64,000 nt of DNA from Anaeromyxobacter dehalogenans 2CP-1 (GTDB lineage Bacteria > Myxococcota > Myxococcia > Myxococcales > Anaeromyxobacteraceae), in NCBI RefSeq assembly GCF_000022145.1, contig NC_011891.1, positions 4,694,501 through 4,758,500 of the forward strand, read 5' to 3'. A program made the translations under genes and the position numbers. Under the pieces are notes generated by a model. The model was not told the DNA's origin. It did no database searches and worked only from the letters and a program-made list of their open reading frames with translations. Of the stretch, positions 1 to 64,000 are shown in pieces; within the stretch, counting starts at the first letter, position 1, and each line of letters opens with the position of its first letter.

Positions 1-21
1 AGCCGCAGCAGCCGGGCCCGT

Positions 22-1038
22 GTGGTGAAGCTCCCCGTGCGTCGTTCGCGGGCGAGCGCCCGCCCGCGCCCCCGCACCCAGGATCTCGTCGCCTACGGCC
101 GCACCGTCGTCGAGGCCGAGGCGCGCGCCATCGGCGCGGTCCCCCTCGACGACGCCTTCGCCACCGCCGTCCGCTGGATCCTCGGCTGCAAGGGCCGGGT
201 GGTGGTGACGGGGATGGGCAAGCCGGGCTTCGTGGCCCAGAAGATCTCCGCCACGCTGGCCTCCACCGGCACCCCTTCGCTCTATGTCCACCCGGCCGAG
301 GCCGCGCACGGCGACCTGGGCCGCATCGCGCGCGACGACCTGGTCTTCGCGCTCTCGAACTCGGGCGAGACCGAGGAGATCCTCCGGCTGCTCCCGTCGC
401 TCAAGAAGATCGGGGCGAAGATCGTCGCGATCACCGCCGATCGCGCCAACCGGCTGGCGCGGGCGGCGGACCTGGTCATCGCCATCGGGAACGTCGAGGA
501 GGCCTGCCCCATGGGCCTCGCCCCGACCGCGTCCACCGCGGTGCTGCTGGCGGTGGGCGACGCGATCTCGATGACGGTGCTCGCGAACCGCCCGTTCGAC
601 CGCGAGGAGTACGCGCTGTTCCACCCGGGCGGCAAGCTCGGGCGCGGGCTGATGAAGGTGCACGAGCTGATGCGCGGCGAGAGCTCGAACCCAGTGGTGC
701 GCGAGGACGCTCCGCTCGCCGCCGCGGTGGCGGTGATGACCGAGACGCCCGGCCGCCCCGGCGCGACCTCGGTGGTCGCCGCCGACGGCACGCTGGTGGG
801 CATCTTCACCGACGGTGACCTGCGCCGCCTGGTCGAGCACGGCGAGACCGACTTCGCGCGCCCGGTCAGCTCCGCCATGTGCCGCGGCCCGAAGACGGTG
901 CGCCCCGACGCGCTGGTGGTGGACGCGGCCCGCGTGCTGCGCCAGGCGCGCATCGACCAGGTGCCGGTGGTGGACGAGGCCGGTCGCCCGGTGGGCCTGC
1001 TCGACGTGCAGGACCTCCTCGCCGCCAAGATCCTCTGA
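22..1038 (+). CDS. kdsD: Arabinose-5-phosphate isomerase (KdsD/KpsF/GutQ family)
   Basis: Interconverts D-ribulose 5-phosphate and D-arabinose 5-phosphate, the first step toward the Kdo of lipopolysaccharide; cytoplasmic. The 338-residue protein has the family architecture: an N-terminal SIS domain (about residues 40-190, with the GMGK motif at 64-67 and the LSNSGETEE sugar-phosphate loop near 111) followed by a CBS pair (about 222-338) ending in DVQDLLAAKIL. The usual GMGKSG reads GMGKPG here. The reading frame is open back to base 1, so the true start may lie upstream of the window; GTG at 22 gives a length close to the family norm (about 325). The next gene starts 7 bases after the stop, so the two are probably cotranscribed. 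Confidence 0.9.
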   Translation: MVKLPVRRSRASARPRPRTQDLVAYGRTVVEAEARAIGAVPLDDAFATAVRWILGCKGRVVVTGMGKPGFVAQKISATLASTGTPSLYVHPAEAAHGDLGRIARDDLVFALSNSGETEEILRLLPSLKKIGAKIVAITADRANRLARAADLVIAIGNVEEACPMGLAPTASTAVLLAVGDAISMTVLANRPFDREEYALFHPGGKLGRGLMKVHELMRGESSNPVVREDAPLAAAVAVMTETPGRPGATSVVAADGTLVGIFTDGDLRRLVEHGETDFARPVSSAMCRGPKTVRPDALVVDAARVLRQARIDQVPVVDEAGRPVGLLDVQDLLAAKIL

Positions 1039-1045
1039 CCCCGCC

Positions 1046-1753
1046 GTGGCCCGCGCCCCCCGCCCGCGCGCCGTCCCTCCCCGCCCCGCGCACCGCGCGC
1101 GGAGCCTCCCGCGGGAGCGCGCGCTCGTCTCGGCGGTGGTGGAGACCTGCCACCGGCTGGCCGCGCTCGACCTCATCGGCGCGGGCGAGGGGAACGTCTC
1201 GGTGCGGCTCGGGCCGGACGCGTTCCTGGTCACCGCCTCGGGCGTGAACAAGGGGCAGCTCCGGCCCGGACACGTGCTGCGCATCGACGGCGACGGCGCG
1301 GTGACCCGCGGCGCGGGCCGCCCCTCGACCGAGCTGCGGATGCACCTCGCCGCCTACGCGGCGCGGCCGGACGTGGAGGCCATCGTCCACGCCCACCCCA
1401 TCACCGCGGTGGCGCTCACCGTCGCGGGCGCGCCGCCGCCGAACGACCTCGTGCCGGAGGCGGCGGTGACGCTGGGCGAGATCGCGCTCGCGCCGTTCGC
1501 GACGCCCGGCACCGGCGAGGTGCCCGCCTCGCTCGCGCCGTACCTGGCCCGCCACGACGTGCTGCTGCTCGAGCGCCACGGCGCGCTCGCGCTGGGGCGC
1601 ACGCTCGCCGAGGCGCTCGACCGGATGGAGACGCTGGAGCGGGTGGCGCGGATCGCGCTCGCCGCCCGGCTCGCGGGCCGCTGCACGCCGCTGCCCGGGG
1701 ACGCGGTGGACCGGGTGCTCCTCGCCGCCGGCAAGCCGGCGCGGAAGCGCTAG
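1046..1753 (+). CDS. Class II aldolase/adducin family protein (fuculose-phosphate aldolase-like)
   Basis: A 235-residue zinc-dependent class II aldolase-type protein, likely cleaving a sugar phosphate to a C3 unit and an aldehyde, or acting as a dehydratase/epimerase of the same fold. Visible family marks are GNVSVR (50-54), TASGVNKGQL (63-72), the catalytic acid in STELRMH (E97), and the zinc ligands HAHP (H115, H117) and H178 in LERHGAL. Start chosen at GTG 1046, just after the kdsD stop; the open frame runs further upstream inside kdsD but that part is only a shadow. Substrate is not readable from sequence. Its last 17 bases recur at 1882-1898, see the repeat entry. Confidence 0.85.
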   Translation: MARAPRPRAVPPRPAHRARSLPRERALVSAVVETCHRLAALDLIGAGEGNVSVRLGPDAFLVTASGVNKGQLRPGHVLRIDGDGAVTRGAGRPSTELRMHLAAYAARPDVEAIVHAHPITAVALTVAGAPPPNDLVPEAAVTLGEIALAPFATPGTGEVPASLAPYLARHDVLLLERHGALALGRTLAEALDRMETLERVARIALAARLAGRCTPLPGDAVDRVLLAAGKPARKR

Positions 1754-1898
1754 CGCCAGCTCGCGGTTCGACAGGCTCACCGCGAGCGTTCTCGAGCGCC
1801 GCTCGCCCCTCGACAGGCTCGGGGCGAGCGGAATCCCGAAAGCCGCTCGGGGTGAGCTCCGTCGAACCCCGAGCGAGGTCGCGGCGCGGAAGCGCTAG
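1737..1898. repeat. 17-bp direct repeat flanking a palindrome cluster
   Basis: The sequence CGGCGCGGAAGCGCTAG occurs at 1737-1753 (end of the aldolase gene including its TAG) and again at 1882-1898 (overlapping the last bases of folK). The 128 bases between contain three palindromes. The arrangement looks like a duplication or insertion that copied the end of the aldolase gene. Confidence 0.75.
1759..1874. repeat. Three palindromic dispersed repeats with a TCGAC core
   Basis: Three inverted repeats lie in a row: 1759-1767/1779-1787 (arms GCTCGCGGT/ACCGCGAGC), 1800-1809/1821-1830 (CGCTCGCCCC/GGGGCGAGCG) and 1845-1853/1866-1874 (GCTCGGGGT/ACCCCGAGC, opposite orientation). The first two share the 11-base centre TCGACAGGCTC; the third has the related GAGCTCCGTCGA. 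Arm sequences differ between copies but stay complementary, as in mobile REP-like units. A fourth copy is at 8350-8380. They may also act as transcription terminators between the aldolase gene and convergent folK. Confidence 0.8.
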
Positions 1899-2386
1899 GG
1901 CAGCGGGTACAGGCCCGCGACCACCAGCGGCGCGCCGGGCGCGCTCGCCAGCAGCTCGGCGACCGTGCGGCCCAGCCCCGGCACCACCAGGTCCGGCGCC
2001 AGCTCGGCGAGCGGCTCGAGCACGAAGCGGCGCGCCGCGATGCCGGGGTGCGGGACCATGAGCGCGGGCGTCCGCACCACGCGATCCGCGTGGACGAGCA
2101 GGTCGAGGTCGAGCGTGCGCGGGCCCCAGCGCAGGCCGCGGCGGCGGCCGGCGGCGCGCTCGGCCGAGGCGAGCACCGCGTGCAGCGCCTCCGGCGTGAG
2201 CCCCGCCTCCAGCTCCAGCACCGCGTTCAGGTAGCGGGGCTGCGGCGGGCCCATGGGCGGCGTGTCGAACACGTGCGAGGCCCGCAGCACCGCCACGCCC
2301 GGCGAGGCGCGCAGCACGCGGGCCGCGAGCGCCAGGTTGGCCCAGCGATCGCCGAGGTTGCTGCCCACGCCCACGTACGCGCGCAC
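1895..2386 (-). CDS. folK: 6-hydroxymethyl-dihydropterin pyrophosphokinase
   Basis: Transfers pyrophosphate from ATP to 6-hydroxymethyl-7,8-dihydropterin in folate synthesis; cytoplasmic. The 163-residue protein matches HPPK in length and motifs: YVGVGSNLGDR at the N-terminus, RRGLRWGPRTLDLDLL (the signature with catalytic Asp pair) near residue 83, and VPHPGIAARRFVLEPLAE after it. GTG start at 2386. It is the last gene of the leftward run beginning at argH, 22 bases after the FAH hydrolase stop. Its stop overlaps the second copy of a 17-bp repeat. Confidence 0.92.
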   Translation of the reverse strand: MRAYVGVGSNLGDRWANLALAARVLRASPGVAVLRASHVFDTPPMGPPQPRYLNAVLELEAGLTPEALHAVLASAERAAGRRRGLRWGPRTLDLDLLVHADRVVRTPALMVPHPGIAARRFVLEPLAELAPDLVVPGLGRTVAELLASAPGAPLVVAGLYPLP

Positions 2387-2408
2387 GATTGCGCCCCTGC
2401 CCCGCCGC

Positions 2409-3161
2409 TCAGGTCACCGGGTTCCGCAGCACGCCGATCCCCGGCACCTCCACCTCCACCCAGTCGCCGCGCCGGATGGGCCCGACGCCCTCGGGCGTGC
2501 CGGTGGCGACGACGTCGCCGGGGAGCAGCGTCATGACGCCGGAGATGAACGCCACCAGCGCGTAGACGTCGAACGCCATGTCGCGGGTGTAGCCGCGCTG
2601 CCGCTCGGTGCCGTTCACCCGGCAGGCCACCGACGCGTCGAGCGGGTCGAACGCGGTCTCCACCACCGGGCCCACCGGGCAGAACGTGTCGAAGCCCTTC
2701 GCGCGCGTGAACTGCTTCTCCTCGCGCTGGATGTCGCGGGCGGTGACGTCGTTCAGGCAGGTGTAGCCGAAGATCGCGCCGCGCGCCTCGGCGGCGCTGG
2801 CGTTCGTGAGCGTCCGGCCCATCACCACGCCGAGCTCGCCCTCGTGGTGAACCTCGCGCGACTGCTCCGGGCAGCGGATCGCGTCCTGGGGCCCGATCAC
2901 CGAGGTGGAGGGCTTCAGGAAGATGAGCGGGGTGGTGGGCACCTCGTTGCCGAGCTCGCGGGCGTGCGCCACGTAGTTGCGCCCCACGCACACGACCTTG
3001 GACGGCTCCACCGGCGCGAGCAGCGTCGCCTCGGCGAGCGGCACCCCCGGCCCCTCGGGCAGGCCGCCCGCCCACGGCGCGGCGGTGAGCGGGCGCAGGA
3101 CCTCGCCCTCCACCAGCGCGTACCGGTCCACGCCGGCGCGCCGGAAGCGGCAGACCCTCAC
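2409..3161 (-). CDS. Fumarylacetoacetate hydrolase family protein
   Basis: A 250-residue member of the FAH superfamily (HpaG/YcgM-like), metal-dependent enzymes that hydrolyse or decarboxylate acyl-pyruvate-type substrates. The features seen are [33 protein letters not shown] (metal-binding Glu pair), [12 protein letters not shown] and the C-terminal [13 protein letters not shown]. Start set at GTG 3161, which overlaps the dapB stop in a GTGA arrangement (translational coupling). Substrate unknown; oxaloacetate decarboxylase or acylpyruvase activity is typical of close relatives. Sits between dapB and folK, without a clear metabolic link to lysine synthesis. Confidence 0.85.
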
Positions 3162-3970
3162 TTCCCGCCCCGCAGGCCCAGCACGTCGGCCATGTCGTAG
3201 ACACCCGGAGGCTTGCCCGGGAGCCACGCCGCGGCGCGCGCGGCGCCCCGGGCGAACTGCTCGCGGCTGGTGGCGCGGTGGGTGATCTCCACCCGCTCGC
3301 CCTCGCCGCAGAAGAACACCGTGTGCTCGCCGACGACGTCGCCGCCGCGCAGCGTCTGGATCCCGATCTGCCAGGGCGGCCGCTCGCCCAGGATGCCGTG
3401 GCGCGTGTACGCGAGCGCGTCGGCGGGCGCGCGCCCGAGCGCCTCGGCCGCCACCTCGCCCAGCCGCACCGCGGTGCCGGAGGGCGCGTCGCGCTTGTGC
3501 TTGTGGTGGATCTCGACGATCTCGACGTCGTAGCCGTCGCCGAGGACCCGGGCGGCCTGGCGCACCAGCTCGAACACCACGTTCACGCCCACGCTCATGT
3601 TCGGCGAGAGCACCACCGGCACCTTCCGCGCCGCCTCGGCCACCTTCGCCTTCGCGTCGGGCGTGAAGCCGGTCGAGCCGATCACGAGCGCGACGCCGGC
3701 CGCGGCGCACGCCTGCGCGTGGCGCACCGAGGCCTCGTGGCTGGTGAAGTCGATCACCACGTCGGCGCCGGCGAGCGCCTTCGCGAGGTCGTCCACCACC
3801 GCCACGCCGAGCGGCTCGCCGCCCGCGAGCGTCCCCGCGTCCTTGCCGATCGCCGGGCTCCCGGCGCGCTCCACCGCGCCCGACACCGCCAGGCCGGGCG
3901 TCGCCCGCACCAGCCGGACGATCTGCGTGCCCATCCGCCCCGCGGCCCCGGTCACCACCACCTTGGTCAT
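3158..3970 (-). CDS. dapB: 4-hydroxy-tetrahydrodipicolinate reductase
   Basis: NAD(P)H-dependent reductase of the diaminopimelate/lysine pathway, using the product of dapA next door. The N-terminal Rossmann motif GAAGRMG, the ATGTTG-equivalent VIGSTGFTP, and the catalytic/substrate motif [13 protein letters not shown] are all present; 270 residues is the family length. I chose ATG 3970 over the in-frame GTG at 3979 because a CAGGGG ribosome-binding site sits 8 bases before the ATG and overlaps the GTG. Dihydrodipicolinate reductases act as tetramers in the cytoplasm. Only 15 bases separate it from the dapA stop. Confidence 0.95.
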
Positions 3971-3985
3971 GTCAGTCACCCCTGC

Positions 3986-4873
3986 TCAGGCGAGCTTCAG
4001 CCCGAAGCGCACCATCGCGTCGCGCACCTTGGCGAGGCTCGCCTCCGACACCGGCGCGAGCGGCAGGCGCAGCTCGCCGCCCGAGCGGCCGAGCAGCGCC
4101 ACCGCGGCCTTCACCGGCCCGGGGTTGGTCTCGACGAACATCATCCGGTTCAGCTCGGCCATGGCCGCCTGCTTCGCGAGCGCGCCGGCGAGGTCGCCCG
4201 AGCGCGCCGCCACCACCAGCTCCTTCATCGCGCGCGGCGCGACGTTGGCGATCACCGAGATGACGCCGTGGCCGCCGCAGGCGATGTAGGGCAGCACCGT
4301 GAAGTCGTCGCCGGAGAGGTAGGCGATCGCGTCCTTGCCGACCTTCTCGACGAGCTGGACCTGCCGGTCCATGTTCGCGGTCGCCTCCTTGATGCCGGCG
4401 ATGGCGCCCGCCTTCGCGAGCCGGGCCACGGTCTCGGGGAGCAGGTCCACCGAGGTGCGCGACGGCACGTTGTAGGCGACCACCGGGAAGCGCGTCGCCT
4501 CCCAGATCGCCTGGTAGTGCCGGAACAGCCCCTCCTGCGTGGGCTTGTTGTAGTAGGGCGTCACCACCAGCGCGGCGTCGGCGCCGAGCGTCTTCGCCAG
4601 CTTCACCGACTCGATGGCCTCGTGCGTCGCGTTCGAGCCGGCGCCGGCGATGACCAGCGCCCGGCCGCGCACCGTCTCGATGACGGTCCGGATCACGTCG
4701 GCCCGCTCGGCCGGGGTGAGCGTCACGCCCTCGCCGGTGGTGCCGCACGGCACGATGCCGTCCGTCCCCTCGGCGAGCTGCCACTCGGTCAGGTCGCGGA
4801 GGGCGCGCAGGTCCACCGCGCCGTCCTTCATCGGGGTGACGATGGCCACCATCGAACCTTCGAGTCGTCGCAT
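3986..4873 (-). CDS. dapA: 4-hydroxy-tetrahydrodipicolinate synthase
   Basis: Condenses pyruvate with aspartate semialdehyde, the committed step of DAP/lysine synthesis. The 295-residue TIM-barrel protein shows GTTGEG (44-49), YYNKPTQEG (108-116), the catalytic Tyr of YNVPSRT (Y134) and the Schiff-base Lys in GIKEAT (K162). Start ATG 4873; the frame is open further upstream but that part is antisense-type shadow inside lysA. It lies 38 bases after lysA and 15 before dapB in the same transcription unit. Confidence 0.96.
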   Translation of the reverse strand: MRRLEGSMVAIVTPMKDGAVDLRALRDLTEWQLAEGTDGIVPCGTTGEGVTLTPAERADVIRTVIETVRGRALVIAGAGSNATHEAIESVKLAKTLGADAALVVTPYYNKPTQEGLFRHYQAIWEATRFPVVAYNVPSRTSVDLLPETVARLAKAGAIAGIKEATANMDRQVQLVEKVGKDAIAYLSGDDFTVLPYIACGGHGVISVIANVAPRAMKELVVAARSGDLAGALAKQAAMAELNRMMFVETNPGPVKAAVALLGRSGGELRLPLAPVSEASLAKVRDAMVRFGLKLA

Positions 4874-4911
4874 GGCGTTCTCCCGGCCGGGGGAAGGTGC
4901 TGGATCGTAGC

Positions 4912-6195
4912 TCATCGCCGCGGGGTGCGGAACCGCTCGGCCTCGGGCTCGGGGGTCTCCCCGCGGACGAGGTCGGCATAGGTCTCGCGCCGGCGCGCCA
5001 GCCGGGCGCCGTCGCCGTCCACCAGGACCTCGGCCGCGCGCGGGCGGGAGTTGTAGTTCGAGGACATGGCGAACCCGTAGGCGCCCGCCGAGCGGACCAC
5101 CAGCAGGTCGCCCCGGACCGGCCGCGGCATGCGCCGCTTGCGCGCCAGGAAGTCCGAGGACTCGCAGATCGGGCCCACCACGTCGCAGACGATCTCCTCC
5201 GCGTCCTTCCGCGGCGCGCCGGCCGGCTCGATCTCGTGGTGCGCGTCGTAGTAGCTCGGCCGCACCAGGTCGTTCATGGCCGCGTCCACCACCACGAACA
5301 CCTTGCGACCGCTCTCCTTCACGTGGAGCACGCGGGTGACGAGCACGCCGGCGTTCCCCACCAGCACGCGCCCGGGCTCGAGCATCACCTCGCCGTCGAA
5401 GCGCGAGAGCGCCTTCTTGATGGCCCGGCCGTACTCGTCGGGGTGAGGCGGCTCCTCGTCGGCGTAGGTGATGCCGAGGCCGCCGCCCACGTCGACGTGG
5501 CCGAGCCGGATCCCCTGCTTGCCGAGATCCTTCACGAGCGAGAGGACGCGCGCGATGGCGTCCAGGAACGGACGCACCGTGGTGATCTGCGAGCCGATGT
5601 GGCAAGCGACGCCGCGGACCTCGAGCGCCGGATCCTGCGCGGCGAGCGCGTAGAGCCGGCGCGCCTCGTCCACCGACACGCCGAACTTGTTCTCGCTGAG
5701 GCCGGTGGAGATGTACGGGTGCGTCTTCGGGTCCACGTCCGGGTTCACCCGCAGCGCGACCGGCGCGCGGAGCCCCATGCGCCGCGCGACGATGGAGATC
5801 CGCGCCAGCTCCGGCGCGCTCTCCACGTTCAGCACCTTCACCCCGGACTCGAGCGCGAACGCGACCTCGTCGTCGCGCTTGCCCACCCCGCTGAACACCA
5901 CCTTGCCCGGGTGGCCGCCCGCCTTGAGCACGCGGTACAGCTCGCCGCCCGAGACGATGTCGAACCCGGAGCCGAGCCGCGCGAACAGCGACAGCACCGC
6001 CAGGTTGGAGTTCGCCTTCACCGCGTAGCACACCAGGTGGTCGAGCCCGGCCAGCGAGCGGTGCAGCACCTTCCAGTGCCGGGTGAGCGTCGCGGTCGAG
6101 TAGACGTAGAGCGGCGTGCCGTACGCCCGCGCCAGCTCCTCCACCGGGACGGCCTCGGCGTGCAGGACGCCGCGCTTGCGCTGGAAGTGGTTCAT
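4912..6195 (-). CDS. lysA: Diaminopimelate decarboxylase
   Basis: PLP enzyme making L-lysine from meso-DAP, the last step of the pathway served by dapA and dapB downstream. The 427-residue protein is the usual length and shows the PLP-binding Lys in CYAVKANSN (K60), HIGSQI, the glycine-rich DVGGGLGI loop binding PLP phosphate, EPGR, and the C-terminal Cys/Glu motif CESSDF. Its ATG overlaps the stop of the small lipoprotein gene upstream (ATGA), implying coupled translation. Confidence 0.96.
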   Translation of the reverse strand: MNHFQRKRGVLHAEAVPVEELARAYGTPLYVYSTATLTRHWKVLHRSLAGLDHLVCYAVKANSNLAVLSLFARLGSGFDIVSGGELYRVLKAGGHPGKVVFSGVGKRDDEVAFALESGVKVLNVESAPELARISIVARRMGLRAPVALRVNPDVDPKTHPYISTGLSENKFGVSVDEARRLYALAAQDPALEVRGVACHIGSQITTVRPFLDAIARVLSLVKDLGKQGIRLGHVDVGGGLGITYADEEPPHPDEYGRAIKKALSRFDGEVMLEPGRVLVGNAGVLVTRVLHVKESGRKVFVVVDAAMNDLVRPSYYDAHHEIEPAGAPRKDAEEIVCDVVGPICESSDFLARKRRMPRPVRGDLLVVRSAGAYGFAMSSNYNSRPRAAEVLVDGDGARLARRRETYADLVRGETPEPEAERFRTPRR

Positions 6196-6398
6196 GGGGT
6201 CCCCCCGGGCGCGGCCGGTGCTTCCGGCGCCGGGGCTTCGGTTGGGGTGGCCGGCGGCGCTGCGGGCGGCGAGGCGGGCGCGGCCACCGGGTGCGCCGGG
6301 GCGGGTCGCGCGGGCGGGCGCGGCGGGCCCTTCACGCCGCAGCCGGCGAGCCCGGCCGCCGCGAGCGTCGCGAGGAGCAGCTGGCGCGCGCCGCTCAT
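6192..6398 (-). CDS. Small LptM-like lipoprotein
   Basis: A 68-residue lipoprotein: short hydrophobic signal (about residues 5-19) ending in the lipobox LAGC, then [10 protein letters not shown] and a long Pro/Ala-rich tail. The CGxKGPxxxP start of the mature protein is the hallmark of LptM (YifL), which in E. coli helps the LPS translocon LptD mature at the outer membrane; that function here is by family analogy only. In many proteobacteria lptM sits beside lysA or dapF, as here. It overlaps argH (ATGA) and lysA (ATGA) at its two ends. The tail is longer and more Pro/Ala-rich than in E. coli. Confidence 0.8.
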
Positions 6399-7798
6399 CG
6401 GCGCGCCTTCCCGAGCGCCTTCTCCCAGCGGCGCAGCTCGGCGCGGACCGCCCGCGGTCCGGGTGCGCCGGGGAGCTCCCGCCGCCTCAGGCTGCGGCGG
6501 GCGTCGAAGCAGCGGAGCACGTCCTTCTCGAACCGCCGGTGGAACGTCGCCCACTCCGCCGCGGTCAGGCGCGCCATCGGCCGCCCCTCGCGCGCCGAGA
6601 ACGCGGCCGCCTTGCCCACGGCCTCGTGCGCCTCGCGGAACGGGACGCCGCGATCCACCAGGTACTCGGCCGCGTCGGTGGCGAGCGCCTCGCCGGAGCC
6701 GAGCGCCTCCTCCATCCGCGCGGCGTGGAACGTGGCCGTCTCGACCGCGCCGGCCACCGCGTCGGCGGTGAGCACCAGCGCCTCGGGCCCGCCCAGCAGC
6801 GGCCGCTTGTCCTCCTGCAGGTCGCGGTTGTACGAGAGCGGCAGGCCCTTCAGGATCGCGAGCAGCGCCACGAGGTCGCCCAGCGCGCGCCCGGCGCGGC
6901 CGCGGGCCAGCTCGCCCACGTCCGGGTTCTTCTTCTGCGGCATGAGCGAGGAGCCGGTGGCGAACGCGTCCGAGAGCGTCGCGAAGCCGAACTCCTTCGT
7001 GGTCCAGAGCACCAGCTCCTCGCCGATGCGCGAGAGGTGCACCGCGGCGAGCGCGCACGCGAACAGCAGCTCGGCGGCGCTGTCGCGGTCGGAGACCGCG
7101 TCGAGCGAGTTGTGCGTCACGCCGGCGAGGCCGAGGCGCGCGGCCACCGCCTCGCGGTCGAGCGGCAGGGTGGTGCCGGCGAGCGCGCCCGAGCCGAGCG
7201 GCGAGATGGCGGCGCGGCGGCGCACCTCGGCGAACCGCTCGCGGTCGCGCCCGAACATCTCCACGTAGGCGAGCAGGTGGTGCGCGAGCGAGACCGGCTG
7301 CGCGCGCTGCAGGTGCGTGTAGCCGGGCAGGATGGTCCGCTCGTGCGCGCGGGCCTGACCGAGGAACGCGCGCTGCAGCCGCTCCAGCGCGGCGTCGCAG
7401 CGATCGCAGGCGCCCACGATGAAGAGCCGCTCGTCGAGCGCGACCTGGTCGTTGCGGCTGCGGCCGGCGTGCAGGTAGCCCGCGTCCTTCCCCACCAGCT
7501 CGCCCAGGCGCCGCTCCACGTGCGTGTGCACGTCCTCGAGCGCCGGGTCGAAGCGGATCTTGCCGGCGGCGAACTCGGCCCGGACCTGGTCGAGCGCGGC
7601 CACGATGCGGCGGGCCGCCGCCTTCGGCACGATGCCCTGCGCCGCCAGCATGGACACGTGCGCCTGGCTGCCGCGGATGTCCTCCGCGTACAGCGCGCCG
7701 TCGTCCTGGATGGACACCGAAAGGGCCACGAGGCGAGGATCGGCCTCGCCGGCGAGCGCGGCCCGGGACACGGGTTTCGCCTTCGAATTCGCTCTCAT
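6395..7798 (-). CDS. argH: Argininosuccinate lyase
   Basis: Cleaves argininosuccinate to arginine and fumarate. The 467-residue protein carries the fumarase/aspartase superfamily signature [11 protein letters not shown] (about residue 280), [11 protein letters not shown], and the H-containing [14 protein letters not shown]. It opens the leftward run argH-lptM-lysA-dapA-dapB-FAH-folK. A TAGCGT sequence on the reverse strand (7811-7816), 12 bases before the ATG, may be its -10 element; there is no strong Shine-Dalgarno. Confidence 0.95.
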
Positions 7799-7916
7799 GC
7801 GGGGCGGAGGACGCTATCACACCCGGGCGCCACCCAGGAACCTCCGCGCGCCGCGCCGGCTCTCACCTCGCGAGCGCCGGATCCGGGCGCGACACCTTCC
7901 AGGAGAGAGGCGTCAG

Positions 7917-8324
7917 ATGGCCAGCGAGACGTTCGTCACGTTCCCCGGCGGCAAGCGGGTGGACACCACCATCGGCAACCACGTCATCCGCACCGACCAG
8001 CCGGTCGCGAGCGGCGGCGAGGACTCCGCCCCGTCGCCCTTCAACCTGTTCATGGCCGCGATCGGCACCTGCGCCGGCATCTACGTGCTCGGCTTCTGCC
8101 AGAAGCGCGAGCTGCCCACCGACGGCATCCGCCTCCGCCAGCGCGCGCACTTCGACCCGGAGACCGGCGTGCTCGCGCGCGTCGAGCTCGACATCGAGGT
8201 CCCGCCGACGTTCCCGGAGAAGTACCGCGAGGCGCTGGTCCGCGTGGCGGACCAGTGCGCGGTGAAGAAGGCGATCCAGGCGCAGCCGGCGTTCGAGGTG
8301 AAGACGGTGGTGGCGGCGGGCTGA
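7917..8324 (+). CDS. OsmC family peroxiredoxin-like protein
   Basis: A 135-residue OsmC/Ohr-superfamily protein. The two reactive cysteines of the family are present: C52 in GTCAGIYVLGFC and C114 in VADQCAVKKA, consistent with thiol-dependent peroxide reduction or a related sulfur chemistry. The start ATG 7917 has a strong AGGAGAGAGG ribosome-binding site 6 bases upstream; the open frame extends further but without a site. It lies divergent from argH, about 120 bases apart. Whether it is OsmC, Ohr or a YhfA-like member cannot be decided; the short N-terminus favours the YhfA/OsmC-like group. Confidence 0.85.
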   Translation: MASETFVTFPGGKRVDTTIGNHVIRTDQPVASGGEDSAPSPFNLFMAAIGTCAGIYVLGFCQKRELPTDGIRLRQRAHFDPETGVLARVELDIEVPPTFPEKYREALVRVADQCAVKKAIQAQPAFEVKTVVAAG

Positions 8325-8349
8325 GCCCCGCCGCCCCACGGGCGCGTTC

Positions 8350-8380
8350 CGCTCGCCCCTCGACGAGCTCGGGGCGAGCG
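8350..8380. repeat. Palindromic dispersed repeat with a TCGAC core (fourth copy)
   Basis: Arms CGCTCGCCCC (8350-8359) and GGGGCGAGCG (8371-8380) around TCGACGAGCTC. The arms are identical to those at 1800-1830; the centre differs by a few bases. It lies just after the OsmC gene. Confidence 0.8.
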
Positions 8381-8408
8381 GCAGCCGGAGACGTCCAGCA
8401 GGGAGGGG

Positions 8409-8444
8409 CCCCAGCCGCAGGCTGGGGAGGGGTGCAACCCCTCC
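8409..8444. repeat. Two back-to-back perfect hairpins with GCA loops
   Basis: CCCCAGCC-GCA-GGCTGGGG (8409-8427) is followed, sharing two bases, by GGAGGGGT-GCA-ACCCCTCC (8426-8444). Both stems are 8 perfect base pairs with the same trinucleotide loop. They adjoin the larger repeat copy at 8445-8556 that also contains GCA/TGC-looped hairpins. Confidence 0.8.
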
Positions 8445-8556
8445 CCGCGGGGACCGCTCGCGCGCCCGCGCAGGCGGGCGCGAGCGGTCACGGCCCCCGC
8501 GGAGCAGGAGTGGGGCCCCGACGGCTCCGCCGGCGGGGCGAGGGCGCAGCCCTCGT
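8445..8556 (-). repeat. Mosaic hairpin repeat, left copy (inverted relative to 10651-10766)
   Basis: Read on the reverse strand this starts AACGAGGGCTGCGCCCTCG at 8556 and runs about 64 bases with only a few differences from 10651-10714, then continues as a diverged hairpin (GACCGCTCGCGC arm at 8452-8463, partner GCGCGAGCGGTC ending at 8489) and CCCCGCGG. It reaches into the last codons of the outer-membrane protein gene: the TAA stop at 8556-8558 uses its first base. Internal modules are hairpins such as GAGGGC-TGC-GCCCTC. Confidence 0.8.
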
Positions 8557-10484
8557 TAAAACTTGGCCGCCAGGCCGAAGCCCAGCACCCAGCCGCGCGA
8601 GAGCGAGTTGCCGAGGCCGCCGAACGGCTGGAGCACGCCGCCCTCGGCCCACGTCGTGAAGCCGTTGCCCGAGTCGAGCGAGAGGCGCGCGTCGGCCTCG
8701 ACGGCCAGCGGCTTCTTGCCCTGCTTCTGGAGCACGTACGCGCCGGTGGTGCTGGTGGCGTCCTCCGCCACCGCGCTCGGGACCGAGCCGCCGGACAGCG
8801 CCTGCGAGTAGACGAGCGCGCCGTCGAGCGCGAGGCCCGGCAGGATGTCCCAGCGCAGCGACGGCTTCAGGTACCAGGCGTCGGTCACCTGGCCGATGAT
8901 GTGCCGCCACAGGATCAGGTCCACGCGGTAGGCGGGGTTGAAGCGGAAGTTGCGGATGGCGCCGTCCCCGGGCTGGCCGAACTGCGGACCGTCGATGGAG
9001 CCGTATGGCGGGAGCATGGTGTTGCCGCTCGCGTCGGTCGCCTTGCGCTCGGTGTCCACGCCGAAGCCAGGGGCCGAGTCGCCGCTCGCGACGCCCAGCT
9101 CGGCGCCGAGCGTCACCTTGTTCGGGATGGCCTTGTAGCGCGCGGTCAGCGTGGCCGCCCACTGGCGCAGCAGGACGCGGCCGAGCGACGAGATCACCTG
9201 GCGCGTGGGGTCGGTCGCGTCCGGCACGTACTCGAACGCCTCGCCGATGTGGCCGTACACCCCGACCGTCTCCAGCTCGAGGTGCCAGCGCTGGGTGACG
9301 AGGCGGGCCCAGAAGTCCGCCACCTGCGTGTACGCGTTCCGCTTCACCTTGTCCGGCTCGGTGGCCGGGTCCCCGGTGTCGCCGTAGGAGCCGTCGTAGC
9401 CCTGCGTGCGCCACGTCGGGTAGGTCCAGCGCTGCGTCCGGTACAGGTAGTAGAGGCCGTAGTTGAAGGAGCTGGCGCCGCGCTCGACCTTCCGGCGGAT
9501 CTCGTCCTCGGTGTCGAGGCGCGCGATCTTGAGCGCGAACGTGCGGGCGTCGTCGCCGGACTCGGCGTCGAACGGCTGGCCCAGCCCGGGGCCGAAGTGC
9601 GGATCGGGGTGGAGCACGCCCTCGGAGTCGAAGTCCAGCATCGGCACGAAGCTGAGCTTGCCGATGGGCGTCGCGACCGGCGGGAGCGCGAACTGGATGC
9701 GATCCACCGTGTCGCCGTAGTCGTCGTCGATCTTGCTGCCGGCGCTGGTGAGGATGCCGAGGCCCCACTCCGAGGGCATGCGGCCGAAGCTGAGCAGGCC
9801 CACCGGCGTCTGCACCTCGGCCCAGGCGCGCTTCGGCTGGATCGCGTCGCGGTCGGCGCTGGCGTCGCGCTTCGAGAGCGCGCGCGACGAGCCGTAGAAC
9901 GAGGCGGTGTAGGGGGAGTGGTACGAGTCGAACAGGTCGCTGTTCGAGGAGCCGAGCACGTAGTTGTCGAGGACGTCGATCTGGGCCTTCACCCGGACGC
10001 GTTCCGAGATGTTCAGCGTGGGCTCGGCGCGCAGGCGCATGTTGGTCGAGGCGAGCGAGCCGCGGTTCGTGCCCTGCAGCGGCCGCGGGAAGTAGCTGTG
10101 GCCGGCGGCGTCGGTGCCGCCCAGATCGAGGTTGTCGTAGAGGTCGCCGCGGAGCCGGAGGTAGCCGTCCAGCTGCAGGAACTCGAGCTTCGGCCCCTCG
10201 GCGACGGCGCCCATGAACTCGGCGGCCGACTGCGCGCCCTGGATCTCGGCGCGGACCTCGTCGCGCAGCTCCTCCTTCGCCTTCTCGACCGCGCGCTGGA
10301 TGGCGGCACGCGTCTTCGCGTCCAGCTCGGCGTCCTTGGGCGCCTCCGCGGCGGGCTTGGCCGCGTCCGGGGCCGCGTCCGGGGCCGGAGCCGGGGCCGG
10401 CGCGCCGGATTCGGCCGCCTGCGCGCGCGCCGCGCCGGGGAGCAGGAGGAGCGCCGCGATCGCGGCCGCGAGGAGGCGGGACAT
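8556..10484 (-). CDS. Predicted outer-membrane beta-barrel protein (TIGR04551-like)
   Basis: A 642-residue exported protein. It begins with a signal peptide (MSRLLAAAIAALLLLPGAARAQA), then an Ala/Pro-rich and charged stretch that could form a short coiled coil (about residues 50-85), then a long region rich in alternating aromatic and polar residues, typical of outer-membrane strands, ending in a terminal Phe (GLAAKF), the usual outer-membrane insertion signal. It resembles a family of putative porin-like proteins described from Myxococcales (TIGR04551); I recall this rather than having searched it. Substrate unknown. The gene stands alone between two inverted copies of a dispersed repeat, with no partner in an operon. 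Confidence 0.75.
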   Translation of the reverse strand: MSRLLAAAIAALLLLPGAARAQAAESGAPAPAPAPDAAPDAAKPAAEAPKDAELDAKTRAAIQRAVEKAKEELRDEVRAEIQGAQSAAEFMGAVAEGPKLEFLQLDGYLRLRGDLYDNLDLGGTDAAGHSYFPRPLQGTNRGSLASTNMRLRAEPTLNISERVRVKAQIDVLDNYVLGSSNSDLFDSYHSPYTASFYGSSRALSKRDASADRDAIQPKRAWAEVQTPVGLLSFGRMPSEWGLGILTSAGSKIDDDYGDTVDRIQFALPPVATPIGKLSFVPMLDFDSEGVLHPDPHFGPGLGQPFDAESGDDARTFALKIARLDTEDEIRRKVERGASSFNYGLYYLYRTQRWTYPTWRTQGYDGSYGDTGDPATEPDKVKRNAYTQVADFWARLVTQRWHLELETVGVYGHIGEAFEYVPDATDPTRQVISSLGRVLLRQWAATLTARYKAIPNKVTLGAELGVASGDSAPGFGVDTERKATDASGNTMLPPYGSIDGPQFGQPGDGAIRNFRFNPAYRVDLILWRHIIGQVTDAWYLKPSLRWDILPGLALDGALVYSQALSGGSVPSAVAEDATSTTGAYVLQKQGKKPLAVEADARLSLDSGNGFTTWAEGGVLQPFGGLGNSLSRGWVLGFGLAAKF

Positions 10485-10650
10485 GTGTGCGACCCCTTCC
10501 GAAGAGGAACGGCTGGATAAAACACGCGCTTCGGAGGCGGTCAACTGTTGGAACGAGGGCTGCGCCCTCCGACCTCGGCCGCTCATCCCGAGCGTAGCCC
10601 GCACCGGCCGGTGCCGGCGGAGTCGAGGGAGGGCTGGGGGGGTCGCTCGC
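10485..10650. other. Intergenic repeat region upstream of the outer-membrane protein gene
   Basis: No coding sequence seen. It holds a partial copy of the mosaic repeat (AACGAGGGCTGCGCCCTC at 10553-10570) and the pair CTCATCCCGAGCGTAGCC / GGAGTCGAGGGAGG around a CCGGCCGGTGCCGG palindrome, a different but related dispersed element. The promoter of the outer-membrane protein gene should lie here; no obvious -35/-10 pair is visible. Confidence 0.5.
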
Positions 10651-10766
10651 AACGAGGGCTGCGCCCTCGCCCCGCCGGCGAAGCCGTCGGGGCCCCACTC
10701 CTGCTGCGCGGGGCCCATGACCTCGCGCGCCCGCTTCGCGGGTTCGCGCGAGGTCCCCGCGGGCGC
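10651..10766 (+). repeat. Mosaic hairpin repeat, right copy
   Basis: Begins AACGAGGGCTGCGCCCTCGC and is near-identical over about 64 bases to the reverse complement of 8493-8556, then continues as a diverged hairpin (CCTCGCGCG ... CGCGCGAGG) and GTCCCCGCGGG. The two copies face each other across the 1.9-kb outer-membrane protein gene. Confidence 0.8.
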
Positions 10767-10807
10767 GCCTGGCGGCGCGCGGTCGCTGGCCACGGCGCTC
10801 GTCGGCC

Positions 10808-11209
10808 CTATTTGCCGCCCTCCTTCAGCTCGACCAGCACGCCGCGGCTGCCCTTGGGGTGGACGAAGGCCACCCTGGATCCTCCCGCGCCCGGGCGCGG
10901 CACCTCGTCGAGCAGCGGCGCGCCCTGCGCCTTCAGCGCGGCCATCGCCCTGGCGATGTCCGGCACCTCCAGGCAGACGTGGTGCAGGCCCTCGCCGCGC
11001 TTCTCGATGGTCTTCGCCATCGGGCTGTCGGGCCCGGCCGGCGAGACGAGCTCGATCCGCCCGGCGCCGTGCCCGAAGATGGCGACCCGGACCTTCTCCG
11101 TCGGGACCTCCTCGATCTCGGGCTCGGGCAGCCCGTAGACGTCGCGGTAGAGCTTCACCGCCGCGTCGAGGTCGGACACCAGGATGGCGACGTGATCGAG
11201 ACCGGTCAT
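10808..11209 (-). CDS. mce: Methylmalonyl-CoA epimerase (glyoxalase/VOC fold)
   Basis: A 133-residue vicinal-oxygen-chelate protein. The metal-binding pattern of methylmalonyl-CoA epimerases is visible: His in DHVAILVSDL, LHHVCLEVPDI in the middle, and the C-terminal Glu of GVLVELKE; the IELVSP..DSPMAKTIEKRGEG stretch is characteristic of this group rather than of glyoxalase I. It would interconvert (2R)- and (2S)-methylmalonyl-CoA in propionate or branched-chain carbon metabolism. Start ATG 11209 with GGGAG upstream. The mutase partner is not in the window. Confidence 0.88.
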   Translation of the reverse strand: MTGLDHVAILVSDLDAAVKLYRDVYGLPEPEIEEVPTEKVRVAIFGHGAGRIELVSPAGPDSPMAKTIEKRGEGLHHVCLEVPDIARAMAALKAQGAPLLDEVPRPGAGGSRVAFVHPKGSRGVLVELKEGGK

Positions 11210-11280
11210 GCGCGCTCCCTCGGGAAGGTGGGAGCGCGAGTAAACCGCAGCCGGCGGCCCGCCGCAACGCGGGGGGGGCG

Positions 11281-12828
11281 CTACTTCGCGCCCTTCACGT
11301 CGACCTTCTCCACCTTGAGCGCGCCGAGCAGGCCCACCGCGTCCTCCTGCTTGTCGGTGCCGAGCGCCACGTGGGTCGCGTCCGCCACCGGCTGCCCGAA
11401 GATCGGGTCGATGGCGATCCACTCGCCGGCGCTCCGCACCTCCGCCCAGGCGTGCCAGTAGAGCGCGTCCTTGCCGTCGGCGTAGCGCGCGTAGACGAGG
11501 CCGTAGACCTGCCGCGAGGGGATCCCCAGCGCGCGCGCCAGCGCCACCGTCAGCACCGCGTGCTCGGTGCAGTCGCCCTTCCGCGCCGCGAGCACGTCGC
11601 TCGCCCGATCGTTGCTCGCCCCGTACGCCTTCTCGAGGTGCTCGTTCACCCAGCGCGCCAGCGCGAGCGCGGCCTCGTACGTGCCGCGCGCGTCGCCCGC
11701 CACCTGCTTGGCCAGCGCTGCGATCGCGGGCGCGTCGGAGTCCACCTGCGGCGTGGCGGCGAGGTCGTCGCGGCTCGCCCCCTCCCCCGCCCGCGCGAGC
11801 GGCGTGTCCCGGGCCGGCTCCGCCGCGGCGGGCGGCTTCGCGGTGATGGTGAGGAGCGTGGTGCCCTCCGGGCCGCGCTCGTACCGCTGGCGCTGGTCCG
11901 CCTTCTGGAACGCGGCCGGGAGCCCCCGCAGGCGGTAGGTGATGGTGGAGGGCACGGTGCGCGGCAGCGGCCTCGGCAACGGCACGCGGCCGAGCGCGAA
12001 CAGGTCCACCTCGTCGAGCCGCTGCGCGCGATCCGACGGCTCGGGACGGCCCACGATCGCGTCGCCGAGGTGCCACTCCACGATCCGTCCGTCGTCCGCC
12101 ACCTTGTACTGGATGGCCACGCGGTCGCCGATCTCCGACTCCTCGACGACCGAGACCTCCTCCTGCACGCCCGCGCCGGCCACCGGCTCCCGGCGGACGA
12201 ACACGTGCTGCACCTCGCGGACCCGCAGCTTGAGCAGGTCGAGCTGCTTGCCGCGGACGGTGCTGCGCCGCGCGGCCGCGAGCCGGACGCCGTCCGCCAT
12301 CTCGGCGGTCTCGGCCACGCCCTCCAGCTCCTGCTCGCGCGTGCCGTCGGCGGCGGTGACGATGAGCTTGCAGCGGTCCTTCGCGCAGGTGCCGGTGACC
12401 GTCCGCTCGCCGCCGTCGCCGGAGAACGCCGCCTTGAACCCCACCAGCCGGCCGGCCGCGCGCGCCTCCCAGACGCGCTCCTCGCTCTGGCGCCGCTCCA
12501 CGGTGTTGCCGCCCACGTTCACGCGCAGCAGCATCTCGCTCCGCCCGACCAGCACGTCGCGCCCGTCGCGCAGCTCGCGGCTCAGCTCGACCTTGCTCCA
12601 GCCCGCCTTCTGGCCGACCAGGTACAGGCCGAACCACTCCGGCCCCACCGGCCGCGGCACCGTGAGCACGTCGGCGAGGTCGCCGGACCCGGCGGCCAGC
12701 GCCGCCTGCGGCGGGCGCGGCGGCGCCTTCACCGGCTGCGGCCGCTGCTCGGGGCAGGCGGCGAGCGCGAGGGAGGTCGAGCAGCAGAGGGCGACGAGGG
12801 CGAGGCGCGCGGAGGTCGGGGTCGTCAT
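11281..12828 (-). CDS. Transglutaminase-like lipoprotein
   Basis: A 515-residue exported lipoprotein: hydrophobic signal then LAAC (C25). The C-terminal domain is a transglutaminase-core (bacterial cysteine-protease-like) fold with the full triad: C420 in KGDCTEHAVL, H459 in YWHAWAEV and D474 in AIDPIFGQ. The long middle part (about 60-330) is beta-rich and not recognised. Likely periplasmic, acting on protein or peptidoglycan crosslinks; the substrate cannot be read. ATG start 12828, divergent from the spmA-like gene 73 bases away, so they share a promoter region. Confidence 0.8.
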   Translation of the reverse strand: MTTPTSARLALVALCCSTSLALAACPEQRPQPVKAPPRPPQAALAAGSGDLADVLTVPRPVGPEWFGLYLVGQKAGWSKVELSRELRDGRDVLVGRSEMLLRVNVGGNTVERRQSEERVWEARAAGRLVGFKAAFSGDGGERTVTGTCAKDRCKLIVTAADGTREQELEGVAETAEMADGVRLAAARRSTVRGKQLDLLKLRVREVQHVFVRREPVAGAGVQEEVSVVEESEIGDRVAIQYKVADDGRIVEWHLGDAIVGRPEPSDRAQRLDEVDLFALGRVPLPRPLPRTVPSTITYRLRGLPAAFQKADQRQRYERGPEGTTLLTITAKPPAAAEPARDTPLARAGEGASRDDLAATPQVDSDAPAIAALAKQVAGDARGTYEAALALARWVNEHLEKAYGASNDRASDVLAARKGDCTEHAVLTVALARALGIPSRQVYGLVYARYADGKDALYWHAWAEVRSAGEWIAIDPIFGQPVADATHVALGTDKQEDAVGLLGALKVEKVDVKGAK

Positions 12829-12901
12829 GAGGGCGTTCCGAGGAACGCCGCTGTTCTACCAAAAACTCGCCTTCGGGATCGGCCCGGCCAGAATCGGCGC
12901 G

Positions 12902-13510
12902 ATGGGCGCGATCTGGACGGTGCTCCTGGGGGCCTCCCTCGTCGTCGCGGCGGTGAACGGGCGGATGGGCGCGCTCACCGCGGCGGCGCTGGACTCCGCC
13001 GCGAAGGCGGTGACGCTCTCGCTCGGGCTGGCTGGCGCCATGGCGCTGTGGCTGGGCCTCATGAAGGTGGCCGAGGAGGCCGGCCTGGTGCGGGCGCTCG
13101 CCCGGGCGGCGCGGCCGGTGCTCGTCCGGCTGTTCCCGGAGGTGCCGGCGGACCACCCGGCCATGGGCGCGATGCTCATGAACCTCTCCGCGAACGCGCT
13201 CGGCCTGGGCAACGCGGCCACCCCGTTCGGCGTGAAGGCCATGCAGGCGCTCGAGGAGCTCAACCCGCGCAAGGGCACCGCCTCCGACGCGCAGGCCCTG
13301 CTGTGCGCCCTCAACACCGCCTCGGTGCAGCTCGTCCCGGCGAGCGTCATCGCGCTGCGCGCCGCGGCGGGCTCGCGCGCGCCGGCCGAGATCCTCGGCG
13401 CCACGCTCTGCGCCTCGGCCTGCGGGGTGGTGGTGGCGGTCGTCGCCGCGAAGGCGCTCCGCCGGCTCTACCTGGCGGCGGCGCCGGCGGGCCCCGAGGC
13501 GGCGCCGTGA
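12902..13510 (+). CDS. SpmA-like nucleoside-recognition (Gate) domain membrane protein
   Basis: A 202-residue polytopic membrane protein with the Gate/nucleoside recognition fold. It matches SpmA of Bacillus in size and in conserved parts such as LWLGLMKVAEEAGL, FPEVPADHPAMGAM, MNLSANALGLGNAATPFG and LNTASVQLVP. In Bacillus, SpmA and SpmB affect spore-core dehydration; in a Gram-negative non-endospore former the role is unknown. GTGA overlap joins it to the SpmB-like gene, so the pair is certainly coexpressed and probably forms one complex. Confidence 0.85.
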   Translation: MGAIWTVLLGASLVVAAVNGRMGALTAAALDSAAKAVTLSLGLAGAMALWLGLMKVAEEAGLVRALARAARPVLVRLFPEVPADHPAMGAMLMNLSANALGLGNAATPFGVKAMQALEELNPRKGTASDAQALLCALNTASVQLVPASVIALRAAAGSRAPAEILGATLCASACGVVVAVVAAKALRRLYLAAAPAGPEAAP

Positions 13511-14049
13511 TCCGCGGCGCGCTCGACGTCCTCTCGACCTGGGCGATCCCGGTGCTGCTGGCGGGCATCCCGGCGGTTGCGCTCGCCCGCGGCGTGAAGG
13601 TGTATCCGGTCTTCGTCGAGGGCGCGAAGGAGGGCTTCGCGACCGCGGTGCGGATCATCCCGGCGCTGGTCGCCATCTTCGTCGCGCTGGGGATGCTGCG
13701 CGCCTCCGGCGCCATGGAGGCCGCGGCGGCCGCGCTCGCGCCGGTCACCTCCGCGCTCGGCCTGCCCGCGAGCGTCCTGCCGCTCGTCCTCGTCCGGCCG
13801 CTCTCCGGCGGGGCGGCGCTCGGCGTGGTCGGGGACGTGCTCCGGAGCGAGGGGCCGGACGGCTACGCCGGGCGGCTCGCCTCGGTGATGGCCGGCTCGA
13901 CCGAGACGACGTTCTACGTGCTCGCGGTCTACATGGGCGCGGCGGGGATCACCCGGTACCGCCAGGCGCTCCCGGCCGCGCTGCTCGCCGACCTGGCCGG
14001 CTTCGCCGCCGCCATCGTGACGGTGCGGCTGCTGCTCGGCGGGCCGTGA
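13507..14049 (+). CDS. SpmB-like nucleoside-recognition (Gate) domain membrane protein
   Basis: A 180-residue polytopic membrane protein, partner of the SpmA-like protein encoded just upstream (4-base GTGA overlap; GTG start). The SpmB-type motifs are RIIPALVAIFVALGMLRASG, VRPLSGGAALGV and SVMAGSTETTFYVLAVYMGA. Length equals Bacillus SpmB. Substrate or function outside sporulation is not known. The stop is followed at once by the convergent thioesterase gene. Confidence 0.85.
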   Translation: MIRGALDVLSTWAIPVLLAGIPAVALARGVKVYPVFVEGAKEGFATAVRIIPALVAIFVALGMLRASGAMEAAAAALAPVTSALGLPASVLPLVLVRPLSGGAALGVVGDVLRSEGPDGYAGRLASVMAGSTETTFYVLAVYMGAAGITRYRQALPAALLADLAGFAAAIVTVRLLLGGP

Positions 14050-14050
14050 C

Positions 14051-14791
14051 CTACCGCGGCGCCCAGCTCGTGGTGATCCGCGCGAGCTCCTTCTCGTCCT
14101 CCTCGCGCACGATGGCGTGCGCGAACGCGCCGGGCCCGGTGCGCGCCAGGCGCGAGAGGACCGCGCTGCCGTAGTGGCACTCGGCGAGGTACTGGACCTC
14201 GAGCGCCGCCACCCGCGAGCCCGTGTACACGTCCTTCGGGATCGCCTCGAGCGCCCAGGCGACGTAGCTGCCGTTGTTGACGTGCAGGTTCAGGTCGATG
14301 TCCTGGTAGCGGACGTGGAAGCGCTTCTGGAACTCCCAGGTGCGCAGCTCCGGGAGCTTGCCCGGCGCGACCTCGACGATGGGCTTGCCGAGCTCGCGCG
14401 GGAAGCGCGCGTCGAGCACCGCCTCCGGGCGCACCGGCTTGCGCGTCTTCACGTCGAGCACGAACCACTGCGTGGTGCCGCGCGCCACCTCGGCGCCGTC
14501 GCGGCGGCGCACCACGAAGTCGCGGAGCGCGGCGAGCCGGTCCAGGCCCACCGGCCAGGTCTCCACCTCGAGCACGTCGCCGAGCCGGATGGGCACCGGC
14601 GTCTCGGTCCGCTGCCGGACCAGCACCCAGGTCAGCCCCTTCTCCATGAGCGCGTCGATGCCGACGCCCAGCCGGCCGGCGTGCAGCCCGGCGGCCTCCA
14701 TCAGGAAGCCGGTGAGCGCGGGCGGCGCCAGCGTCCCGAACGCGTCCACCTCGTAGCTGTGGACCGCGAACGACTCCTTGAAGGTCTCCAT
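14051..14791 (-). CDS. Acyl-ACP thioesterase (FatA/FatB-type double hotdog)
   Basis: A 246-residue protein with two hotdog domains in tandem, as in plant and bacterial acyl-ACP thioesterases. Marks are MEAAGLHAGRLG and the WVLVRQRTE strand in the first half, and the conserved DIDLNLHVNNGSYVAWALE in the second (catalytic region of the family, N and H in LHVNN). It would release free fatty acid from acyl-ACP. Start ATG 14791 is preferred; the frame is open upstream but that part reads as non-coding. A lone gene between convergent spmB and divergent neighbours. Confidence 0.85.
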   Translation of the reverse strand: METFKESFAVHSYEVDAFGTLAPPALTGFLMEAAGLHAGRLGVGIDALMEKGLTWVLVRQRTETPVPIRLGDVLEVETWPVGLDRLAALRDFVVRRRDGAEVARGTTQWFVLDVKTRKPVRPEAVLDARFPRELGKPIVEVAPGKLPELRTWEFQKRFHVRYQDIDLNLHVNNGSYVAWALEAIPKDVYTGSRVAALEVQYLAECHYGSAVLSRLARTGPGAFAHAIVREEDEKELARITTSWAPR

Positions 14792-14913
14792 GCCGCGGCT
14801 CTCTACCCGATGTCCGGGCGGAAGTGAACGGCGCCCGCCGGCACGATCCACCGGGGCCGCTGCGCCGGTGCACGGCTTGACGCGACCGGCCACGTGGGCT
14901 GAACTCCCGCGCG

Positions 14914-15657
14914 ATGTCGGACGGGCGGCAGGCCGGCGGGGTGGGCGCGCGCGCGCCGCGGCGCGAGGTCCGCTGCGGCGACGGGGTGTCGTTCCTGCGC
15001 GAGGCGGCGCCGCTCCCGCCGGACCACGCCCTCGTCACCTCGCTGCCGGACGCCTCCGAGCTGCCCGCGCTCGGCGCCGAGGGATGGGAGGCCTGGTTCG
15101 TGGACGTCGCGGCGCTCGCCTGCGCCGCGGTGGCGCCGGGCGCGCCGGCGATCTTCTACCAGACCGACGTGAAGCGGGACGGCGCCTGGGTGGACAAGGC
15201 GCAGCTCGTGGCGCGGGGCGCCGCGCGCGCCGGCGCGCGGCTGCTGTTCCACAAGATCGTCTGCCGCGTGCCGCCCGGCACCGCCACCTTCGGCCGGCCC
15301 GCCTACGCGCACCTGCTCTGCTGCTCGCGCGCGCTCCGCCTCGACCCGGCCCGCGCCACCCCCGACGTGCTCCCCGCGCTCGGGCAGATGCCCTGGCCGC
15401 GGGCCATGGGCGCCGCGGCCTGCGAGGCGGTGGCGCGGTTCCTCCTCGCCGAGACCGGCTGCCGGACCGTGGTGGATCCGTTCTGCGGGCTCGGCACCAT
15501 GCTGGCGGTCGCGAACGCGCACGGCCTCGACGCCCTCGGCGTCGAGCTGTCGCGGCGGCGCGCCGACCGGGCGCGGCGCCTCCACGCCGATCCGGCCGGC
15601 CGGCTGCGGCTGCTCCCGCGCGCACCGGGCGACGCCGCCGGGGACGACCCGCCGTGA
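14914..15657 (+). CDS. Methyltransferase with DNA-methylase-like motif order and degenerate active site
   Basis: A 247-residue protein arranged like beta-class DNA (N4C/N6A) methyltransferases: a motif IV-like segment first (VTSLPD, residues 41-46, where active enzymes have SPPY/DPPY) and the SAM-binding motif I last (VVDPFCGLGTMLAVANA, about 187-201, followed by GVELSRRR). The target motif is not canonical, so it may act on RNA, on another substrate, or be a non-DNA methylase of the same fold. It overlaps the next methyltransferase gene by 4 bases (GTGA). No restriction partner is near, against a restriction-modification role. Confidence 0.7.
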   Translation: MSDGRQAGGVGARAPRREVRCGDGVSFLREAAPLPPDHALVTSLPDASELPALGAEGWEAWFVDVAALACAAVAPGAPAIFYQTDVKRDGAWVDKAQLVARGAARAGARLLFHKIVCRVPPGTATFGRPAYAHLLCCSRALRLDPARATPDVLPALGQMPWPRAMGAAACEAVARFLLAETGCRTVVDPFCGLGTMLAVANAHGLDALGVELSRRRADRARRLHADPAGRLRLLPRAPGDAAGDDPP

Positions 15658-16256
15658 AGCGGACCGCGAAGCTGGCGCTGCGGAACCGCGAGGCGCTCGC
15701 CGCCGCGCTGGACGAGTTCCTGCCCGAGACCGGCGAGGTGCTCGAGCTCGGGAGCGGCACCGGCGAGCACGCCGTGTTCCTCGCGGCGCGCTTCCCCGGA
15801 CTCACCTGGCAGCCCTCCGACCCCGATGCGGAGGCCCGCGCCAGCATCTGCGCCTGGGCGAAGGAGGCCCGGCTCCCGAACCTGCGCCCGCCGCTCGACC
15901 TCGACCTCGTCACGCCGGCCTGGCGGCGCCGGCGCGCCGACGCGGTGCTGTGCGTGAACGTGCTGCACGTCACGCCGCCGGCCTGCGCCGCCGCGCTGTG
16001 CGGGGGCGCGGCCGAGGTGCTGCCGGCGGGCGGCCCGCTGTGCGTGTACGGCCCGTTCTCCCACCGCGGCGCGCCGCTCGCCGGGCGGCTGGCGCGCTTC
16101 GACGCGGAGCTGCGCGCGCACGACCCGGCGCTCGGCGTGCGCGAGGTGGAGGCGCTCGCCGAGGAGGCGGCGCGCGCCGGGCTCCGGCTCGAGGCCGAGC
16201 TCGAGCTGCCGGCGGTCGAGGGCGACCGGCTGCTGGTGTTCCGGCGCGCCGGCTAG
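15654..16256 (+). CDS. DUF938 family SAM-dependent methyltransferase
   Basis: A 200-residue class I methyltransferase. Recognisable DUF938 features are LELGSGTGEHAVFLAARFP (SAM motif I), the following WQPSDPD, and the NVLHVTPP and VYGPF segments. Substrate unknown for the family. GTG start overlapping the preceding stop; its own stop overlaps the stop of the convergent J-domain gene by 3 bases. Confidence 0.85.
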   Translation: MKRTAKLALRNREALAAALDEFLPETGEVLELGSGTGEHAVFLAARFPGLTWQPSDPDAEARASICAWAKEARLPNLRPPLDLDLVTPAWRRRRADAVLCVNVLHVTPPACAAALCGGAAEVLPAGGPLCVYGPFSHRGAPLAGRLARFDAELRAHDPALGVREVEALAEEAARAGLRLEAELELPAVEGDRLLVFRRAG

Positions 16257-17056
16257 GGGGCGAACCGGGCGTTGTGCAGCGCCATCCGGCGGCGCAGCTC
16301 GTCGAGCGCGGCGGGGGTGACGAGGCCGCGCTCCACGAAGTACTCGCCGATGCGGCGCTGCTGGCGGAGCTGGCGCCCGAGCAGCGCGAGGAGCTGGAAC
16401 GAGGTGAGGTAGCCGTGGCGCACCGCCACCTCGCCGAACGGCACGGCGCGCCCGCCGGCGCGGCGCAGCTCGAGGATCCGCGCCACGTCCTCGCGGCGCA
16501 GGAAGCCCCAGTCCACCGCGAGGCGTCCCAGCGGCGGCCGCTGCGCGCGCTGCCACGCGACCGCCTCCACGAACGCGGTCCAGGGGATGGCGCCGGCGTG
16601 GAAGAGGAACTCGGCGAGCCGGAGCCGGCGCTGCGGCATCGCGGTCGCGCCCGCGGTCGGCGCGGCGCGGCGCGCCTCGGTGGACGGCGCCGGGCGCGGC
16701 CGGGGCGTCGGGGGCGCCTCGCTTCGCGCGCCTGCGCCCGGGGCGCGGCGCGCCGGGCGCGCGGGGCCGGCGGCGGGGGCGGGGCGCGGTCGGCGGGCGC
16801 GCCCGGGGTCGGCGGGGCCGCGCAGCGCCGAGAGCACGCGGTACGCCTCGGAAACCGCCCGGAACTCGCGCGCCAGCTCGTGCTCGGGACGGCCGGTGGC
16901 GCGGGCGCGATCGGGGTGGGTCTCGAGGGCGCGCCGGCGGTAGGCGGCCTTCAGCGCGTCTCGCCAGCCGGCCTGGTCGGCGGCGAAGCCGGGGCCGAAC
17001 AGCACCCGGCCGGCCGCGACCACCTCCTCCAGGCTGACCTCGACCGTCCTCGCCAT
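16253..17056 (-). CDS. J-domain protein with a C-terminal degenerate repeat region
   Basis: A 267-residue protein. Residues about 15-75 form a J-domain-like helical segment with the HPD tripeptide at 47-49 (LETHPDR), which in DnaJ proteins stimulates DnaK. A Pro/Ala/Arg-rich linker (about 80-145) leads to a C-terminal part (150-267) that contains two similar units of the type (A/V)xFLxxxGxI...GEYFVERGLV / RLAVDWGFLRREDVARIL, resembling the N-terminal helical module of type II/IV secretion ATPases (MshEN/GSPII_E_N-like). Such J-domain/GspE-N combinations occur in myxobacteria. Start ATG 17056 with GGAG nearby. Confidence 0.7.
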   Translation of the reverse strand: MARTVEVSLEEVVAAGRVLFGPGFAADQAGWRDALKAAYRRRALETHPDRARATGRPEHELAREFRAVSEAYRVLSALRGPADPGRARRPRPAPAAGPARPARRAPGAGARSEAPPTPRPRPAPSTEARRAAPTAGATAMPQRRLRLAEFLFHAGAIPWTAFVEAVAWQRAQRPPLGRLAVDWGFLRREDVARILELRRAGGRAVPFGEVAVRHGYLTSFQLLALLGRQLRQQRRIGEYFVERGLVTPAALDELRRRMALHNARFAP

Positions 17057-17211
17057 CCCGCTCCAGGGGCCCGATCCGGCCCGCCAACCCCGCGATATCG
17101 GGCGATGTCCCGGCTTACCCCGCACCCGCCGTCCCGGCCAGTTTTCGCCCCCGCGCCGTAAGCGCGCGCTGACTACCGTCCGGGACGGATCCCGTGCGAT
17201 AAGGGCGCAAA

Positions 17212-18033
17212 ATGATCCGGAAGATCGTCCACATCGACGAGTCGAAGTGCGATGGCTGCGGCCAGTGCATCCCCTCCTGCGCCGAGGGCGCCATCGCGCT
17301 CGTGAACGGCAAGGCGCGGCTCTCGGGCGACGCGCTCTGCGACGGGCTGGGCGCCTGCCTCGGCGAGTGCCCGCAGGGCGCCATCACCGTGGTCGAGCGC
17401 GACGCCGACGCGTTCGACGAGGCCGTGGTCGCCGCGCACCTCGCGCGCCAGGGCCGCGCGCCCGCGGCAGACCACGCAGCCAAGGCGCCGGCGCCACCCG
17501 CCGCTTCGCCGGCGCGCCCCCGCCCGCTGCTCTCGGTGGTGCCGTCCGGCGACCCCGCGCCCCAGGGCGGCGGCTGCCCCGGCTCGCGGGCCCGCACCTT
17601 GCCGCCCCGCGGCCGGCCCGTCGCGGCCGCCGCGTCCCGCGGCCCGGCCACCCCGGCCAGCGGCGAGAGCCGGCTGACGCACTGGCCGGTGCAGCTCCAC
17701 CTCGTGCCCGTCGGCGCGCCCTGGCTCGACGGCGCCGACCTGCTCGTCGCGGCGGACTGCGTGCCGTTCGCCTGCGCGCGCTTCCACGACGACCTGCTCG
17801 CCGGCCACGCGCTGGTGGTCGGGTGCCCGAAGCTCGACGACAACCGCTTCTACGCCGAGAAGCTCGGGCAGATGCTCGCCCGCTCCGACGTCCGCAGCGT
17901 GACCGTGGCGCGCATGGAGGTCCCCTGCTGCGGCGGCATCTCCATGGCCGCCCGCCAGGCCATCGCCGCCTCCGGCAAGGCCATCCCGCTCCGCGACGTG
18001 GTGGTGGGCGTGGACGGCGCGCTGCACGGGTGA
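17212..18033 (+). CDS. 4Fe-4S ferredoxin-domain iron-sulfur protein
   Basis: A 273-residue protein beginning with a bacterial ferredoxin-like domain: Cys13, 16, 19 and 23 (CxxCxxCxxxC) give one complete [4Fe-4S] site; the second set, Cys43, 49 and 53 (CDGLGACLGECP), has only three cysteines in the standard region. A low-complexity linker (about 80-155) follows, then a C-terminal domain with further cysteines in DCVPFAC, VGCPKLDD and VPCCGGI that could bind another cluster. The same architecture is common in anaerobes; a redox role is likely but the partner is unknown. AAGGG sits 7 bases before ATG 17212; a palindrome CCGTCC-G-GGACGG lies just upstream at about 17178-17190. Confidence 0.8.
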   Translation: MIRKIVHIDESKCDGCGQCIPSCAEGAIALVNGKARLSGDALCDGLGACLGECPQGAITVVERDADAFDEAVVAAHLARQGRAPAADHAAKAPAPPAASPARPRPLLSVVPSGDPAPQGGGCPGSRARTLPPRGRPVAAAASRGPATPASGESRLTHWPVQLHLVPVGAPWLDGADLLVAADCVPFACARFHDDLLAGHALVVGCPKLDDNRFYAEKLGQMLARSDVRSVTVARMEVPCCGGISMAARQAIAASGKAIPLRDVVVGVDGALHG

Positions 18034-18201
18034 GAGCACGTGAACCCATCCCCTCCCGTCGCCGCGGCGGCCGATCCGCGTCGCATCGCTTCGTTGCTCC
18101 TCCCTCACATGCCGACGGGCATGCTCGGTCGTCGCGCCTCGCGCTGCTCGCGGCTCGACCGCCTGGCTCGGTCCGGAGATTGATTCACGCGCTCTGACCG
18201 C

Positions 18202-18207
18202 TACGAT
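18202..18207 (+). promoter_or_regulatory. Candidate -10 element for a leaderless transcript
   Basis: TACGAT preceded by GC, ending 7 bases before the GTG at 18215. No Shine-Dalgarno is visible. Confidence 0.4.
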
Positions 18208-18214
18208 CCGGTGC

Positions 18215-18646
18215 GTGACCGCCCGGATCGTCCTGTTCGCGCTCGAGGACCTGCGCGCCCGCCACGCGAGCGCGCTCCCGCCCGGCGCCGACCCGCGCCA
18301 CGACACCGCGCCGTTCCGGCGCTTCCGCGCCGCGCTGCTCGACCTCGCGGCCGCGGCGGCCACCGGGCCGGCCGAGCTCTCCATGTGGTGGGAGGGCACG
18401 TACAACGGCTACGTGCTGGCGGTGGCCGCCGAGCCCGCCGAGGCGCTCGAGGCCCTCGATCCGTCGCCGGCCTGCCCGCCCGACGGCGAGAGGGTCGCGC
18501 CCCCGCGCGCGGATCGGTATCCTCTCGCCCGCGTCGAGCCCGGGCGCGCCGCGGTGGCGCGCGATCCGGACGGCGCCACCTACGAGGCGCCGTTCGGATC
18601 GGCCTCCGGCCACTTCGGCGCGCCGGGCATGCGGAGGATCCCATGA
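18215..18646 (+). CDS. Hypothetical protein upstream of the quinone oxidoreductase
   Basis: A 143-residue protein I do not recognise. It has no signal peptide or membrane segment; the centre contains WWEGTYNGYVLAV and the end is low in hydrophobic residues. Evidence that it is real: a -10-like element 7 bases before its GTG, and an ATGA overlap with the following gene, which has its own SD inside this frame. Perhaps a small cytoplasmic partner of the oxidoreductase. Confidence 0.6.
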   Translation: MTARIVLFALEDLRARHASALPPGADPRHDTAPFRRFRAALLDLAAAAATGPAELSMWWEGTYNGYVLAVAAEPAEALEALDPSPACPPDGERVAPPRADRYPLARVEPGRAAVARDPDGATYEAPFGSASGHFGAPGMRRIP

Positions 18647-19623
18647 AGGCGGTCGTGTTCGGCGGCAAGGGCGGTCCCGAGGTCATCGCGCTGCGCGAGC
18701 TGCCGGACCCGGCGCCGGCGCGGGGCGAGGTGCTGGTGCGCGTGCGCGCCGCGGCGCTGAACCGCGCCGACCTGCTGCAGCGGCGCGGGCTCTACCCTCC
18801 GCCCCCGGGCTACCGCGAGGACGTGCCGGGCCTGGAGCTCGCCGGCGAGGTGGCCGCGGTCGGCGCGGGCGTCACCGCCTGGAAGCCGGGCGACCGGGTC
18901 ATGGCCATCGCGGCCGGCGAGGCGCAGGCCGAGCTGTGCCTGGTGCACGAGCGGATGCTCGTGCGCATCCCGGACCGGCTCTCGTTCGAGGAGGCCGGCG
19001 CGATCCCGGAGGCCGGGATGACCTCGCACGACGCGCTGTTCACCCTGGGTGGCCTGCGGCCCGGCTGGCCGGTGCTGATCCACGCGGTCGGCTCGGGCGT
19101 CTCCACCGCCGCGGTGCAGATCGCGAAGGCGGCCGGGGCGACGGTGATCGGCACCTCGCGCACCGCCGAGAAGCTGGAGCGGGCGAGGGCGCTCGGCCTC
19201 GACCACGGGATCCTGGTGGGCAAGGACGAGCCGCGCTTCGCCGACGAGGTGAAGAAGGTCGCCGGCCGCTGCCCGCTCGTGCTCGACTTCGTGGGCGGGC
19301 CGTACACCGCCGAGAACCTGGCCGCGCTCGCCACCGGGGGGCGCATCGTGGTGATCGGCACCATGGGCGGCGGGAAGCCGACGGTGGACCTCGGCGCGCT
19401 CATGCGCGCGCGGGGCAGCATCGTGGGCACCGTGCTCCGGCCGCGGCCGCTCGAGGAGAAGATCGCGGCCACGCAGGCGTTCGCGAAGGACGTCCTGCCG
19501 CTCGTCGCGGCGGGCAGGGTGAAGCCGGTGGTGGACGCGGTGATCCCGGCGGCCCAGGTGCGCGAGGCGCACGAGCGGATGGAGCGGAACGAGAGCTTCG
19601 GCAAGCTCGTGCTGGCGTTCTGA
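18643..19623 (+). CDS. NAD(P)H quinone oxidoreductase (zinc-type alcohol dehydrogenase superfamily, PIG3-like)
   Basis: A 326-residue medium-chain dehydrogenase/reductase of the quinone-oxidoreductase branch. It has the N-terminal GroES-like part (ALNRADLLQRRGLYPPPPG), the LELAGEVAAVGAGV segment, and the Rossmann motif VLIHAVGSGVSTAAVQIAK; zinc-ligand cysteines of alcohol dehydrogenases are absent. Related enzymes reduce quinones with NADPH. CGGAGG lies 6 bases before ATG 18643. Cotranscribed with the hypothetical gene upstream. Confidence 0.9.
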   Translation: MKAVVFGGKGGPEVIALRELPDPAPARGEVLVRVRAAALNRADLLQRRGLYPPPPGYREDVPGLELAGEVAAVGAGVTAWKPGDRVMAIAAGEAQAELCLVHERMLVRIPDRLSFEEAGAIPEAGMTSHDALFTLGGLRPGWPVLIHAVGSGVSTAAVQIAKAAGATVIGTSRTAEKLERARALGLDHGILVGKDEPRFADEVKKVAGRCPLVLDFVGGPYTAENLAALATGGRIVVIGTMGGGKPTVDLGALMRARGSIVGTVLRPRPLEEKIAATQAFAKDVLPLVAAGRVKPVVDAVIPAAQVREAHERMERNESFGKLVLAF

Positions 19624-19680
19624 CGATCCGGGCCGGACCACGGCCGGCCGCGAGGCCGGGCCGTGGTCCGCGTCCCCGCG

Positions 19681-21537
19681 CTACCGCCGGCGGCGCCGCA
19701 CCGCGCCGGCCAGGCCGAGCAGCGCCAGCAGCCCGCCCGCGCCGCTGCGGCAGCCGCTCGGCGCGATGACGCCCGCCTGCAGCCCGCCGCCGGCACCGCC
19801 GCCGCCCGAGCCGCTCCCCGTGCCGCTGCCCGGAGCCCCCGGCGCGCCGCCGCCCAGCTCCACGATGCGCCGGGCGATCCGCTCGCGCGCGGCGAGCAGG
19901 TCGGCCGGGCTCACCTCGGCGTCGTAGGGGTGCGGGAAGAGCGCGCCGGAGATCTCCCGCGCCAGCGCGCCGTCGCCGAGGTCGGTGAGCAGCTTCAGGT
20001 ACTCGTAGTCCTCCATGCCCTCGCGGATCATCTTCAGGCGGATGGAGGCGACCGGGATCTGCGTGGTGCCGCCCACCTTCGCCGGCGTGCCCGGGTAGAA
20101 CAGCGTCCCGTCCCCGTTGCCGGAGAAGTCCCACTGGTTGTTCCAGGGGTCGTGCGAGTACGCCATGGTGGTCTCGTAGTAGAGCTCGCCCGTCACCCGG
20201 TGGTTGAACGAGATCCACTCCATGGCGCGGTTCCGCACCGCGGACGCGTCGATCATGTAGCTCGGCCAGCCGGTGAAGTAGCGATCCGAGTCGCTCGGCG
20301 AGCCCATGTCCACGGTCCCGCCGCAGCCGTGGCTCATGCAGCTCTGGTAGGTCCACACCTCGCGGCGCGGCGACCCGGCCAGGAAGGCGTCGTAGGCGGC
20401 GCGCTGCGGCCCGGCGAACCGCTCGCCGGCGCGGTCGTCGAGGAAGTTCACCACCGGCACGAGCACGTCGATGGACGAGGTGACGCCGGCCGCGTCGGCC
20501 TGCTGGACGGTGGTGGTGACGAGGGTGCGCAGGGCCGGGGACACCGCGCGCGCCGAGGCGGCGCGCGCCGGGATGTCGCCCCAGGCGCACTGGAGCGGGG
20601 GCTCGTCGCAGGTGTACTGGAACAGCCGGTCGTCCCAGCCGCGCGACTGGAAGAAGCTCGCCCAGGAGGCGTAGCCGGAGCTCCCGCCCAGGTACTCGAC
20701 CGAGGTGGCCTGCGCGCCGGGCAGCGACGTCGCCGCGCCGCCGTCGAACAGCGGGCCGAAGAAGCTCGCGAAGTGGGCGAGGTCGCGGTTGCCGTCGTCG
20801 ATGCGCGAGAGCGTGACGCGGTGATCGAGCGCGAGCTGGCCGTAGCGCCCGCGCAGCGTCGAGAGCGCGTCGCCGGAGACGCCGTGCGCGGTGTTGAGCG
20901 TGCCCCAGGACAGCCCGAACGCGCTCTTCAGCGACGCGGTGGAGGGCAGCGTGAACGGCCAGACGGTGAGCGTCACCGGGACGGTCGCCTCGCCCCCGTC
21001 CCAGGTCACCTGCACCGAGCCGGCGTACTCGCCCGCGGGCGCGTCCGGGGGCACGTGGACCTCCACCCAGACGGCCCGGCTCTCGCCCGCCGGCACGGCG
21101 AAGGGGAAGGCGTTCCGCCGCTCGCCCGTCAGCTCGTCCACGTCCGGCACCAGGGCGTCGGGCCACGGCCCCGTCCCCCCGTCGAGCGCGGAGGGGTTCG
21201 CGAGGTGGATGATCGCCTCGCGGTACAGCCGGACCGGGAGCGAGGCCGGGCCGGTCAGCCCGGCGGTGGTGGCGCGGACGCCGGTGGCGGCGCCGGTGAT
21301 CACCACCTGGAACGCCTCGAACTCGTTGCGCGCGGCGGTGAGCGCGGCACCGCCGGGCGCGCGCGCGGGGGCGGCGGGGCGGATCTTCTCGGTGGAGGTG
21401 GCGGTCCAGACCGAGGCGGCCTGGGCGGGGAGCGCTGCGAACAGCAGGGCGAGGACGGCGGCGAACGCGGCGGGGGCCGCGAGCGGTCGGAGCGTCAAAG
21501 GAGGCTCTCCATGTAGGGACGCCGCCCTGATCAGCAT
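19681..21537 (-). CDS. Secreted DUF4091 (glycoside-hydrolase-like) protein with MYXO-CTERM-like tail
   Basis: A 618-residue exported protein. After a signal peptide ending near ALPAQA, the main part matches DUF4091-type proteins: N-terminal beta domain, then a TIM-barrel-like region with DDRLFQYTCDEPP (the acid pair expected at a GH123-like active site) and the typical KMIREGMEDYEYLKLL helix close to the end. A Gly/Ser linker leads to a C-terminal signature of Cys, a hydrophobic helix (LLALLGLAGAV) and RRRR: the MYXO-CTERM pattern, processed in myxobacteria by the intramembrane protease myxosortase and anchored at the surface. ATG 21537 has GGAGGG 8 bases upstream; an alternative TTG at 21498 also has a good site and would give a cleaner signal peptide. 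Confidence 0.82.
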   Translation of the reverse strand: MLIRAASLHGEPPLTLRPLAAPAAFAAVLALLFAALPAQAASVWTATSTEKIRPAAPARAPGGAALTAARNEFEAFQVVITGAATGVRATTAGLTGPASLPVRLYREAIIHLANPSALDGGTGPWPDALVPDVDELTGERRNAFPFAVPAGESRAVWVEVHVPPDAPAGEYAGSVQVTWDGGEATVPVTLTVWPFTLPSTASLKSAFGLSWGTLNTAHGVSGDALSTLRGRYGQLALDHRVTLSRIDDGNRDLAHFASFFGPLFDGGAATSLPGAQATSVEYLGGSSGYASWASFFQSRGWDDRLFQYTCDEPPLQCAWGDIPARAASARAVSPALRTLVTTTVQQADAAGVTSSIDVLVPVVNFLDDRAGERFAGPQRAAYDAFLAGSPRREVWTYQSCMSHGCGGTVDMGSPSDSDRYFTGWPSYMIDASAVRNRAMEWISFNHRVTGELYYETTMAYSHDPWNNQWDFSGNGDGTLFYPGTPAKVGGTTQIPVASIRLKMIREGMEDYEYLKLLTDLGDGALAREISGALFPHPYDAEVSPADLLAARERIARRIVELGGGAPGAPGSGTGSGSGGGGAGGGLQAGVIAPSGCRSGAGGLLALLGLAGAVRRRRR

Positions 21538-21737
21538 ACAGCCTGCCCTCCGGCGTCTCGTTCAGGTGCTGATCTGCCATGAGGGTCGGGGCCGACACCA
21601 CAGACGGGCGAGCAGGCGCCCGCCAGCGGCCGTGCCGGCGCGCGCCCGCCCGGCCGGTCGCCGCTCATCACTGTTCGTGAATTGCCCGTCGGTGAACACG
21701 CCCCGCGGCGGCAAGCGCCGCCGCCGGGCGGAGGACC

Positions 21738-21743
21738 TAGCTT
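21738..21743 (+). promoter_or_regulatory. Candidate -10 element for a leaderless transcript
   Basis: TAGCTT, ending 8 bases before the ATG at 21752; no Shine-Dalgarno between. Confidence 0.4.
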
Positions 21744-21751
21744 GCGCCCCG

Positions 21752-22894
21752 ATGCGCGTTCTCTACCTGCACTACGGCCCCCAGTCCGGCGTCACCGCCG
21801 CCGTCACCCGCAGCCTGGCGGAGGCCGGCGCGGAGGTGGTCGACGCGAACCCGGCCGAGGGCTTCCTCTACCAGCTCCGCCCCGGCTGCCGGATCCCGAA
21901 CGTCCGGCCCGCGGTGGTGCGCGCCGTCGCCGAGGCGCTGCGCACGCACGGCCGGAGCTGGAAGCCGTACTACCTGCACACCACGTTCGCGTTCGATCAC
22001 CTCTCGGCGCGGGCCGGCGAGGCCATCCGGCGCGCCGGGGCCGACGCGGTGATCCAGGCCGGCGTGCTGTTCTCGCCCGGCCTCGTCCCCGACGTCCCGT
22101 ACCACCTGTACCTCGACCACACCCGCGCCATCGCCGAGCGCTACCCGCCGCTCGAGGGCCTCCCGCCGCCGGTGCCCTACGCGCCGGAGTGGCGCGCCCG
22201 CGAGGAGGCGGTGTACCGCGGCGCGGCGGGCATCTTCACCATGAGCGAGGCGGTGCGCACCTCCCTCCTCTCCGACTACGGCGTGAGCCCGGCCCGCGTC
22301 CACGTGGTGGGCGCCGGCCCGAACGTCGAGCCCGGGCCGCGCGACCTGGGGCTGGCGCGCGAGCCGCTGGTGCTGTTCGTGGGCCGGAACTTCGTGCCGA
22401 AGGGCGGGCCGGAGCTGCTCGAGGCGTTCCGCGAGGTGCGCCGCGTCCACCCGCGCGCGCGCCTCGCGCTCGTCACCTCGCGGGCGCCGGCCGCGCTCCC
22501 GGAGGGCGTCACCGACCACGGCCTGCTCGGCAAGGAGGCGCTCGCCCGCCTCTACGCCACCGCGGCGGTGTTCGCGCTCCCGACGCTGCGCGAGGCGTTC
22601 GGGCTGTCCTTCCTCGAGGCCATGGCGTTCGAGCTGCCGGTGGTGGCGAGCCGGATCGAGGCCATCCCGGAGATCGTGGCCGACGGCGACACCGGGCTGC
22701 TCGTCCCGCCGCGCGATCCCGCCGCCCTCGCCGCCGCGCTGACGGCGCTGCTCGGCGACCCGGCCCGCGCCCGTGCCATGGGCGTCGCCGGCCGCGCGCG
22801 CGCCGCGGCCCGCTTCGGCTGGGCGCGCGCCGCCGCGCGCATGCTGGAGGTGCTGCGGCCCGCGCCCGCCCTGGCCACCGGCCGCGGGGCGTGA
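21752..22894 (+). CDS. GT4-family glycosyltransferase (paralogue of the one at 31764)
   Basis: A 380-residue GT-B fold glycosyltransferase of family 4. The N-terminal LYLHYGPQSGVTAAV is the acceptor-domain start; the C-terminal nucleotide-sugar domain has LFVGRNFVPKGG, the EAFGLSFLEAM motif (the E-x7-E pair of GT4 enzymes) and VPPRDPAALAAAL. It likely adds a sugar to a surface polysaccharide or lipid. It is clearly homologous along its length to the protein at 31764-33008 (HYG.QSGVTAA, LDHTRA, EAVYRGA, VVGAGxNV). No Shine-Dalgarno; a TAGCTT element lies 8 bases before ATG. Confidence 0.9.
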   Translation: MRVLYLHYGPQSGVTAAVTRSLAEAGAEVVDANPAEGFLYQLRPGCRIPNVRPAVVRAVAEALRTHGRSWKPYYLHTTFAFDHLSARAGEAIRRAGADAVIQAGVLFSPGLVPDVPYHLYLDHTRAIAERYPPLEGLPPPVPYAPEWRAREEAVYRGAAGIFTMSEAVRTSLLSDYGVSPARVHVVGAGPNVEPGPRDLGLAREPLVLFVGRNFVPKGGPELLEAFREVRRVHPRARLALVTSRAPAALPEGVTDHGLLGKEALARLYATAAVFALPTLREAFGLSFLEAMAFELPVVASRIEAIPEIVADGDTGLLVPPRDPAALAAALTALLGDPARARAMGVAGRARAAARFGWARAAARMLEVLRPAPALATGRGA

Positions 22895-22897
22895 GCG

Positions 22898-23557
22898 TCA
22901 CGGCGGCGGCTGGAGCGTGCGGACCTTCGCGACGAGGTCGTTGAACCAGTCCTGGACCGTGCCGCGCACGTCGTCGTGGTCCTGGTGGTAGGCGTTCAGG
23001 TGGCAGACGAACTGGAGCGCGGTGACGCCGTCGCCGGCGTCGGTCGCGACGAGCGATCCGTCCTGCACCTCGACGTTCACCGTGCCGTGGATGCGCTGGT
23101 AGCGGAAGCCGATCACCTCGGGCGCCTCGACCGTGCCCACCAGCGGCCCGCCCCGGTAGGCGATCACCCAGTGCACCCGGAGGCCCGACGGGCCGGCCTC
23201 GTAGCGGATCTCGAACGAGAGCGGGAAGTCCGGCTCGACTGTGCCGGTCACGCGCCAGTCCGCGCCGTGGATGTGGCTGGTGGCCGGGTCCTGCAGCGCC
23301 TCCCAGACGACCGGGAGCGGCACGTGCACGTAGGCCGCGCCGTGCGCCCACGACCACTCGGGCCCGTCGCCGTCCACGGTCACCAGCGTCTCGGGGTGGG
23401 GATCCCCCTCCACGGGCGCGGGGAAGCTCGCCCTGCAGTCCTCCAGCGGCTCGTAGCCGGCGGACGGATCGAAGGGGCTGTCGGTGTTCCCGCAGCCGCG
23501 GCCGCACCCGGCGAGCGCGACGATGGCGGCGAGCCCGAGCCGGCGGACGGTGCGCAT
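22898..23557 (-). CDS. Lipoprotein with a possible SRPBCC-like domain
   Basis: A 219-residue lipoprotein: signal with lipobox LAGC (cysteine about residue 18), followed by CGRGCGN. The remainder contains VHVPLPVVWEALQDPATSHIHG, a pattern like the start of polyketide-cyclase/START (SRPBCC) domains, and long beta strands afterwards, so a helix-grip fold binding a hydrophobic ligand is plausible. Not otherwise recognised. It ends 3 bases from the stop of the convergent glycosyltransferase. Start ATG 23557 preceded by GGTGGAGG; a TACGCT element lies about 20 bases upstream. Confidence 0.65.
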   Translation of the reverse strand: MRTVRRLGLAAIVALAGCGRGCGNTDSPFDPSAGYEPLEDCRASFPAPVEGDPHPETLVTVDGDGPEWSWAHGAAYVHVPLPVVWEALQDPATSHIHGADWRVTGTVEPDFPLSFEIRYEAGPSGLRVHWVIAYRGGPLVGTVEAPEVIGFRYQRIHGTVNVEVQDGSLVATDAGDGVTALQFVCHLNAYHQDHDDVRGTVQDWFNDLVAKVRTLQPPP

Positions 23558-23747
23558 CGCGACCTCCACCGTCAGCGTAGCGCCGGCGGCACGCACCGAT
23601 CCGGCCCTGCTGCGCTCCGTCCTTCGGGGCGCGCCCGACGGACGCGGCCGGAGGGGCGAACCCGGGACGGCGGGCCACGCCCGGTGCGTTGACGGGCCCG
23701 CTCCCGGGTGGTGCGCTTCGTCCGTCCACTTCACAGGGGGAACCACC

Positions 23748-24419
23748 GTGCGCACCACGCGAATCGCCCTCGCCCTCGCGGCGCTCTCTGCGGCCGGCTG
23801 CGGCTCCAGCAGCAACGACGGCGGCGGTCCCACCGAGCTCACCGGCACGATCCGCGGCCAGCCCTTCACCGTGGTGGAGGCGGCGTTCGCCGGGCCGGAG
23901 GCCTCGAACGACTGCAGCATCGAGGTCGGCCTGCCGGCGCCGCTCCCGTACGCGCCCTCGTCGGTGCTGATCGGCTTCTCGAAGAGCCCCGGCCTGTGCC
24001 AGACGCTCACCACGCCCTGCGCCATGAAGAAGAGCTTCGGCCTGGTGGGCGGGCTGCTGGTCCACGCGCGCATCGGCCAGCCGGGCACCCCCGTGACCGC
24101 CCCGCCGCTCGACGCCGCCGGCTACACGGTGGTGACCGATCCGAGCAGCCTCACCCCGGACGCCACCGGCGCGGTGCGGGTGGGCATCTTCTCGGCCAAC
24201 GAGACCGACGACGCCTGCGTGGACAAGGCGTCCATCGACGCGACCGGCACCGCCACCGTGACCGCGATCTCGGCGAACGAGATCCGTGGGTCGCTCGACC
24301 TCACCTTCACGGACGGCGGCACGCTGAAGGGGCCGTTCGTCGCGCAGAAGTGCGCCGTCACCTACGACGCGTGCGACCCGGCGCCGCCCGTCTGCAACGG
24401 CACGCCGACCTGCAACTGA
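23748..24419 (+). CDS. Hypothetical lipoprotein
   Basis: A 223-residue lipoprotein, GTG start with CAGGGGG 7 bases upstream. The signal ends in the lipobox SAAGC, followed by a Gly/Ser/Asp-rich spacer. Six or more cysteines (for example in NDCSIE, GLCQTL, TPCAMK, DDACVD, QKCAVTYDAC and the terminal CNGTPTC) suggest disulphide bonds. No family recognised; Thr/Ala-rich and beta-predicted. It precedes the PAP2-like gene by 6 bases and is probably in the same operon. Confidence 0.65.
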   Translation: MRTTRIALALAALSAAGCGSSSNDGGGPTELTGTIRGQPFTVVEAAFAGPEASNDCSIEVGLPAPLPYAPSSVLIGFSKSPGLCQTLTTPCAMKKSFGLVGGLLVHARIGQPGTPVTAPPLDAAGYTVVTDPSSLTPDATGAVRVGIFSANETDDACVDKASIDATGTATVTAISANEIRGSLDLTFTDGGTLKGPFVAQKCAVTYDACDPAPPVCNGTPTCN

Positions 24420-24425
24420 GGCCGC

Positions 24426-25292
24426 TTGATCGCGCTCGCCGCCGCGCTCGCCCTCGCGCTCGCGCCGGGCGCCGCGGCCGCGGAGGAGCCCGGGCCGTTC
24501 CTGGGCGAGGGGACCCGCTGGGCGGACCTCCCGGTGGTCCGGCGCGTCCTGCTCGACGTGGTGGCGATCCCGGCCGACGCGCCGCGCTGGAGCGCACCGG
24601 ACGCGGCCGGGCTCGCGGTCGCGCTCGGCGCGGGGCTGGCGCTCATGTGGCCCGCCCACCCGTCGGCCGACGTTCGGCTCGACCGCTGGATCACCCGCGA
24701 GCTGAACCCGCACCTGCCGCTGGTCTGGAACGACGTGGTGCAGCCCGCGCTGTGGGGCGGGATCGCGGTGGGCGGCCTCGGGACGTGGTGGCTCGCGACC
24801 GCCCGCGGCGACGCCCACCTCGCGCAAGGGTGCTCGCTCATGGCGGAGGCGCTCACGGTGGCGCAGGCGTATCACGTGTCGGTGAAGCTGCTCGTCGGAC
24901 GCGAGGGACCGCACGACGGCGCGGGCGAGGGCCGCGTGCTCGGCCCGCGCGCCTCGCTCCGGCTCTACCCCTCCGGCACCCCCTCCGGCCACGCCGCCAC
25001 GCTGTACTCGCTGCTCTCCGCGGGGACGGCGTACTTCGAGCCGCCGCTCGCGGCGCAGCTCGGGCTGCACGCGCTGGCGGGCGGGCTGGTGGCGTTCCAC
25101 GTCATCGACCACCGCCACTTCCTCTCCGACTCGCTGCTCGGCTCGGTGCTGGGCTGGTCGGTGGGGCGATGGGTGGTGCTGCACCGGCGCTCCGACCCGG
25201 ACGCGCCGCCCTCTCGCGGCGGGTCGTCCCTCGCGCTCGTGCCGCTGCCGCTGCCGTCCGGCGCGGGGCTGGCGCTCGCCGGCACGCTCTAG
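24426..25292 (+). CDS. PAP2-like membrane phosphatase, degenerate motifs
   Basis: A 288-residue membrane protein with a signal-like N-terminus and several hydrophobic helices. The PAP2/phosphatidate phosphatase fold is suggested by SVKLLVGREGP (weakened motif 1, K-x6-RP), the clear PSGHA (motif 2) and DHRHFLSD (motif 3, H-x3-D). The motif 3 arginine position holds His. If active it would dephosphorylate a lipid or polyprenyl phosphate in the periplasm. TTG start 24426, with TGAGG 5 bases upstream overlapping the previous stop. It lies before a flippase and a polytopic protein, fitting a glycan-lipid carrier role. Confidence 0.65.
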   Translation: MIALAAALALALAPGAAAAEEPGPFLGEGTRWADLPVVRRVLLDVVAIPADAPRWSAPDAAGLAVALGAGLALMWPAHPSADVRLDRWITRELNPHLPLVWNDVVQPALWGGIAVGGLGTWWLATARGDAHLAQGCSLMAEALTVAQAYHVSVKLLVGREGPHDGAGEGRVLGPRASLRLYPSGTPSGHAATLYSLLSAGTAYFEPPLAAQLGLHALAGGLVAFHVIDHRHFLSDSLLGSVLGWSVGRWVVLHRRSDPDAPPSRGGSSLALVPLPLPSGAGLALAGTL

Positions 25293-25438
25293 TCCCCCCG
25301 GACCGGGACCCGTCCGTCGGCGCCGCTCGGCCCGGCCCCGCCCACGCGCTGCGCCACTGCCCGCGCGGGCGGTGCCGCCCGGGCCGCCCACGCGCCGCGC
25401 CGTGGCGCGAGGCGCATCGTTCGGTGCGGAGGGAACGT

Positions 25439-26920
25439 TTGCCCGACTCGATCCTCGCCCGAGCGCGCCCGCTCATGGCCGCGCGCCTCGCCGGCGCCGC
25501 GCTCACCTTCGCGGTCCCGCTGGTGCTGGCGCGCGTGCTGGTGCCCGCCTCCTACGGGACGTTCAAGCAGGCCTGGCTGCTCTCCCAGACGCTCGCGCTG
25601 GTGCTGCCGCTCGGGCTCACCCAGAGCCTCTACTACTTCGTCCCGCGCGACCCCGCCCGGCGCGACCGCTACGTGGCGCAGACCGCCTGGGCGCTCCTCG
25701 CGGTGGGGGCCGCGTCGGCGGTGCTGCTGCTCCTGGCGCGCCCCTGGGTGGCGGCGCACTTCGAGAACCCCGAGCTCACCCGCAACCTGCCCTGGGTGGC
25801 CGCGTTCACCGCGTTCACGGTGGCGGGCGCGCCGCTCGACGTCGCCTGGAACGCCACCGGGCGCATCGGCGCGGCGGCGCTGGCGCGCGTCGCCACCGAG
25901 GGCGGCCGCGGCGCCGCCATGGTGGCGGGCGCGCTCCTGTGGCGCTCGGTGGAGGGCGTGTTCGCCGGGATCGCGCTCGCCACCGCGGCGCGCGCCGCGC
26001 TCTCGCTGTGGCTCCTGGCGCGGCGCCACGGGCTGCGCGGCGACCTCGCGCTGCTCCGGCGCCAGGTGGCGTACGCGCTGCCGTTCGGGCTCGCGTTCGT
26101 GCTCATCGTGCCGCAGCAGCAGTGGCACCAGTACGCCGTCGCCGCCGCGGTGAGCGCGGCCGCGTTCGCGGTGTACAGCGTGGGGACGTTCCAGCTCCCG
26201 GTGGTGGACGTGCTGTACACGCCGGTGTCGGAGCTGCTGCAGATCGGCCTCGCCGAGCACGAGGGCGCCGGCCGGCCGCCGCGGGCGGGGCTGGCGCTGT
26301 TCCACGAGGCGGTGCTGCAGCTCTCCTTCGCGTTCGTGCCGCTGGCCGGCCTGCTGGCGGTGGCGGCGCCGGTGCTGGTGCCGTTCCTGTTCTCGCCGCG
26401 GTACGCCGCCGCGGTGCCCATCTTCCGGCTGGCCACCGGCTCGGTGCTGCTCGCGGCGCTGCCGCTCGACGGCGTGATGCGGGCCCGGGCGCAGAACCGG
26501 TTCATGCTCGCGCTCTCCGCCGGGAAGCTCGGCGCCACCGCCGCGCTGGTCGCGGGCGGCCTCGCGCTCCTCGGCCCCATCGGCGCGCTCGCCGGCTGGA
26601 CCGCGGCCGAGGCGGCCGCGCGCGCCGCCATGCTCGTGCGCACCGCCCAGCTGTTCGAGGCGCCGCTCCGCCAGGCGCTGCCGGTCCGGGCGCTGGCCCG
26701 CCAGGCGGCGGCGACCGCCGTGGCCGCGCCCGCCGCCTGGGTGGCGCTGAACGCGCTCGCCGCGCCGCCGTTCTTCCGGCTCGCCGCCTGCGGCCTGGCC
26801 TTCGCCGCCGCCTACCTGGGCGTCTCGTGGGCGTTCGGCTGGCTGCCCGCCGGCTGGGTGAGCCTCTTCCGCGCGCGGCGGGCCGGACGGACGCCCGCAG
26901 CGCCCCCGGAGAGCGCGTGA
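25439..26920 (+). CDS. Polysaccharide flippase (Wzx/MATE-type, MVF superfamily)
   Basis: A 493-residue protein with about 12-14 hydrophobic segments and the oligosaccharide-flippase pattern: VLARVLVPASYGTFKQAWLLSQTLA near the start, GLTQSLYYFVPRDPARR, ENPELTRNLPW and FSPRYAAAVPIFRLATGS. It would move a lipid-linked glycan across the inner membrane. TTG start 25439 with a GGAGGG site 5 bases upstream. GTGA overlap with the next gene. Neighbouring glycosyltransferases and PAP2-like protein support a surface-glycan cluster. Confidence 0.85.
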   Translation: MPDSILARARPLMAARLAGAALTFAVPLVLARVLVPASYGTFKQAWLLSQTLALVLPLGLTQSLYYFVPRDPARRDRYVAQTAWALLAVGAASAVLLLLARPWVAAHFENPELTRNLPWVAAFTAFTVAGAPLDVAWNATGRIGAAALARVATEGGRGAAMVAGALLWRSVEGVFAGIALATAARAALSLWLLARRHGLRGDLALLRRQVAYALPFGLAFVLIVPQQQWHQYAVAAAVSAAAFAVYSVGTFQLPVVDVLYTPVSELLQIGLAEHEGAGRPPRAGLALFHEAVLQLSFAFVPLAGLLAVAAPVLVPFLFSPRYAAAVPIFRLATGSVLLAALPLDGVMRARAQNRFMLALSAGKLGATAALVAGGLALLGPIGALAGWTAAEAAARAAMLVRTAQLFEAPLRQALPVRALARQAAATAVAAPAAWVALNALAAPPFFRLAACGLAFAAAYLGVSWAFGWLPAGWVSLFRARRAGRTPAAPPESA

Positions 26921-28701
26921 GCGCCGGCCGGCCGGGTCCCGACCCGCGCCCGGGGTCGCCGCGCCGCCCGGCGCTGCCCACGTCCCCTCGCATGCGGCCT
27001 CGCGCCCTCGCCCTCGTCCTCCCTGCCGCGGTGCTCGCCGCGCTGACGCTCGCCCGCCTGCCCGCCGCCTGGGAGAGCGGGAACGCGCTCAACCACGTCT
27101 CGGGCGCCTGGATGGCGCTCGCCGACGACCTCGCGCACGGCACGTTCTACCGCCCGCTCGCCTCGGCGGAGCTGGGCTATGGCGGCACCCGCTTCTTCCC
27201 GCTCGCGTTCGCGCTGCACGCCGGGCTGCTGCGCCTGGGCGCGCCGCTGCTCCCCGCCGGCTACGCGCTCTCCCTCGCCGCGGGCGCGCTGCTGGTGGTG
27301 GGCGGCTTCCTCCTGGCGCGGCGCATGGGGCTGGCCCGCGCGCCCGCGGCGGCGTTCGCCGCGCTCGCGCTGGCGGGCTTCGCCGGGCAGCACGCGCTCT
27401 CCGCGGTGCGCGGCGACCTCCTCGCGGTGGCGCTCCAGGCGCTCGGGCTCGCGGCCACGCTCGGCTCGGATCCCGACGCGGACGCGCCGCCGCGCCCGCG
27501 CCGCGGCCGGCTGGCGCTCGCGGCGCTCTGCTTCGTGCTCGCGTTCGCGGCGAAGCCGACCGCGCTCACCGCCCCGGCCGCCGCGGCCGCGTGGCTGGCG
27601 CTGCGCCGCGCGCCTCGGGCCGCGCTCGGCCTCGCCGCGGCCACCGCCGCCGGCGCGGCCGTGGTGACGCTCGCCACGGACCTGCTCTCCGGCGGCCGGT
27701 TCCTGTCCGTCCTGGCCGCCTGCGCCGCCGGGGGCGCAGGGCCCGGCGACCTGGTGCGGGCGCCGTTCCGGCTGGCGCGGCTGTTCCTGGTGGAGGACCG
27801 CGCCGGGCTGGTGCTGGTCGTCGCGGCCGCCGCCGCGCTCCGCGCCGCGGCGCCGCGCGCCCTGGCCGGCTGGCGCGCGCCCGCCGCGGGCGGGCTCCTG
27901 CTGGCCGCGCTCTGGGTGGCGTTCGCGGGGCTGGGCGTGCTCGCGGTGCTCGCCTCGCCCGGCACCGGCGTGAACCACCTGCTCGAGCTGGAGGCGGCGG
28001 GGGCGTCGGCGCTCGCGGCCGCCGCGGCGACCCGCGCCCGGGCACGCCCGTGGCCCTGGCCCGGGCTCGGCGCCCCGGCGGCGGCGGTGGCCGGGGCGCT
28101 GCTCGCCGGCGTCACCTGGCGCGCCGACACGGCGAGCTCGCGCCTCGCCGAGCTGCGCGCGGTCGTCTCCGCCCTGCCGCCCGGGCCCGTCCTCTCCGAG
28201 GACCCGCTCGTCCCCCTGCTCGCGGGCGAGCGCCCGCTGCTGCTCGATGCCTGGATGCTGCGGCTGGCGGGGGCGCACGACCCCGCGCTGGCGCGCCCGC
28301 TGCTCGAGGTGCTCCGCGCCGGCGCCGTCCCGGCGGTGGTCCTGCTGCAGGATCTCGCAGGCCCGGAGGCGGACGGCTGGTACACGGCCGGCAACCTCGG
28401 CGCCGCCCCGATCGCGGAGATCCGCGGTGCGTACCGGCGGGCGCTCTGGATCGGTCGGTACCACGTGTACCAGCCGCTCGCGCCCGCCCCGCGCGTCCCG
28501 GGCGAAGGCGACCGCGTGGTGCTGGCCGGGCCGGTGGCGGCGCCGCTGCCGCCCGCCGCGCTGCCGGCCGTGCCCGCCGACGTCCGCGCGCCGGCGGTGG
28601 TGCCGCCGCCCGCCGGGAGCCCCGCACGCCGTGCCGCGCGCCGCCCGGCGCCGCCCCCGGCGCCATCGCGGGGCGGCGAGGCGCGCGGGCCGGCGATGTG
28701 A
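26917..28701 (+). CDS. Polytopic membrane protein, GT-C-like (unrecognised)
   Basis: A 594-residue protein with about 9-11 hydrophobic helices between residues 30 and 430 and a soluble C-terminal part (about 430-594) ending in a Pro/Ala/Arg-rich low-complexity tail. The first loop contains NHVSGAWMALADDLAHGTFYRPL and GTRFFPL, with acidic residues after the first helix, as in GT-C dolichyl/polyprenyl-phosphate mannosyltransferases. Function inferred from this and from the preceding flippase (4-base overlap); not established. GTG 26917 has GGAG upstream; ATG 26992 is an alternative without a site. Confidence 0.6.
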   Translation: MSAGRPGPDPRPGSPRRPALPTSPRMRPRALALVLPAAVLAALTLARLPAAWESGNALNHVSGAWMALADDLAHGTFYRPLASAELGYGGTRFFPLAFALHAGLLRLGAPLLPAGYALSLAAGALLVVGGFLLARRMGLARAPAAAFAALALAGFAGQHALSAVRGDLLAVALQALGLAATLGSDPDADAPPRPRRGRLALAALCFVLAFAAKPTALTAPAAAAAWLALRRAPRAALGLAAATAAGAAVVTLATDLLSGGRFLSVLAACAAGGAGPGDLVRAPFRLARLFLVEDRAGLVLVVAAAAALRAAAPRALAGWRAPAAGGLLLAALWVAFAGLGVLAVLASPGTGVNHLLELEAAGASALAAAAATRARARPWPWPGLGAPAAAVAGALLAGVTWRADTASSRLAELRAVVSALPPGPVLSEDPLVPLLAGERPLLLDAWMLRLAGAHDPALARPLLEVLRAGAVPAVVLLQDLAGPEADGWYTAGNLGAAPIAEIRGAYRRALWIGRYHVYQPLAPAPRVPGEGDRVVLAGPVAAPLPPAALPAVPADVRAPAVVPPPAGSPARRAARRPAPPPAPSRGGEARGPAM

Positions 28702-28772
28702 CGCGAGGACGGCGTCCCTTCGGCGCGGGACCCGTCGCCTCCGGGTCGATTGGCCGGTCGGCGCCCTCGCGC

Positions 28773-28778
28773 TAGAGT
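28773..28778 (+). promoter_or_regulatory. Candidate -10 element for a leaderless transcript
   Basis: TAGAGT preceded by GC, ending 9 bases before the ATG at 28788; no Shine-Dalgarno. Confidence 0.45.
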
Positions 28779-28787
28779 CTCCGGCCC

Positions 28788-30539
28788 ATGCGCAAGATCG
28801 CTCAGGAATCCTCCACCCCGGCGCCCGGCGCGGCGGGCGCGCCGCACCGCGAGCTGACCGTCCGCGCCGTGGGAGTCGCCATCGTGGTGGCCGCCATCAT
28901 GGGCGCGGCCGAGCCGACGGTGGTGCTCCGCATCGGCTACGGCCCGAACATCTCGGTGGTGAGCGCGTTCCTCGGCTTCATCGTGCTCTCGCTGCTCGGC
29001 GTCTTCACCCGCGTGCGCGCCACGCGCTGGGAGACGAACCTGGTGCAGACCGCCGGCACCGCCGCCGGCTCGGGCGTGGGCTTCATGTCGGTGGTGCTCG
29101 CGGCCATCGACATGCTGAACCAGCGCGGCCTGCTCGACCTGCACCTCAGCCCGCTGCAGATCTTCGCGTGGCTCGCGCCGTCCGGCCTGCTCGGCGTGCT
29201 GCTCGCGGTGCCGCTGCGCAAGCACTACATCGACCAGGAGAACCTCACCTTCGCCGACGGCACCGCCGCCGGCGAGACGCTGCTCGTGCTCGACCAGGGG
29301 CGCAAGCAGGCGGGGCCGCGCGTGGCGGCGCTCGGGATCGGCGGCGCCATCTCGGCCGGCTTCGTGGCGCTGCGCCAGGGCCTGGGCTGGATCCCGGAGA
29401 CGATCGCGTTCCGCTTCCTCACCCCGCACGCCGAGGCGCTCCGCGTCGGCTCGGAGCTGGGCGTGCTCTCGCTCGGCGCCGGCCTCCTCATCGGCCTGCG
29501 GGTCACGCTCTCGATGGGCCTCGGCCTCGTCCTCGCCTGGCTGGTCGCACCCGAGCCGCTGTTCCGGGCCGGGCTGGTGCCGGAGCTCACCTTCAACGCC
29601 GTGCTGCAGCGCTGGATCATGTGGCCGGCCACCGGGCTGATGGTGGCCGGCGGCCTCGCCGCGCTGGTGCTGAAGTGGAAGGTGATCGCGAAGACGTTCC
29701 GCGGGATGTCGGCCAAGGGCGCCGGCGACGGCGGCGACTTCCCCATGCGCTGGGTGGTGTGGGGCGCGATCGCCTGCACGGTGGCGCTGGTGGTGGTGCA
29801 GAAGATCTCGCTCGGCTTCCCCATCTGGCTGTCGCTCGTGTCGGTGGGGCTCTCGCTCATCCTGATGCTGGTCGGCATCCGCGTGCTGGGCGAGACGAAC
29901 TGGGCGCCCATCAGCGCCATGGCGAACGTGATGCAGGCGGTGTTCGCGGTGCTCGCGCCGGGCCACGTGCCCATCAACATGGTGGGCTCCGGGATGAGCG
30001 GCTCGGTGGCCGCGAACGGCGAGCACCTGATGCAGGACTACCGGGCCGGCAAGATCGTCGGCTCCACCAACCGGAACCTCACCATCCTGCAGCTCGTCGG
30101 CGTGCCGGTGGGCGCGCTGGCGGTCGCGGTCGCCTACCCGGCGGTGCGGGCCAAGTACGGCGTGGGCGGCGAGGGCGGCCTCACCTCGCCGATCAGCGTG
30201 AAGTGGGCCGGGTTCGCCGAGCTCCTCTCGCAGGGCTTCGGAGCGCTCGCGCCGAGCGCCGTCGCCGCGCTCGGCATCGCGCTGGTGCTGGGCGTGGTCC
30301 TCACCGTGCTCGAGTCGAACCCGCGCTTCGGCCGGTTCGTGCCCTCCCCCACCGCGGTCGGCCTCGGGATGCTCATCCCCGGCTTCGCCATCTTCCCCAT
30401 GGTGGTGGGCGGCCTCATCCAGGATCTCTGGAAGCGGCTCTCGCCGCGGACCGAGGGGATCTACAACACCCCGCTCGCGTCCGGCTTCATCACCGGGGAG
30501 GCGCTGGTGCTGCTGGTGCTGGCGCTCCTGGCGCTGTGA
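28788..30539 (+). CDS. OPT family oligopeptide/metal-chelate transporter
   Basis: A 583-residue polytopic membrane protein of the OPT superfamily, with N-terminal ELTVRAVGVAIVVAAIMGAA, GYGPNISVVSAFLGFIV, QENLTFADGTAAGETLLVL (a strongly conserved OPT stretch) and a C-terminal LIPGFAIFPMVVGGLIQ. Members import oligopeptides or metal-siderophore complexes by proton symport; the actual substrate here is unknown. No partner subunit. The following small zinc-ribbon gene overlaps its stop (TGATG). Confidence 0.9.
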   Translation: MRKIAQESSTPAPGAAGAPHRELTVRAVGVAIVVAAIMGAAEPTVVLRIGYGPNISVVSAFLGFIVLSLLGVFTRVRATRWETNLVQTAGTAAGSGVGFMSVVLAAIDMLNQRGLLDLHLSPLQIFAWLAPSGLLGVLLAVPLRKHYIDQENLTFADGTAAGETLLVLDQGRKQAGPRVAALGIGGAISAGFVALRQGLGWIPETIAFRFLTPHAEALRVGSELGVLSLGAGLLIGLRVTLSMGLGLVLAWLVAPEPLFRAGLVPELTFNAVLQRWIMWPATGLMVAGGLAALVLKWKVIAKTFRGMSAKGAGDGGDFPMRWVVWGAIACTVALVVVQKISLGFPIWLSLVSVGLSLILMLVGIRVLGETNWAPISAMANVMQAVFAVLAPGHVPINMVGSGMSGSVAANGEHLMQDYRAGKIVGSTNRNLTILQLVGVPVGALAVAVAYPAVRAKYGVGGEGGLTSPISVKWAGFAELLSQGFGALAPSAVAALGIALVLGVVLTVLESNPRFGRFVPSPTAVGLGMLIPGFAIFPMVVGGLIQDLWKRLSPRTEGIYNTPLASGFITGEALVLLVLALLAL

Positions 30540-30889
30540 TGGCCGGCCCTGCGAAGCGGATGCGGCGCGCCGACCTCGAGCGCGAGCGCTCCCGGGCCCG
30601 CGGCGCGCGGCGGCTCCTCCCGTGGGCGGTCGCCAGCGCGATCGCGGCCGGCCTGCTGGTGGGCACGGCCGGCGCCGGCTGGCGCGGCGGCCTGGCGATC
30701 GCGGCGGTGGGGCTGCTGTTCGCCGCGTTCGCGGCGGCGGCCTCCGTCGCGCGCTGCCCCTCGTGCGGGGCGCCGCTCGGGAAGGCGCTCGGGAAGGAAG
30801 ACGATCGGCCGGCCCCGGGGGGACGTCCGGGACCGGCCGATCCGTTGCGGGAGCAGCACTGCGCGCGCTGCGGGGCCCGGTTCGACTGA
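30539..30889 (+). CDS. Small membrane protein with a zinc ribbon
   Basis: A 116-residue protein with a basic N-terminus, two hydrophobic helices (about residues 27-65) and a C-terminal zinc-ribbon half pair, CPSCGAPL and CARCGARF. It starts at an ATG overlapping the OPT gene stop by one base (TGATG), so it is coupled to the transporter. No family recognised; probably a membrane-associated accessory. Confidence 0.65.
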
Positions 30890-30908
30890 GCCCCGCGAGG
30901 CGAGGGAA

Positions 30909-31103
30909 CTACGGCACGAACTCGACGTGCGGGGTCATCTGGCGAGCCAACGGCGACTCGGTGAGCAGGCGAAGCGCCCGTTCGAGCTTCTTGTCGCCGA
31001 TACCGGGGACCGCCTCGTACGCGGCGGAGATGAGGTCTCCGAGCGTGGTGACCATGCGACGGGGCGCGAGGTGCTTCATGCGGCGGCGGGCCTTGCGGTT
31101 CAT
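30909..31103 (-). CDS. Small basic protein with an HhH-like motif
   Basis: A 64-residue protein. The centre reads [17 protein letters not shown], like a helix-hairpin-helix DNA-binding motif (PGIG followed by basic helix), and the N-terminus is very basic ([16 protein letters not shown]). An AGGGAGG-type site lies 5 bases before ATG 31103. Possibly a small nucleic-acid-binding protein; no family identified. Confidence 0.6.
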
Positions 31104-31240
31104 GGATCCCTCCGTGTCTCGAGCGTGCGGTTCCTACCGATAGCAATCCGCTTGCCTTGCCCCGAGCGACGAGGTTACAGGGGCTTGGCGCCGGAGACCC
31201 CACCCCGACCGGTAAGGATTTCAGCCCGGCCCGCGAAATC

Positions 31241-31262
31241 CCGACAGCATGCTGTCGGTTTT
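31241..31262 (+). terminator. Palindrome plus T run before queF (possible attenuator)
   Basis: CCGACAGCATGCTGTCGG (31241-31258) is a perfect 18-base palindrome, forming a 7-bp stem with a CATG loop, and is followed by TTTT. This has the form of an intrinsic terminator but sits only 34 bases before the queF ATG, in a 190-base leader, so it could stop readthrough or act as an attenuator of queF. Confidence 0.55.
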
Positions 31263-31295
31263 CCACCGGTTCGCACCAAGCCCGAAGGACGCCTC

Positions 31296-31664
31296 ATGCC
31301 GACCCAGCCCTCCCGCGACCTCCAGACGTTCCCGAACCCGAAGCCCGGACGCCCGTTCGAGATCGCGATGGAGTGCCCGGAGTTCACCTGCGTGTGCCCG
31401 ATGACCGGGCAGCCGGACTTCGCCACCATCCGCCTCCGCTACGTCCCGGCCGAGCGCTGCGTGGAGCTGAAGAGCCTGAAGCTGTACCTGTGGAGCTTCC
31501 GGAACGAGGGCACGTTCCACGAGGCGGTGACGAACCGCATCTGTGACGACCTCGTGGCTGCCCTCGCGCCCCGCTGGATCGAGGTCGTGGGCGACTTCGC
31601 CGTCCGCGGCGGCATCCACACGGTGGTGACCGCCCGCCACGGCGAGCGCCCCGCCGGAGTCTGA
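31296..31664 (+). CDS. queF: NADPH-dependent 7-cyano-7-deazaguanine reductase
   Basis: Reduces preQ0 to preQ1 in queuosine synthesis for tRNA. The 122-residue single-domain (unimodular) QueF shows [12 protein letters not shown] with the catalytic Cys34 and Asp41, then the QueF signature [16 protein letters not shown] and the FHE. No other queuosine gene is in the window. A palindrome-plus-T-run lies in the leader; no preQ1 riboswitch core could be recognised. GAAGGA is 8 bases before the ATG. Confidence 0.94.
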
Positions 31665-31763
31665 GCGCGCTCGACAGCGCCCGAGCGGGCGTGCGCGCGC
31701 CCCTGTCAGGCTTCCCCTTCACCCCCTCGCACTTCACCTTGAGGTCCGGGGAGGGGAGGGTGG

Positions 31764-33008
31764 ATGCGCAGAGGGCGGCTCTCGATCGCGTACGTCCATT
31801 ACGGGTCCCAGAGCGGGGTGACCGCGGCCATCGCCGCGGCGCTCGGGGAGCGGGGGCACGAGCTGCGGCTGGTCGCGGCGACCGGCGACCTCGAGCCGCG
31901 CGACCCCGGCACGCGAAGGCTCCGCCCCGCGCCGCCGGTGATCGCACACCTGGCGCTGGCCGCGGCGCGCTACGGCCGCCTCGCGCTCCGGCACCGGTGG
32001 AACACGACCTACGCCTGGGATCGCCACGCGTCCCGCGCCGGCGAGCGCCTGCGCGCGCTCGCGCCGGCGCCGGACCTGGTGCTCCAGAACGGCGCGCTGT
32101 TCGCGCCCGGCCTGCCGCCGCCGCTCCCCTACGCGCTGCTCCTCGACCACACCCGCGCGCTGGCGCAGGCGAGCCCGCCCTGGCCGGCCGCCGGCCTGGC
32201 GGCGCCGGTGGACTACGGGCCCGGCTGGCGGGCGCGCGAGACGGCCGTGTACCGGGGCGCGCGCGTGATCGCGACGTTCTCGGCGAACGTGGCCCGCTCG
32301 CTGGTGCGGGACTACGGCGTGGACCGCGCGCGCATCGCGGTGGTGGGCGCCGGCGCGAACGTGTTCCCGGCCGAGGCGCCCCGGCGCGACGACGGCCGCA
32401 CGCTCCTGTTCGTGGGCAAGGACTTCCGGCGCAAGGGCGGCCCCATCCTGCTCGAGGCGTTCGCGCGCCTCCGCCGCCGCCGGCCGCGCGCGCGGCTGCT
32501 GGTGGCCGGGCCGCGCGAGGTGCCGGGGCTGCCCGAGGGCGCCTTCCACCTCGGGCCGGTCGCCACCGAGGAGCTGCCCGCCCTGCTCGCCCAGGCCACC
32601 GCGCTCGTGCTGCCCACGCTGCGCGAGCCGTTCGGGATCGCGTTCCTCGACGCGATGGCGTGCGGGGTGCCGTGCGTGGGCACGCGCATCGAGGCGGTGC
32701 CCGAGATCGTGGCCGAGGGCGAGACGGGGGTGCTCGTACCCCCCGGCGATGCCGTCGCGCTGGCCGGCGCCCTGGAGCGGCTCCTCGACGACCCGCAGGG
32801 CGCGCGGGCCATGGGCGCGCGCGGCCGCGCGCGGGTGGCGGAGCGCTTCACCTGGGCACGCGTCGCGGCGCGGCTGGAGCGCGCGCTCCTCCGGGCCACC
32901 GGCGGCGACGCGCCCGGCCCGCGTGCGCCCCGCCGGGCGCGGAGCGTGCCTCCCATCCGCGCGGTGCCGCCGCCCGCGCCGCATGAGGCCGTTCTCACCC
33001 TGCACTGA
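31764..33008 (+). CDS. GT4-family glycosyltransferase (paralogue of 21752)
   Basis: A 414-residue GT4 glycosyltransferase: AYVHYGSQSGVTAAI at the N-terminus, VGKDFRRKGGP, EPFGIAFLDAM (E-x7-D in place of the usual E-x7-E), GIPCVGTRIEAVPEIVAEGETGVLVPP. It aligns with the enzyme at 21752-22894 over its whole length, but has a 25-residue Pro/Arg-rich C-terminal extension. AGGGGAGGG lies just before ATG 31764. Likely transfers a sugar in surface-glycan synthesis. Not in an operon with neighbours. Confidence 0.88.
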   Translation: MRRGRLSIAYVHYGSQSGVTAAIAAALGERGHELRLVAATGDLEPRDPGTRRLRPAPPVIAHLALAAARYGRLALRHRWNTTYAWDRHASRAGERLRALAPAPDLVLQNGALFAPGLPPPLPYALLLDHTRALAQASPPWPAAGLAAPVDYGPGWRARETAVYRGARVIATFSANVARSLVRDYGVDRARIAVVGAGANVFPAEAPRRDDGRTLLFVGKDFRRKGGPILLEAFARLRRRRPRARLLVAGPREVPGLPEGAFHLGPVATEELPALLAQATALVLPTLREPFGIAFLDAMACGVPCVGTRIEAVPEIVAEGETGVLVPPGDAVALAGALERLLDDPQGARAMGARGRARVAERFTWARVAARLERALLRATGGDAPGPRAPRRARSVPPIRAVPPPAPHEAVLTLH

Positions 33009-33124
33009 CGGTCCGCCTCACCCTGCCCCGGTGATCCGGCCGGGGCGGCCCCGGGGTGGGGTGGTACACGGTACGCGCATGGGCGCGGGCGGCGCTGCGA
33101 CATGGGCAGCCGCTCGAACGCGGT

Positions 33125-33130
33125 TAGAAT
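33125..33130 (+). promoter_or_regulatory. Candidate -10 element of the kinase gene
   Basis: TAGAAT (within GGTTAGAATCC) lies 25 bases before the ATG at 33156. No clear -35 box. It supports the start at 33156 rather than the in-frame ATG at 33102, which would be upstream of the transcript. Confidence 0.45.
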
Positions 33131-33155
33131 CCAGGTCCGCTTGTCCGGATCCGGA

Positions 33156-35027
33156 ATGTCCGCCCCCGCCACCTTCGAGCCGGCGACGCTCGTCGGCACC
33201 TGCCTCGACGGTCGGTACGAGCTGACCGGCCACCTGGCCACCGGCGGCATGGGCGCGGTGTTCCAGGCCCGGCACGTCCACCTGCGCAAGGACCTGGCGG
33301 TGAAGGTGCTCCGGCCGGAGCTGTCGGCCTCGCCGGACCTGGTGGAGCGGTTCCGGCGCGAGGCGGAGATCGCGAGCGCGCTCCAGCACGACCACATCGT
33401 GCACGTCACCGACTTCGGCCGGACCGAGGAGGGCTGGCTGTTCCTCGCCATGGAGCTGCTCACCGGCGAGAGCCTGTTCGACCGGCTCCGGCGCGAGGGC
33501 GCGCTCGCGCCCGCGGCGGCGGTGCCGGTGCTGTGGCAGATCTGCGCCGGCCTCGGCGCCGCCCACGCCATGGGCGTCGTGCACCGCGACCTGAAGCCGG
33601 AGAACGTGTTCCTGGCGCGGACCGCGAGCGGCCGCGAGGTGGCGAAGATCCTCGACTTCGGCATCGCCAAGATGACCGATCCGAGCTCCGGCTGCGCCAC
33701 GCAGGCCGGCATGGTGGTGGGCACGCCCGAGTACCTCGCCCCGGAGCAGGCCACCGGCGGCGCGGTGGACGCGCGCGCCGACCTGTACGCGGTCGGGCTC
33801 ATCGCCTGGCGGATGCTGGCGGGGCATCACCCGTTCACCGCGCCCGACGCGCGCGGCCTGCTCATGAAGCAGGCCACCGCGCCGGTGCCGCCGCTCGCCG
33901 GGGCGCGCCCGGAGCTCGCCGCCTGGCCGGAGCTGGTGGCGGTGGTGGCCCGCGCCTGCGAGAAGGAGCCGGCCGCGCGGCCCGCCAGCGCGGCCGAGCT
34001 GGGCGAGGCGCTCGCGGCCGCGCTCGGCCCCGCCTTCGCCCTGCCGCCCGGCGCGACGCCCGCGCCCTCCCCGCCCCCGCTCGCCTCCGCCGAGTTCGAG
34101 CTGGTCGCGCCCGAGACCCTGACCCCGGCGGTCGCGCCGCCCCGCACGCTCACGCTGCCCGGCGCGTCGGCCTTCGCCGTGCCCGGCCCGCTCGACCGGG
34201 TGCGCGCCCGTGCCGCCGGCGCGCTGTCCCGCGCCGCCGGAGCGCTCGCCTGGGCGCGGACCGCCGCCCGCCCCGCGCTCGACGCGCTCGGGCGTCGCGC
34301 CGCGGCCTCCGCGCGCGCCCACCCCCGCCGCGCCGCCGCGGTGGCCGGCGCGGGCCTCCTGGCGCTCGCGCTCGCGGGCGGCATCGCCTGGGCCCGGGCG
34401 CGCCCGGCCGCCGAGGCGCGCGCGCACCTCGCGGCGGGCCGGCCCGCCGAGGCGAGGAGCGCGCTCGAGGCGGCGCTGCGGCGGCGCCCGGACGATCCGG
34501 AGCTGCTCCTCCTGCACGGGCGCGCCCTGCACCGGCTGCCGGGCCGGGCCGCGGACGGCGTGGAGGCCTACCAGGCGGCGCGCGAGGCGGGCGTGCTCGA
34601 CGCCGAGGCCCGCTCCGACCTGGCGCGGGACCTCGGGGGCGAGCGCAGCCTCGCCGATCGCGCCGCGCGCCTGCTCCGCGACGAGGGCGCGCGCGCCGTC
34701 CCGGTGCTCGCGGGCGCGGCGGCGGCGGGGACGGGCGTGCAGCGGCTGCGCGCGCTGGCGGTGCTGCGCGACCTGGGCGCCGAGGAGGAGGTGGAGCGGC
34801 AGGCGGCCTATGGCGCGCTCCTCTCCGACCCGGAGTGCGACGTGCGCCGCGCCGCCGCCCGGCGGCTGGGCGAGCTGGCCGATCCCGCCGCGCTGCCCCG
34901 GCTCCGCGAGGCCGCCGCGGCCCGCACCGAGCGGCGCGGCCTGTTCGGCCTCACCAGCACCCGGGTCCCGGTCTGCGGCGCGCCGGAGGCGGCCGAGGCC
35001 GTCCGCCGCATCGAGGCGGCGCAGTAG
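33156..35027 (+). CDS. Membrane-bound Ser/Thr protein kinase with C-terminal repeats
   Basis: A 623-residue eukaryote-like (Hanks-type) kinase. Kinase domain about 20-285 with glycine loop LATGGMGAVFQ (residues 27-37), K50, HRDLKPEN (143-150), DFGIAK (167-172) and GTPEYLAPEQ. A Pro/Ala-rich juxtamembrane region leads to a single transmembrane helix near residue 400 (VAGAGLLALALAGGIAW). The outside part (about 415-623) has TPR-like and then HEAT-like helical repeats (RRAAARRLGELADPAALPRLREAA). Receptor-like signalling at the inner membrane is likely; the signal is unknown. Confidence 0.85.
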   Translation: MSAPATFEPATLVGTCLDGRYELTGHLATGGMGAVFQARHVHLRKDLAVKVLRPELSASPDLVERFRREAEIASALQHDHIVHVTDFGRTEEGWLFLAMELLTGESLFDRLRREGALAPAAAVPVLWQICAGLGAAHAMGVVHRDLKPENVFLARTASGREVAKILDFGIAKMTDPSSGCATQAGMVVGTPEYLAPEQATGGAVDARADLYAVGLIAWRMLAGHHPFTAPDARGLLMKQATAPVPPLAGARPELAAWPELVAVVARACEKEPAARPASAAELGEALAAALGPAFALPPGATPAPSPPPLASAEFELVAPETLTPAVAPPRTLTLPGASAFAVPGPLDRVRARAAGALSRAAGALAWARTAARPALDALGRRAAASARAHPRRAAAVAGAGLLALALAGGIAWARARPAAEARAHLAAGRPAEARSALEAALRRRPDDPELLLLHGRALHRLPGRAADGVEAYQAAREAGVLDAEARSDLARDLGGERSLADRAARLLRDEGARAVPVLAGAAAAGTGVQRLRALAVLRDLGAEEEVERQAAYGALLSDPECDVRRAAARRLGELADPAALPRLREAAAARTERRGLFGLTSTRVPVCGAPEAAEAVRRIEAAQ

Positions 35028-35075
35028 CCCTCGCCGTGCTAAACGACGCCTCCACACACCCGTGGAGGAGCACGC

Positions 35076-36632
35076 ATGTCCCGAGGCATCGAGCGGATCG
35101 CGGTGAAGGCGGCAGGGGCGGCGCCGGCGGAGGCGGAGGCCGACGCGCTGGCGCTGCCGGTGTTCGAGGACGAGGTCCGCGGCGCCGGGGCCGGCGCGGT
35201 GAAGGACCTCGACCGCCTGCTGGACGGCGCCCTCCTCGCCGCCGCCCGCGCCGAGCGGTTCGCCGGCAAGGCCGGCCAGGAGCTGTCGCTCGCGACGCTC
35301 GGACGCGCCCGGGCAGGCCGCGTGGTGCTCATGGGGATGGGGCCGCGCGCGAAGGCGCTCGAGGCCTGGGCGCGAGACGGGTACGAGGCGCTGCGGGCCG
35401 CCGCGGGCAAGGCGGCGCGCGGCGCGGGGAAGGCCGGCGCGCGCAGGCTCGCGCTCGCCGCGCCGGCGCTGGACGGGGACGCGCTCCCCGGCGCCGCCCG
35501 CGCGCTCGCCGAGGGCGCGCTCCTCGGCTCCTACCAGTTCACCCGCTACAAGAAGGACGATCCGGCGCGGCCGTCCGGCGTCGCCGAGGTGGCGGTGCTG
35601 GTGCCGCCGTCGCTGGAGCGCGCCCGCGCGGTGAAGGACGCGCTCGACGTCGCCCGCCGGATCGCGGGCGCGGTGGCCTGGGCGCGCGACCTCGTGAACC
35701 TGGGCCCGGCGGACTGCACGCCGGAGCTGCTCGCGCGCGCGGCCGCCGAGGTGGCGCGGCGCGCCGGCCTCGCGGTGGAGGTGCGCGGGCCGAAGGAGAT
35801 CCAGGCGCTGAAGATGGGGATGTTCCTCGGCGTCACCCGCGGCTCCGCGGAGCCGCCGCGCCTCGTGAAGGTGAGCTGGATCCCGCGCGGCGCCGCCGGA
35901 CGGAAGGCGCCGGTGGTGCTGGTGGGCAAGGCCATCACCTTCGACTCGGGCGGGCTCTCGCTGAAGCCCACCGAGAGCATGGTCACCATGAACACCGACA
36001 TGGCGGGCAGCGCCGCGGTGCTCGGCGCGATGCAGGTGATCGCCGCGCTGAAGCCGCCGTTCCCGGTGCACGCGGTGCTGGGCGCCTGCGAGAACATGCC
36101 GGGCGGGCGCGCCTACAAGCCGTCGGACGTGCTGGTGGCGCACGACGGGCAGACCGTCGAGATCACCAACACCGACGCGGAGGGGCGGCTGGTGCTCGGG
36201 GACGTCCTCTCCTGGGCGGCGGACACCCTGAAGCCCGCGGCGATGATCGACGTCGCCACGCTCACCGGCGCGTGCATGGTGGCGCTCGGCAACGGCACCG
36301 CCGGCCTGTTCGGCCCGGAGGGCCCGGTCGCCGACGGCGTGCTCGCGGCCGCGCGCGCGGCCGGCGAGGACGTCTGGCGCCTGCCCATGACCGAGGCGCT
36401 GAAGGAGCAGCTCAAGAGCGACCGCGCCGACCTGAAGAACACCGGCGATCGCTGGGGCGGCGCCATCACCGCCGCGCACTTCCTCCACGCGTTCGCGAAG
36501 GAGACGCCCTGGGCGCACCTCGACATCGCCGGGCCTTCCCACACCGGGAAGGAGCAGGGCTACGTCGCGAAGGGCGCGACCGGGTTCGCGGTCCGCACGC
36601 TGGTCGAGTTCGTGCGCGCCTGGAAGGCGTGA
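35076..36632 (+). CDS. pepA: Leucyl aminopeptidase (M17)
   Basis: A 518-residue M17 aminopeptidase removing N-terminal residues from peptides; cytoplasmic, hexameric in relatives. The catalytic domain has VGKAITFDSGGLSLKP (metal-binding K and D), MNTDMAGSAAVLG and the signature NTDAEGRLVLGD, which together provide the two-metal site and catalytic Arg. GGAGGAG lies 5 bases before ATG 35076. It follows the kinase gene by 48 bases. Confidence 0.95.
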   Translation: MSRGIERIAVKAAGAAPAEAEADALALPVFEDEVRGAGAGAVKDLDRLLDGALLAAARAERFAGKAGQELSLATLGRARAGRVVLMGMGPRAKALEAWARDGYEALRAAAGKAARGAGKAGARRLALAAPALDGDALPGAARALAEGALLGSYQFTRYKKDDPARPSGVAEVAVLVPPSLERARAVKDALDVARRIAGAVAWARDLVNLGPADCTPELLARAAAEVARRAGLAVEVRGPKEIQALKMGMFLGVTRGSAEPPRLVKVSWIPRGAAGRKAPVVLVGKAITFDSGGLSLKPTESMVTMNTDMAGSAAVLGAMQVIAALKPPFPVHAVLGACENMPGGRAYKPSDVLVAHDGQTVEITNTDAEGRLVLGDVLSWAADTLKPAAMIDVATLTGACMVALGNGTAGLFGPEGPVADGVLAAARAAGEDVWRLPMTEALKEQLKSDRADLKNTGDRWGGAITAAHFLHAFAKETPWAHLDIAGPSHTGKEQGYVAKGATGFAVRTLVEFVRAWKA

Positions 36633-36690
36633 GCGGCAGCATTCACGGTTCGTGATCGCGGCCGCCCGGGCCCGGCCCGGCGCGCCGCGA

Positions 36691-36948
36691 TCACTCCGCG
36701 AGCGGCGCGTCCTCGGTGCCGGCCGCGTCCGGCGTCGCGAGCACCTCGCGCGCCTTCTCCAGCTCGTCGGGCAGCACGAGCAGCACCAGCCCGCCGTTCG
36801 CGAGCGCGATCGGCGGGAGCAGCGACGCGAGCGGCCGGTCCTGCACCACCGCCTCGATCCCCTCCGCCTCGAGCAACCCGAGCGCCACCTCGGCCTCGGA
36901 GAGGCTCTCGAACGACGCCACCGGGACGAGCTCCTGGTTCTCGTGCAT
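36691..36948 (-). CDS. DUF2007 family protein (putative signal-transducing protein)
   Basis: An 85-residue protein with the DUF2007 pattern: LVPVASFESLSEAEVALGLLEAEGIEAVVQD, then a hydrophobic strand (GGLVLLVLPDELEKAREVL). DUF2007 folds resemble the regulatory GlnB-like ferredoxin fold; function unknown. ATG 36948 with AGGAGG 7 bases upstream. Convergent with pepA. Confidence 0.8.
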   Translation of the reverse strand: MHENQELVPVASFESLSEAEVALGLLEAEGIEAVVQDRPLASLLPPIALANGGLVLLVLPDELEKAREVLATPDAAGTEDAPLAE

Positions 36949-37102
36949 CGCGCGCCTCCTCGCCCGGAGGATACCGCCGACGGGGCCCGCGCGCAGGCGG
37001 GTCCGGCGGCGCACGCCCGCCCGCCCGCCGAGCGGGGACACCGGTCGGGTTCCTACCGGTCATGCAATTGCCCGGCGGGGCGTGCCCCGGCATGTCGAGG
37101 AG

Positions 37103-37651
37103 ATGACCGACCTCGCCCGGCTCCCTCCGCGCGACGAGCGCGGCGCGCTGCGCGTGGTGGTGGAGTCGCCGCGCGGTGCAAGCCTGAAGCTGAAGTACGA
37201 CGCGGAGCTGGGCGTGGTGACGGTGTCGCGCCCGCTGCCGCTCGGGCTCGCCTACCCGTACGACTGGGGGTTCATCCCGGGCACGCGCGCGCCGGACGGC
37301 GACCCGGTGGACGCCCTCGTCTACTGGGACGCGGTGAGCTTCCCCGGGGTGGTGGTGCCGTGCCGCGCCGTGGGCGTGGTGCGCCTGGAGCAGGACTCGA
37401 GGTCGAACGGCCGGGTGCGCAACGACCGCATCCTGGCCGTCCCGGTGAAGCACCCGCGGGGCGACGACCTCCGCTCGCCGGACGACCTGCCCGCGCGGGT
37501 CCGCGACGAGATCGCGCAGTTCTTCCTCTCCGCGATCTTCTTCGAGCCGAAGAACCCGGCGCTGCTGGGCTGGGGCGGGCCGGAGGAGGCCGAGCGCCTG
37601 GTGGACGGCTGCACGCGCGCGCTCGCGGCCGTGATCCGGCGCCGCTCCTGA
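37103..37651 (+). CDS. ppa: Family I inorganic pyrophosphatase
   Basis: A 182-residue soluble pyrophosphatase hydrolysing PPi. Signature DGDPVDAL (metal-binding aspartates) is preceded by YPYDWGFIPGT; the substrate-binding KLKYD and VPVKHPRGDD lie at each end. The start is uncertain: ATG 37103 has AGGAG directly in contact; an in-frame GTG at 37082 is an alternative with GGCGGGG before it. The sequence around the C-terminal half is shorter than the E. coli enzyme and rather diverged. Confidence 0.88.
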   Translation: MTDLARLPPRDERGALRVVVESPRGASLKLKYDAELGVVTVSRPLPLGLAYPYDWGFIPGTRAPDGDPVDALVYWDAVSFPGVVVPCRAVGVVRLEQDSRSNGRVRNDRILAVPVKHPRGDDLRSPDDLPARVRDEIAQFFLSAIFFEPKNPALLGWGGPEEAERLVDGCTRALAAVIRRRS

Positions 37652-37781
37652 TCCAGCGCAAGCCGCCGCCGTCCCCCTGGCCGATCGCGCGCCGGCGGGG
37701 TGGGCCGGAGGCGGGCCCCTGCGGTAATCTCGCCGTTCACCCGGCGGGCGCGCCGCGCCCCGGAAGCGAGCGAGGAGAGCC

Positions 37782-38183
37782 ATGATCGCGTGGACGCCGG
37801 ACCTGGCGGTCGGGATCGAGGAGATCGACGCGCAGCACCAGGAGCTGTTCCGCCGCGCCGAGCGCTTCGTGTCCAGCCTGGGCCAGACCTCGCGCCAGGA
37901 GGTCGGCATCCTGCTCTCGTACCTGCGCCTCTATTGCGTGACGCACTTCGGGGCCGAGGAGTCCTGGATGCGGGAGGTGGAGTACCCGGGCTACGCGCAG
38001 CACAAGGCGGAGCACGACGGCTTCGTGGCGAGCCTGATGGCGCTCTCCGACGAGCACGAGAAGCGCGGCGGGCCGGGGCTGCAGGCGACGCGCGTCTCCA
38101 CGTTCGTGGAGCGCTGGCTGCAGGACCACGTCACCAGCACCGACGTCGCGTTCGCGAGGTTCGTGCTGTCGCGGTCGGAGTAG
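37782..38183 (+). CDS. Bacteriohemerythrin
   Basis: A 133-residue four-helix oxygen-binding diiron protein. All ligands are in place: H19 (DAQHQELF), H55 and E59 (THFGAEE), H74 and H78 (YAQHKAEH), H116 and D121 (DHVTSTD). It may carry or sense O2, fitting an organism that switches between aerobic and anaerobic growth. A TAATCT element about 50 bases upstream and AGGAG near the ATG suggest ordinary transcription as a single gene. Confidence 0.93.
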   Translation: MIAWTPDLAVGIEEIDAQHQELFRRAERFVSSLGQTSRQEVGILLSYLRLYCVTHFGAEESWMREVEYPGYAQHKAEHDGFVASLMALSDEHEKRGGPGLQATRVSTFVERWLQDHVTSTDVAFARFVLSRSE

Positions 38184-38243
38184 GGCTCGCGGCCCGTGGT
38201 CGCGCACCCCCGCCGCGGAGGTGCGCCGCCGCCCGCGCGGGGC

Positions 38244-38249
38244 TAACCT
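38244..38249 (+). promoter_or_regulatory. Candidate -10 element for a leaderless transcript
   Basis: TAACCT preceded by GC, ending 6 bases before the GTG at 38256; no Shine-Dalgarno. Confidence 0.45.
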
Positions 38250-38255
38250 CCGGGC

Positions 38256-39368
38256 GTGAACCTCACCGACACGCTCGCGCTCCTCCTCCGCCCCGCCGGC
38301 GGCGGCATCCACCTCGTCTCCAGCGGCAAGGCCGAGCAGCTCGCGCTGCAGCGCCGGCTCTACGGCGCCGACGACGAGCGCGAGATCCGCGCGCGCTGGC
38401 GCGAGGACCTGGAGCGCGCCGCCACCGCGCGCGCGGTGGTGCTGGGCATCCCCTCCGACGTGGGGGCGGGCTTCCGCCGCGGCGCGAACCTGGGCCCGGC
38501 CGCCATTCGCGAGCGGCTGCTCGCCGACGATCCGTCGCGCAGCGCGCGCGACCGCGCCGACGGGGTGGTGGACCTCGGCGACGTGTTCGTGGTCCCGCAG
38601 CTCCTCCACGACAACATGCTGGGCGAGGCGCAGCTCGCCGCCAGCCGCCGCGCGCTCTACCCGGACCTCCCGGCGGACGAGGCGGCGCGCCTGCCGGTGT
38701 CGCCGCTCTCCATCGCGGAGCACGCGCTGTCGCTGGTGCTGGAGGTGAACCCGCGCGCCCGCGTGTTCGCGGTCGGCGGCGATCACTCCACCGCCTGGCC
38801 GGTGGTGAAGGCGCTCTCGGCGCGCTGGCCGGGCCTCGGCATCGTGCAGATCGACGCCCACACCGACCTGCTCGAGGACCGGCTCGGCATCCGCTACTGC
38901 TTCGGCACCTGGTCGTACCACGCGAACGAGCTGGTGGGCCGCGGCGGGCGGCTGGTGCAGGTGGGCACGCGCGCCTCGGGGCGCGACCGCGCGCACTGGG
39001 AGTCCACGCTCGGCGTGCGGCAGTTCTGGGCGGCCGACGTGCTCGCCGATCCGCGCGCGGCGCTGGACGCGATCCTGGCGCACGTGAAGGCGACCGGCGT
39101 GTCCTCGGTGTACTTCACCAACGACATCGACGGGACCGATCAGCAGTGGGCCGACGCCACCGGCACGCCCGAGCCGGGCGGCCTCACCCCGGCGTTCGTT
39201 TCGGCGCTCGTCCGGCGGCTGGGCAGCGAGGTGGGGCTTGCGGGCGGCGACGTGATGGAGGTCGCGCCGGGGATCGCGGGCGGCGAGGGCGCGGGGCCGC
39301 GCACGGTGGGGCTCGCGGCGGGCTACCTCGCCGAGACCATCGACGCGGCGCTGGGCCGGACCCGGTGA
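38256..39368 (+). CDS. Ureohydrolase (arginase/agmatinase/formiminoglutamase family)
   Basis: A 370-residue manganese ureohydrolase. The two-metal motifs are FAVGGDHST, QIDAHTDL and DIDGTDQQW with the following TGTPEPGGL loop. It is longer than standard agmatinase (about 310) by an N-terminal extension of about 50 residues. It would hydrolyse a guanidino compound (agmatine, arginine or a relative) to urea; the exact substrate is not clear. Start GTG 38256, with a -10-like element 6 bases upstream. Confidence 0.82.
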   Translation: MNLTDTLALLLRPAGGGIHLVSSGKAEQLALQRRLYGADDEREIRARWREDLERAATARAVVLGIPSDVGAGFRRGANLGPAAIRERLLADDPSRSARDRADGVVDLGDVFVVPQLLHDNMLGEAQLAASRRALYPDLPADEAARLPVSPLSIAEHALSLVLEVNPRARVFAVGGDHSTAWPVVKALSARWPGLGIVQIDAHTDLLEDRLGIRYCFGTWSYHANELVGRGGRLVQVGTRASGRDRAHWESTLGVRQFWAADVLADPRAALDAILAHVKATGVSSVYFTNDIDGTDQQWADATGTPEPGGLTPAFVSALVRRLGSEVGLAGGDVMEVAPGIAGGEGAGPRTVGLAAGYLAETIDAALGRTR

Positions 39369-39462
39369 GCGCCGCGGAGGACGCGGAGACGGCGAGGCCC
39401 CGGCGCCTCTCGGAGCCGGGGCCCTCCTGCGGATGCCGGACGTTGCCTCGGGGCTCGCGCCG

Positions 39463-39771
39463 CTAGGCCTTCTCTTCCGCCTTCTTCGAGGTCGGGGTGG
39501 TGGCGCCGAGGAGCGCGCCCACCGCCGCGCCGGCGGCCGCGCCGCCCACCGCGAACAGCGAGGCGACCGCGGTGACGCCGAGGACCATGCCGAAGACGAT
39601 GAGCGCCTTCACGCCGATCGAGGCGGTGACCGGGGTGCCGAAGATGCCGCCCGCGAGCAGCACGCCCGCGTAGCCGCCGTACAGGAGCGCGGGGAGGAGC
39701 GCGACCGCGAGGAAGACCGCGAGACCGATGCCGGCGCCGACGAGAGCGGGGACCTTGTTCTTGTTCGCCAT
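39463..39771 (-). CDS. Small membrane protein
   Basis: A 102-residue protein with three hydrophobic segments (about residues 8-30, 34-48 and 50-88) rich in Gly/Ala/Val and a short charged C-terminus (SKKAEEKA). No family recognised. AGGAGAAGG is 3 bases before ATG 39771. Convergent with the ureohydrolase gene. Confidence 0.65.
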   Translation of the reverse strand: MANKNKVPALVGAGIGLAVFLAVALLPALLYGGYAGVLLAGGIFGTPVTASIGVKALIVFGMVLGVTAVASLFAVGGAAAGAAVGALLGATTPTSKKAEEKA

Positions 39772-39944
39772 GACCTTCTCCTTGTTCGCTGGGGCCGTCC
39801 GTCCGGCCATCCGCCCTCTCGTTGTGCACGGCCCCTGCCAGCCTTCTGCGCCCCGGATCTCGCGGGGTTGCGCGCCGTCGTGTCGGGACTTCCCGACCCG
39901 CGCTCCGCCGGTCCCGACTGGGGGAGGTCTGCGCGTCCGTGTGG

Positions 39945-39950
39945 TAGGTT
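39945..39950 (+). promoter_or_regulatory. Candidate -10 element for a leaderless transcript
   Basis: TAGGTT (in GTGGTAGGTTCT), ending 7 bases before the GTG at 39958; no Shine-Dalgarno. Confidence 0.4.
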
Positions 39951-39957
39951 CTCGCGC

Positions 39958-41001
39958 GTGAACGCGTTCAAGCCCCACCTCGCCTCGGTCGCCGACTACC
40001 CGTACGCGAAGGTCGATGCGCGCCTGAAGCTCGACCAGAACGAGAGCCCCGACGACCTCCCGCCCGACCTGAAGGCCCGCGCGCTGGAGCGCATCGCCGC
40101 CGCCGCCTGGAACCGCTACCCCGAGCTGCACGCCGAGGACGTGCGGGCGGCGCTGGCGCGACACGAGGGCTGGGACCCGCAGGGCGTGGTGCTCGCGCCG
40201 GGCTCGAACCTGCTCGTGCTCGCGCTCACGCAGGCCGCGCGCACCGTCGTCGACACGGTGCCGGCGTTCCCCTACTACAAGGGCGGCAGCCTCGCGACCG
40301 GCACGCCGTGGCGCGGCATCCCGCTCGCGCCCGGGTTCGCGATCCCCATGGACGCGCTGCTCGCCGCCATGGACGGCGCGGGCGGCGTGCTGTTCCTGCC
40401 CAACCCGCACGCGCCCACCGGGCAGCTCTTCGCGACCGGCGACGTGGAGCGGCTCGCCGAGCGCGCCCGCCAGCAGGGCTGGGTGCTGGTGGTGGACGAG
40501 GCGTACCACGCGTTCGCGGGCAGCGACGCCCGGCCGCTGGCGCGCGCGAACGACCACGTGGCGGTGCTGCGCACGTTCTCGAAGTCCTGGTGCCTGGGCG
40601 GCGTCCGCGCCGGCTACCTGCTCGCGTCGCCGAAGGTGGCGGCGGTGGTCCGCGCCTGCCTGCCGCCGTTCTGCATCCCGGTGCACACCGGCGCGATCCT
40701 GCAGACGGTGCTCGAGGCGCCCGGCTACGTGGGCGAGCTGGCGCAGCGGATCCAGGCCGAGCGCGCCCGCGTGCTCGAGGCGCTCTCGACGCACCCGACC
40801 TGGCGCCCCTATCCCAGCGCCGCGAACTACGTCCTCGTCCGCACGCCGGACGCGAAGGCGGCCTGGGACCACCTGCTCTCGCGCGGCATCCTGGTCCGCC
40901 GGCAGGACCACTACGCCGGGCTGGAGGGCTGCATCCGCATCACCATCGGCACGCGCGCCGAGAACGACGCGCTGCTGGCGGCGGCGGCCGAGGCCCGCTG
41001 A
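39958..41001 (+). CDS. hisC: Histidinol-phosphate aminotransferase-like PLP enzyme
   Basis: A 347-residue class I/II aminotransferase closest to HisC in length and motif order: LDQNESP, RYPE, APGSNLLVLALTQ, VVDEAYHAF (D180) and TFSKSWCLGGVRAGYLL with the PLP Lys209. HisC converts imidazole-acetol phosphate to histidinol phosphate; relatives also handle aromatic keto acids, and no other his gene is present, so the substrate is not certain. GTG start 39958 with a -10-like element 7 bases upstream. Confidence 0.8.
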   Translation: MNAFKPHLASVADYPYAKVDARLKLDQNESPDDLPPDLKARALERIAAAAWNRYPELHAEDVRAALARHEGWDPQGVVLAPGSNLLVLALTQAARTVVDTVPAFPYYKGGSLATGTPWRGIPLAPGFAIPMDALLAAMDGAGGVLFLPNPHAPTGQLFATGDVERLAERARQQGWVLVVDEAYHAFAGSDARPLARANDHVAVLRTFSKSWCLGGVRAGYLLASPKVAAVVRACLPPFCIPVHTGAILQTVLEAPGYVGELAQRIQAERARVLEALSTHPTWRPYPSAANYVLVRTPDAKAAWDHLLSRGILVRRQDHYAGLEGCIRITIGTRAENDALLAAAAEAR

Positions 41002-41074
41002 GGCCGGGGCCGCCGGCTCCGGCTCCGGCTCGACGCTGCGCGACCCGATCCGGCGGGCGCCCCGCCCGCGGCGC

Positions 41075-41608
41075 TCACCCGGCGCGCCGCGGCACCACCG
41101 CGCCGGTCCGCCGCGCGTACGCCTCCCACTCGGCGCCGAACCGCGCCGCCGCCTCGCGCTCCTCGGCGGCGGCGGCGAAGCCGTAGCTCGCGAGCGCGAG
41201 CGCGGTCGAGAGGAGCCCGGCGCTCGAGGGCAGGCGCAGGAGGTGGCCCGCGAGCACCATGCCGAGCCCGAGGTAGAGCGGGTGGCGGATGCGCGCGTAC
41301 GGGCCACCGGTCGCGAGCCGTCCCCGGCCCGCCTCCAGCCGGGCGCGGAACGAGGCGCCCGCCAGGAGGAAGCCGGCGACCAGCAGCAGGCCGCCCGGGA
41401 TGCGGCCGGCCAGCCCGGGATCGACGGCGCCCGCGCGCGGGACGAACCCGTACGCGGCCGCGAGGGTCACGGCGATCGCCGCGACGTACACCAGGATGCC
41501 CGCGAAGTCGCGCCCGCGCTCCGGCAGCGTGAAGCGGTACCCGAGCACGATCGCGAGCGCGGAGATCGCGAGGGTGAGGCTGCCTTCGGCGGAGAGCAGG
41601 GATTCCAC
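41075..41608 (-). CDS. Isoprenylcysteine carboxyl methyltransferase-like membrane protein
   Basis: A 177-residue integral membrane protein with about five hydrophobic segments and the ICMT/PEMT motif GPYARIRHPLYLGLG and C-terminal EEREAAARFGAEWEAYARR, which in this family bind SAM and the lipid substrate. It follows cusA by 14 bases on the same strand, so it is likely in the metal-efflux operon. Bacterial members often sit in heavy-metal resistance clusters; their role there is unknown. GTG start 41608 with GGAG upstream. Confidence 0.78.
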   Translation of the reverse strand: MESLLSAEGSLTLAISALAIVLGYRFTLPERGRDFAGILVYVAAIAVTLAAAYGFVPRAGAVDPGLAGRIPGGLLLVAGFLLAGASFRARLEAGRGRLATGGPYARIRHPLYLGLGMVLAGHLLRLPSSAGLLSTALALASYGFAAAAEEREAAARFGAEWEAYARRTGAVVPRRAG

Positions 41609-41622
41609 GCGGGCTCCGGGCG

Positions 41623-44600
41623 TCAGGCGGCGATGGCCGGGGTGGCCTGGCCGTCCTTCACGACCTCCTTGCGCTTCCAGAGGAAGTAGATGGCCGGGTA
41701 CACGGTCAGCTCGAGGAGGAAGCTCGTCACCAGGCCGCCCACCATGGGCGCGGCGATGCGCTTCATGAGATCCGCGCCGGTGCCGGTGGACCACATGATC
41801 GGCAGCAGGCCCAGCATGGCGGCGAGCACGGTCATCGCCTTCGGCCGCACGCGCTTCACCGCGCCGTGGATGATCGCCTCCACCAGGTCGCTCTCGGTGC
41901 GCAGCAGCCCCTTCTTCTTGTACTCGTCGTGGGAGAGGTCGAGGAACAGCAGCATGAACACCCCGGTCTCGGCGTCGAGCCCCATCAGCGCGATGAGCCC
42001 GACCCAGACCGCGATCGACATGTTGTAGTCGAGCATCCACAGCAGCCAGATGGCGCCGATGGCGGAGAACGGCACCGCCAGCATGATGACGCTCGCCTTG
42101 AAGGTGCTCCGGGTGTTCATGTAGAGCAGGAAGAAGATGAGCACGAGCGTGATGGGCAGGATGAGCTTCAGCCGCTCGTTCACGCGCATCATGTTCTCGT
42201 ACTGGCCGCTCCAGGTCATCGAGTAGCCGGTGGGCGTCTTCACGCCCGCCGCGACCGCCTTCTTCGCCTGCTCGACGTAGCTGCCCACGTCCACCTTCGA
42301 GGTGTCGAAGTCCACGAAGACGTAGCCGGCCAGCAGGCCGTTCTCGTCGCGGATCATCGACGGGCCCTGCGCCAGCTCCACGTCGGCGATCTCCTCCATG
42401 GGGATCTGGCCCTGGCCGCCCGGCAGCGGCAGCAGCACGCGCCGGAGCGACTGGAGGTCCTCGCGGTAGTCGCGCGCGTAGCGGACGTTGATGCCGTAGC
42501 GCTCGCGGCCCATCACGGTGGTGGACTGGTTGTCGCCGCCCACCGCGGTCATGACCATCATGTTCGCGGCGTCCACGCTCAGCCCGTAGCGGGCGAGCTG
42601 GTCGCGCTTCAGCACGAAGTCGAGGAAGTAGCCGCCGGCCACGCGCTCCGCGTAGACGCTGCGGGTGCCGGGCACCTTGGTGAGCGCCGCCTCGACGTCG
42701 AGGCCGATCTTCTCGATCTCGGCCAGGTCCGCGCCCGCCACCTTGATGCCGATGGGCGTGCGGATGCCGGTCGAGAGCATGTCGTTGCGCCCCTTGATCG
42801 GCATGGTCCAGGCGTTCGAGATGCCGGGGAGCTGCAGCGCCTGGTCCATCTCGTGCTCGAGCTCCTCGTACGAGATCCGGTCGCGCCAGAACGGGCGCAG
42901 GCCCGCCTTCAGCCACTCCGGCGCCCAGGACGAGTACCAGCGCGGGTGCTCGCGCCACTCGCGCTCCGGCTTCAGGATGATGGTCGTCTCCATCATGGTG
43001 AACGGCGCCGGGTCGGTGGAGGTGTTGGCGCGGCCCGCCTTCCCGAAGACGCGCTCCACCTCGGGGAAGGTCTTCAGGATCTTGTCCTGCACCTGCAGCG
43101 CCTTCTGCGCCTCGGCCACCGACATGCCCGGCTCGACCGCGCTCGGCATGTAGAGGATCGTCCCCTCGCGCAGCGGCGGCATGTACTCCGAGCCGAGGTG
43201 CCGGAACACCGGGATGGTGGTGAGCACGAGCAGCGCGCTCACCGCGATGGTGGCCTTGGCGTGGCGGACCACGAAGCGGCAGGGGCGCTCGTACAGGTGG
43301 TGCAGGACGCGCGAGATGGGGTGGCCTTCCTCCGAGTAGTACCTGCCCACCAGCACGCGGGTGGCGATCGCCGAGGCGAAGCGGGGCCGGAAGGTGTACG
43401 GCTCGATGCGCGCGAACAGCATGCGCATGGCCGGGTCGAGCGTGATCGCGAGCAGCGCCGCGATCGCCATGGCGAGGTTCTTCGAGTACGCGAGCGGCCG
43501 GAACAGCCGTCCCTCTTGATCCACCAGGGTGAACACCGGCATGAACGCGACCGCGATGACGAGCAGCGAGAAGAACACCCCCGGCCCGACCTCGAGGAGC
43601 GCCTCGAGGCGGACCTCGTGGAAGTCGCCCTTCTTCCCGTCCTGTATCCAGTGGTGGATCTTGTTGTAGGCGTTCTCGACCTCGACGATGGCGCCGTCCA
43701 CCAGCACGCCGATCGAGATCGCGATCCCGGAGAGCGACATCAGGTTCGCGTTCAGGCCCATCAGGTACATGGGGATGAACGAGAGCGCGACCGACACCGG
43801 GATGGTGACGATGGGGATGATCGCCGACGGGATGTGCCACAGGAAGATGAGGATGATGATCGAGACGATGATCACCTCCTCGATCACCTTGTGCGTCACC
43901 GTCTCGATGGCGTGGTCGATGAGCTCGGACCGATCGTAGGTGGTGACCACCTCGACGCCCTTCGGCAGCGACGGCTTCACCTCCTCGAGCTTGGCCTTCA
44001 CGCGGTGGATCACGTTGAGGGCGTTCTCGCCGTGGCGCATCACCACGATGCCGCCCACCACGTCGCCCTCGCCGTCGAGGTCGGCCACCCCGCGTCGCAT
44101 CTCCGGGCCGAGCGCCACCGTGGCCACGTCCTTCACCAGGACCGGCGTGCCGCCCTCCGCCTTGAGCACGATGTTCTCGAGGTCCGCGATGGTCTTCACG
44201 TAGCCGCGGCCGCGAACCATGTACTCCCGGCCCGCCAGCTCCACCAGGCGGCCGCCCACGTCGTTGTTGCCGGCGCGGACCGCCTGCACCACCGCGTCGA
44301 GCGGCAGCTTGTAGGCGGCGAGCGCGTTCGGGTTGACGGTCACCTGGTACTGCCGGACCTGGCCGCCCACCGTGGCGACCTCCGACACGCCCGGCACGCT
44401 CTGGACGGAGTAGCGCAGGAACCAGTCCTGGTAGGAGCGGAGCTCGTCCGACGAGTGCTGCCCGGAGCGGTCCACAAGCGCGTACTGGAAGATCCAGCCG
44501 ACGCCGGTCGCGTCCGGGCCGAGCTCGGTCTTCACGCCGGCCGGGAGCTGCGGCTGGATCTTGGAGAGGTACTCGAGCACGCGGGTGCGCGCCCAGTAGA

Positions 44601-44904
44601 GGTCGGTCCCGTCCTCGAAGATGACGTAGACGTAGCTGAAGCCGAAGTCGGAGAAGCCGCGGATCGCCTTCACCTTCGGCGCGCCGAGCAGCGCCGTGGT
44701 GATCGGATACGTGACCTGGTCCTCGATGATGTCCGGGCTGCGATCCCACTGCGAGTAGACGATGACCTGGGTGTCGGACTGGTCCGGCAGCGCGTCGAGC
44801 GGGATGTTCCGCATCGTCCACCACGCGCCGACCAGCGCCACCACCGTGGCCGCGATGACCAGGTACTTGTTGTGCGCGGAGAAGCGGATGATGGCCTTGA
44901 TCAT
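41623..44904 (-). CDS. cusA: CusA/CzcA-type heavy-metal RND efflux pump
   Basis: A 1093-residue inner-membrane RND transporter of the HAE/CusA metal branch. It has two groups of membrane helices around two large periplasmic loops, the N-terminal MIKAIIRFSAHNKYLV, DALPDQSDTQVIVY and the conserved DGAIVEVENA charged helix of RND pumps (TM4), with the C-terminal RIAAPMVGGLVTSF. The sequence around SLPKGVEVVTTYDRSELI is CusA-like, so Cu(I)/Ag(I) export is likely but zinc/cobalt/cadmium (CzcA) cannot be excluded. Its ATG is 3 bases after the cusB stop. Confidence 0.9.
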   Translation of the reverse strand: MIKAIIRFSAHNKYLVIAATVVALVGAWWTMRNIPLDALPDQSDTQVIVYSQWDRSPDIIEDQVTYPITTALLGAPKVKAIRGFSDFGFSYVYVIFEDGTDLYWARTRVLEYLSKIQPQLPAGVKTELGPDATGVGWIFQYALVDRSGQHSSDELRSYQDWFLRYSVQSVPGVSEVATVGGQVRQYQVTVNPNALAAYKLPLDAVVQAVRAGNNDVGGRLVELAGREYMVRGRGYVKTIADLENIVLKAEGGTPVLVKDVATVALGPEMRRGVADLDGEGDVVGGIVVMRHGENALNVIHRVKAKLEEVKPSLPKGVEVVTTYDRSELIDHAIETVTHKVIEEVIIVSIIILIFLWHIPSAIIPIVTIPVSVALSFIPMYLMGLNANLMSLSGIAISIGVLVDGAIVEVENAYNKIHHWIQDGKKGDFHEVRLEALLEVGPGVFFSLLVIAVAFMPVFTLVDQEGRLFRPLAYSKNLAMAIAALLAITLDPAMRMLFARIEPYTFRPRFASAIATRVLVGRYYSEEGHPISRVLHHLYERPCRFVVRHAKATIAVSALLVLTTIPVFRHLGSEYMPPLREGTILYMPSAVEPGMSVAEAQKALQVQDKILKTFPEVERVFGKAGRANTSTDPAPFTMMETTIILKPEREWREHPRWYSSWAPEWLKAGLRPFWRDRISYEELEHEMDQALQLPGISNAWTMPIKGRNDMLSTGIRTPIGIKVAGADLAEIEKIGLDVEAALTKVPGTRSVYAERVAGGYFLDFVLKRDQLARYGLSVDAANMMVMTAVGGDNQSTTVMGRERYGINVRYARDYREDLQSLRRVLLPLPGGQGQIPMEEIADVELAQGPSMIRDENGLLAGYVFVDFDTSKVDVGSYVEQAKKAVAAGVKTPTGYSMTWSGQYENMMRVNERLKLILPITLVLIFFLLYMNTRSTFKASVIMLAVPFSAIGAIWLLWMLDYNMSIAVWVGLIALMGLDAETGVFMLLFLDLSHDEYKKKGLLRTESDLVEAIIHGAVKRVRPKAMTVLAAMLGLLPIMWSTGTGADLMKRIAAPMVGGLVTSFLLELTVYPAIYFLWKRKEVVKDGQATPAIAA

Positions 44905-44907
44905 GGC

Positions 44908-46488
44908 TCACCGCCCTCCGTGCCCGGCGTGGCCGGAGCCCGCGTCCGCGCCGCCGGACGCCTCGCCCGCGTCGGCCGGCGTCGCCGCGGCCGGAGCCGC
45001 CGGCGCGCCGCCGGACGGCGCGAGCGCCGCGAGCGAGGCGCGCAGCCGCGACTCCGAGTCGATGAGGAAGTTCGCCCGGGTGACGACCTTCTCGCCCTCG
45101 TGCAGGCCCGAGACGACCTCGACGGAGGTGCCGTCGGACGCGCCGAGCTTCACCGCGCGCGGCTGGAACTTGCCCTCCTCGAGCGCCACGAACACCACGC
45201 TCTGCGTGCCCGAGTCGATCACCGCGTCGGCCGGCACGCGCAGCCCCTCGCGCGCCTTCCCCTGCAGGACCACCTCGCCGAACATCTCCGGCCTGAGCTC
45301 GCCGGTCGGGTTCGCGAACGCGAGCCGGACCTTCACCGTGCGCGTCTTGGGATCGAGCAGCGGGTCGATGAACGACACCTTCCCCTTGAACGGGTGGTCG
45401 GGGAAGGCGTTCAGCGTGAGCGTGGCCGGCAGGCCGACCTTCACGTTGCGCAGCTCGCGCTCGTACACGTCGGCGAGCACCCAGACCTGGGAGAGGTCCA
45501 CGATCTCGTAGGGCATGGCCCCCGCGTCGAGCTTCATCCCCTCGACCACGTCCTTCTTCACCACCACGCCGGAGATGGGCGAGTAGAAGGTGAGCGTCTT
45601 CGTCGGCTTGCCGGTCTCCTCCAGCTTGCGGATCTCCGCCGGCGGGACGTCCCAGAGCTGCAGCTTGCGCCGCGCGGCCTCGACGAGCGCGTCGCCCCCG
45701 ACCGCGCGCGAGCCCGCCAGCGTGCCCTGCGTGCGCAGCGCGAGCAGGAGCTCCTCCTGCGCGGCGAGCAGGTCCGGGCTGTAGACCGAGAACAGCGGCT
45801 CGCCGCGCTTCACCGGCTTGCCCACGAAGTCCACGTAGATGCGCTCCACGTAGACCGGGATCTTCACGTTCACGTGCTTCACGCGCGTCTCGTCCACCGC
45901 GACCCGGCCGACCGTGCGCCAGGCGCCGCCGACGGTGCCGCGCGTCACCTGGGCCGTCCGGAGCCCGATGAGCTGCTGCCGCGAGGGGTCGATGCTCACC
46001 GTGGCGAGCCCCTCGACGTCGGCCGCGCCCCCGCCCCCGTCCACCTTCACCAGCTTCATGCCGCAGATCGGGCAGTCGCCGGGGTGGTCCTGCACGACGC
46101 TCGGGTGCATCGGGCACTGGTACTGCGGCTTCTGCTCGCCGGCGCCGGCCCTGGCGCCACCCCCCGCGGCCGCGCCGCTCCCGGCGCCGCCCTGCGGCTG
46201 CTCCATGGGGACGAGCTTCATGCCGCAGAGCGGGCAGTCGCCCGGGTGGTCCTGCACGATCGTCGGGTGCATCGGGCAGGTGTAGAGCTGCTTCGTCTCG
46301 GCGTGGGCCGCGTGGTCGTGGCCGTCGCCGCCGGCGGCCTCGCCGCCGCGCAGGCCGCCGGCGAGCAGCACCGCGCCGCCGCCCAGGGCCGCGCCCGCGA
46401 GCAGCGCCGCGAGCAGGATCAGCGCCCCGCGCGCGCGCCGCGGCGGGGGGGGGACGTTCGGGTTCGTCGGGATCGTCGCGTCGCTCAC
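44908..46488 (-). CDS. cusB: CusB/CzcB-type periplasmic adaptor with two heavy-metal-binding domains
   Basis: A 526-residue membrane-fusion protein. After an N-terminal helix (about 20-48) and a His-rich spacer come two copies of the heavy-metal-binding domain, TCPMHPTIVQDHPGDCPLCGM at 70-90 and QCPMHPSVVQDHPGDCPICG at 124-143, joined by a Gly/Ala-rich linker. The rest (about 155-526) has the barrel-sandwich/beta-barrel adaptor layout, with VERIYVDFVGKPVKRGEPL and the usual long alpha hairpin. It links the CusA pump to the outer-membrane channel. GTG start 46488 overlaps the cusC stop (GTGA). Two metal domains instead of the usual one are noteworthy. Confidence 0.88.
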   Translation of the reverse strand: MSDATIPTNPNVPPPPRRARGALILLAALLAGAALGGGAVLLAGGLRGGEAAGGDGHDHAAHAETKQLYTCPMHPTIVQDHPGDCPLCGMKLVPMEQPQGGAGSGAAAGGGARAGAGEQKPQYQCPMHPSVVQDHPGDCPICGMKLVKVDGGGGAADVEGLATVSIDPSRQQLIGLRTAQVTRGTVGGAWRTVGRVAVDETRVKHVNVKIPVYVERIYVDFVGKPVKRGEPLFSVYSPDLLAAQEELLLALRTQGTLAGSRAVGGDALVEAARRKLQLWDVPPAEIRKLEETGKPTKTLTFYSPISGVVVKKDVVEGMKLDAGAMPYEIVDLSQVWVLADVYERELRNVKVGLPATLTLNAFPDHPFKGKVSFIDPLLDPKTRTVKVRLAFANPTGELRPEMFGEVVLQGKAREGLRVPADAVIDSGTQSVVFVALEEGKFQPRAVKLGASDGTSVEVVSGLHEGEKVVTRANFLIDSESRLRASLAALAPSGGAPAAPAAATPADAGEASGGADAGSGHAGHGGR

Positions 46489-47906
46489 ATGCCACCGCCC
46501 ATCGAGGAAGAGGAAGAAGAGGAGGAGCCGCCGGTGGCCGCCGCCTGCGCGCCGCCGCCCGCCGCACGGGCCGGGGCGGCGGCGGAGGCCGCACCACCCG
46601 CGCCGGGCATGCCCCCGCCCGCGCCCGCGGCGCCGCCCGGGAGCGCCTCGTCGAGGCTGACCTCGCGCGCGGCGACCCACAGCCGCTGCGCCTCGGCCGC
46701 CACGCCGAGGAACCCCTCCTCGTCGGAGACCGTGCCGGCCAGCGCCTCGAGCACCGACGCGAACGGCACCCGGCCGGTGACGTACTGCGCGAGCGCGCTC
46801 TCCGCGGTCGCGCGCGACTGCACCAGGAGCCCGCCGCGGTAGAGCGCGAGCGTCTCGAGCGCGGCCGCCAGCGACTCCTCGCGCTGCAGCGCGCGGAGGC
46901 GCACCACCTGCGCGAACGCGTCCGCCGCGGCGACGCCGTTCTCGGCTCGGGCCGCGCTCATGGCCACCGCGCGCGACTGCTTGCGCCCCGAGAAGATCGG
47001 CAGCGGGACCGACAGTCCAACCTGCCACATCGGCTCGAGCGCGCCGCGCGGCATCAGGCCCGCGCTCAGGGTGACGTCCGGGAAGCGCTCGCGCCGCGCC
47101 AGCGCCGCCTCGCGATCCGCCTGCTGCGCCGCCGCCCGCGCCGAGGCCAGCTCCGGGCTGCGCGCCTCCGCGTCGGCGAGCGCCGCGTCGCGCTCCGGCA
47201 GCGCCGGGTCGGCGAGCGCCTCCAGGCTGGCGATGGTCTCGACGGGCTCGCCGGCGGGCTGGCCGCGCAGGCGGTTCACCACCGCCCGCCGGGCGCGCTC
47301 CTCCGCCTCGAGCGCGACGCGCCGCTGCCGCAGGCGCGTCCGCTCGAGCTGCGCGCGGAGCAGGTCGGTCTGGGCGCCCACGCCGGACTCGTAGCGGGAG
47401 CGGGCGGTGCCCTCCGACCGTGCCCAGAGCGCCTCCAGGCGCCCGAGGAGCGCCAGCCGGTCGCGGACCAGCACGAGGTCCACGTAGGCGCGGCGCATGT
47501 CCGCCTCGGCGCCGAGCCGCGCGCGGTCCAGCGACGCGATCGCCGCGCTCGCGCCGGCCGCCGCCGCCTCGGCCCGCAGCGCGCGCTTGCCCGGGAACGG
47601 GAACGTCTGCGCGAGGCCGATGGAGTAGTAGCTCGTCTCCATCTTGCCGACCTGGATCCCGCCGAAGCCGTCGTTCTGCAGGCCCAGCGACAGCACCGGA
47701 TCCGGCAGCGCGCCGGCCTGCGGGACGCGCTCGTGCTCGGCGCGGGCCATGGCGTGCGCGGAGCGGAGCTCGGGCCGCGCCTCGAGCGTCTCCGAGACGA
47801 GCCGGGCGAGCGCGGGATCGTCGTCGAGCGGGACGCGCCCCTCCGCGGCGGCGAGGGCCGGCGCGGCGGCGACGAGGAGCAGGATTGCGGGACGGAGTCG
47901 TCTCAT
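46485..47906 (-). CDS. cusC: CusC/TolC-type outer-membrane efflux protein
   Basis: A 473-residue outer-membrane factor with a signal peptide (ALAAAEG) and two tandem outer-membrane-efflux repeats of long amphipathic helices (AEHERVPQAGALPDPVLSLGLQNDGFGG; SPELASARAAAQQADREAALA), as in TolC/CusC. It opens the operon cusC-cusB-cusA. The C-terminus is unusual: Gly/Ala-rich, then a run of eight serines (residues about 461-468) and MGGGM, where metals could bind Met residues. ATG 47906 with a weak ribosome-binding site. Confidence 0.85.
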   Translation of the reverse strand: MRRLRPAILLLVAAAPALAAAEGRVPLDDDPALARLVSETLEARPELRSAHAMARAEHERVPQAGALPDPVLSLGLQNDGFGGIQVGKMETSYYSIGLAQTFPFPGKRALRAEAAAAGASAAIASLDRARLGAEADMRRAYVDLVLVRDRLALLGRLEALWARSEGTARSRYESGVGAQTDLLRAQLERTRLRQRRVALEAEERARRAVVNRLRGQPAGEPVETIASLEALADPALPERDAALADAEARSPELASARAAAQQADREAALARRERFPDVTLSAGLMPRGALEPMWQVGLSVPLPIFSGRKQSRAVAMSAARAENGVAAADAFAQVVRLRALQREESLAAALETLALYRGGLLVQSRATAESALAQYVTGRVPFASVLEALAGTVSDEEGFLGVAAEAQRLWVAAREVSLDEALPGGAAGAGGGMPGAGGAASAAAPARAAGGGAQAAATGGSSSSSSSSMGGGM

Positions 47907-48010
47907 ACGGGGCAGCTTCCCAAGCAGCGCGCGTGCCACCCGGCGGCGGCCGGACCGCAGCCTGATCAGGCGGAAATCCGTCGGTTTTCGACGGACCGGC
48001 CCCACCGCAC

Positions 48011-48050
48011 GCGTCACGTGTAACCCGCGGCGTCACGCATTCCCGCGTGA
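48011..48050. promoter_or_regulatory. Repeated GCGTCACG motifs between cusC and rsmB
   Basis: GCGTCACG occurs at 48011-48018 and 48030-48037 (19 bases apart, same orientation), and the second copy forms an inverted repeat TCACGC-N6-GCGTGA with bases 48045-48050. This lies in the divergent region of the efflux operon and the rRNA methyltransferase gene, so it may be an operator for a metal-responsive regulator. No regulator gene is next to it. TATCCT at 48084-48089 is a possible -10 of the right-hand gene. Confidence 0.35.
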
Positions 48051-48123
48051 ACCCAGGGCCCCCTCCATCGGGCCCCGGCGGGGTATCCTGCCGCGGACCG
48101 CGCCCCCCGGCCCCGCCGACCCC

Positions 48124-49410
48124 ATGCCCGTTCGCAACCCAGCCCTACCGTCCGCGACGACCGACGCGGAGCGCCGGGTGGCGAGCGTCGCGTGGGAGGC
48201 GCTCGACGGCACGGGTCCCGGCCTCGGGCCGGAGCTCGCCGAGGTGCTCGCCGGCGGCGCCGCGGAGCGGGTCGTGACCCGCGCGCTGCGCGCCCGGCCG
48301 GCGCTCGACGCCCAGGGGCGCGCCGCGGTGGCGGAGGCGATCTTCGGGGTGGGGCTCTGGCGCCGCCGGCTGCGCGCGCAGCTCGGCGATCCGCTGGCGC
48401 CGCCGGCGCTGCTGCTCGCGGCGCTGCTGCGCGACCTGGGTCGCCGCGAGGCGGGCGTCGCCGAGGCGCTCGCGGGCGTCCCCGCGGGCGCGCTCCCGCC
48501 GCCGCGTCCGCCCCCGGCCGCGCGCGCCGACCGGTTCTCCCTGCCCGGCTGGCTCGACGCCGAGCTCGAAGCGGCGGCCGGCCCGGAGGCGGACGCGCTC
48601 GCCGCGGCGCTGTGCCTGCCCGGCCCGGTCGCGCTCCGGGCGAACCGGCTCCGCATCGAGCCGGCGGCGCTCGCGGCGCGCCTCGGGGCCGAGGGCGTGC
48701 GCACCCGGCCCGGCGCGCTCGCGCGCGCGTGCCTCGTGGTGGAGGGCCCGCGGCCGAACGTGTACGGGCTGCGCGCCTGGCAGGAGGGGCTGCTCGAGGT
48801 GCAGGACGAGGGGAGCCAGGTCCTCGGCGACGCGGTGGGCGCGCGCGCCGGCGAGGCGGTGCTCGACGCCTGCGCCGGGGCCGGCGGGAAGACGCTCCTG
48901 CTCGCCGCGGCGGTGGGACCTGCGGGCCGCGTGCACGCCGTGGATCCCGACGCGGAGCGGCTGGTGCGCCTGCGGACCCGCGCGATCGCCGCGGGCGCGG
49001 CACGCATCGTGGCGGTGCACGGCGCCGCCGCGCCGGCCGAGCTCCGGGTGGACCGCGCCCTGGTGGACGCGCCCTGCTCCGAGCTCGGCGCGCTCCGCCG
49101 CGGGCCGGACCTGCGCTGGCGGCTCGATCCCGCCGCGTTCGAGCGGCTGCCCGCGCTGCAGGCGCGGATCCTCGAGCGCGCCGCCGCGCGCGTGCGCCCC
49201 GGCGGCCGGCTGGTCTACGCGACCTGCACGTTCCGCCGCGCCGAGGACGAGGACGTCGCCGAGGCGTTCGAGGCGGCGCACCCGGAGTTCGCGCGCGTCG
49301 CCCCGGACGCGCCGGCGAGCACGCTGACGAAGGACGGCTTCCTGCGGACCTGGCCGCACCGCGACGGCACCGACGCGTTCTTCGCGGCGGCGTGGGTGCG
49401 GAGGGGATAG
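48124..49410 (+). CDS. rsmB: RsmB-type 16S rRNA (cytosine-C5) methyltransferase
   Basis: A 428-residue RNA m5C methyltransferase, with an N-terminal NusB-like helical part (about 15-145) and a C-terminal SAM domain. SAM motif VLDACAGAGGKTLLLAAAVG, the catalytic DAPCSELGALRRGPDLRWR (about residue 320) and second cysteine in YATCTF are all present. The NusB-like domain points to RsmB (C967) rather than RsmF. ATG 48124, no strong ribosome-binding site. Confidence 0.88.
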   Translation: MPVRNPALPSATTDAERRVASVAWEALDGTGPGLGPELAEVLAGGAAERVVTRALRARPALDAQGRAAVAEAIFGVGLWRRRLRAQLGDPLAPPALLLAALLRDLGRREAGVAEALAGVPAGALPPPRPPPAARADRFSLPGWLDAELEAAAGPEADALAAALCLPGPVALRANRLRIEPAALAARLGAEGVRTRPGALARACLVVEGPRPNVYGLRAWQEGLLEVQDEGSQVLGDAVGARAGEAVLDACAGAGGKTLLLAAAVGPAGRVHAVDPDAERLVRLRTRAIAAGAARIVAVHGAAAPAELRVDRALVDAPCSELGALRRGPDLRWRLDPAAFERLPALQARILERAAARVRPGGRLVYATCTFRRAEDEDVAEAFEAAHPEFARVAPDAPASTLTKDGFLRTWPHRDGTDAFFAAAWVRRG

Positions 49411-49419
49411 CCGCGCGCG

Positions 49420-49833
49420 CTACCTGGCCTTCGCCGCGCGCGCTGCCAGCAGCTTCGCGCCCCCATGCGCCTCGAGCGCGACCTCCAGCGCCCGCGCGTA
49501 GTCGGGCCGCGCGCCCTCGAGCCGCGCGCGCCCTCGCTCGGTCAGCACCGTGTACACGCCGCGCTTGTCGTCCGGGCACAGGTCGCGGACGGTGAGGCCG
49601 CCGCGCTCCAGGCGCTCGACCATCCGCGAGACCGAGCTCTGGTTCAGGCGCAGCTGGCCGGCCAGCTCCTGCATGCGCAGCTCGGAGTCCGGAGCCCGCG
49701 CCAGCAGCTCCAGCGCGCGGAACTCCGTCAGCCCGAGCCCGTGCCGGGCTTGCAGCACCTTGCCCAGATCGGCCTCGACCTGGGCGACGAGCTGGACCAG
49801 CTCGAGCCACGCATCGCCTCGCCTCGACGTCAC
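49420..49833 (-). CDS. MarR family transcriptional regulator
   Basis: A 137-residue MarR protein. The winged helix is visible: LNQSSVSRMVERLERGGLTVRDLCPDDKRG (recognition helix and wing) after LTEFRALELLARAP; terminal helices form the dimer. GTG start 49833. It is downstream of the two SMR exporter genes on the same strand, and the inverted repeat TGCATG-CC-CATGCA lies in the gap before it (49878-49891), matching a second site before the SMR pair. It is therefore likely to be the repressor of that unit and of itself. Ligand unknown, presumably an exporter substrate. Confidence 0.9.
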   Translation of the reverse strand: MTSRRGDAWLELVQLVAQVEADLGKVLQARHGLGLTEFRALELLARAPDSELRMQELAGQLRLNQSSVSRMVERLERGGLTVRDLCPDDKRGVYTVLTERGRARLEGARPDYARALEVALEAHGGAKLLAARAAKAR

Positions 49834-49877
49834 CGGCGCGCGCTCCTCTCGGACGGCATGCGGCGCATGCTCTCACG

Positions 49878-49891
49878 TGCATGCCCATGCA
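49878..49891. promoter_or_regulatory. Putative MarR operator, site A
   Basis: TGCATG-CC-CATGCA is a perfect 6-2-6 inverted repeat 44 bases before the marR start. The flanking bases CATTGCTTG occur in reverse orientation next to it and again near the SMR promoter at 50749. It matches site C (50797-50812) in both sequence and 2-base spacing. Confidence 0.7.
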
Positions 49892-49922
49892 AGCAATGGG
49901 CAGCGGGGGTCGCGCCCGCCCG

Positions 49923-50312
49923 TCAGGCGCGCGCCCGGGGCGCTCCCGGCGCGGGCCGGGCGCCGTCGGCGAGCTTCAGCCAGACGACGCCGGCGATGAT
50001 GACCGCCAGCCAGAACGCCTGGACCGGCGTCAGCGACTGGTCGAGCAGGACGCTGCCCAGGATCGCGGCGCCCACCGAGCCGATGCCGGCCCACACCGCG
50101 TAGCCGATGCCCACGTCGATCGTGCGCAGGGCGACGCTCAGCGCGTACAGCGTCAGCAGGAAGAACACCCCGGCGGAGATGGACCAGCCGGGCACGGTGA
50201 ACGCCCGGCTGCCGGCGACGCTGAGGGCGTAGCCGATCTCGAAGGCCCCCGCGAGCAGCAGCATGATCCACGCCCGCCCACTGCCCCTGTTCGTCTCGTT
50301 CGTCGTCGTCAC
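49923..50312 (-). CDS. SMR-family efflux protein, first of a pair (YkkC/SugE-like)
   Basis: A 129-residue small multidrug resistance protein with four hydrophobic helices and the buried Glu of helix 1 (AGAFEIGYAL). The helix-2 to helix-3 stretch YALSVALRTIDVGIGYAVWAGIGSVG is the SMR core. It is longer than usual through a polar N-terminus and a Pro/Ala/Arg tail. GTG start with AGGAG 6 bases upstream. It probably forms a heterodimer with the protein encoded at 50374-50694. Confidence 0.85.
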   Translation of the reverse strand: MTTTNETNRGSGRAWIMLLLAGAFEIGYALSVAGSRAFTVPGWSISAGVFFLLTLYALSVALRTIDVGIGYAVWAGIGSVGAAILGSVLLDQSLTPVQAFWLAVIIAGVVWLKLADGARPAPGAPRARA

Positions 50313-50373
50313 GTCTCGCTCCTCGTCGATGATCAGGAGGGATGAAGGAATGAAGGGATGACGGCCCCTGCGG

Positions 50374-50694
50374 TCAGGCGGCGCCGCTGAGCCGCAGGCC
50401 CACCACGCCGCCGATGACCAGCAGGATCCCCAGGAGCTTCTGCCAGCCGAGTCGCTGCCCCAGGAACAGCGCGCCCAGCACGACGACCCCGACGCCCGCG
50501 ACCGACGTCCAGATCGCGTAGCCCACCCCGACGTCGAACGTCAGCAGCGCGAGGCTCAGGAAGAAGGTGCCGATCGCGCCGCTGACGAGCGTGGCGGCCG
50601 TCCACCACGGCCGGGTGAAGCCGCGCGCATTGCCTGCGGAGATGGCCACCGCGATCTCGAAGATCACGGCGACGCCGAGATGGATCCAGCTCAT
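50374..50694 (-). CDS. SMR-family efflux protein, second of a pair (YkkD/SugE-like)
   Basis: A 106-residue SMR protein with four helices, the Glu of helix 1 in VIFEIAVAIS and the conserved GVGYAIWTSVAGVGVVVLG core. It is the first gene transcribed of the leftward unit SMR-SMR-marR. Two adjacent, clearly different SMR genes usually encode heterodimers (as YkkCD, EbrAB). Transported compounds might be quaternary ammonium or guanidinium ions. ATG 50694 with AGGAGACC upstream. Confidence 0.85.
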   Translation of the reverse strand: MSWIHLGVAVIFEIAVAISAGNARGFTRPWWTAATLVSGAIGTFFLSLALLTFDVGVGYAIWTSVAGVGVVVLGALFLGQRLGWQKLLGILLVIGGVVGLRLSGAA

Positions 50695-50796
50695 GAAGGG
50701 GTCTCCTGGTCGGTTCGGTTCAGGGAGCGCCGTCGAACGGCGCGGTGTCATTGCTTGCGCATGCATGTAGTCGCGGCGACCGGAGCCGTCAAGTCC

Positions 50797-50812
50797 TTGC
50801 ATGTGCATGCAA
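50797..50812. promoter_or_regulatory. Putative MarR operator, site C, upstream of the SMR pair
   Basis: TTGCATG-TG-CATGCAA is a perfect 7-2-7 inverted repeat about 100 bases before the first SMR gene. A related CATTGCTTGCGCATGCATG lies between it and the gene at 50749-50767. Same half-site and spacing as site A before marR. Confidence 0.75.
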
Positions 50813-51195
50813 TGCGATGGCGGCCCGGGCACGGCAAGAGGGGGCAGCGGGGATCGGGGGCGGCCCCGGGTGACCGGAACCGCGGGGGAGAGATCGGCTC
50901 ACGAACTGCGCGTGGACGGACCGTGGACGCGGCTCCGCGTGCGAGGTCGGAGGCGGCTCCGGCGCTGCGCGGCGGCGGCACCCATTTGTCTTTTGGTGAA
51001 GCTTGACGCATCTCGCGAGCGGCGAAGGTTTCGCGCTCGAAGGCGCGCGAGAACGGGCTCTTCGCACGCCGCCGCGGCGACCCGACGATGCGTTCGCGTG
51101 TCACGAGGGGTCGCGACCCCTCGACGGCGATCGTGCGCCCTGGGCGGTCCTGGCGCGTCTCACGGGGCGCGAACTTCGCGTGCGATGCTTCCGGC
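50813..51195. other. 383-base intergenic region without a recognised gene
   Basis: No credible gene here: the open frames crossing it have no start signal and no domain. It contains the left end of the SMR regulatory region and the promoter of the HNH gene; a CTTGACGC sequence at about 51003 resembles a -35 box but I could not find a matching -10. Confidence 0.5.
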
Positions 51196-52314
51196 ATGGA
51201 CACCGCACGCCAACTCGCCGACGACCTCGCCCGGCTGCTCCGACATGAGCACGGCGCCATGGCCGACTTCCTCCTCGCCCTCGCCCGCTTCGACGAGCGG
51301 CAGCGCTGGCGCGAGCTGGGCCACACCTCGCTGTTCTACTTCCTCCACCGGGAGCTGAAGCTCTCCAAGGGCGCCGCCCAGAACCGGAAGACTGCGGCCG
51401 AGCTCATCCAGGCGTTCCCGGAGGTCGAGTCGGCCCTTCGCTCCGGTGAGCTGTGCCTTTCCACGGTCAACGAGCTGGCGAAGGTGCTCACCCCTGAGAA
51501 CCGCGCCGAGGTGCTGCCGCGGTTCTTCGGGCTCTCACGCCGGGACGCGGAGGCGGTCGCGGCGGCGCTCCGGCCGGCGGCGGTGGTGCCGGAGCGCGAG
51601 GTCGTCACCGTCATCCGCGCAACCGGGCCCGCGCCGCGGGCGCTCGCCCTCGTCGCGGCACCCTCCCCGGCCTCGGCGCCGCCCGGCCATTCGGTTCATC
51701 CGGATGAACCACCGCGGTCAGTGATTCACCCGGGTGAACCGCCTTCCCTCGTGACCACCGGGGGGTCGTCCACGCTGCCGGCGGCGCCACCGCCACCTCG
51801 CGAGACCGTGAAGCCGCTCGACGCGGAGGTCGCGCGCCTGCACCTCACCGTCTCGCGGGCGTTCCTCGACAAGCTCGAGGCCGCGACCGACGCGCTCGGG
51901 CACGCGTGCCCGGTCGGGAACGCGGCAGAGATCCTCGAGCGCGGGCTGGACCTCGTCCTCGCCCAGCGGGCGAGGCGTCACGGCCTGGTCGAGAAGCCGC
52001 GCAGGAGCCGCGGTCCGTCCCGAGCCGACCTCGTCCCGGCGGAGGTGAAGCGGGAGGTGTGGCGGCGCGCGGGTGGCCGCTGCGAGTGGACGCTCGAGTC
52101 CGGCGAGCGCTGCGGCTGCCGGCGCCGGCTCGAGTACGATCACGTCCAGCCCCTCGCGCTGGGGGGCGCCTCGACGATCGACAACGTCCGGCTCGTCTGC
52201 CGGCCGCACAACGTCCTCGCGGCACGGCACGTCTTCGGAGACGCGCTGATGGACCGCTACACCGCGCCTACAGGTCCGTGCTCCGCAGCACCGCGCCGTT
52301 CGCGGCGTTCGTGA
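51196..52314 (+). CDS. HNH endonuclease domain protein
   Basis: A 372-residue protein. The C-terminal HNH nuclease domain (about 290-345) has [13 protein letters not shown], then the [13 protein letters not shown] core with catalytic DH and [10 protein letters not shown], so both metal-binding and active residues are kept. The N-terminal half is helical (13E12-repeat/DUF222-like), and a Pro/Ala-rich linker (about 140-200) contains two similar units, VHPDEPPRS and IHPGEPPS, encoded by palindromes. Such proteins are repeated within some genomes and are considered selfish or mobile-element related. The last 47 bases overlap the convergent ilvD gene. Confidence 0.8.
51693..51740. repeat. Two palindromes inside the HNH gene linker
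   Basis: GGTTCATCCGGATGAACC (51693-51710) is a perfect 18-base palindrome. ATTCACCCGGGTGAAC (51724-51739) has a perfect 14-base core TTCACCCGGGTGAA. They are 12 bases apart, both in frame, and encode the two HPxEP units of the linker. They look like diverged copies of one element. Confidence 0.75.
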
Positions 52315-53950
52315 CGAGGTGCGCGTAGCGGCGGAGCCAGGACGAGCCGGGGTCGCGCCGCTTCGGCCGGAAGCCCGCGCGGCGCCGCGCCAGCTCGGCG
52401 TCGGAGACGTCCACCGTCAGCGCGCGCGCCTCCACGTCGATGGTGATCCGGTCGCCGTCCTGCACCAGGCCGATCACGCCGCCCTCGGCGGCCTCGGGGG
52501 AGACGTGGCCGACGCAGGCGCCGCGGGTCGCGCCGGAGAAGCGGCCGTCGGTGACGAGCGCCACGCTCTCGCCCAGGCCCATGCCCATGATGAGCGACGT
52601 GGGGGAGAGCATCTCCTGCATGCCGGGCCCGCCCTTCGGCCCCTCGTAGCGGATCACCACGAAGTGCCCGGGCTTCACCTTGCCGCCCATGATCCCGGCG
52701 ATGGCCTCGTCCTGCGAGTCGAAGCAGATCGCCGCGCCGGTGAACCTGCGCATCGAGGGCTGGATGCCGGCGGTCTTCACCACCGCGCCCTCGATGGCGA
52801 GGTTCCCGAACAGCACCGCCAGGCCGCCCACCGGCGAGTAGGCGTTCTCCAGCGGCCGGATGAGCTCCGGATCGGCGGTCCGCGCGTCGCGGATCCGCTC
52901 GCCCACCGTCTCGCCGGTCACGGTCAGCGCGCCCTCGCGGACGATGCCGCCGCGGCGGGCCGCCTCGCGCAGCACCGCCGGGACGCCGCCGGCGCGGTGG
53001 ATGTCCTCCATGTGCACGGTCGCGAGCGAGGGGGCGATCTTCGCGATGTGCGAGACCTTGCCGGCGATCTCCTCGATGTCGCGGAGCGACAGCGGCGCGC
53101 CGGCCTCGCGCGAGATGGCGAGCATGTGCAGCACGGTGTTGGACGAGCCGCCCATGGCCATGTCCACCACCATGGCGTTGTGGATGGCGTCGCGGTTCGC
53201 GATGTTCCGCAGCTTGAAGCGCTCGTCGGCGGCGATCTCCACCGCCCGGCGCGCGGCGCGGCGCACCAGCGCCTCGCGCTCGGGGGTGAGCGCGAGCACG
53301 GTGCCGTTCCCGGGCAGCGCCACGCCCATGGCCTCGCACAGCACGTTCATCGAGTTCGCGGTGAACATGCCCGAGCACGACCCGCCGGACGGGCAGGCCT
53401 GGCACTCGATCTCGTACAGCTCGGCGTCGGTCAGCTGCCCCTGCGCGCGCTTGCCCACCGCCTCGAACGCGGTGTTGAGGTCGATGGGCGTGCCGTCGTG
53501 GAGGTGGCCGGCCTTCATGGGCCCGCCGGACACGAACACGGTGGGCACGTTCACGCGGAGCGCGCCCATGAGCATGCCGGGGACGATCTTGTCGCAGTTC
53601 GGGATGCAGACGAGCGCGTCGAGCTGGTGCGCGTTCATCACCGTCTCGATGGAGTCGGCGATGAGCTCGCGCGAGGGCAGGCTGTACTTCATGCCCTCGT
53701 GGCCCATGGCGATGCCGTCGTCCACGCCGATGGTGTTGAACTCGAACGGCACCCCGCCGGCCTTGCGGATCTCGTCCTTCGCGATCCGGCCGTACTCCTG
53801 CAGGTAGTAGTGGCCCGGGATGATGTCGATGTGGCTGTTGGCGATGCCGATGAACGGCTTCTCGAAGTCGCCGTCGTTGAGGCCCGTCGCGCGGAGGAGG
53901 CTGCGGTGGGGCGCACGCTCGAAGCCCTTCTTGATCCGGTCGCTGCGCAT
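52268..53950 (-). CDS. ilvD: Dihydroxy-acid dehydratase
   Basis: Makes 2-oxo acids from dihydroxy acids in valine, isoleucine and leucine synthesis, using an iron-sulfur cluster. The 560-residue protein has [15 protein letters not shown] (first Cys), [19 protein letters not shown] (second), [12 protein letters not shown] and [26 protein letters not shown], the family signatures. ATG 53950. Single gene; stop lies inside the 3' end of the HNH gene. Confidence 0.95.
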
Positions 53951-54074
53951 CCCCCCGTTTTCGCGGAAACACGCGTGGAAAGCAATCGGCCGCGGCGCGC
54001 GCCGTCGCGGCGGACGGGCGGGCGTCCCCCTCGCCGCCCGGCGCGCCGGCGCGCGTCGCGTTAGATGGAGGACG

Positions 54075-54734
54075 ATGCGTGCCCCCGGCTTCGACGAGGC
54101 GACCGAGCGCGTGCGCCGTGCGCTCGCCGCGCGGCCGCGGCGGGCGCTCGCGGTGCCCGGCTTCCGGGCGGCGGCGGTGCTGGTCGCGCTGCTCGACCGC
54201 GCCGGCGGCCCCTCGATCCTGTTCACCCGCCGTTCACAGGCGCTCGAGCACCACCGCGGCGAGATCTCCTTCCCGGGGGGGCGGCTCGAGCCCGGAGAGG
54301 ACGCCGCGGCCGCCGCGCTGCGCGAGGCGCACGAGGAGGTGGGCCTGGCGCCGGCCGCGTCCGAGGTGCTCGGCCTCCTCGACGACCTGCCCAGCGTGGC
54401 CGGGTACGTGGTGACGCCGGTCGCCGCCTCGGTGCGCGCGCCGCCCGGCGCGTTCACCGCCTCCGCCGGCGAGGTGGACGAGCACTTCGAGCTGCCACTG
54501 GCGCAGCTCCTCGATCCGGCGCTGCGGCGCGCCTCGCTGTGGGATCCCGCCGGCCTCCCGGAGCGGCTCGCGGCGGTGGTGGCGCGCGCGGCGGTGCCGT
54601 TCGAGGACGTGGACCCGGGGACGGGACACTGGCGGGTGTGGTCGTTCCACGCGGACGAGGCGCGGGTGGTCTGGGGCCTGACGGCCCGCATCCTGGCGGA
54701 TCTCCTCGATCGGGCCTTCGTCGCGCGGGGGTGA
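54075..54734 (+). CDS. CoA-type Nudix hydrolase (NudL-like)
   Basis: A 219-residue Nudix protein. The Nudix box [24 protein letters not shown] is at 68-91. The segment just before it, [19 protein letters not shown], matches the CoA-pyrophosphatase (NudL/UPF0035) signature, so hydrolysis of CoA or acyl-CoA to phosphopantetheine and adenosine diphosphate is the likely activity. GGAGG is 4 bases before ATG 54075, with TTAGAT just upstream. Confidence 0.85.
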
Positions 54735-54789
54735 TGGCCGGGGGGCACCCGCGTCGGGGGGGCCCGTCGCGCGCGGGGATGGGCGGGCT

Positions 54790-54795
54790 TACCAT
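54790..54795 (+). promoter_or_regulatory. Candidate -10 element for a leaderless transcript
   Basis: TACCAT in GGCTTACCAT, ending 6 bases before the GTG at 54802; no Shine-Dalgarno. Confidence 0.4.
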
Positions 54796-54801
54796 CCCGG
54801 C

Positions 54802-56412
54802 GTGAGCCGCACGCGCGCCGCCCTGCTCGTCGCGCTCGCCGCCGCGGGGCTCGCGGCCGGCGGCTGCGGCAACCCGAGCTTCGACCGGCGCATCGACCAG
54901 GGCGGGCGCGGCGTGGGCGAGGCGTGCACGCGCGCCTCCGACTGCCGCTCCGGCCTGTGCCTCTCGCGCGTGTGCGCCGCGTCGATCCCGGCCGGCGCGT
55001 GCAGCCCGTCGGGTCGCCGGCCGGCGATCGCGCTCGGCGCGGTGGCCGGCCCGGCGGAGCGGCCGGCCGACGTGCCCGACCCGCCCTGTGCGCTGCCGGT
55101 GAACACCGCGGTGATCGGGCCGGTGCAGGAGCGCGGCACGCACGTGCCCGGCGACGAGGTCTCGTTCGACGTGCCGCCGGGCACCACCGGCTTCACGCTC
55201 TACCTCCAGGAGGTGGACGGCACGGCGCCCGAGGCGGTGGACTGGCCCGGCGCGGGCCCGGCCGCGAACGCGCCCTTCCCGCAGCTCGTGCTCGACGCCG
55301 GCGGCGCGCGCTTCTACGACGACGCCGCCTCGCCGCCGATCGTGGACGGCAGCCGCGATTACAGCCAGTGGCTGCTGTTCTACGCGGGGGTGATCCCAGC
55401 GGCCGGCGCCGTCACGATCCCGAACACCACCACCGCGCTCGACCGCGTCCGCTCCGACGGCCAGCTCGCGCCGGGCGCGTGGCGCTTCACGCTGAACGAC
55501 CTGGCGGCCGCCTGCACCACCACCGCCGGCTGCACCGGCGGGAGCACCGCGGGGCGCTACGACGTGAAGGTGGTCACCCGCGCCGGACCGCTCCTGTCCA
55601 CCGGCACGCTCGACCTCGAGATCTACCTCGTCTCCTCGGACCCCGCGCACCCCGAGTACACCGCCGCGAACGCCGCCGCCGACCCGTCCACCAACGCGAC
55701 CGCGGCGCAGTTCCGCCGGCTGGTCGACGGGCTGCAGTCGCTGTTCGCGCGCGCGGGCGTGTGCCTCGGCACCGTCACCTTCCACGACGTGCCGGACTGG
55801 GCGCGCACCGAGCTGAGCACGCCGAGCATCGACGACTCCGGGCCGTGCAGCGAGCTCGCGCGCCTGTTCCGGCTGGCGGTGCCCCGCAACGCGGTCCACC
55901 TGTTCCTGGTGGACGAGCTCACCACGTCCGCGAGCGGCAGCGGCGGCACGGTGGTGGGGCTCGACGGCTCGATCCCGGGGCCCTCCGGCGTGCCCGGGGG
56001 CGTGAACAGCGGGGCCGCGGTGGTGCTCGCGGACCTCGGCGCCGAGGCCGCGCCGGGCGCGTGCTCGCCGGCGAGCCCGTTCTCGGTCGCGGCCTGCGGC
56101 ACCGACGTGGTCTCGTACATCGCGGCGCACGAGGCGGGCCACTGGCTCGGCCTCTACCACACCACCGAGGCCACCGGCACCGCGCTCGACCCGCTCGCCG
56201 ACACGCCCGGCTGTCCCTGCGGCACCTGCCGCCCGGCGTCCTCGCCGCTGCCCTGCGGCAGCGCCCTCCTCTCCGCCCCGCAGTGCGCCGGCGGCTCGGG
56301 CTGCGGCGGCGGCGACAACCTGATGTTCTGGCAGATCGATCCGTCGGTCGCGCGCGGCACGCTCACCCCGCAGCAGGGTGAGGTGGTCCGGCTCAACCCG
56401 GCGGTCCGCTGA
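54802..56412 (+). CDS. Lipoprotein with a metzincin zinc-protease domain
   Basis: A 536-residue exported lipoprotein (signal then AAGGC, cysteine near residue 22), with a Cys-rich stretch like a small EGF-like or disulphide domain (about 42-70), a long beta-rich middle, and a C-terminal protease domain with [11 protein letters not shown] at 443-453 (HExxHxxGxxH zinc motif) and a Met-turn in DNLMFW (M508). Probably an M43/M12-type surface or periplasmic protease. GTG start 54802 with a -10-like element 6 bases before. The HEAT gene follows 11 bases after its stop. Confidence 0.78.
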
Positions 56413-56423
56413 GGGAGGCCCCC

Positions 56424-56954
56424 GTGCTCGCGCGCCTCGCCGCCGCCCTCGTCCTCGCCGCCCTCGCCGCCGCGCCCTCCACCGCCGACGAGGTGCGGGC
56501 CATGCTCGGCACCATCGACCGCCCCATCCCGGCGGAGGCCTGGCGCGCGCTCGGCCCCGAGGCCGGGCCGCTGCTGGAGGCCGCGGCCGCGAGCGGCGCC
56601 GAGCTCCCGAGCCGCCGCGCCCGGGCGCTCGAGGGCCTCGCGGCCCGCGGGGGCGCGCGGGCCGAGGCGCTCCACCGCCGGCTCGCCGCCGACCCGGCCG
56701 CGCCGCGCATCGTGCGCGCCGGTGCGGTCCGCGGGCTCGGCGCGCTCCTCCCGCCGGCGGGCCTCGGCGACGCGCTCGTCCCGCTCCTCTCCGACCGCGA
56801 CCCACGTCTGCGCCGCGCCGCGGCGGAGGCGCTCGCCGCACGGGCGCCGGCCCAGGGCTGCGGCGCGGTGCGGGCGCAGGCCGCCCGCGAGCCGGGCCGC
56901 GCGCTCGCCGCGGCGGTGCAGGCGTGCGAGCGGGCGATGCCGCGCCGCCGCTGA
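56424..56954 (+). CDS. Exported HEAT-repeat-like protein
   Basis: A 176-residue protein with a signal peptide (ALAAAPSTADE) and Ala/Leu/Arg-rich helical repeats of about 30 residues (RAGAVRGLGALLPPAGLGDALVPLL; DPRLRRAAAEALAARAPA), as in PBS-lyase HEAT-like repeats. It likely binds a partner protein in the periplasm. GTG start 56424 with GAGGGAGG upstream. Only 11 bases from the metzincin gene, hence the same operon. Confidence 0.7.
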   Translation: MLARLAAALVLAALAAAPSTADEVRAMLGTIDRPIPAEAWRALGPEAGPLLEAAAASGAELPSRRARALEGLAARGGARAEALHRRLAADPAAPRIVRAGAVRGLGALLPPAGLGDALVPLLSDRDPRLRRAAAEALAARAPAQGCGAVRAQAAREPGRALAAAVQACERAMPRRR

Positions 56955-56993
56955 TCGCCCCGCGCGATCGTCGTCGCCGCGCCGGACCCCTGC

Positions 56994-56999
56994 TATCGT
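56994..56999 (+). promoter_or_regulatory. Candidate -10 element for a leaderless transcript
   Basis: TATCGT preceded by GC, ending 6 bases before the GTG at 57006; no Shine-Dalgarno. Confidence 0.4.
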
Positions 57000-57005
57000 C
57001 CGGCC

Positions 57006-58127
57006 GTGCTCGCGCTCGCCGTCGCCCTGCTCGCTGCCGCCGCCGCCTCGGGCCCGCCCATGGCCTGCGAGCGGCTCGCCAGCCTGTTCCCGAACGCTCC
57101 CCGCCCGCCGGGCGGGGAGCCGGGCTGCGCCGCGGCGCTCCGCGGGGCGTGCGACGCGGGGCGGCGGCTCGCCTGCGCCGAGCTGGGGCGCGTGCTCGAG
57201 GCGGGCACCGCCGGGCCGGCGGATCCGGCCGGCGCCGCCGCGCTCCACCGCCGCGCCTGCGACGCCGGGGTGGGGGCCGCCTGCGCGCGCCTCGCGCAGC
57301 ACCTCCGCGAAGCGGGGCAGCCGGCGCGCGCGGTGACCGAGGCGCTGGAGGAGGGTTGCGCGCTGGGCTCCGGGGCCGCCTGCCTGGAGCGCGCCGCGGC
57401 GGAGCCGGACCCGGCGCGCGGGGTGCGGCTTCGCGAGCGCGCCTGCGATCTCGGCGAGGCGGAGGGCTGCCTCGCGATCGTCGCCGGCGCGCCGCCCGCC
57501 CGCGCGCAGGCGCTGCGGGATCGCGCCTGCTGGCTCGGCTCGGCCGACGGCTGCGCGGCCGCCGGGGCGGGGCTCGCCCGCGGCGACGCGGGGCCGGAGG
57601 ATCCCGTCGCGGCGCGGCTGCGGCTCGAGCGCGGCTGCGAGCTGGGGGGCGCCGAGGCGTGCGCGCGGCTCGGGCTGGTGCTGCTCGCGGAGGGGCGGCG
57701 CGGCGAGGCGGCGCGCGGCGCGCGGCTGCTGGTGGAGGGGTGCCCGGCGCTCGGCGCGGAGGAGTGCCTGGACTCGGCCGAGGCCTGGCTGAAGGGCCCG
57801 CAGGCGGTGATCGACGAGGGCTCGGACCCGGCGCTGCTCGACCTCGCCTGCCGGCGGAAGGTCCCGGACGCCTGCGCGTGGCTGGGGCGGATGGTGCAGG
57901 AGGGCCGGCGCCTGCCGGCGGACGGCCCGCGCGCCGCCGACCTGTACCGCCGCGCCTGCGAGGCGGGCCGCGCCGGCGCCTGCTCGGACCTGGGCGTGCT
58001 CTACCGGTTCGGCGCCGGCGTCCCGCGCGACGAGGCGCGCGCCGGGGCGCTGTTCGCCGGCGCCTGCGCCCGGGGCGTCGAGCGCGCCTGCGCGCTCCGC
58101 GACGATCCCTCGCGGCCGATCGACTGA
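57006..58127 (+). CDS. Exported Sel1-repeat protein, Cys-rich
   Basis: A 373-residue protein with a signal peptide and about eight Sel1-like repeats. Each repeat keeps the ACxxGxxxxC or LGxxxxC pattern (for example RRACDAGVGAACARL, RERACDLGEAEGCLAI, YRRACEAGRAGACSDLG), so cysteines are spread regularly and could pair. Sel1 arrays mediate protein-protein contacts. GTG start 57006 with a -10-like element. Likely periplasmic; partner unknown. Confidence 0.75.
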   Translation: MLALAVALLAAAAASGPPMACERLASLFPNAPRPPGGEPGCAAALRGACDAGRRLACAELGRVLEAGTAGPADPAGAAALHRRACDAGVGAACARLAQHLREAGQPARAVTEALEEGCALGSGAACLERAAAEPDPARGVRLRERACDLGEAEGCLAIVAGAPPARAQALRDRACWLGSADGCAAAGAGLARGDAGPEDPVAARLRLERGCELGGAEACARLGLVLLAEGRRGEAARGARLLVEGCPALGAEECLDSAEAWLKGPQAVIDEGSDPALLDLACRRKVPDACAWLGRMVQEGRRLPADGPRAADLYRRACEAGRAGACSDLGVLYRFGAGVPRDEARAGALFAGACARGVERACALRDDPSRPID

Positions 58128-58138
58128 CCGGCGCGGGA

Positions 58139-58342
58139 TCAGCTCGCGAGCGCGCGCGGGCCCTGCGCGCCGCCCAGCGCGGCGACCTCGATCGGCCCCG
58201 CGGCCTCGAGGCCGTCGGCGCGGAGCTCGGCGCGGAACAGCTCCTCCGCCTCGCGCGCGTCCCAGGCGCGGACGTGCGCCACGCGCCTCCCCTCGGGCGA
58301 CGCGATCGTGCAGCGGTAGAACGACTCCCGGTGGGCGTTCAT
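58139..58342 (-). CDS. Small hypothetical protein
   Basis: A 67-residue soluble protein with no known domain. Composition looks real (charged/hydrophobic alternation in RAWDAREAEELFRAELRADGL). ATG 58342 lacks a clear ribosome-binding site. Convergent with the Sel1 gene, 11 bases from its stop. Confidence 0.5.
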   Translation of the reverse strand: MNAHRESFYRCTIASPEGRRVAHVRAWDAREAEELFRAELRADGLEAAGPIEVAALGGAQGPRALAS

Positions 58343-58463
58343 GCGATCCTCGGTTCGGAGGGCGCACGGTCCGGTGACGGACCGGTGGCGCCGCGGCGAA
58401 GGTAGCGCCTGCGGCATGGCGCCGCGGTGCCGGGATCGTGTCGTTCTCGTGACGGCGGCGCGC

Positions 58464-58874
58464 TCAGGCGGCGGGCATGCCGGGCGGGTCGTCGGGCCGG
58501 AACGGGCGGCCCAGCGCACGCGCGATCGCGTCGAGGAGCGGGTGCTCCTCCACCGGCTTCGCCACGAACGCGTCGGCGCCGGCCTGCAGGAGCGCGCGGG
58601 CCGCGCCGTCGTGCCCGGAGACCCCCACCACCGCCAGGCTGCGCAGCCGGCGCTCGCGCGAGCGACGCAGCAGGCGCACCAGCTCGGAGCCGAGCATGCC
58701 CGGCATCACCTCGTCCACGATCACGAGGTCCGGCGGATCGGCGTGCACGAGCGCCAGCGCCGCCTCGCCCGAGTCGGCGTCGATGGGCGTGTAGCCCGCC
58801 CCCTCGAGGATGAGGCCGATCAGCTTTCGGATGAGGTGGTTGTCGTCCACCACCAGGATCCGGATGGGCGCCAT
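58464..58874 (-). CDS. Single-domain response regulator (CheY-like)
   Basis: A 136-residue receiver domain. Acidic pocket DDN near residue 11, phosphoacceptor Asp in VIVDEVMPG, conserved Thr/Ser at GVSGHD and Lys in FVAKPVEE. No output domain, so it would act by binding a partner. ATG 58874 with GAGG 7 bases upstream is preferred; a TTG at 58892 would add six residues. No histidine kinase is adjacent. Confidence 0.85.
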   Translation of the reverse strand: MAPIRILVVDDNHLIRKLIGLILEGAGYTPIDADSGEAALALVHADPPDLVIVDEVMPGMLGSELVRLLRRSRERRLRSLAVVGVSGHDGAARALLQAGADAFVAKPVEEHPLLDAIARALGRPFRPDDPPGMPAA

Positions 58875-59001
58875 GGTTGGACCTCGCGCCAAGGCTAAGC
58901 GCGCACCCTGACGCGGACCAGCCCGGCACGCGTCGCCTGTCGAGGCCGCCCCATCAGAGAATGCCCTCCGGTGCGCACGGCGGCGGTGCCCACGCGTGAA
59001 C

Positions 59002-59208
59002 TCAGCGCCCCTGCTGCTGCGTGACGTCGGCGGCGGCGTCGGCCTGCGCCCACATCGACCGCGGCGTGCGGGCCTGCTCCATGATGGCGATGCCGATGGC
59101 GCAGGCCAGGAACACGGCCAGCGCGAGCATCCAGGGCCGGAACTCGAGCAGATCCCGGGGCTGCACGGGACGGCGCCCCCCGCTCTCGTCTTCCCACGGC
59201 CACATCAT
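59002..59208 (-). CDS. Small single-span membrane protein
   Basis: A 68-residue protein with one hydrophobic helix (WMLALAVFLACAIGIAIM, about residues 26-43), a charged N-terminus (WPWEDESGGRR) and a short C-terminus. No family recognised. Two ATGs are adjacent (59208 and 59205). Likely an inner-membrane peptide. Confidence 0.5.
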   Translation of the reverse strand: MMWPWEDESGGRRPVQPRDLLEFRPWMLALAVFLACAIGIAIMEQARTPRSMWAQADAAADVTQQQGR

Positions 59209-59330
59209 GCCCCGTAAGTAGACCGCGATTCTCGCGAGATGCAACCCCTAGCTCGGGATGACGAGCGGGCGTTCAGGGGATCCCCCGGGTGGGTGGGGAA
59301 GCTCCGGCCCGCCACCTCCGCCGGGGCGGC

Positions 59331-59336
59331 TACACT
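59331..59336 (+). promoter_or_regulatory. Candidate -10 element for a leaderless transcript
   Basis: TACACT preceded by GC, ending 9 bases before the ATG at 59346; no Shine-Dalgarno. Confidence 0.45.
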
Positions 59337-59345
59337 GTCCGGCCC

Positions 59346-60725
59346 ATGATCCCCCTGCTCGTCGCGCTCGCCGTGTCGGCGGCCCCCTCCCAGCCCCGGA
59401 CCCTCCGCCTCGACCTGTTCCACACCGGCACCGCCACCGAGGAGCGCTTCGCGGTGGACCGGGTGGTGCTCGAGCCGCTGCCGTTCCCGGGCAACCCGGC
59501 GCGCCCGGTCGACGACACCAACCTCGGCAAGTACTTCTTCGAGGTCCGGGACCTCGCCACCAACCGCGTCGTCTACTCCCGCGGCTACGCCTCCATCTAC
59601 GGAGAGTGGGAGACCACCGAGGACGCGCGCAAGGTGGGCCGCACCTTCTCCGAGTCGCTCCGCTTCCCCGCGCCCGACGCGCCGGTGCAGGTGTTGGTGA
59701 AGAAGCGCGGCGCCGGCAACGCGTTCCAGGAGGTCTGGTCCACGGTGGTCGATCCGAAGGACCGCTTCGTGGACCCGTCGCGGCCGCCCTCGCCCGGGCC
59801 GCTGATCGAGATCCTGAAGAGCGGCGACCCCGCCCACAAGCTCGACCTGCTGCTGCTCGGCGACGGATACACCGAGGCCGAGCGCGGCAAGTTCGAGAAG
59901 GACGCGCGGCGGCTGGTGGCGGAGCTGTTCGAGCACGAGCCGTTCCGCTCGCGGAAGGCCGACTTCAACGTGTGGGGGCTCTGCCCGCCCGCCGAGGAGA
60001 AGGGCGTCTCCCGCCCGCTCACCGGCGTGCACCGCCGCACCCGCGTCGGGGCCACCTACGACGCGTTCGGCTCGGAGCGCTACCTGCTCACGTTCGAGAA
60101 CCGCTCCATGCGCGACGTGGCGTCGTTCGCGCCGTACGACGCGCTCGCCATCCTGGCGAACGGCGAGACCTACGGCGGCGGCGGCATCTTCAACCTCTAC
60201 GCCACCGTCGCCGCCGACAACCGCTGGGCCGGCTACATCTTCGTGCACGAGCTGGGGCACCACCTGGCCGCGCTCGCCGACGAGTACTTCACCTCCGACA
60301 CCGCCTACCTCTCGCCGGAAGGCCGACCCGAGCCGTGGGAGCCGAACGTCACCGCCGACCCGAAGGCCGCGAAGTGGGCCGACCTCGTCGCGGCGGGCAC
60401 GCCGCTCCCCACGCCGTGGCCGAAGGACGTGTTCACGAAGCGCGCGAACGAGTTCCAGGAGCGCCGCAAGCGCATCCGCGCGCAGAACCGGCCCGAGGCC
60501 GAGATGGACGCGCTGTTCCTGGCGCAGCAGAAGGAGGAGACCGCCCTGCTCGGCCAGGCGCGGTTCTCGAAGGCGGTGGGCGCGTTCGAGGGCGCGAACT
60601 ACGAGGCCACCGGCTACTTCCGGCCGCAGATGGACTGCGTCATGTTCACCCGCGATCCGGTGCCGTTCTGCTCGGTCTGCCAGCGCTCGATCGGCCGGGT
60701 GATCGATCTGTACACGGCGCGGTGA
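59346..60725 (+). CDS. Secreted M64-family metallopeptidase
   Basis: A 459-residue exported protein resembling IgA peptidase M64 enzymes: an N-terminal signal peptide, a beta-sandwich-like domain (about 20-140), then the peptidase domain with KLDLLLLGDGYTEAERGKF, the zinc motif HELGHHLAALADEY (301-314, HExxH with the downstream acidic metal ligand) and a C-terminal Cys pair region CSVCQRSIG. It likely degrades extracellular proteins; specificity unknown. The -10-like element TACACT is 9 bases before ATG 59346. Confidence 0.85.
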   Translation: MIPLLVALAVSAAPSQPRTLRLDLFHTGTATEERFAVDRVVLEPLPFPGNPARPVDDTNLGKYFFEVRDLATNRVVYSRGYASIYGEWETTEDARKVGRTFSESLRFPAPDAPVQVLVKKRGAGNAFQEVWSTVVDPKDRFVDPSRPPSPGPLIEILKSGDPAHKLDLLLLGDGYTEAERGKFEKDARRLVAELFEHEPFRSRKADFNVWGLCPPAEEKGVSRPLTGVHRRTRVGATYDAFGSERYLLTFENRSMRDVASFAPYDALAILANGETYGGGGIFNLYATVAADNRWAGYIFVHELGHHLAALADEYFTSDTAYLSPEGRPEPWEPNVTADPKAAKWADLVAAGTPLPTPWPKDVFTKRANEFQERRKRIRAQNRPEAEMDALFLAQQKEETALLGQARFSKAVGAFEGANYEATGYFRPQMDCVMFTRDPVPFCSVCQRSIGRVIDLYTAR

Positions 60726-60760
60726 GGGATCCCGGCGGGGACGCGTCGTCCCCGTCGGCC

Positions 60761-60801
60761 CCCGACCCGGAGTCGTTTCCTCCCGACCCAGAGTCGTTTC
60801 G
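60761..60801 (+). repeat. Tandem 20-base direct repeat
   Basis: CCCGACCCGGAGTCGTTTCC (60761-60780) and CCCGACCCAGAGTCGTTTCG (60782-60801) are two near-identical units, one base apart, in the leader region of the acyl-CoA dehydrogenase gene. Confidence 0.75.
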
Positions 60802-60859
60802 GCGGGACGGTTCGCACCCCGTCCGGGGGACTGCGCTCCGGTCGTGCTGCGACGCGTTA

Positions 60860-60873
60860 TGATTCTGGAATCA
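60860..60873. promoter_or_regulatory. Candidate operator overlapping a -10-like box
   Basis: TGATTC-TG-GAATCA is a perfect 6-2-6 inverted repeat 41 bases before the acyl-CoA dehydrogenase ATG. It overlaps TATGAT (60858-60863), a possible -10 element, as expected for a repressor site (TetR, GntR or MarR type). Confidence 0.45.
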
Positions 60874-60914
60874 GCGACGGCGCCATCCCCCCCCGCGCCA
60901 GCCCGGAGACCGCC

Positions 60915-62657
60915 ATGGTGGACAAGAAGACCGCGAGCTTCATGCGCTCGCTCGCCCTGGGTGACATCGAGGAGGAGATCCTCCTCCCCTACCCGGAGCC
61001 GCGCCGCGCCGAGAAGGAGACCCTGGAGGCGATCCAGCAGACCTTGAAGTCCATGCTGGGCGGGCGCGGCGCCGACTTCCGCGCCTGGGACCGCGCCGGC
61101 GAGATGCCGCCCGGCTTCGTGCAGGACCTGAAGGACGCCGGGCTGTTCAGCCTGGTGGTCCCGGAGCACCACGGCGGCATGGGGCTCGGCGCCACCGCCT
61201 ACGCCCGCGTCATCCAGGAGCTGGGGCGCTACGACGCCTCGGTCGCGGTCACCGTCGGCGCGCACAGCTCCATCGGCATGCGCGGCCTGCTCCTGTTCGG
61301 CACCGAGGAGCAGAAGGCGCGCTACCTGCCGCGCCTCGCCACCGGCGAGCTCATCGCCGCCTTCTGCCTCACCGAGCCGGGCGCCGGCTCCGACGCCGCC
61401 AGCATCAAGACCACCGCGGTCCGCGACGGCGACGACTGGATCCTGAACGGCGAGAAGCTCTGGATCACGAACGGCGGCATCGCCGACTTCTTCACGGTCT
61501 TCGCGAAGACCTCGCTGGAGGGGCGCGGCCACATCACCGCCTTCATCGTCACGCGCGACATGAAGGGCGTCACCACCGGCCCGCACGAGGACAAGATGGG
61601 CATCCGCGCCTCCTCCACCACCACGGTGGTGCTCGAGGACGTGCGCGTGCCCGCGGCGAACGTGCTCGGCGAGGAGGGCAAGGGCTTCAAGGTCGCGATG
61701 AAGATCCTGAACGCCGGCCGCACCGGCCTGGGCGGCGGCTCGGTGGGCGGGATGAAGCGGCTCATCGAGCTGTCGGTGGCGCAGGCGAAGGAGCGCAAGC
61801 AGTTCGGCCAGCCCATCGCGAGCTTCGGGCTCGTCCAGCAGAAGATCGGCCAGATGGTGATCGACTGCTACGCGGCCGAGAGCGTCGTGAACATGGTGGC
61901 GGGGCTGGTGGACCGGGGGTTCGAGGAGACGCAGGTCGAGGCGGCCATCTCGAAGGTGCTCGCCTCGGAGAGCGTGTGGCGCACCGCCGACGAGGCCCTG
62001 CAGATCGCGGCCGGCTCGGGGTACATGCGCGAGATGCCGTACGAGATGGCGCTCCGCGACACCCGCATCAACCGCATCTTCGAGGGCACGAACGAGATCC
62101 TCCGGCTGTTCATCGCGCTCACCGCGGTGAACGACCTGGGCCAGGAGCTGGCCGACGTGGCGGAGTCGATGAAGGGCGTGCTCGCCGATCCCATCAAGGG
62201 CTTCGGCGTCATGTCCGACTACGCGAAGCGCCGCGCCGCGCTCGCCACCGGGCTGCGCCGCAAGAAGGGCAAGTGGACCATGCTCCACCCGGCGCTCGCC
62301 GAGGACGCGGCGGTGTTCGAGGCCGCCGCCACCGACCTCGCCATCGCCGCGGACAAGCTGCTGCGCAGGTACGGCAAGAAGATCGTGGGCGCGCAGCTCC
62401 TCACCAAGCGGCTCGCCGACGCGATGATCGACCTGTTCACGCTCGCCTGCATGCTGGCGCGCGTGTCCACGCGGCTCGAGGACCACGGCGAGGCGGCCGC
62501 GGTGGAGGAGCGGCGCATCCTGACGGTGTTCGCGCGCCAGGCCCGCCGGCGCGTGGAGGCGGGGCTCGCCGGCCTCGAGCAGAACGAGGACGGCGCGCTC
62601 CAGGCCGTCGCGGCGCACGCGCTCGAGACCGGCCGGTACGGCTGGGACAATCTGTAG
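60915..62657 (+). CDS. Acyl-CoA dehydrogenase (very-long-chain-type)
   Basis: A 580-residue FAD enzyme of fatty-acid oxidation. The core (about 60-420) has GIADFFTVFAKTS, LTEPGAGSDAASIKTTA, KMGIRASSTTTVVLEDVRVPAANVLG, and the catalytic-base Glu in RDTRINRIFEGTNEILR. An extra C-terminal helical domain of about 150 residues matches VLCAD/ACAD9 or a bacterial relative, which act on long chains. ATG 60915; the region before holds a tandem repeat and a palindrome that may regulate it. Stands alone; electron-transfer flavoprotein is elsewhere. Confidence 0.9.
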   Translation: MVDKKTASFMRSLALGDIEEEILLPYPEPRRAEKETLEAIQQTLKSMLGGRGADFRAWDRAGEMPPGFVQDLKDAGLFSLVVPEHHGGMGLGATAYARVIQELGRYDASVAVTVGAHSSIGMRGLLLFGTEEQKARYLPRLATGELIAAFCLTEPGAGSDAASIKTTAVRDGDDWILNGEKLWITNGGIADFFTVFAKTSLEGRGHITAFIVTRDMKGVTTGPHEDKMGIRASSTTTVVLEDVRVPAANVLGEEGKGFKVAMKILNAGRTGLGGGSVGGMKRLIELSVAQAKERKQFGQPIASFGLVQQKIGQMVIDCYAAESVVNMVAGLVDRGFEETQVEAAISKVLASESVWRTADEALQIAAGSGYMREMPYEMALRDTRINRIFEGTNEILRLFIALTAVNDLGQELADVAESMKGVLADPIKGFGVMSDYAKRRAALATGLRRKKGKWTMLHPALAEDAAVFEAAATDLAIAADKLLRRYGKKIVGAQLLTKRLADAMIDLFTLACMLARVSTRLEDHGEAAAVEERRILTVFARQARRRVEAGLAGLEQNEDGALQAVAAHALETGRYGWDNL

Positions 62658-62671
62658 CGCGGACGCGAAGC

Positions 62672-62708
62672 GCCCGCGCGCTCCCCGGGGACGGTGGAGC
62701 GCGCGGGC
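62672..62708. terminator. Bidirectional terminator-like hairpin
   Basis: GCCCGCGCGCTCC (62672-62684) and GGAGCGCGCGGGC (62696-62708) form a perfect 13-bp stem around an 11-base loop, midway between two convergent genes. No T run follows on either side, so it would be a factor-dependent stop or an mRNA-stabilising hairpin. Confidence 0.7.
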
Positions 62709-62747
62709 CGTGGGTTCGCGGGCGAGGGGCACCGCGGCCGCGCCGGG

Positions 62748-63449
62748 CTACGCGGCGTGCAGGAACGCGAACACGACCTTGCGCCAGCCCTCCTCGCCGA
62801 GCGCGGCGGGGAGCGGCTCGACCAGCGCGCCGCCGTCGGCCGCGGCGAGGCCCAGCTCGGACTCGACGAAGCGCGACAGCCGCGTGCGCTCGGCCGAGAG
62901 CCAGCCGCCCGCCTCCCGGTCCTGCGGCAGGCGCATGTAGGCCGCGTCCGCGGGCGCGAGCGTGAACAGCCAGCCGCCGCCGTACGGCTCGCGGTGCACC
63001 AGCCCCGGGTCCCGGCGCACGGCCGGGTTCACCCGCATCACCTTGCCGTCCACCGGCGCGCCCATGCGGACGGTCCGGCCTCCGGCGCGGAGCACGACGA
63101 TGGGGTCGCCGCGGTGGACGTCCATGCCGGGCCGCGGCAGCTCGACGGACGTCACCGACGGCAGGATGTGCCGCGCCAGGTCGTCGACACCAACGGTGAA
63201 CTCGCCGGTGCGGCGCCCCGGCGCGAGCCAGGTGTGGTTGGGGGCGAAGTACGCCCCGGGCCGCCAGGCGAGCCCGTCCTCCATGGGCACCGCGCGTGCG
63301 CGCCGCTGCCGCAGCGCGTGGATCCCGACGCCCAGGAGCACCGCCGGGATCGCGAGCGCGAGCCCGCCCGCGATGCTGAGCGCGAGGCGCCCACCCATGC
63401 CGACCAGGAGCGAGCCGGCGGCTTCCAGGATCTCCATCAAGGTCGTCAT
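62748..63449 (-). CDS. GcvH-like domain membrane protein lacking the lipoyl lysine
   Basis: A 233-residue protein. An N-terminal hydrophobic helix (about 12-42) anchors it; residues about 66-160 resemble the glycine-cleavage H protein: YFAPNHTWL, GEFTVGVDDLARHIL, SVELPRPGMDVHRGD and APVDGKVMRVN. In GcvH the lipoylated Lys lies before AP(V)SG in an ESVKA motif; here the segment is LRAGGRTVRMGAPVDG with no Lys, so it cannot carry lipoate at that site. Function unknown; similar proteins are seen in deltaproteobacteria. ATG 63449. Confidence 0.72.
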   Translation of the reverse strand: MTTLMEILEAAGSLLVGMGGRLALSIAGGLALAIPAVLLGVGIHALRQRRARAVPMEDGLAWRPGAYFAPNHTWLAPGRRTGEFTVGVDDLARHILPSVTSVELPRPGMDVHRGDPIVVLRAGGRTVRMGAPVDGKVMRVNPAVRRDPGLVHREPYGGGWLFTLAPADAAYMRLPQDREAGGWLSAERTRLSRFVESELGLAAADGGALVEPLPAALGEEGWRKVVFAFLHAA

Positions 63450-63823
63450 CTCCGCTGCCGCCTTTCCGGCGGGAGGGGTCCCCCGAGCCTGCGGAGCCGC
63501 TCCGCCGGGAAAGACCCAATGCAAGGGGCAGGCCATCCGCGGACCCCAGCGGTTTCGCGCCCCTGCGATCCTCCGCGGCAAGCCGCCGCGTCGAGAAGCT
63601 CACCATACGATGGGTGCGACCCGCGCGAACCTCTCGCCTTCACTGCGGTTCGGCCCTGCGTCGAGATCCTCGACAGGTGATGCGATCCTCACCTGCGCCG
63701 GACGCCGCCGGAGGCTCCGGGCGCGCGGCGCTGGCCCCCCGGTGCGCCGCCCCACCGGATGCGACCGGCGAGGCTTGCCCCCGCCGCCGCGGCCGCCAAG
63801 CTTCCGGTGCGGAGGTTCCACGG
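63450..63823. other. 374-base divergent intergenic region
   Basis: No gene recognised. It contains the promoters of the GcvH-like gene (leftward) and the partial secreted-protein gene (rightward). A hairpin CAGGTGA-N8-TCACCTG lies at 63674-63695. I compared the leftward leader with known riboswitch cores (c-di-GMP, glycine) and saw no match. Confidence 0.4.
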
Positions 63824-64000
63824 ATGCTCCGCCACGCCCTCGTGATCCCGCTCGCGGCCGCCCTCGCGCTGCCGGCCCGCGCCGAAGACCCCGAGCCACC
63901 GGTGGAGGGTCGGCTCGAGGCCGGCGCCGCGCAGGTGGAGATCCTGGGCCGCCCGGTCCGGGTGGGCGAGCGCATCGAGCTCCCCGAGGGCTACCTGATC
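63824..64000 (+). CDS. Exported protein, N-terminal fragment cut by the window edge
   Basis: The first 59 codons of a gene running past the end. It starts with a signal peptide (MLRHALVIPLAAALALPARA, cleavage after ARA) and then EDPEPPVEGRLE, GAAQVEILGRPVRVGERIELPEGYLI. The start ATG 63824 has GGAGG 9 bases upstream. Too short to assign; a periplasmic or outer-membrane protein is likely. Confidence 0.6.
   Translation, partial: MLRHALVIPLAAALALPARAEDPEPPVEGRLEAGAAQVEILGRPVRVGERIELPEGYLI

Follow-up and report, generated by a model that had tools for sequence, protein, structure and literature searches.

Efflux operons in which a MarR-family protein controls an exporter and itself are an already known kind of system, and marRAB and emrRAB of Escherichia coli are autoregulated operons of this type. 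Paired SMR exporters are known as well, such as YkkCD of Bacillus subtilis, a pair of Gdx proteins under the control of a guanidine-I riboswitch. In the window analyzed here (the whole stretch of 64,000 nucleotides from Anaeromyxobacter dehalogenans 2CP-1), we found a unit of three genes, smr1, smr2, and marR, that was very probably acquired laterally and codes for a two-part drug or metabolite exporter together with a regulator that very probably represses both the exporter and itself. The operator family, the divergent class of SMR pair, and the tie of this pair to a biosynthetic cluster appear to be undescribed in the open-access papers that we searched, where we found no characterized MarR-family member with this operator and no paper that reports the operator sequences in bacteria or brings these genes together (an earlier description, in other papers or in a regulon database, is possible). 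The features of the unit, with positions in the window, are the following:

49420-49833, minus strand: marR, a MarR-family winged-helix regulator of 137 amino acids with a GTG start, recognized by Pfam
49878-49891, no strand: box 3, the putative marR operator TGCATGCCCATGCA (TGCATG and CATGCA around a CC center), 44 bp ahead of the marR start
49923-50312, minus strand: smr2, the second SMR subunit, 129 amino acids, Pfam PF00893 at 61.2 bits
50374-50694, minus strand: smr1, the first SMR subunit, 106 amino acids, with an ATG start and an AGGAG ribosome site, Pfam PF00893 at 60.8 bits
50752-50765, no strand: box 2, the proximal putative operator TGCTTGCGCATGCA (TGCTTG and CATGCA around CG), with one mismatch, overlapping the -10 region
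50764-50769, minus strand: putative -10-like hexamer of smr1, TACATG, a weak match that runs into box 2, assigned by comparison
50787-50792, minus strand: putative -35 of smr1, TTGACG, separated by 17 bases from the -10-like hexamer and assigned by comparison with relatives
50797-50812, no strand: box 1, the distal putative operator TTGCATGTGCATGCAA (TTGCATG and CATGCAA around TG), immediately upstream of the -35

The gene order smr1-smr2-marR, with all three genes on the minus strand, is as the initial annotation had described it. The MarR protein scores above the Pfam cut-offs for MarR_2 (44.9 bits versus 27) and MarR (39.9 versus 24.6), and the Multi_Drug_Res domain exceeds its Pfam cut-off in both SMR1 and SMR2, which also have the TM1 glutamate, the tyrosine switch, and the TM3 tryptophan of the SMR family. 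No NCBIfam equivalog model reaches its cut-off for the proteins of the unit; hence, subtype names taken from annotation are unsafe. Elsewhere in the window, the overlapping minus-strand frames at 41075-48017 look by eye like a heavy-metal RND efflux operon, with a TolC-like protein, an adaptor with metal-binding motifs, and a pump.

The initial annotation had proposed a matched pair of operators. Both palindromes are present, TTGCATGTGCATGCAA at 50797-50812 and TGCATGCCCATGCA at 49878-49891, but there are three boxes in all, a tandem pair plus a single one. The additional site, box 2, had not been called, and it is perfect in a congener (genome G002). Similarly, CATTGCTTG had been reported beside both palindromes and does have two copies, although the one on the minus strand lies at 49890-49898, one base off the position given, and the one on the plus strand (50749-50757) is the left half of box 2, the third site. 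We rejected CATTGCTTG as an independent element, because one copy is accounted for by box 2 and the other by an extension of box 3 at the level of the genus; the copy adjoining the marR box is kept within Anaeromyxobacter as TTGCTTG and falls outside the broader consensus.

To obtain relatives, the genomes of 84,980 species were scanned with the MarR protein alone, and 80 loci were fetched (56 to 86% identity) from Burkholderiales, Hyphomicrobiales (Rhizobiales), Halomonadaceae, Vibrionaceae, and Actinomycetota, 70 of which have both SMR genes. Since these loci were picked by protein and not by operator, the boxes in them are an independent test. With one mismatch at most, we found 139 boxes in the 418 kb of loci, and all but two of them (137) are located at cassette or marR promoters; six control palindromes gave 0, 15, 3, 8, 0, and 0 matches in the same 418 kb. 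At the level of sequence comparison we regard the sites and their near-exclusive tie to this gene set as established. The commonest layout is box, box, (dsbA), smr1, smr2, (deaminase), box, marR, with a divergent arrangement in Halomonadaceae, Vibrio, and actinomycetes, and the products annotated for the full cassette in plasmid records are a DsbA-family oxidoreductase, two SMR transporters, a nucleoside deaminase, and MarR. The positions of the boxes relative to the promoter and the genes are conserved among alpha-, beta-, and gammaproteobacteria and Actinomycetota. Two distant MarR matches (L006 and L007), with no SMR gene in their surroundings, were rejected as members. A few exact boxes were also seen in distant relatives in which the search for this SMR1 gave no match (genomes G027, G013, and G025; loci L108-L110).

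The smr1 promoter was recognized by comparison with relatives alone; a generic promoter scan of the window scored neither an smr1 promoter nor the -35. Among the 36 relatives that show two clean boxes in tandem, these are spaced 44 to 51 bp apart (start to start). A TTGACA or near variant directly follows box 1, with TTGAC found at that place in 34 of the 36 relatives listed, and in many relatives a -10 of the TATAAT or TAATAT type extends into box 2. At marR, the box is conserved in a distinct form, TTGCATGggCATaCATaTG (logo of 44 loci), and a marR -35 is visible in relatives and unrecognizable in the window. An alignment of the three Anaeromyxobacter genomes that carry the unit shows the boxes and the -35 to be invariant or nearly so, with diverged flanks. 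The placement of the boxes at promoters, which the comparison supports, is the layout that would be expected of a repressor blocking both promoters.

We consider it highly likely that the three genes make up a self-contained cassette for inducible efflux, in which MarR, acting on TGCATGNNCATGCA, would repress a heterodimeric SMR exporter of a small cation and also itself. In the proposed mechanism, SMR1 and SMR2 would assemble into an antiparallel, proton-coupled heterodimer exporting the cation, and a MarR dimer would bind TGCATGNNCATGCA. Boxes 1 and 2 would bracket the smr1 promoter, the former upstream of the -35 and the latter over the -10 and the start, while box 3 would cover the promoter of marR. 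With no ligand, MarR would block both the smr1 and the marR promoters, and it would be released by an inducer, which is probably the exported compound itself or one related to it. We infer binding and repression by MarR, assembly of the heterodimer, and proton coupling. The residues of the MarR recognition helix are strongly conserved among relatives. The suggestion of the initial annotation that one MarR repressor controls both the SMR pair and itself receives strong support from the comparison, through the conserved boxes and the opposite charge biases of the two subunits, and it stands as a sequence-based prediction.

Regarding the exporter, SMR1 of the window keeps E13, Y59, and W62, has V16 and G42, and lacks the GXG motif, while SMR2 keeps E13, Y59, W62, GXG, and K101 and has Y16 and T42. 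E13, Y59, and W62 are found in every aligned relative in both subunits, and W16 and S42 are missing from both subunits in every aligned relative. SMR1 has lost the GXG fulcrum both here and in its relatives from proteobacteria, and the actinobacterial relatives keep it; the mechanics of an SMR1 without it may therefore differ. An opposite bias in Arg/Lys charge between adjacent SMR genes is a published criterion for heterodimers of fixed topology (PMC9574504). Here, with approximate loop limits, the bias is -1 for SMR1 and +7 for SMR2, with family medians of -1 and +8 and a value of 0 for the Gdx-Clo control. These opposite biases suggest that SMR1 and SMR2 probably form a heterodimeric paired exporter.

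The genes found next to the cassette in some relatives point to what might be exported. On a plasmid of Vibrio sp. THAF191d (L096 1-5622; L101 7061-9190), the tandem boxes precede a single operon containing biosynthetic genes and the cassette, with the following products: an AMP-ligase, a carrier protein, an ectoine-synthase-like cupin, a fused acyl-CoA dehydrogenase/transglutaminase, DsbA, SMR1, SMR2, a deaminase, and an arylmalonate-decarboxylase-like protein. This operon looks like an uncharacterized natural-product cluster. On a plasmid of Streptomyces globosus, the cassette and marR adjoin a cluster homologous to that of Vibrio, and the cluster proteins compared between the two, with Pfam domains assigned, are 39 to 59% identical. 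The regions fetched from Burkholderia stagnalis and Streptomyces xanthii contain the core of the cluster but no SMR pair, and Anaeromyxobacter and most proteobacteria have the unit with no such cluster next to it. As a separate observation, the core of AMP-ligase, carrier, ectoine-synthase-like protein, acyl-CoA dehydrogenase, and transglutaminase is carried by Streptomyces and Burkholderia plasmids (L094, L102, and L103) with differing partners, either tryptophan-pathway-like genes or a pseudouridine-phosphate glycosidase and a HAD hydrolase.

The most uncertain part of our reading is the ligand and substrate of export, which, as these neighborhoods indirectly suggest, is probably a small cationic natural product or pathway intermediate and not guanidinium, and most carriers of the cassette, including Anaeromyxobacter, would, we infer, use it for protection. 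Tentatively, and with a good deal less than even confidence, we propose a more specific version, in which a distinct SMR subtype (V16/Y16, with asymmetric GXG) exports the cationic product of the pathway of the Vibrio and Streptomyces type, MarR is the receptor of this product, and nonproducers such as Anaeromyxobacter carry an acquired resistance.

The signal might instead be oxidative. Cys86 of MarR, next to the wing, is present in 83 of 85 aligned rows, and the exceptions are two unrelated distant matches. This invariance within the clade, together with the DsbA-like gene that is frequent in the operon, would suit a MarR that senses redox changes or electrophiles through Cys86, with the exporter and the DsbA-like protein forming a stress response. 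However, the motif CPxDKRG is common to the MarR of the unit and a solved MarR protein (PDB 3zpl), so that a redox role of Cys86 is possible but not implied, and the cysteine may be structural. The Anaeromyxobacter unit has no dsbA, and an SMR exporter would be an odd response to oxidants; we therefore judge this explanation unlikely.

The initial annotation had compared the pair with YkkCD and suggested that a protein regulator takes the place of a guanidine riboswitch. On such a reading, the pair would be a YkkCD- or Gdx-like exporter of guanidinium whose MarR senses guanidinium. The closest PDB structure to both subunits is indeed Gdx-Clo, SMR2 keeps GXG and K101, and paired Gdx exporters exist (PMC9574504). 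In Gdx-Clo, however, W16 and S42 together with W62 hold the glutamates, and mutation of W16 or S42 impairs transport (PMC9574504), and these two residues, which position the central glutamate in Gdx proteins, are found in neither subunit here (V/Y at 16 and G/T at 42). The same genome has a third SMR gene (G000:C1:4907048, locus L088) whose residues (W16, S42, and GIG) are those of a canonical Gdx, with no exact or one-mismatch box in its fetched neighborhood and no Rfam riboswitch nearby. This gene likely codes for the guanidinium exporter of the genome, which, along with the replacement of W16 and S42, makes it unlikely that the paired exporter has that function in the cell. An Rfam search of the window gave no guanidine riboswitch match, none of any class was found at 20 relatives of the unit, and guanidine-I riboswitches were not found in the genomes of 60 relatives; hence, these searches give no indication that MarR took over from a riboswitch. 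The neighbors of the cassette (DsbA, deaminase, and biosynthetic genes) are not guanidine enzymes either. Taken with the separate Gdx and the missing residues, this leaves the replacement of a riboswitch by a protein regulator unsupported, and guanidinium export by the pair very improbable.

Some MarR proteins are activators instead of repressors. Box 1 ends right ahead of the -35, a possible position for an activator, and MarR could activate from there, with boxes 2 and 3 as negative sites. We find this most unlikely, as two boxes in tandem, one of them covering the -10, and a further one at the promoter of the regulator itself are the usual layout of a repressor, and the -35 of the relatives is near consensus (TTGACA), which means that no activator is needed.

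Repression by MarR through TGCATGNNCATGCA, our preferred reading, is also consistent with the distribution of the site. The window has two exact matches to the pattern, versus none in 100 dinucleotide shuffles, and these are the only two in the whole genome of 5,029,329 bases, both in the smr1-smr2-marR unit; a reversed control pattern gave 0 matches in the genome. Outside the unit, the genome has only four one-mismatch sites plus many two-mismatch matches. Genome-wide there are 134 two-mismatch matches, and the reversed control is commoner, with 252; no single additional site is therefore believable on its own, and a wider regulon in the A. dehalogenans genome was rejected. That the boxes are chance palindromes in GC-rich DNA, for which this abundance of two-mismatch matches might speak, is refuted by the comparison and has a negligible likelihood, since exact matches within the genome are confined to the unit and the box positions are conserved across phyla.

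The unit is present in three of nine Anaeromyxobacter genomes, and the same three have the boxes at the unit. It is placed between rsmB and ilvD, which are adjacent in five other Anaeromyxobacter genomes (an empty site). In G002 the unit is alone between both genes, whereas the window has an HNH-type gene (51196-52314) between smr1 and ilvD that is absent there in G002 and present as a broken copy in G001; it is probably a separate, decaying insertion. The rsmB homolog of G007 (L121) has one in-frame TGA, possibly a sign of a pseudogene or a sequencing error. The Anaeromyxobacter sequences group in the MarR tree as a single, well-supported clade (100/99) inside the proteobacterial rows, with only moderate support for the deeper forks. 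From these comparisons, lateral acquisition seems established, and a proteobacterium is the most likely source.

The unit defines an operator, a promoter layout, and a regulator for a widespread class of paired SMR proteins, and, as the operator is invariant, the regulon can readily be located in further genomes. The default label for a regulated SMR pair is often multidrug or guanidine exporter, and the binding-site residues here support neither; a specific biosynthetic cluster is now a place to look for the substrate of the pair. Compared with known exporters, the pair shares the central glutamate, the tyrosine switch, and the tryptophan with the EmrE/Qac subtype, but both subunits are less similar to it than to Gdx-Clo, and the NCBIfam Qac/EmrE models all score far under their cut-offs. 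The homodimeric guanidinium exporters Gdx-Clo and SugE have E13, Y59, and W62 in common with the pair, but the pair has the W16 and S42 of their hydrogen-bond stack replaced, its SMR1 lacks GXG, and it shows a fixed opposite charge bias in place of their dual topology. YkkCD of B. subtilis is also encoded by two adjacent SMR genes and is likely an obligate heterodimer, as predicted here; the subunits of the unit, in contrast, have neither W16 nor S42, and their control is predicted to be by a protein, with no riboswitch. Finally, the unit resembles marRAB and emrRAB in its winged-helix regulator, in the putative palindromic operators at the promoters of this regulator and of the exporter, and in a predicted induction by a small molecule, and differs from them in that its predicted target is a paired SMR exporter with a tandem pair of boxes around the promoter.
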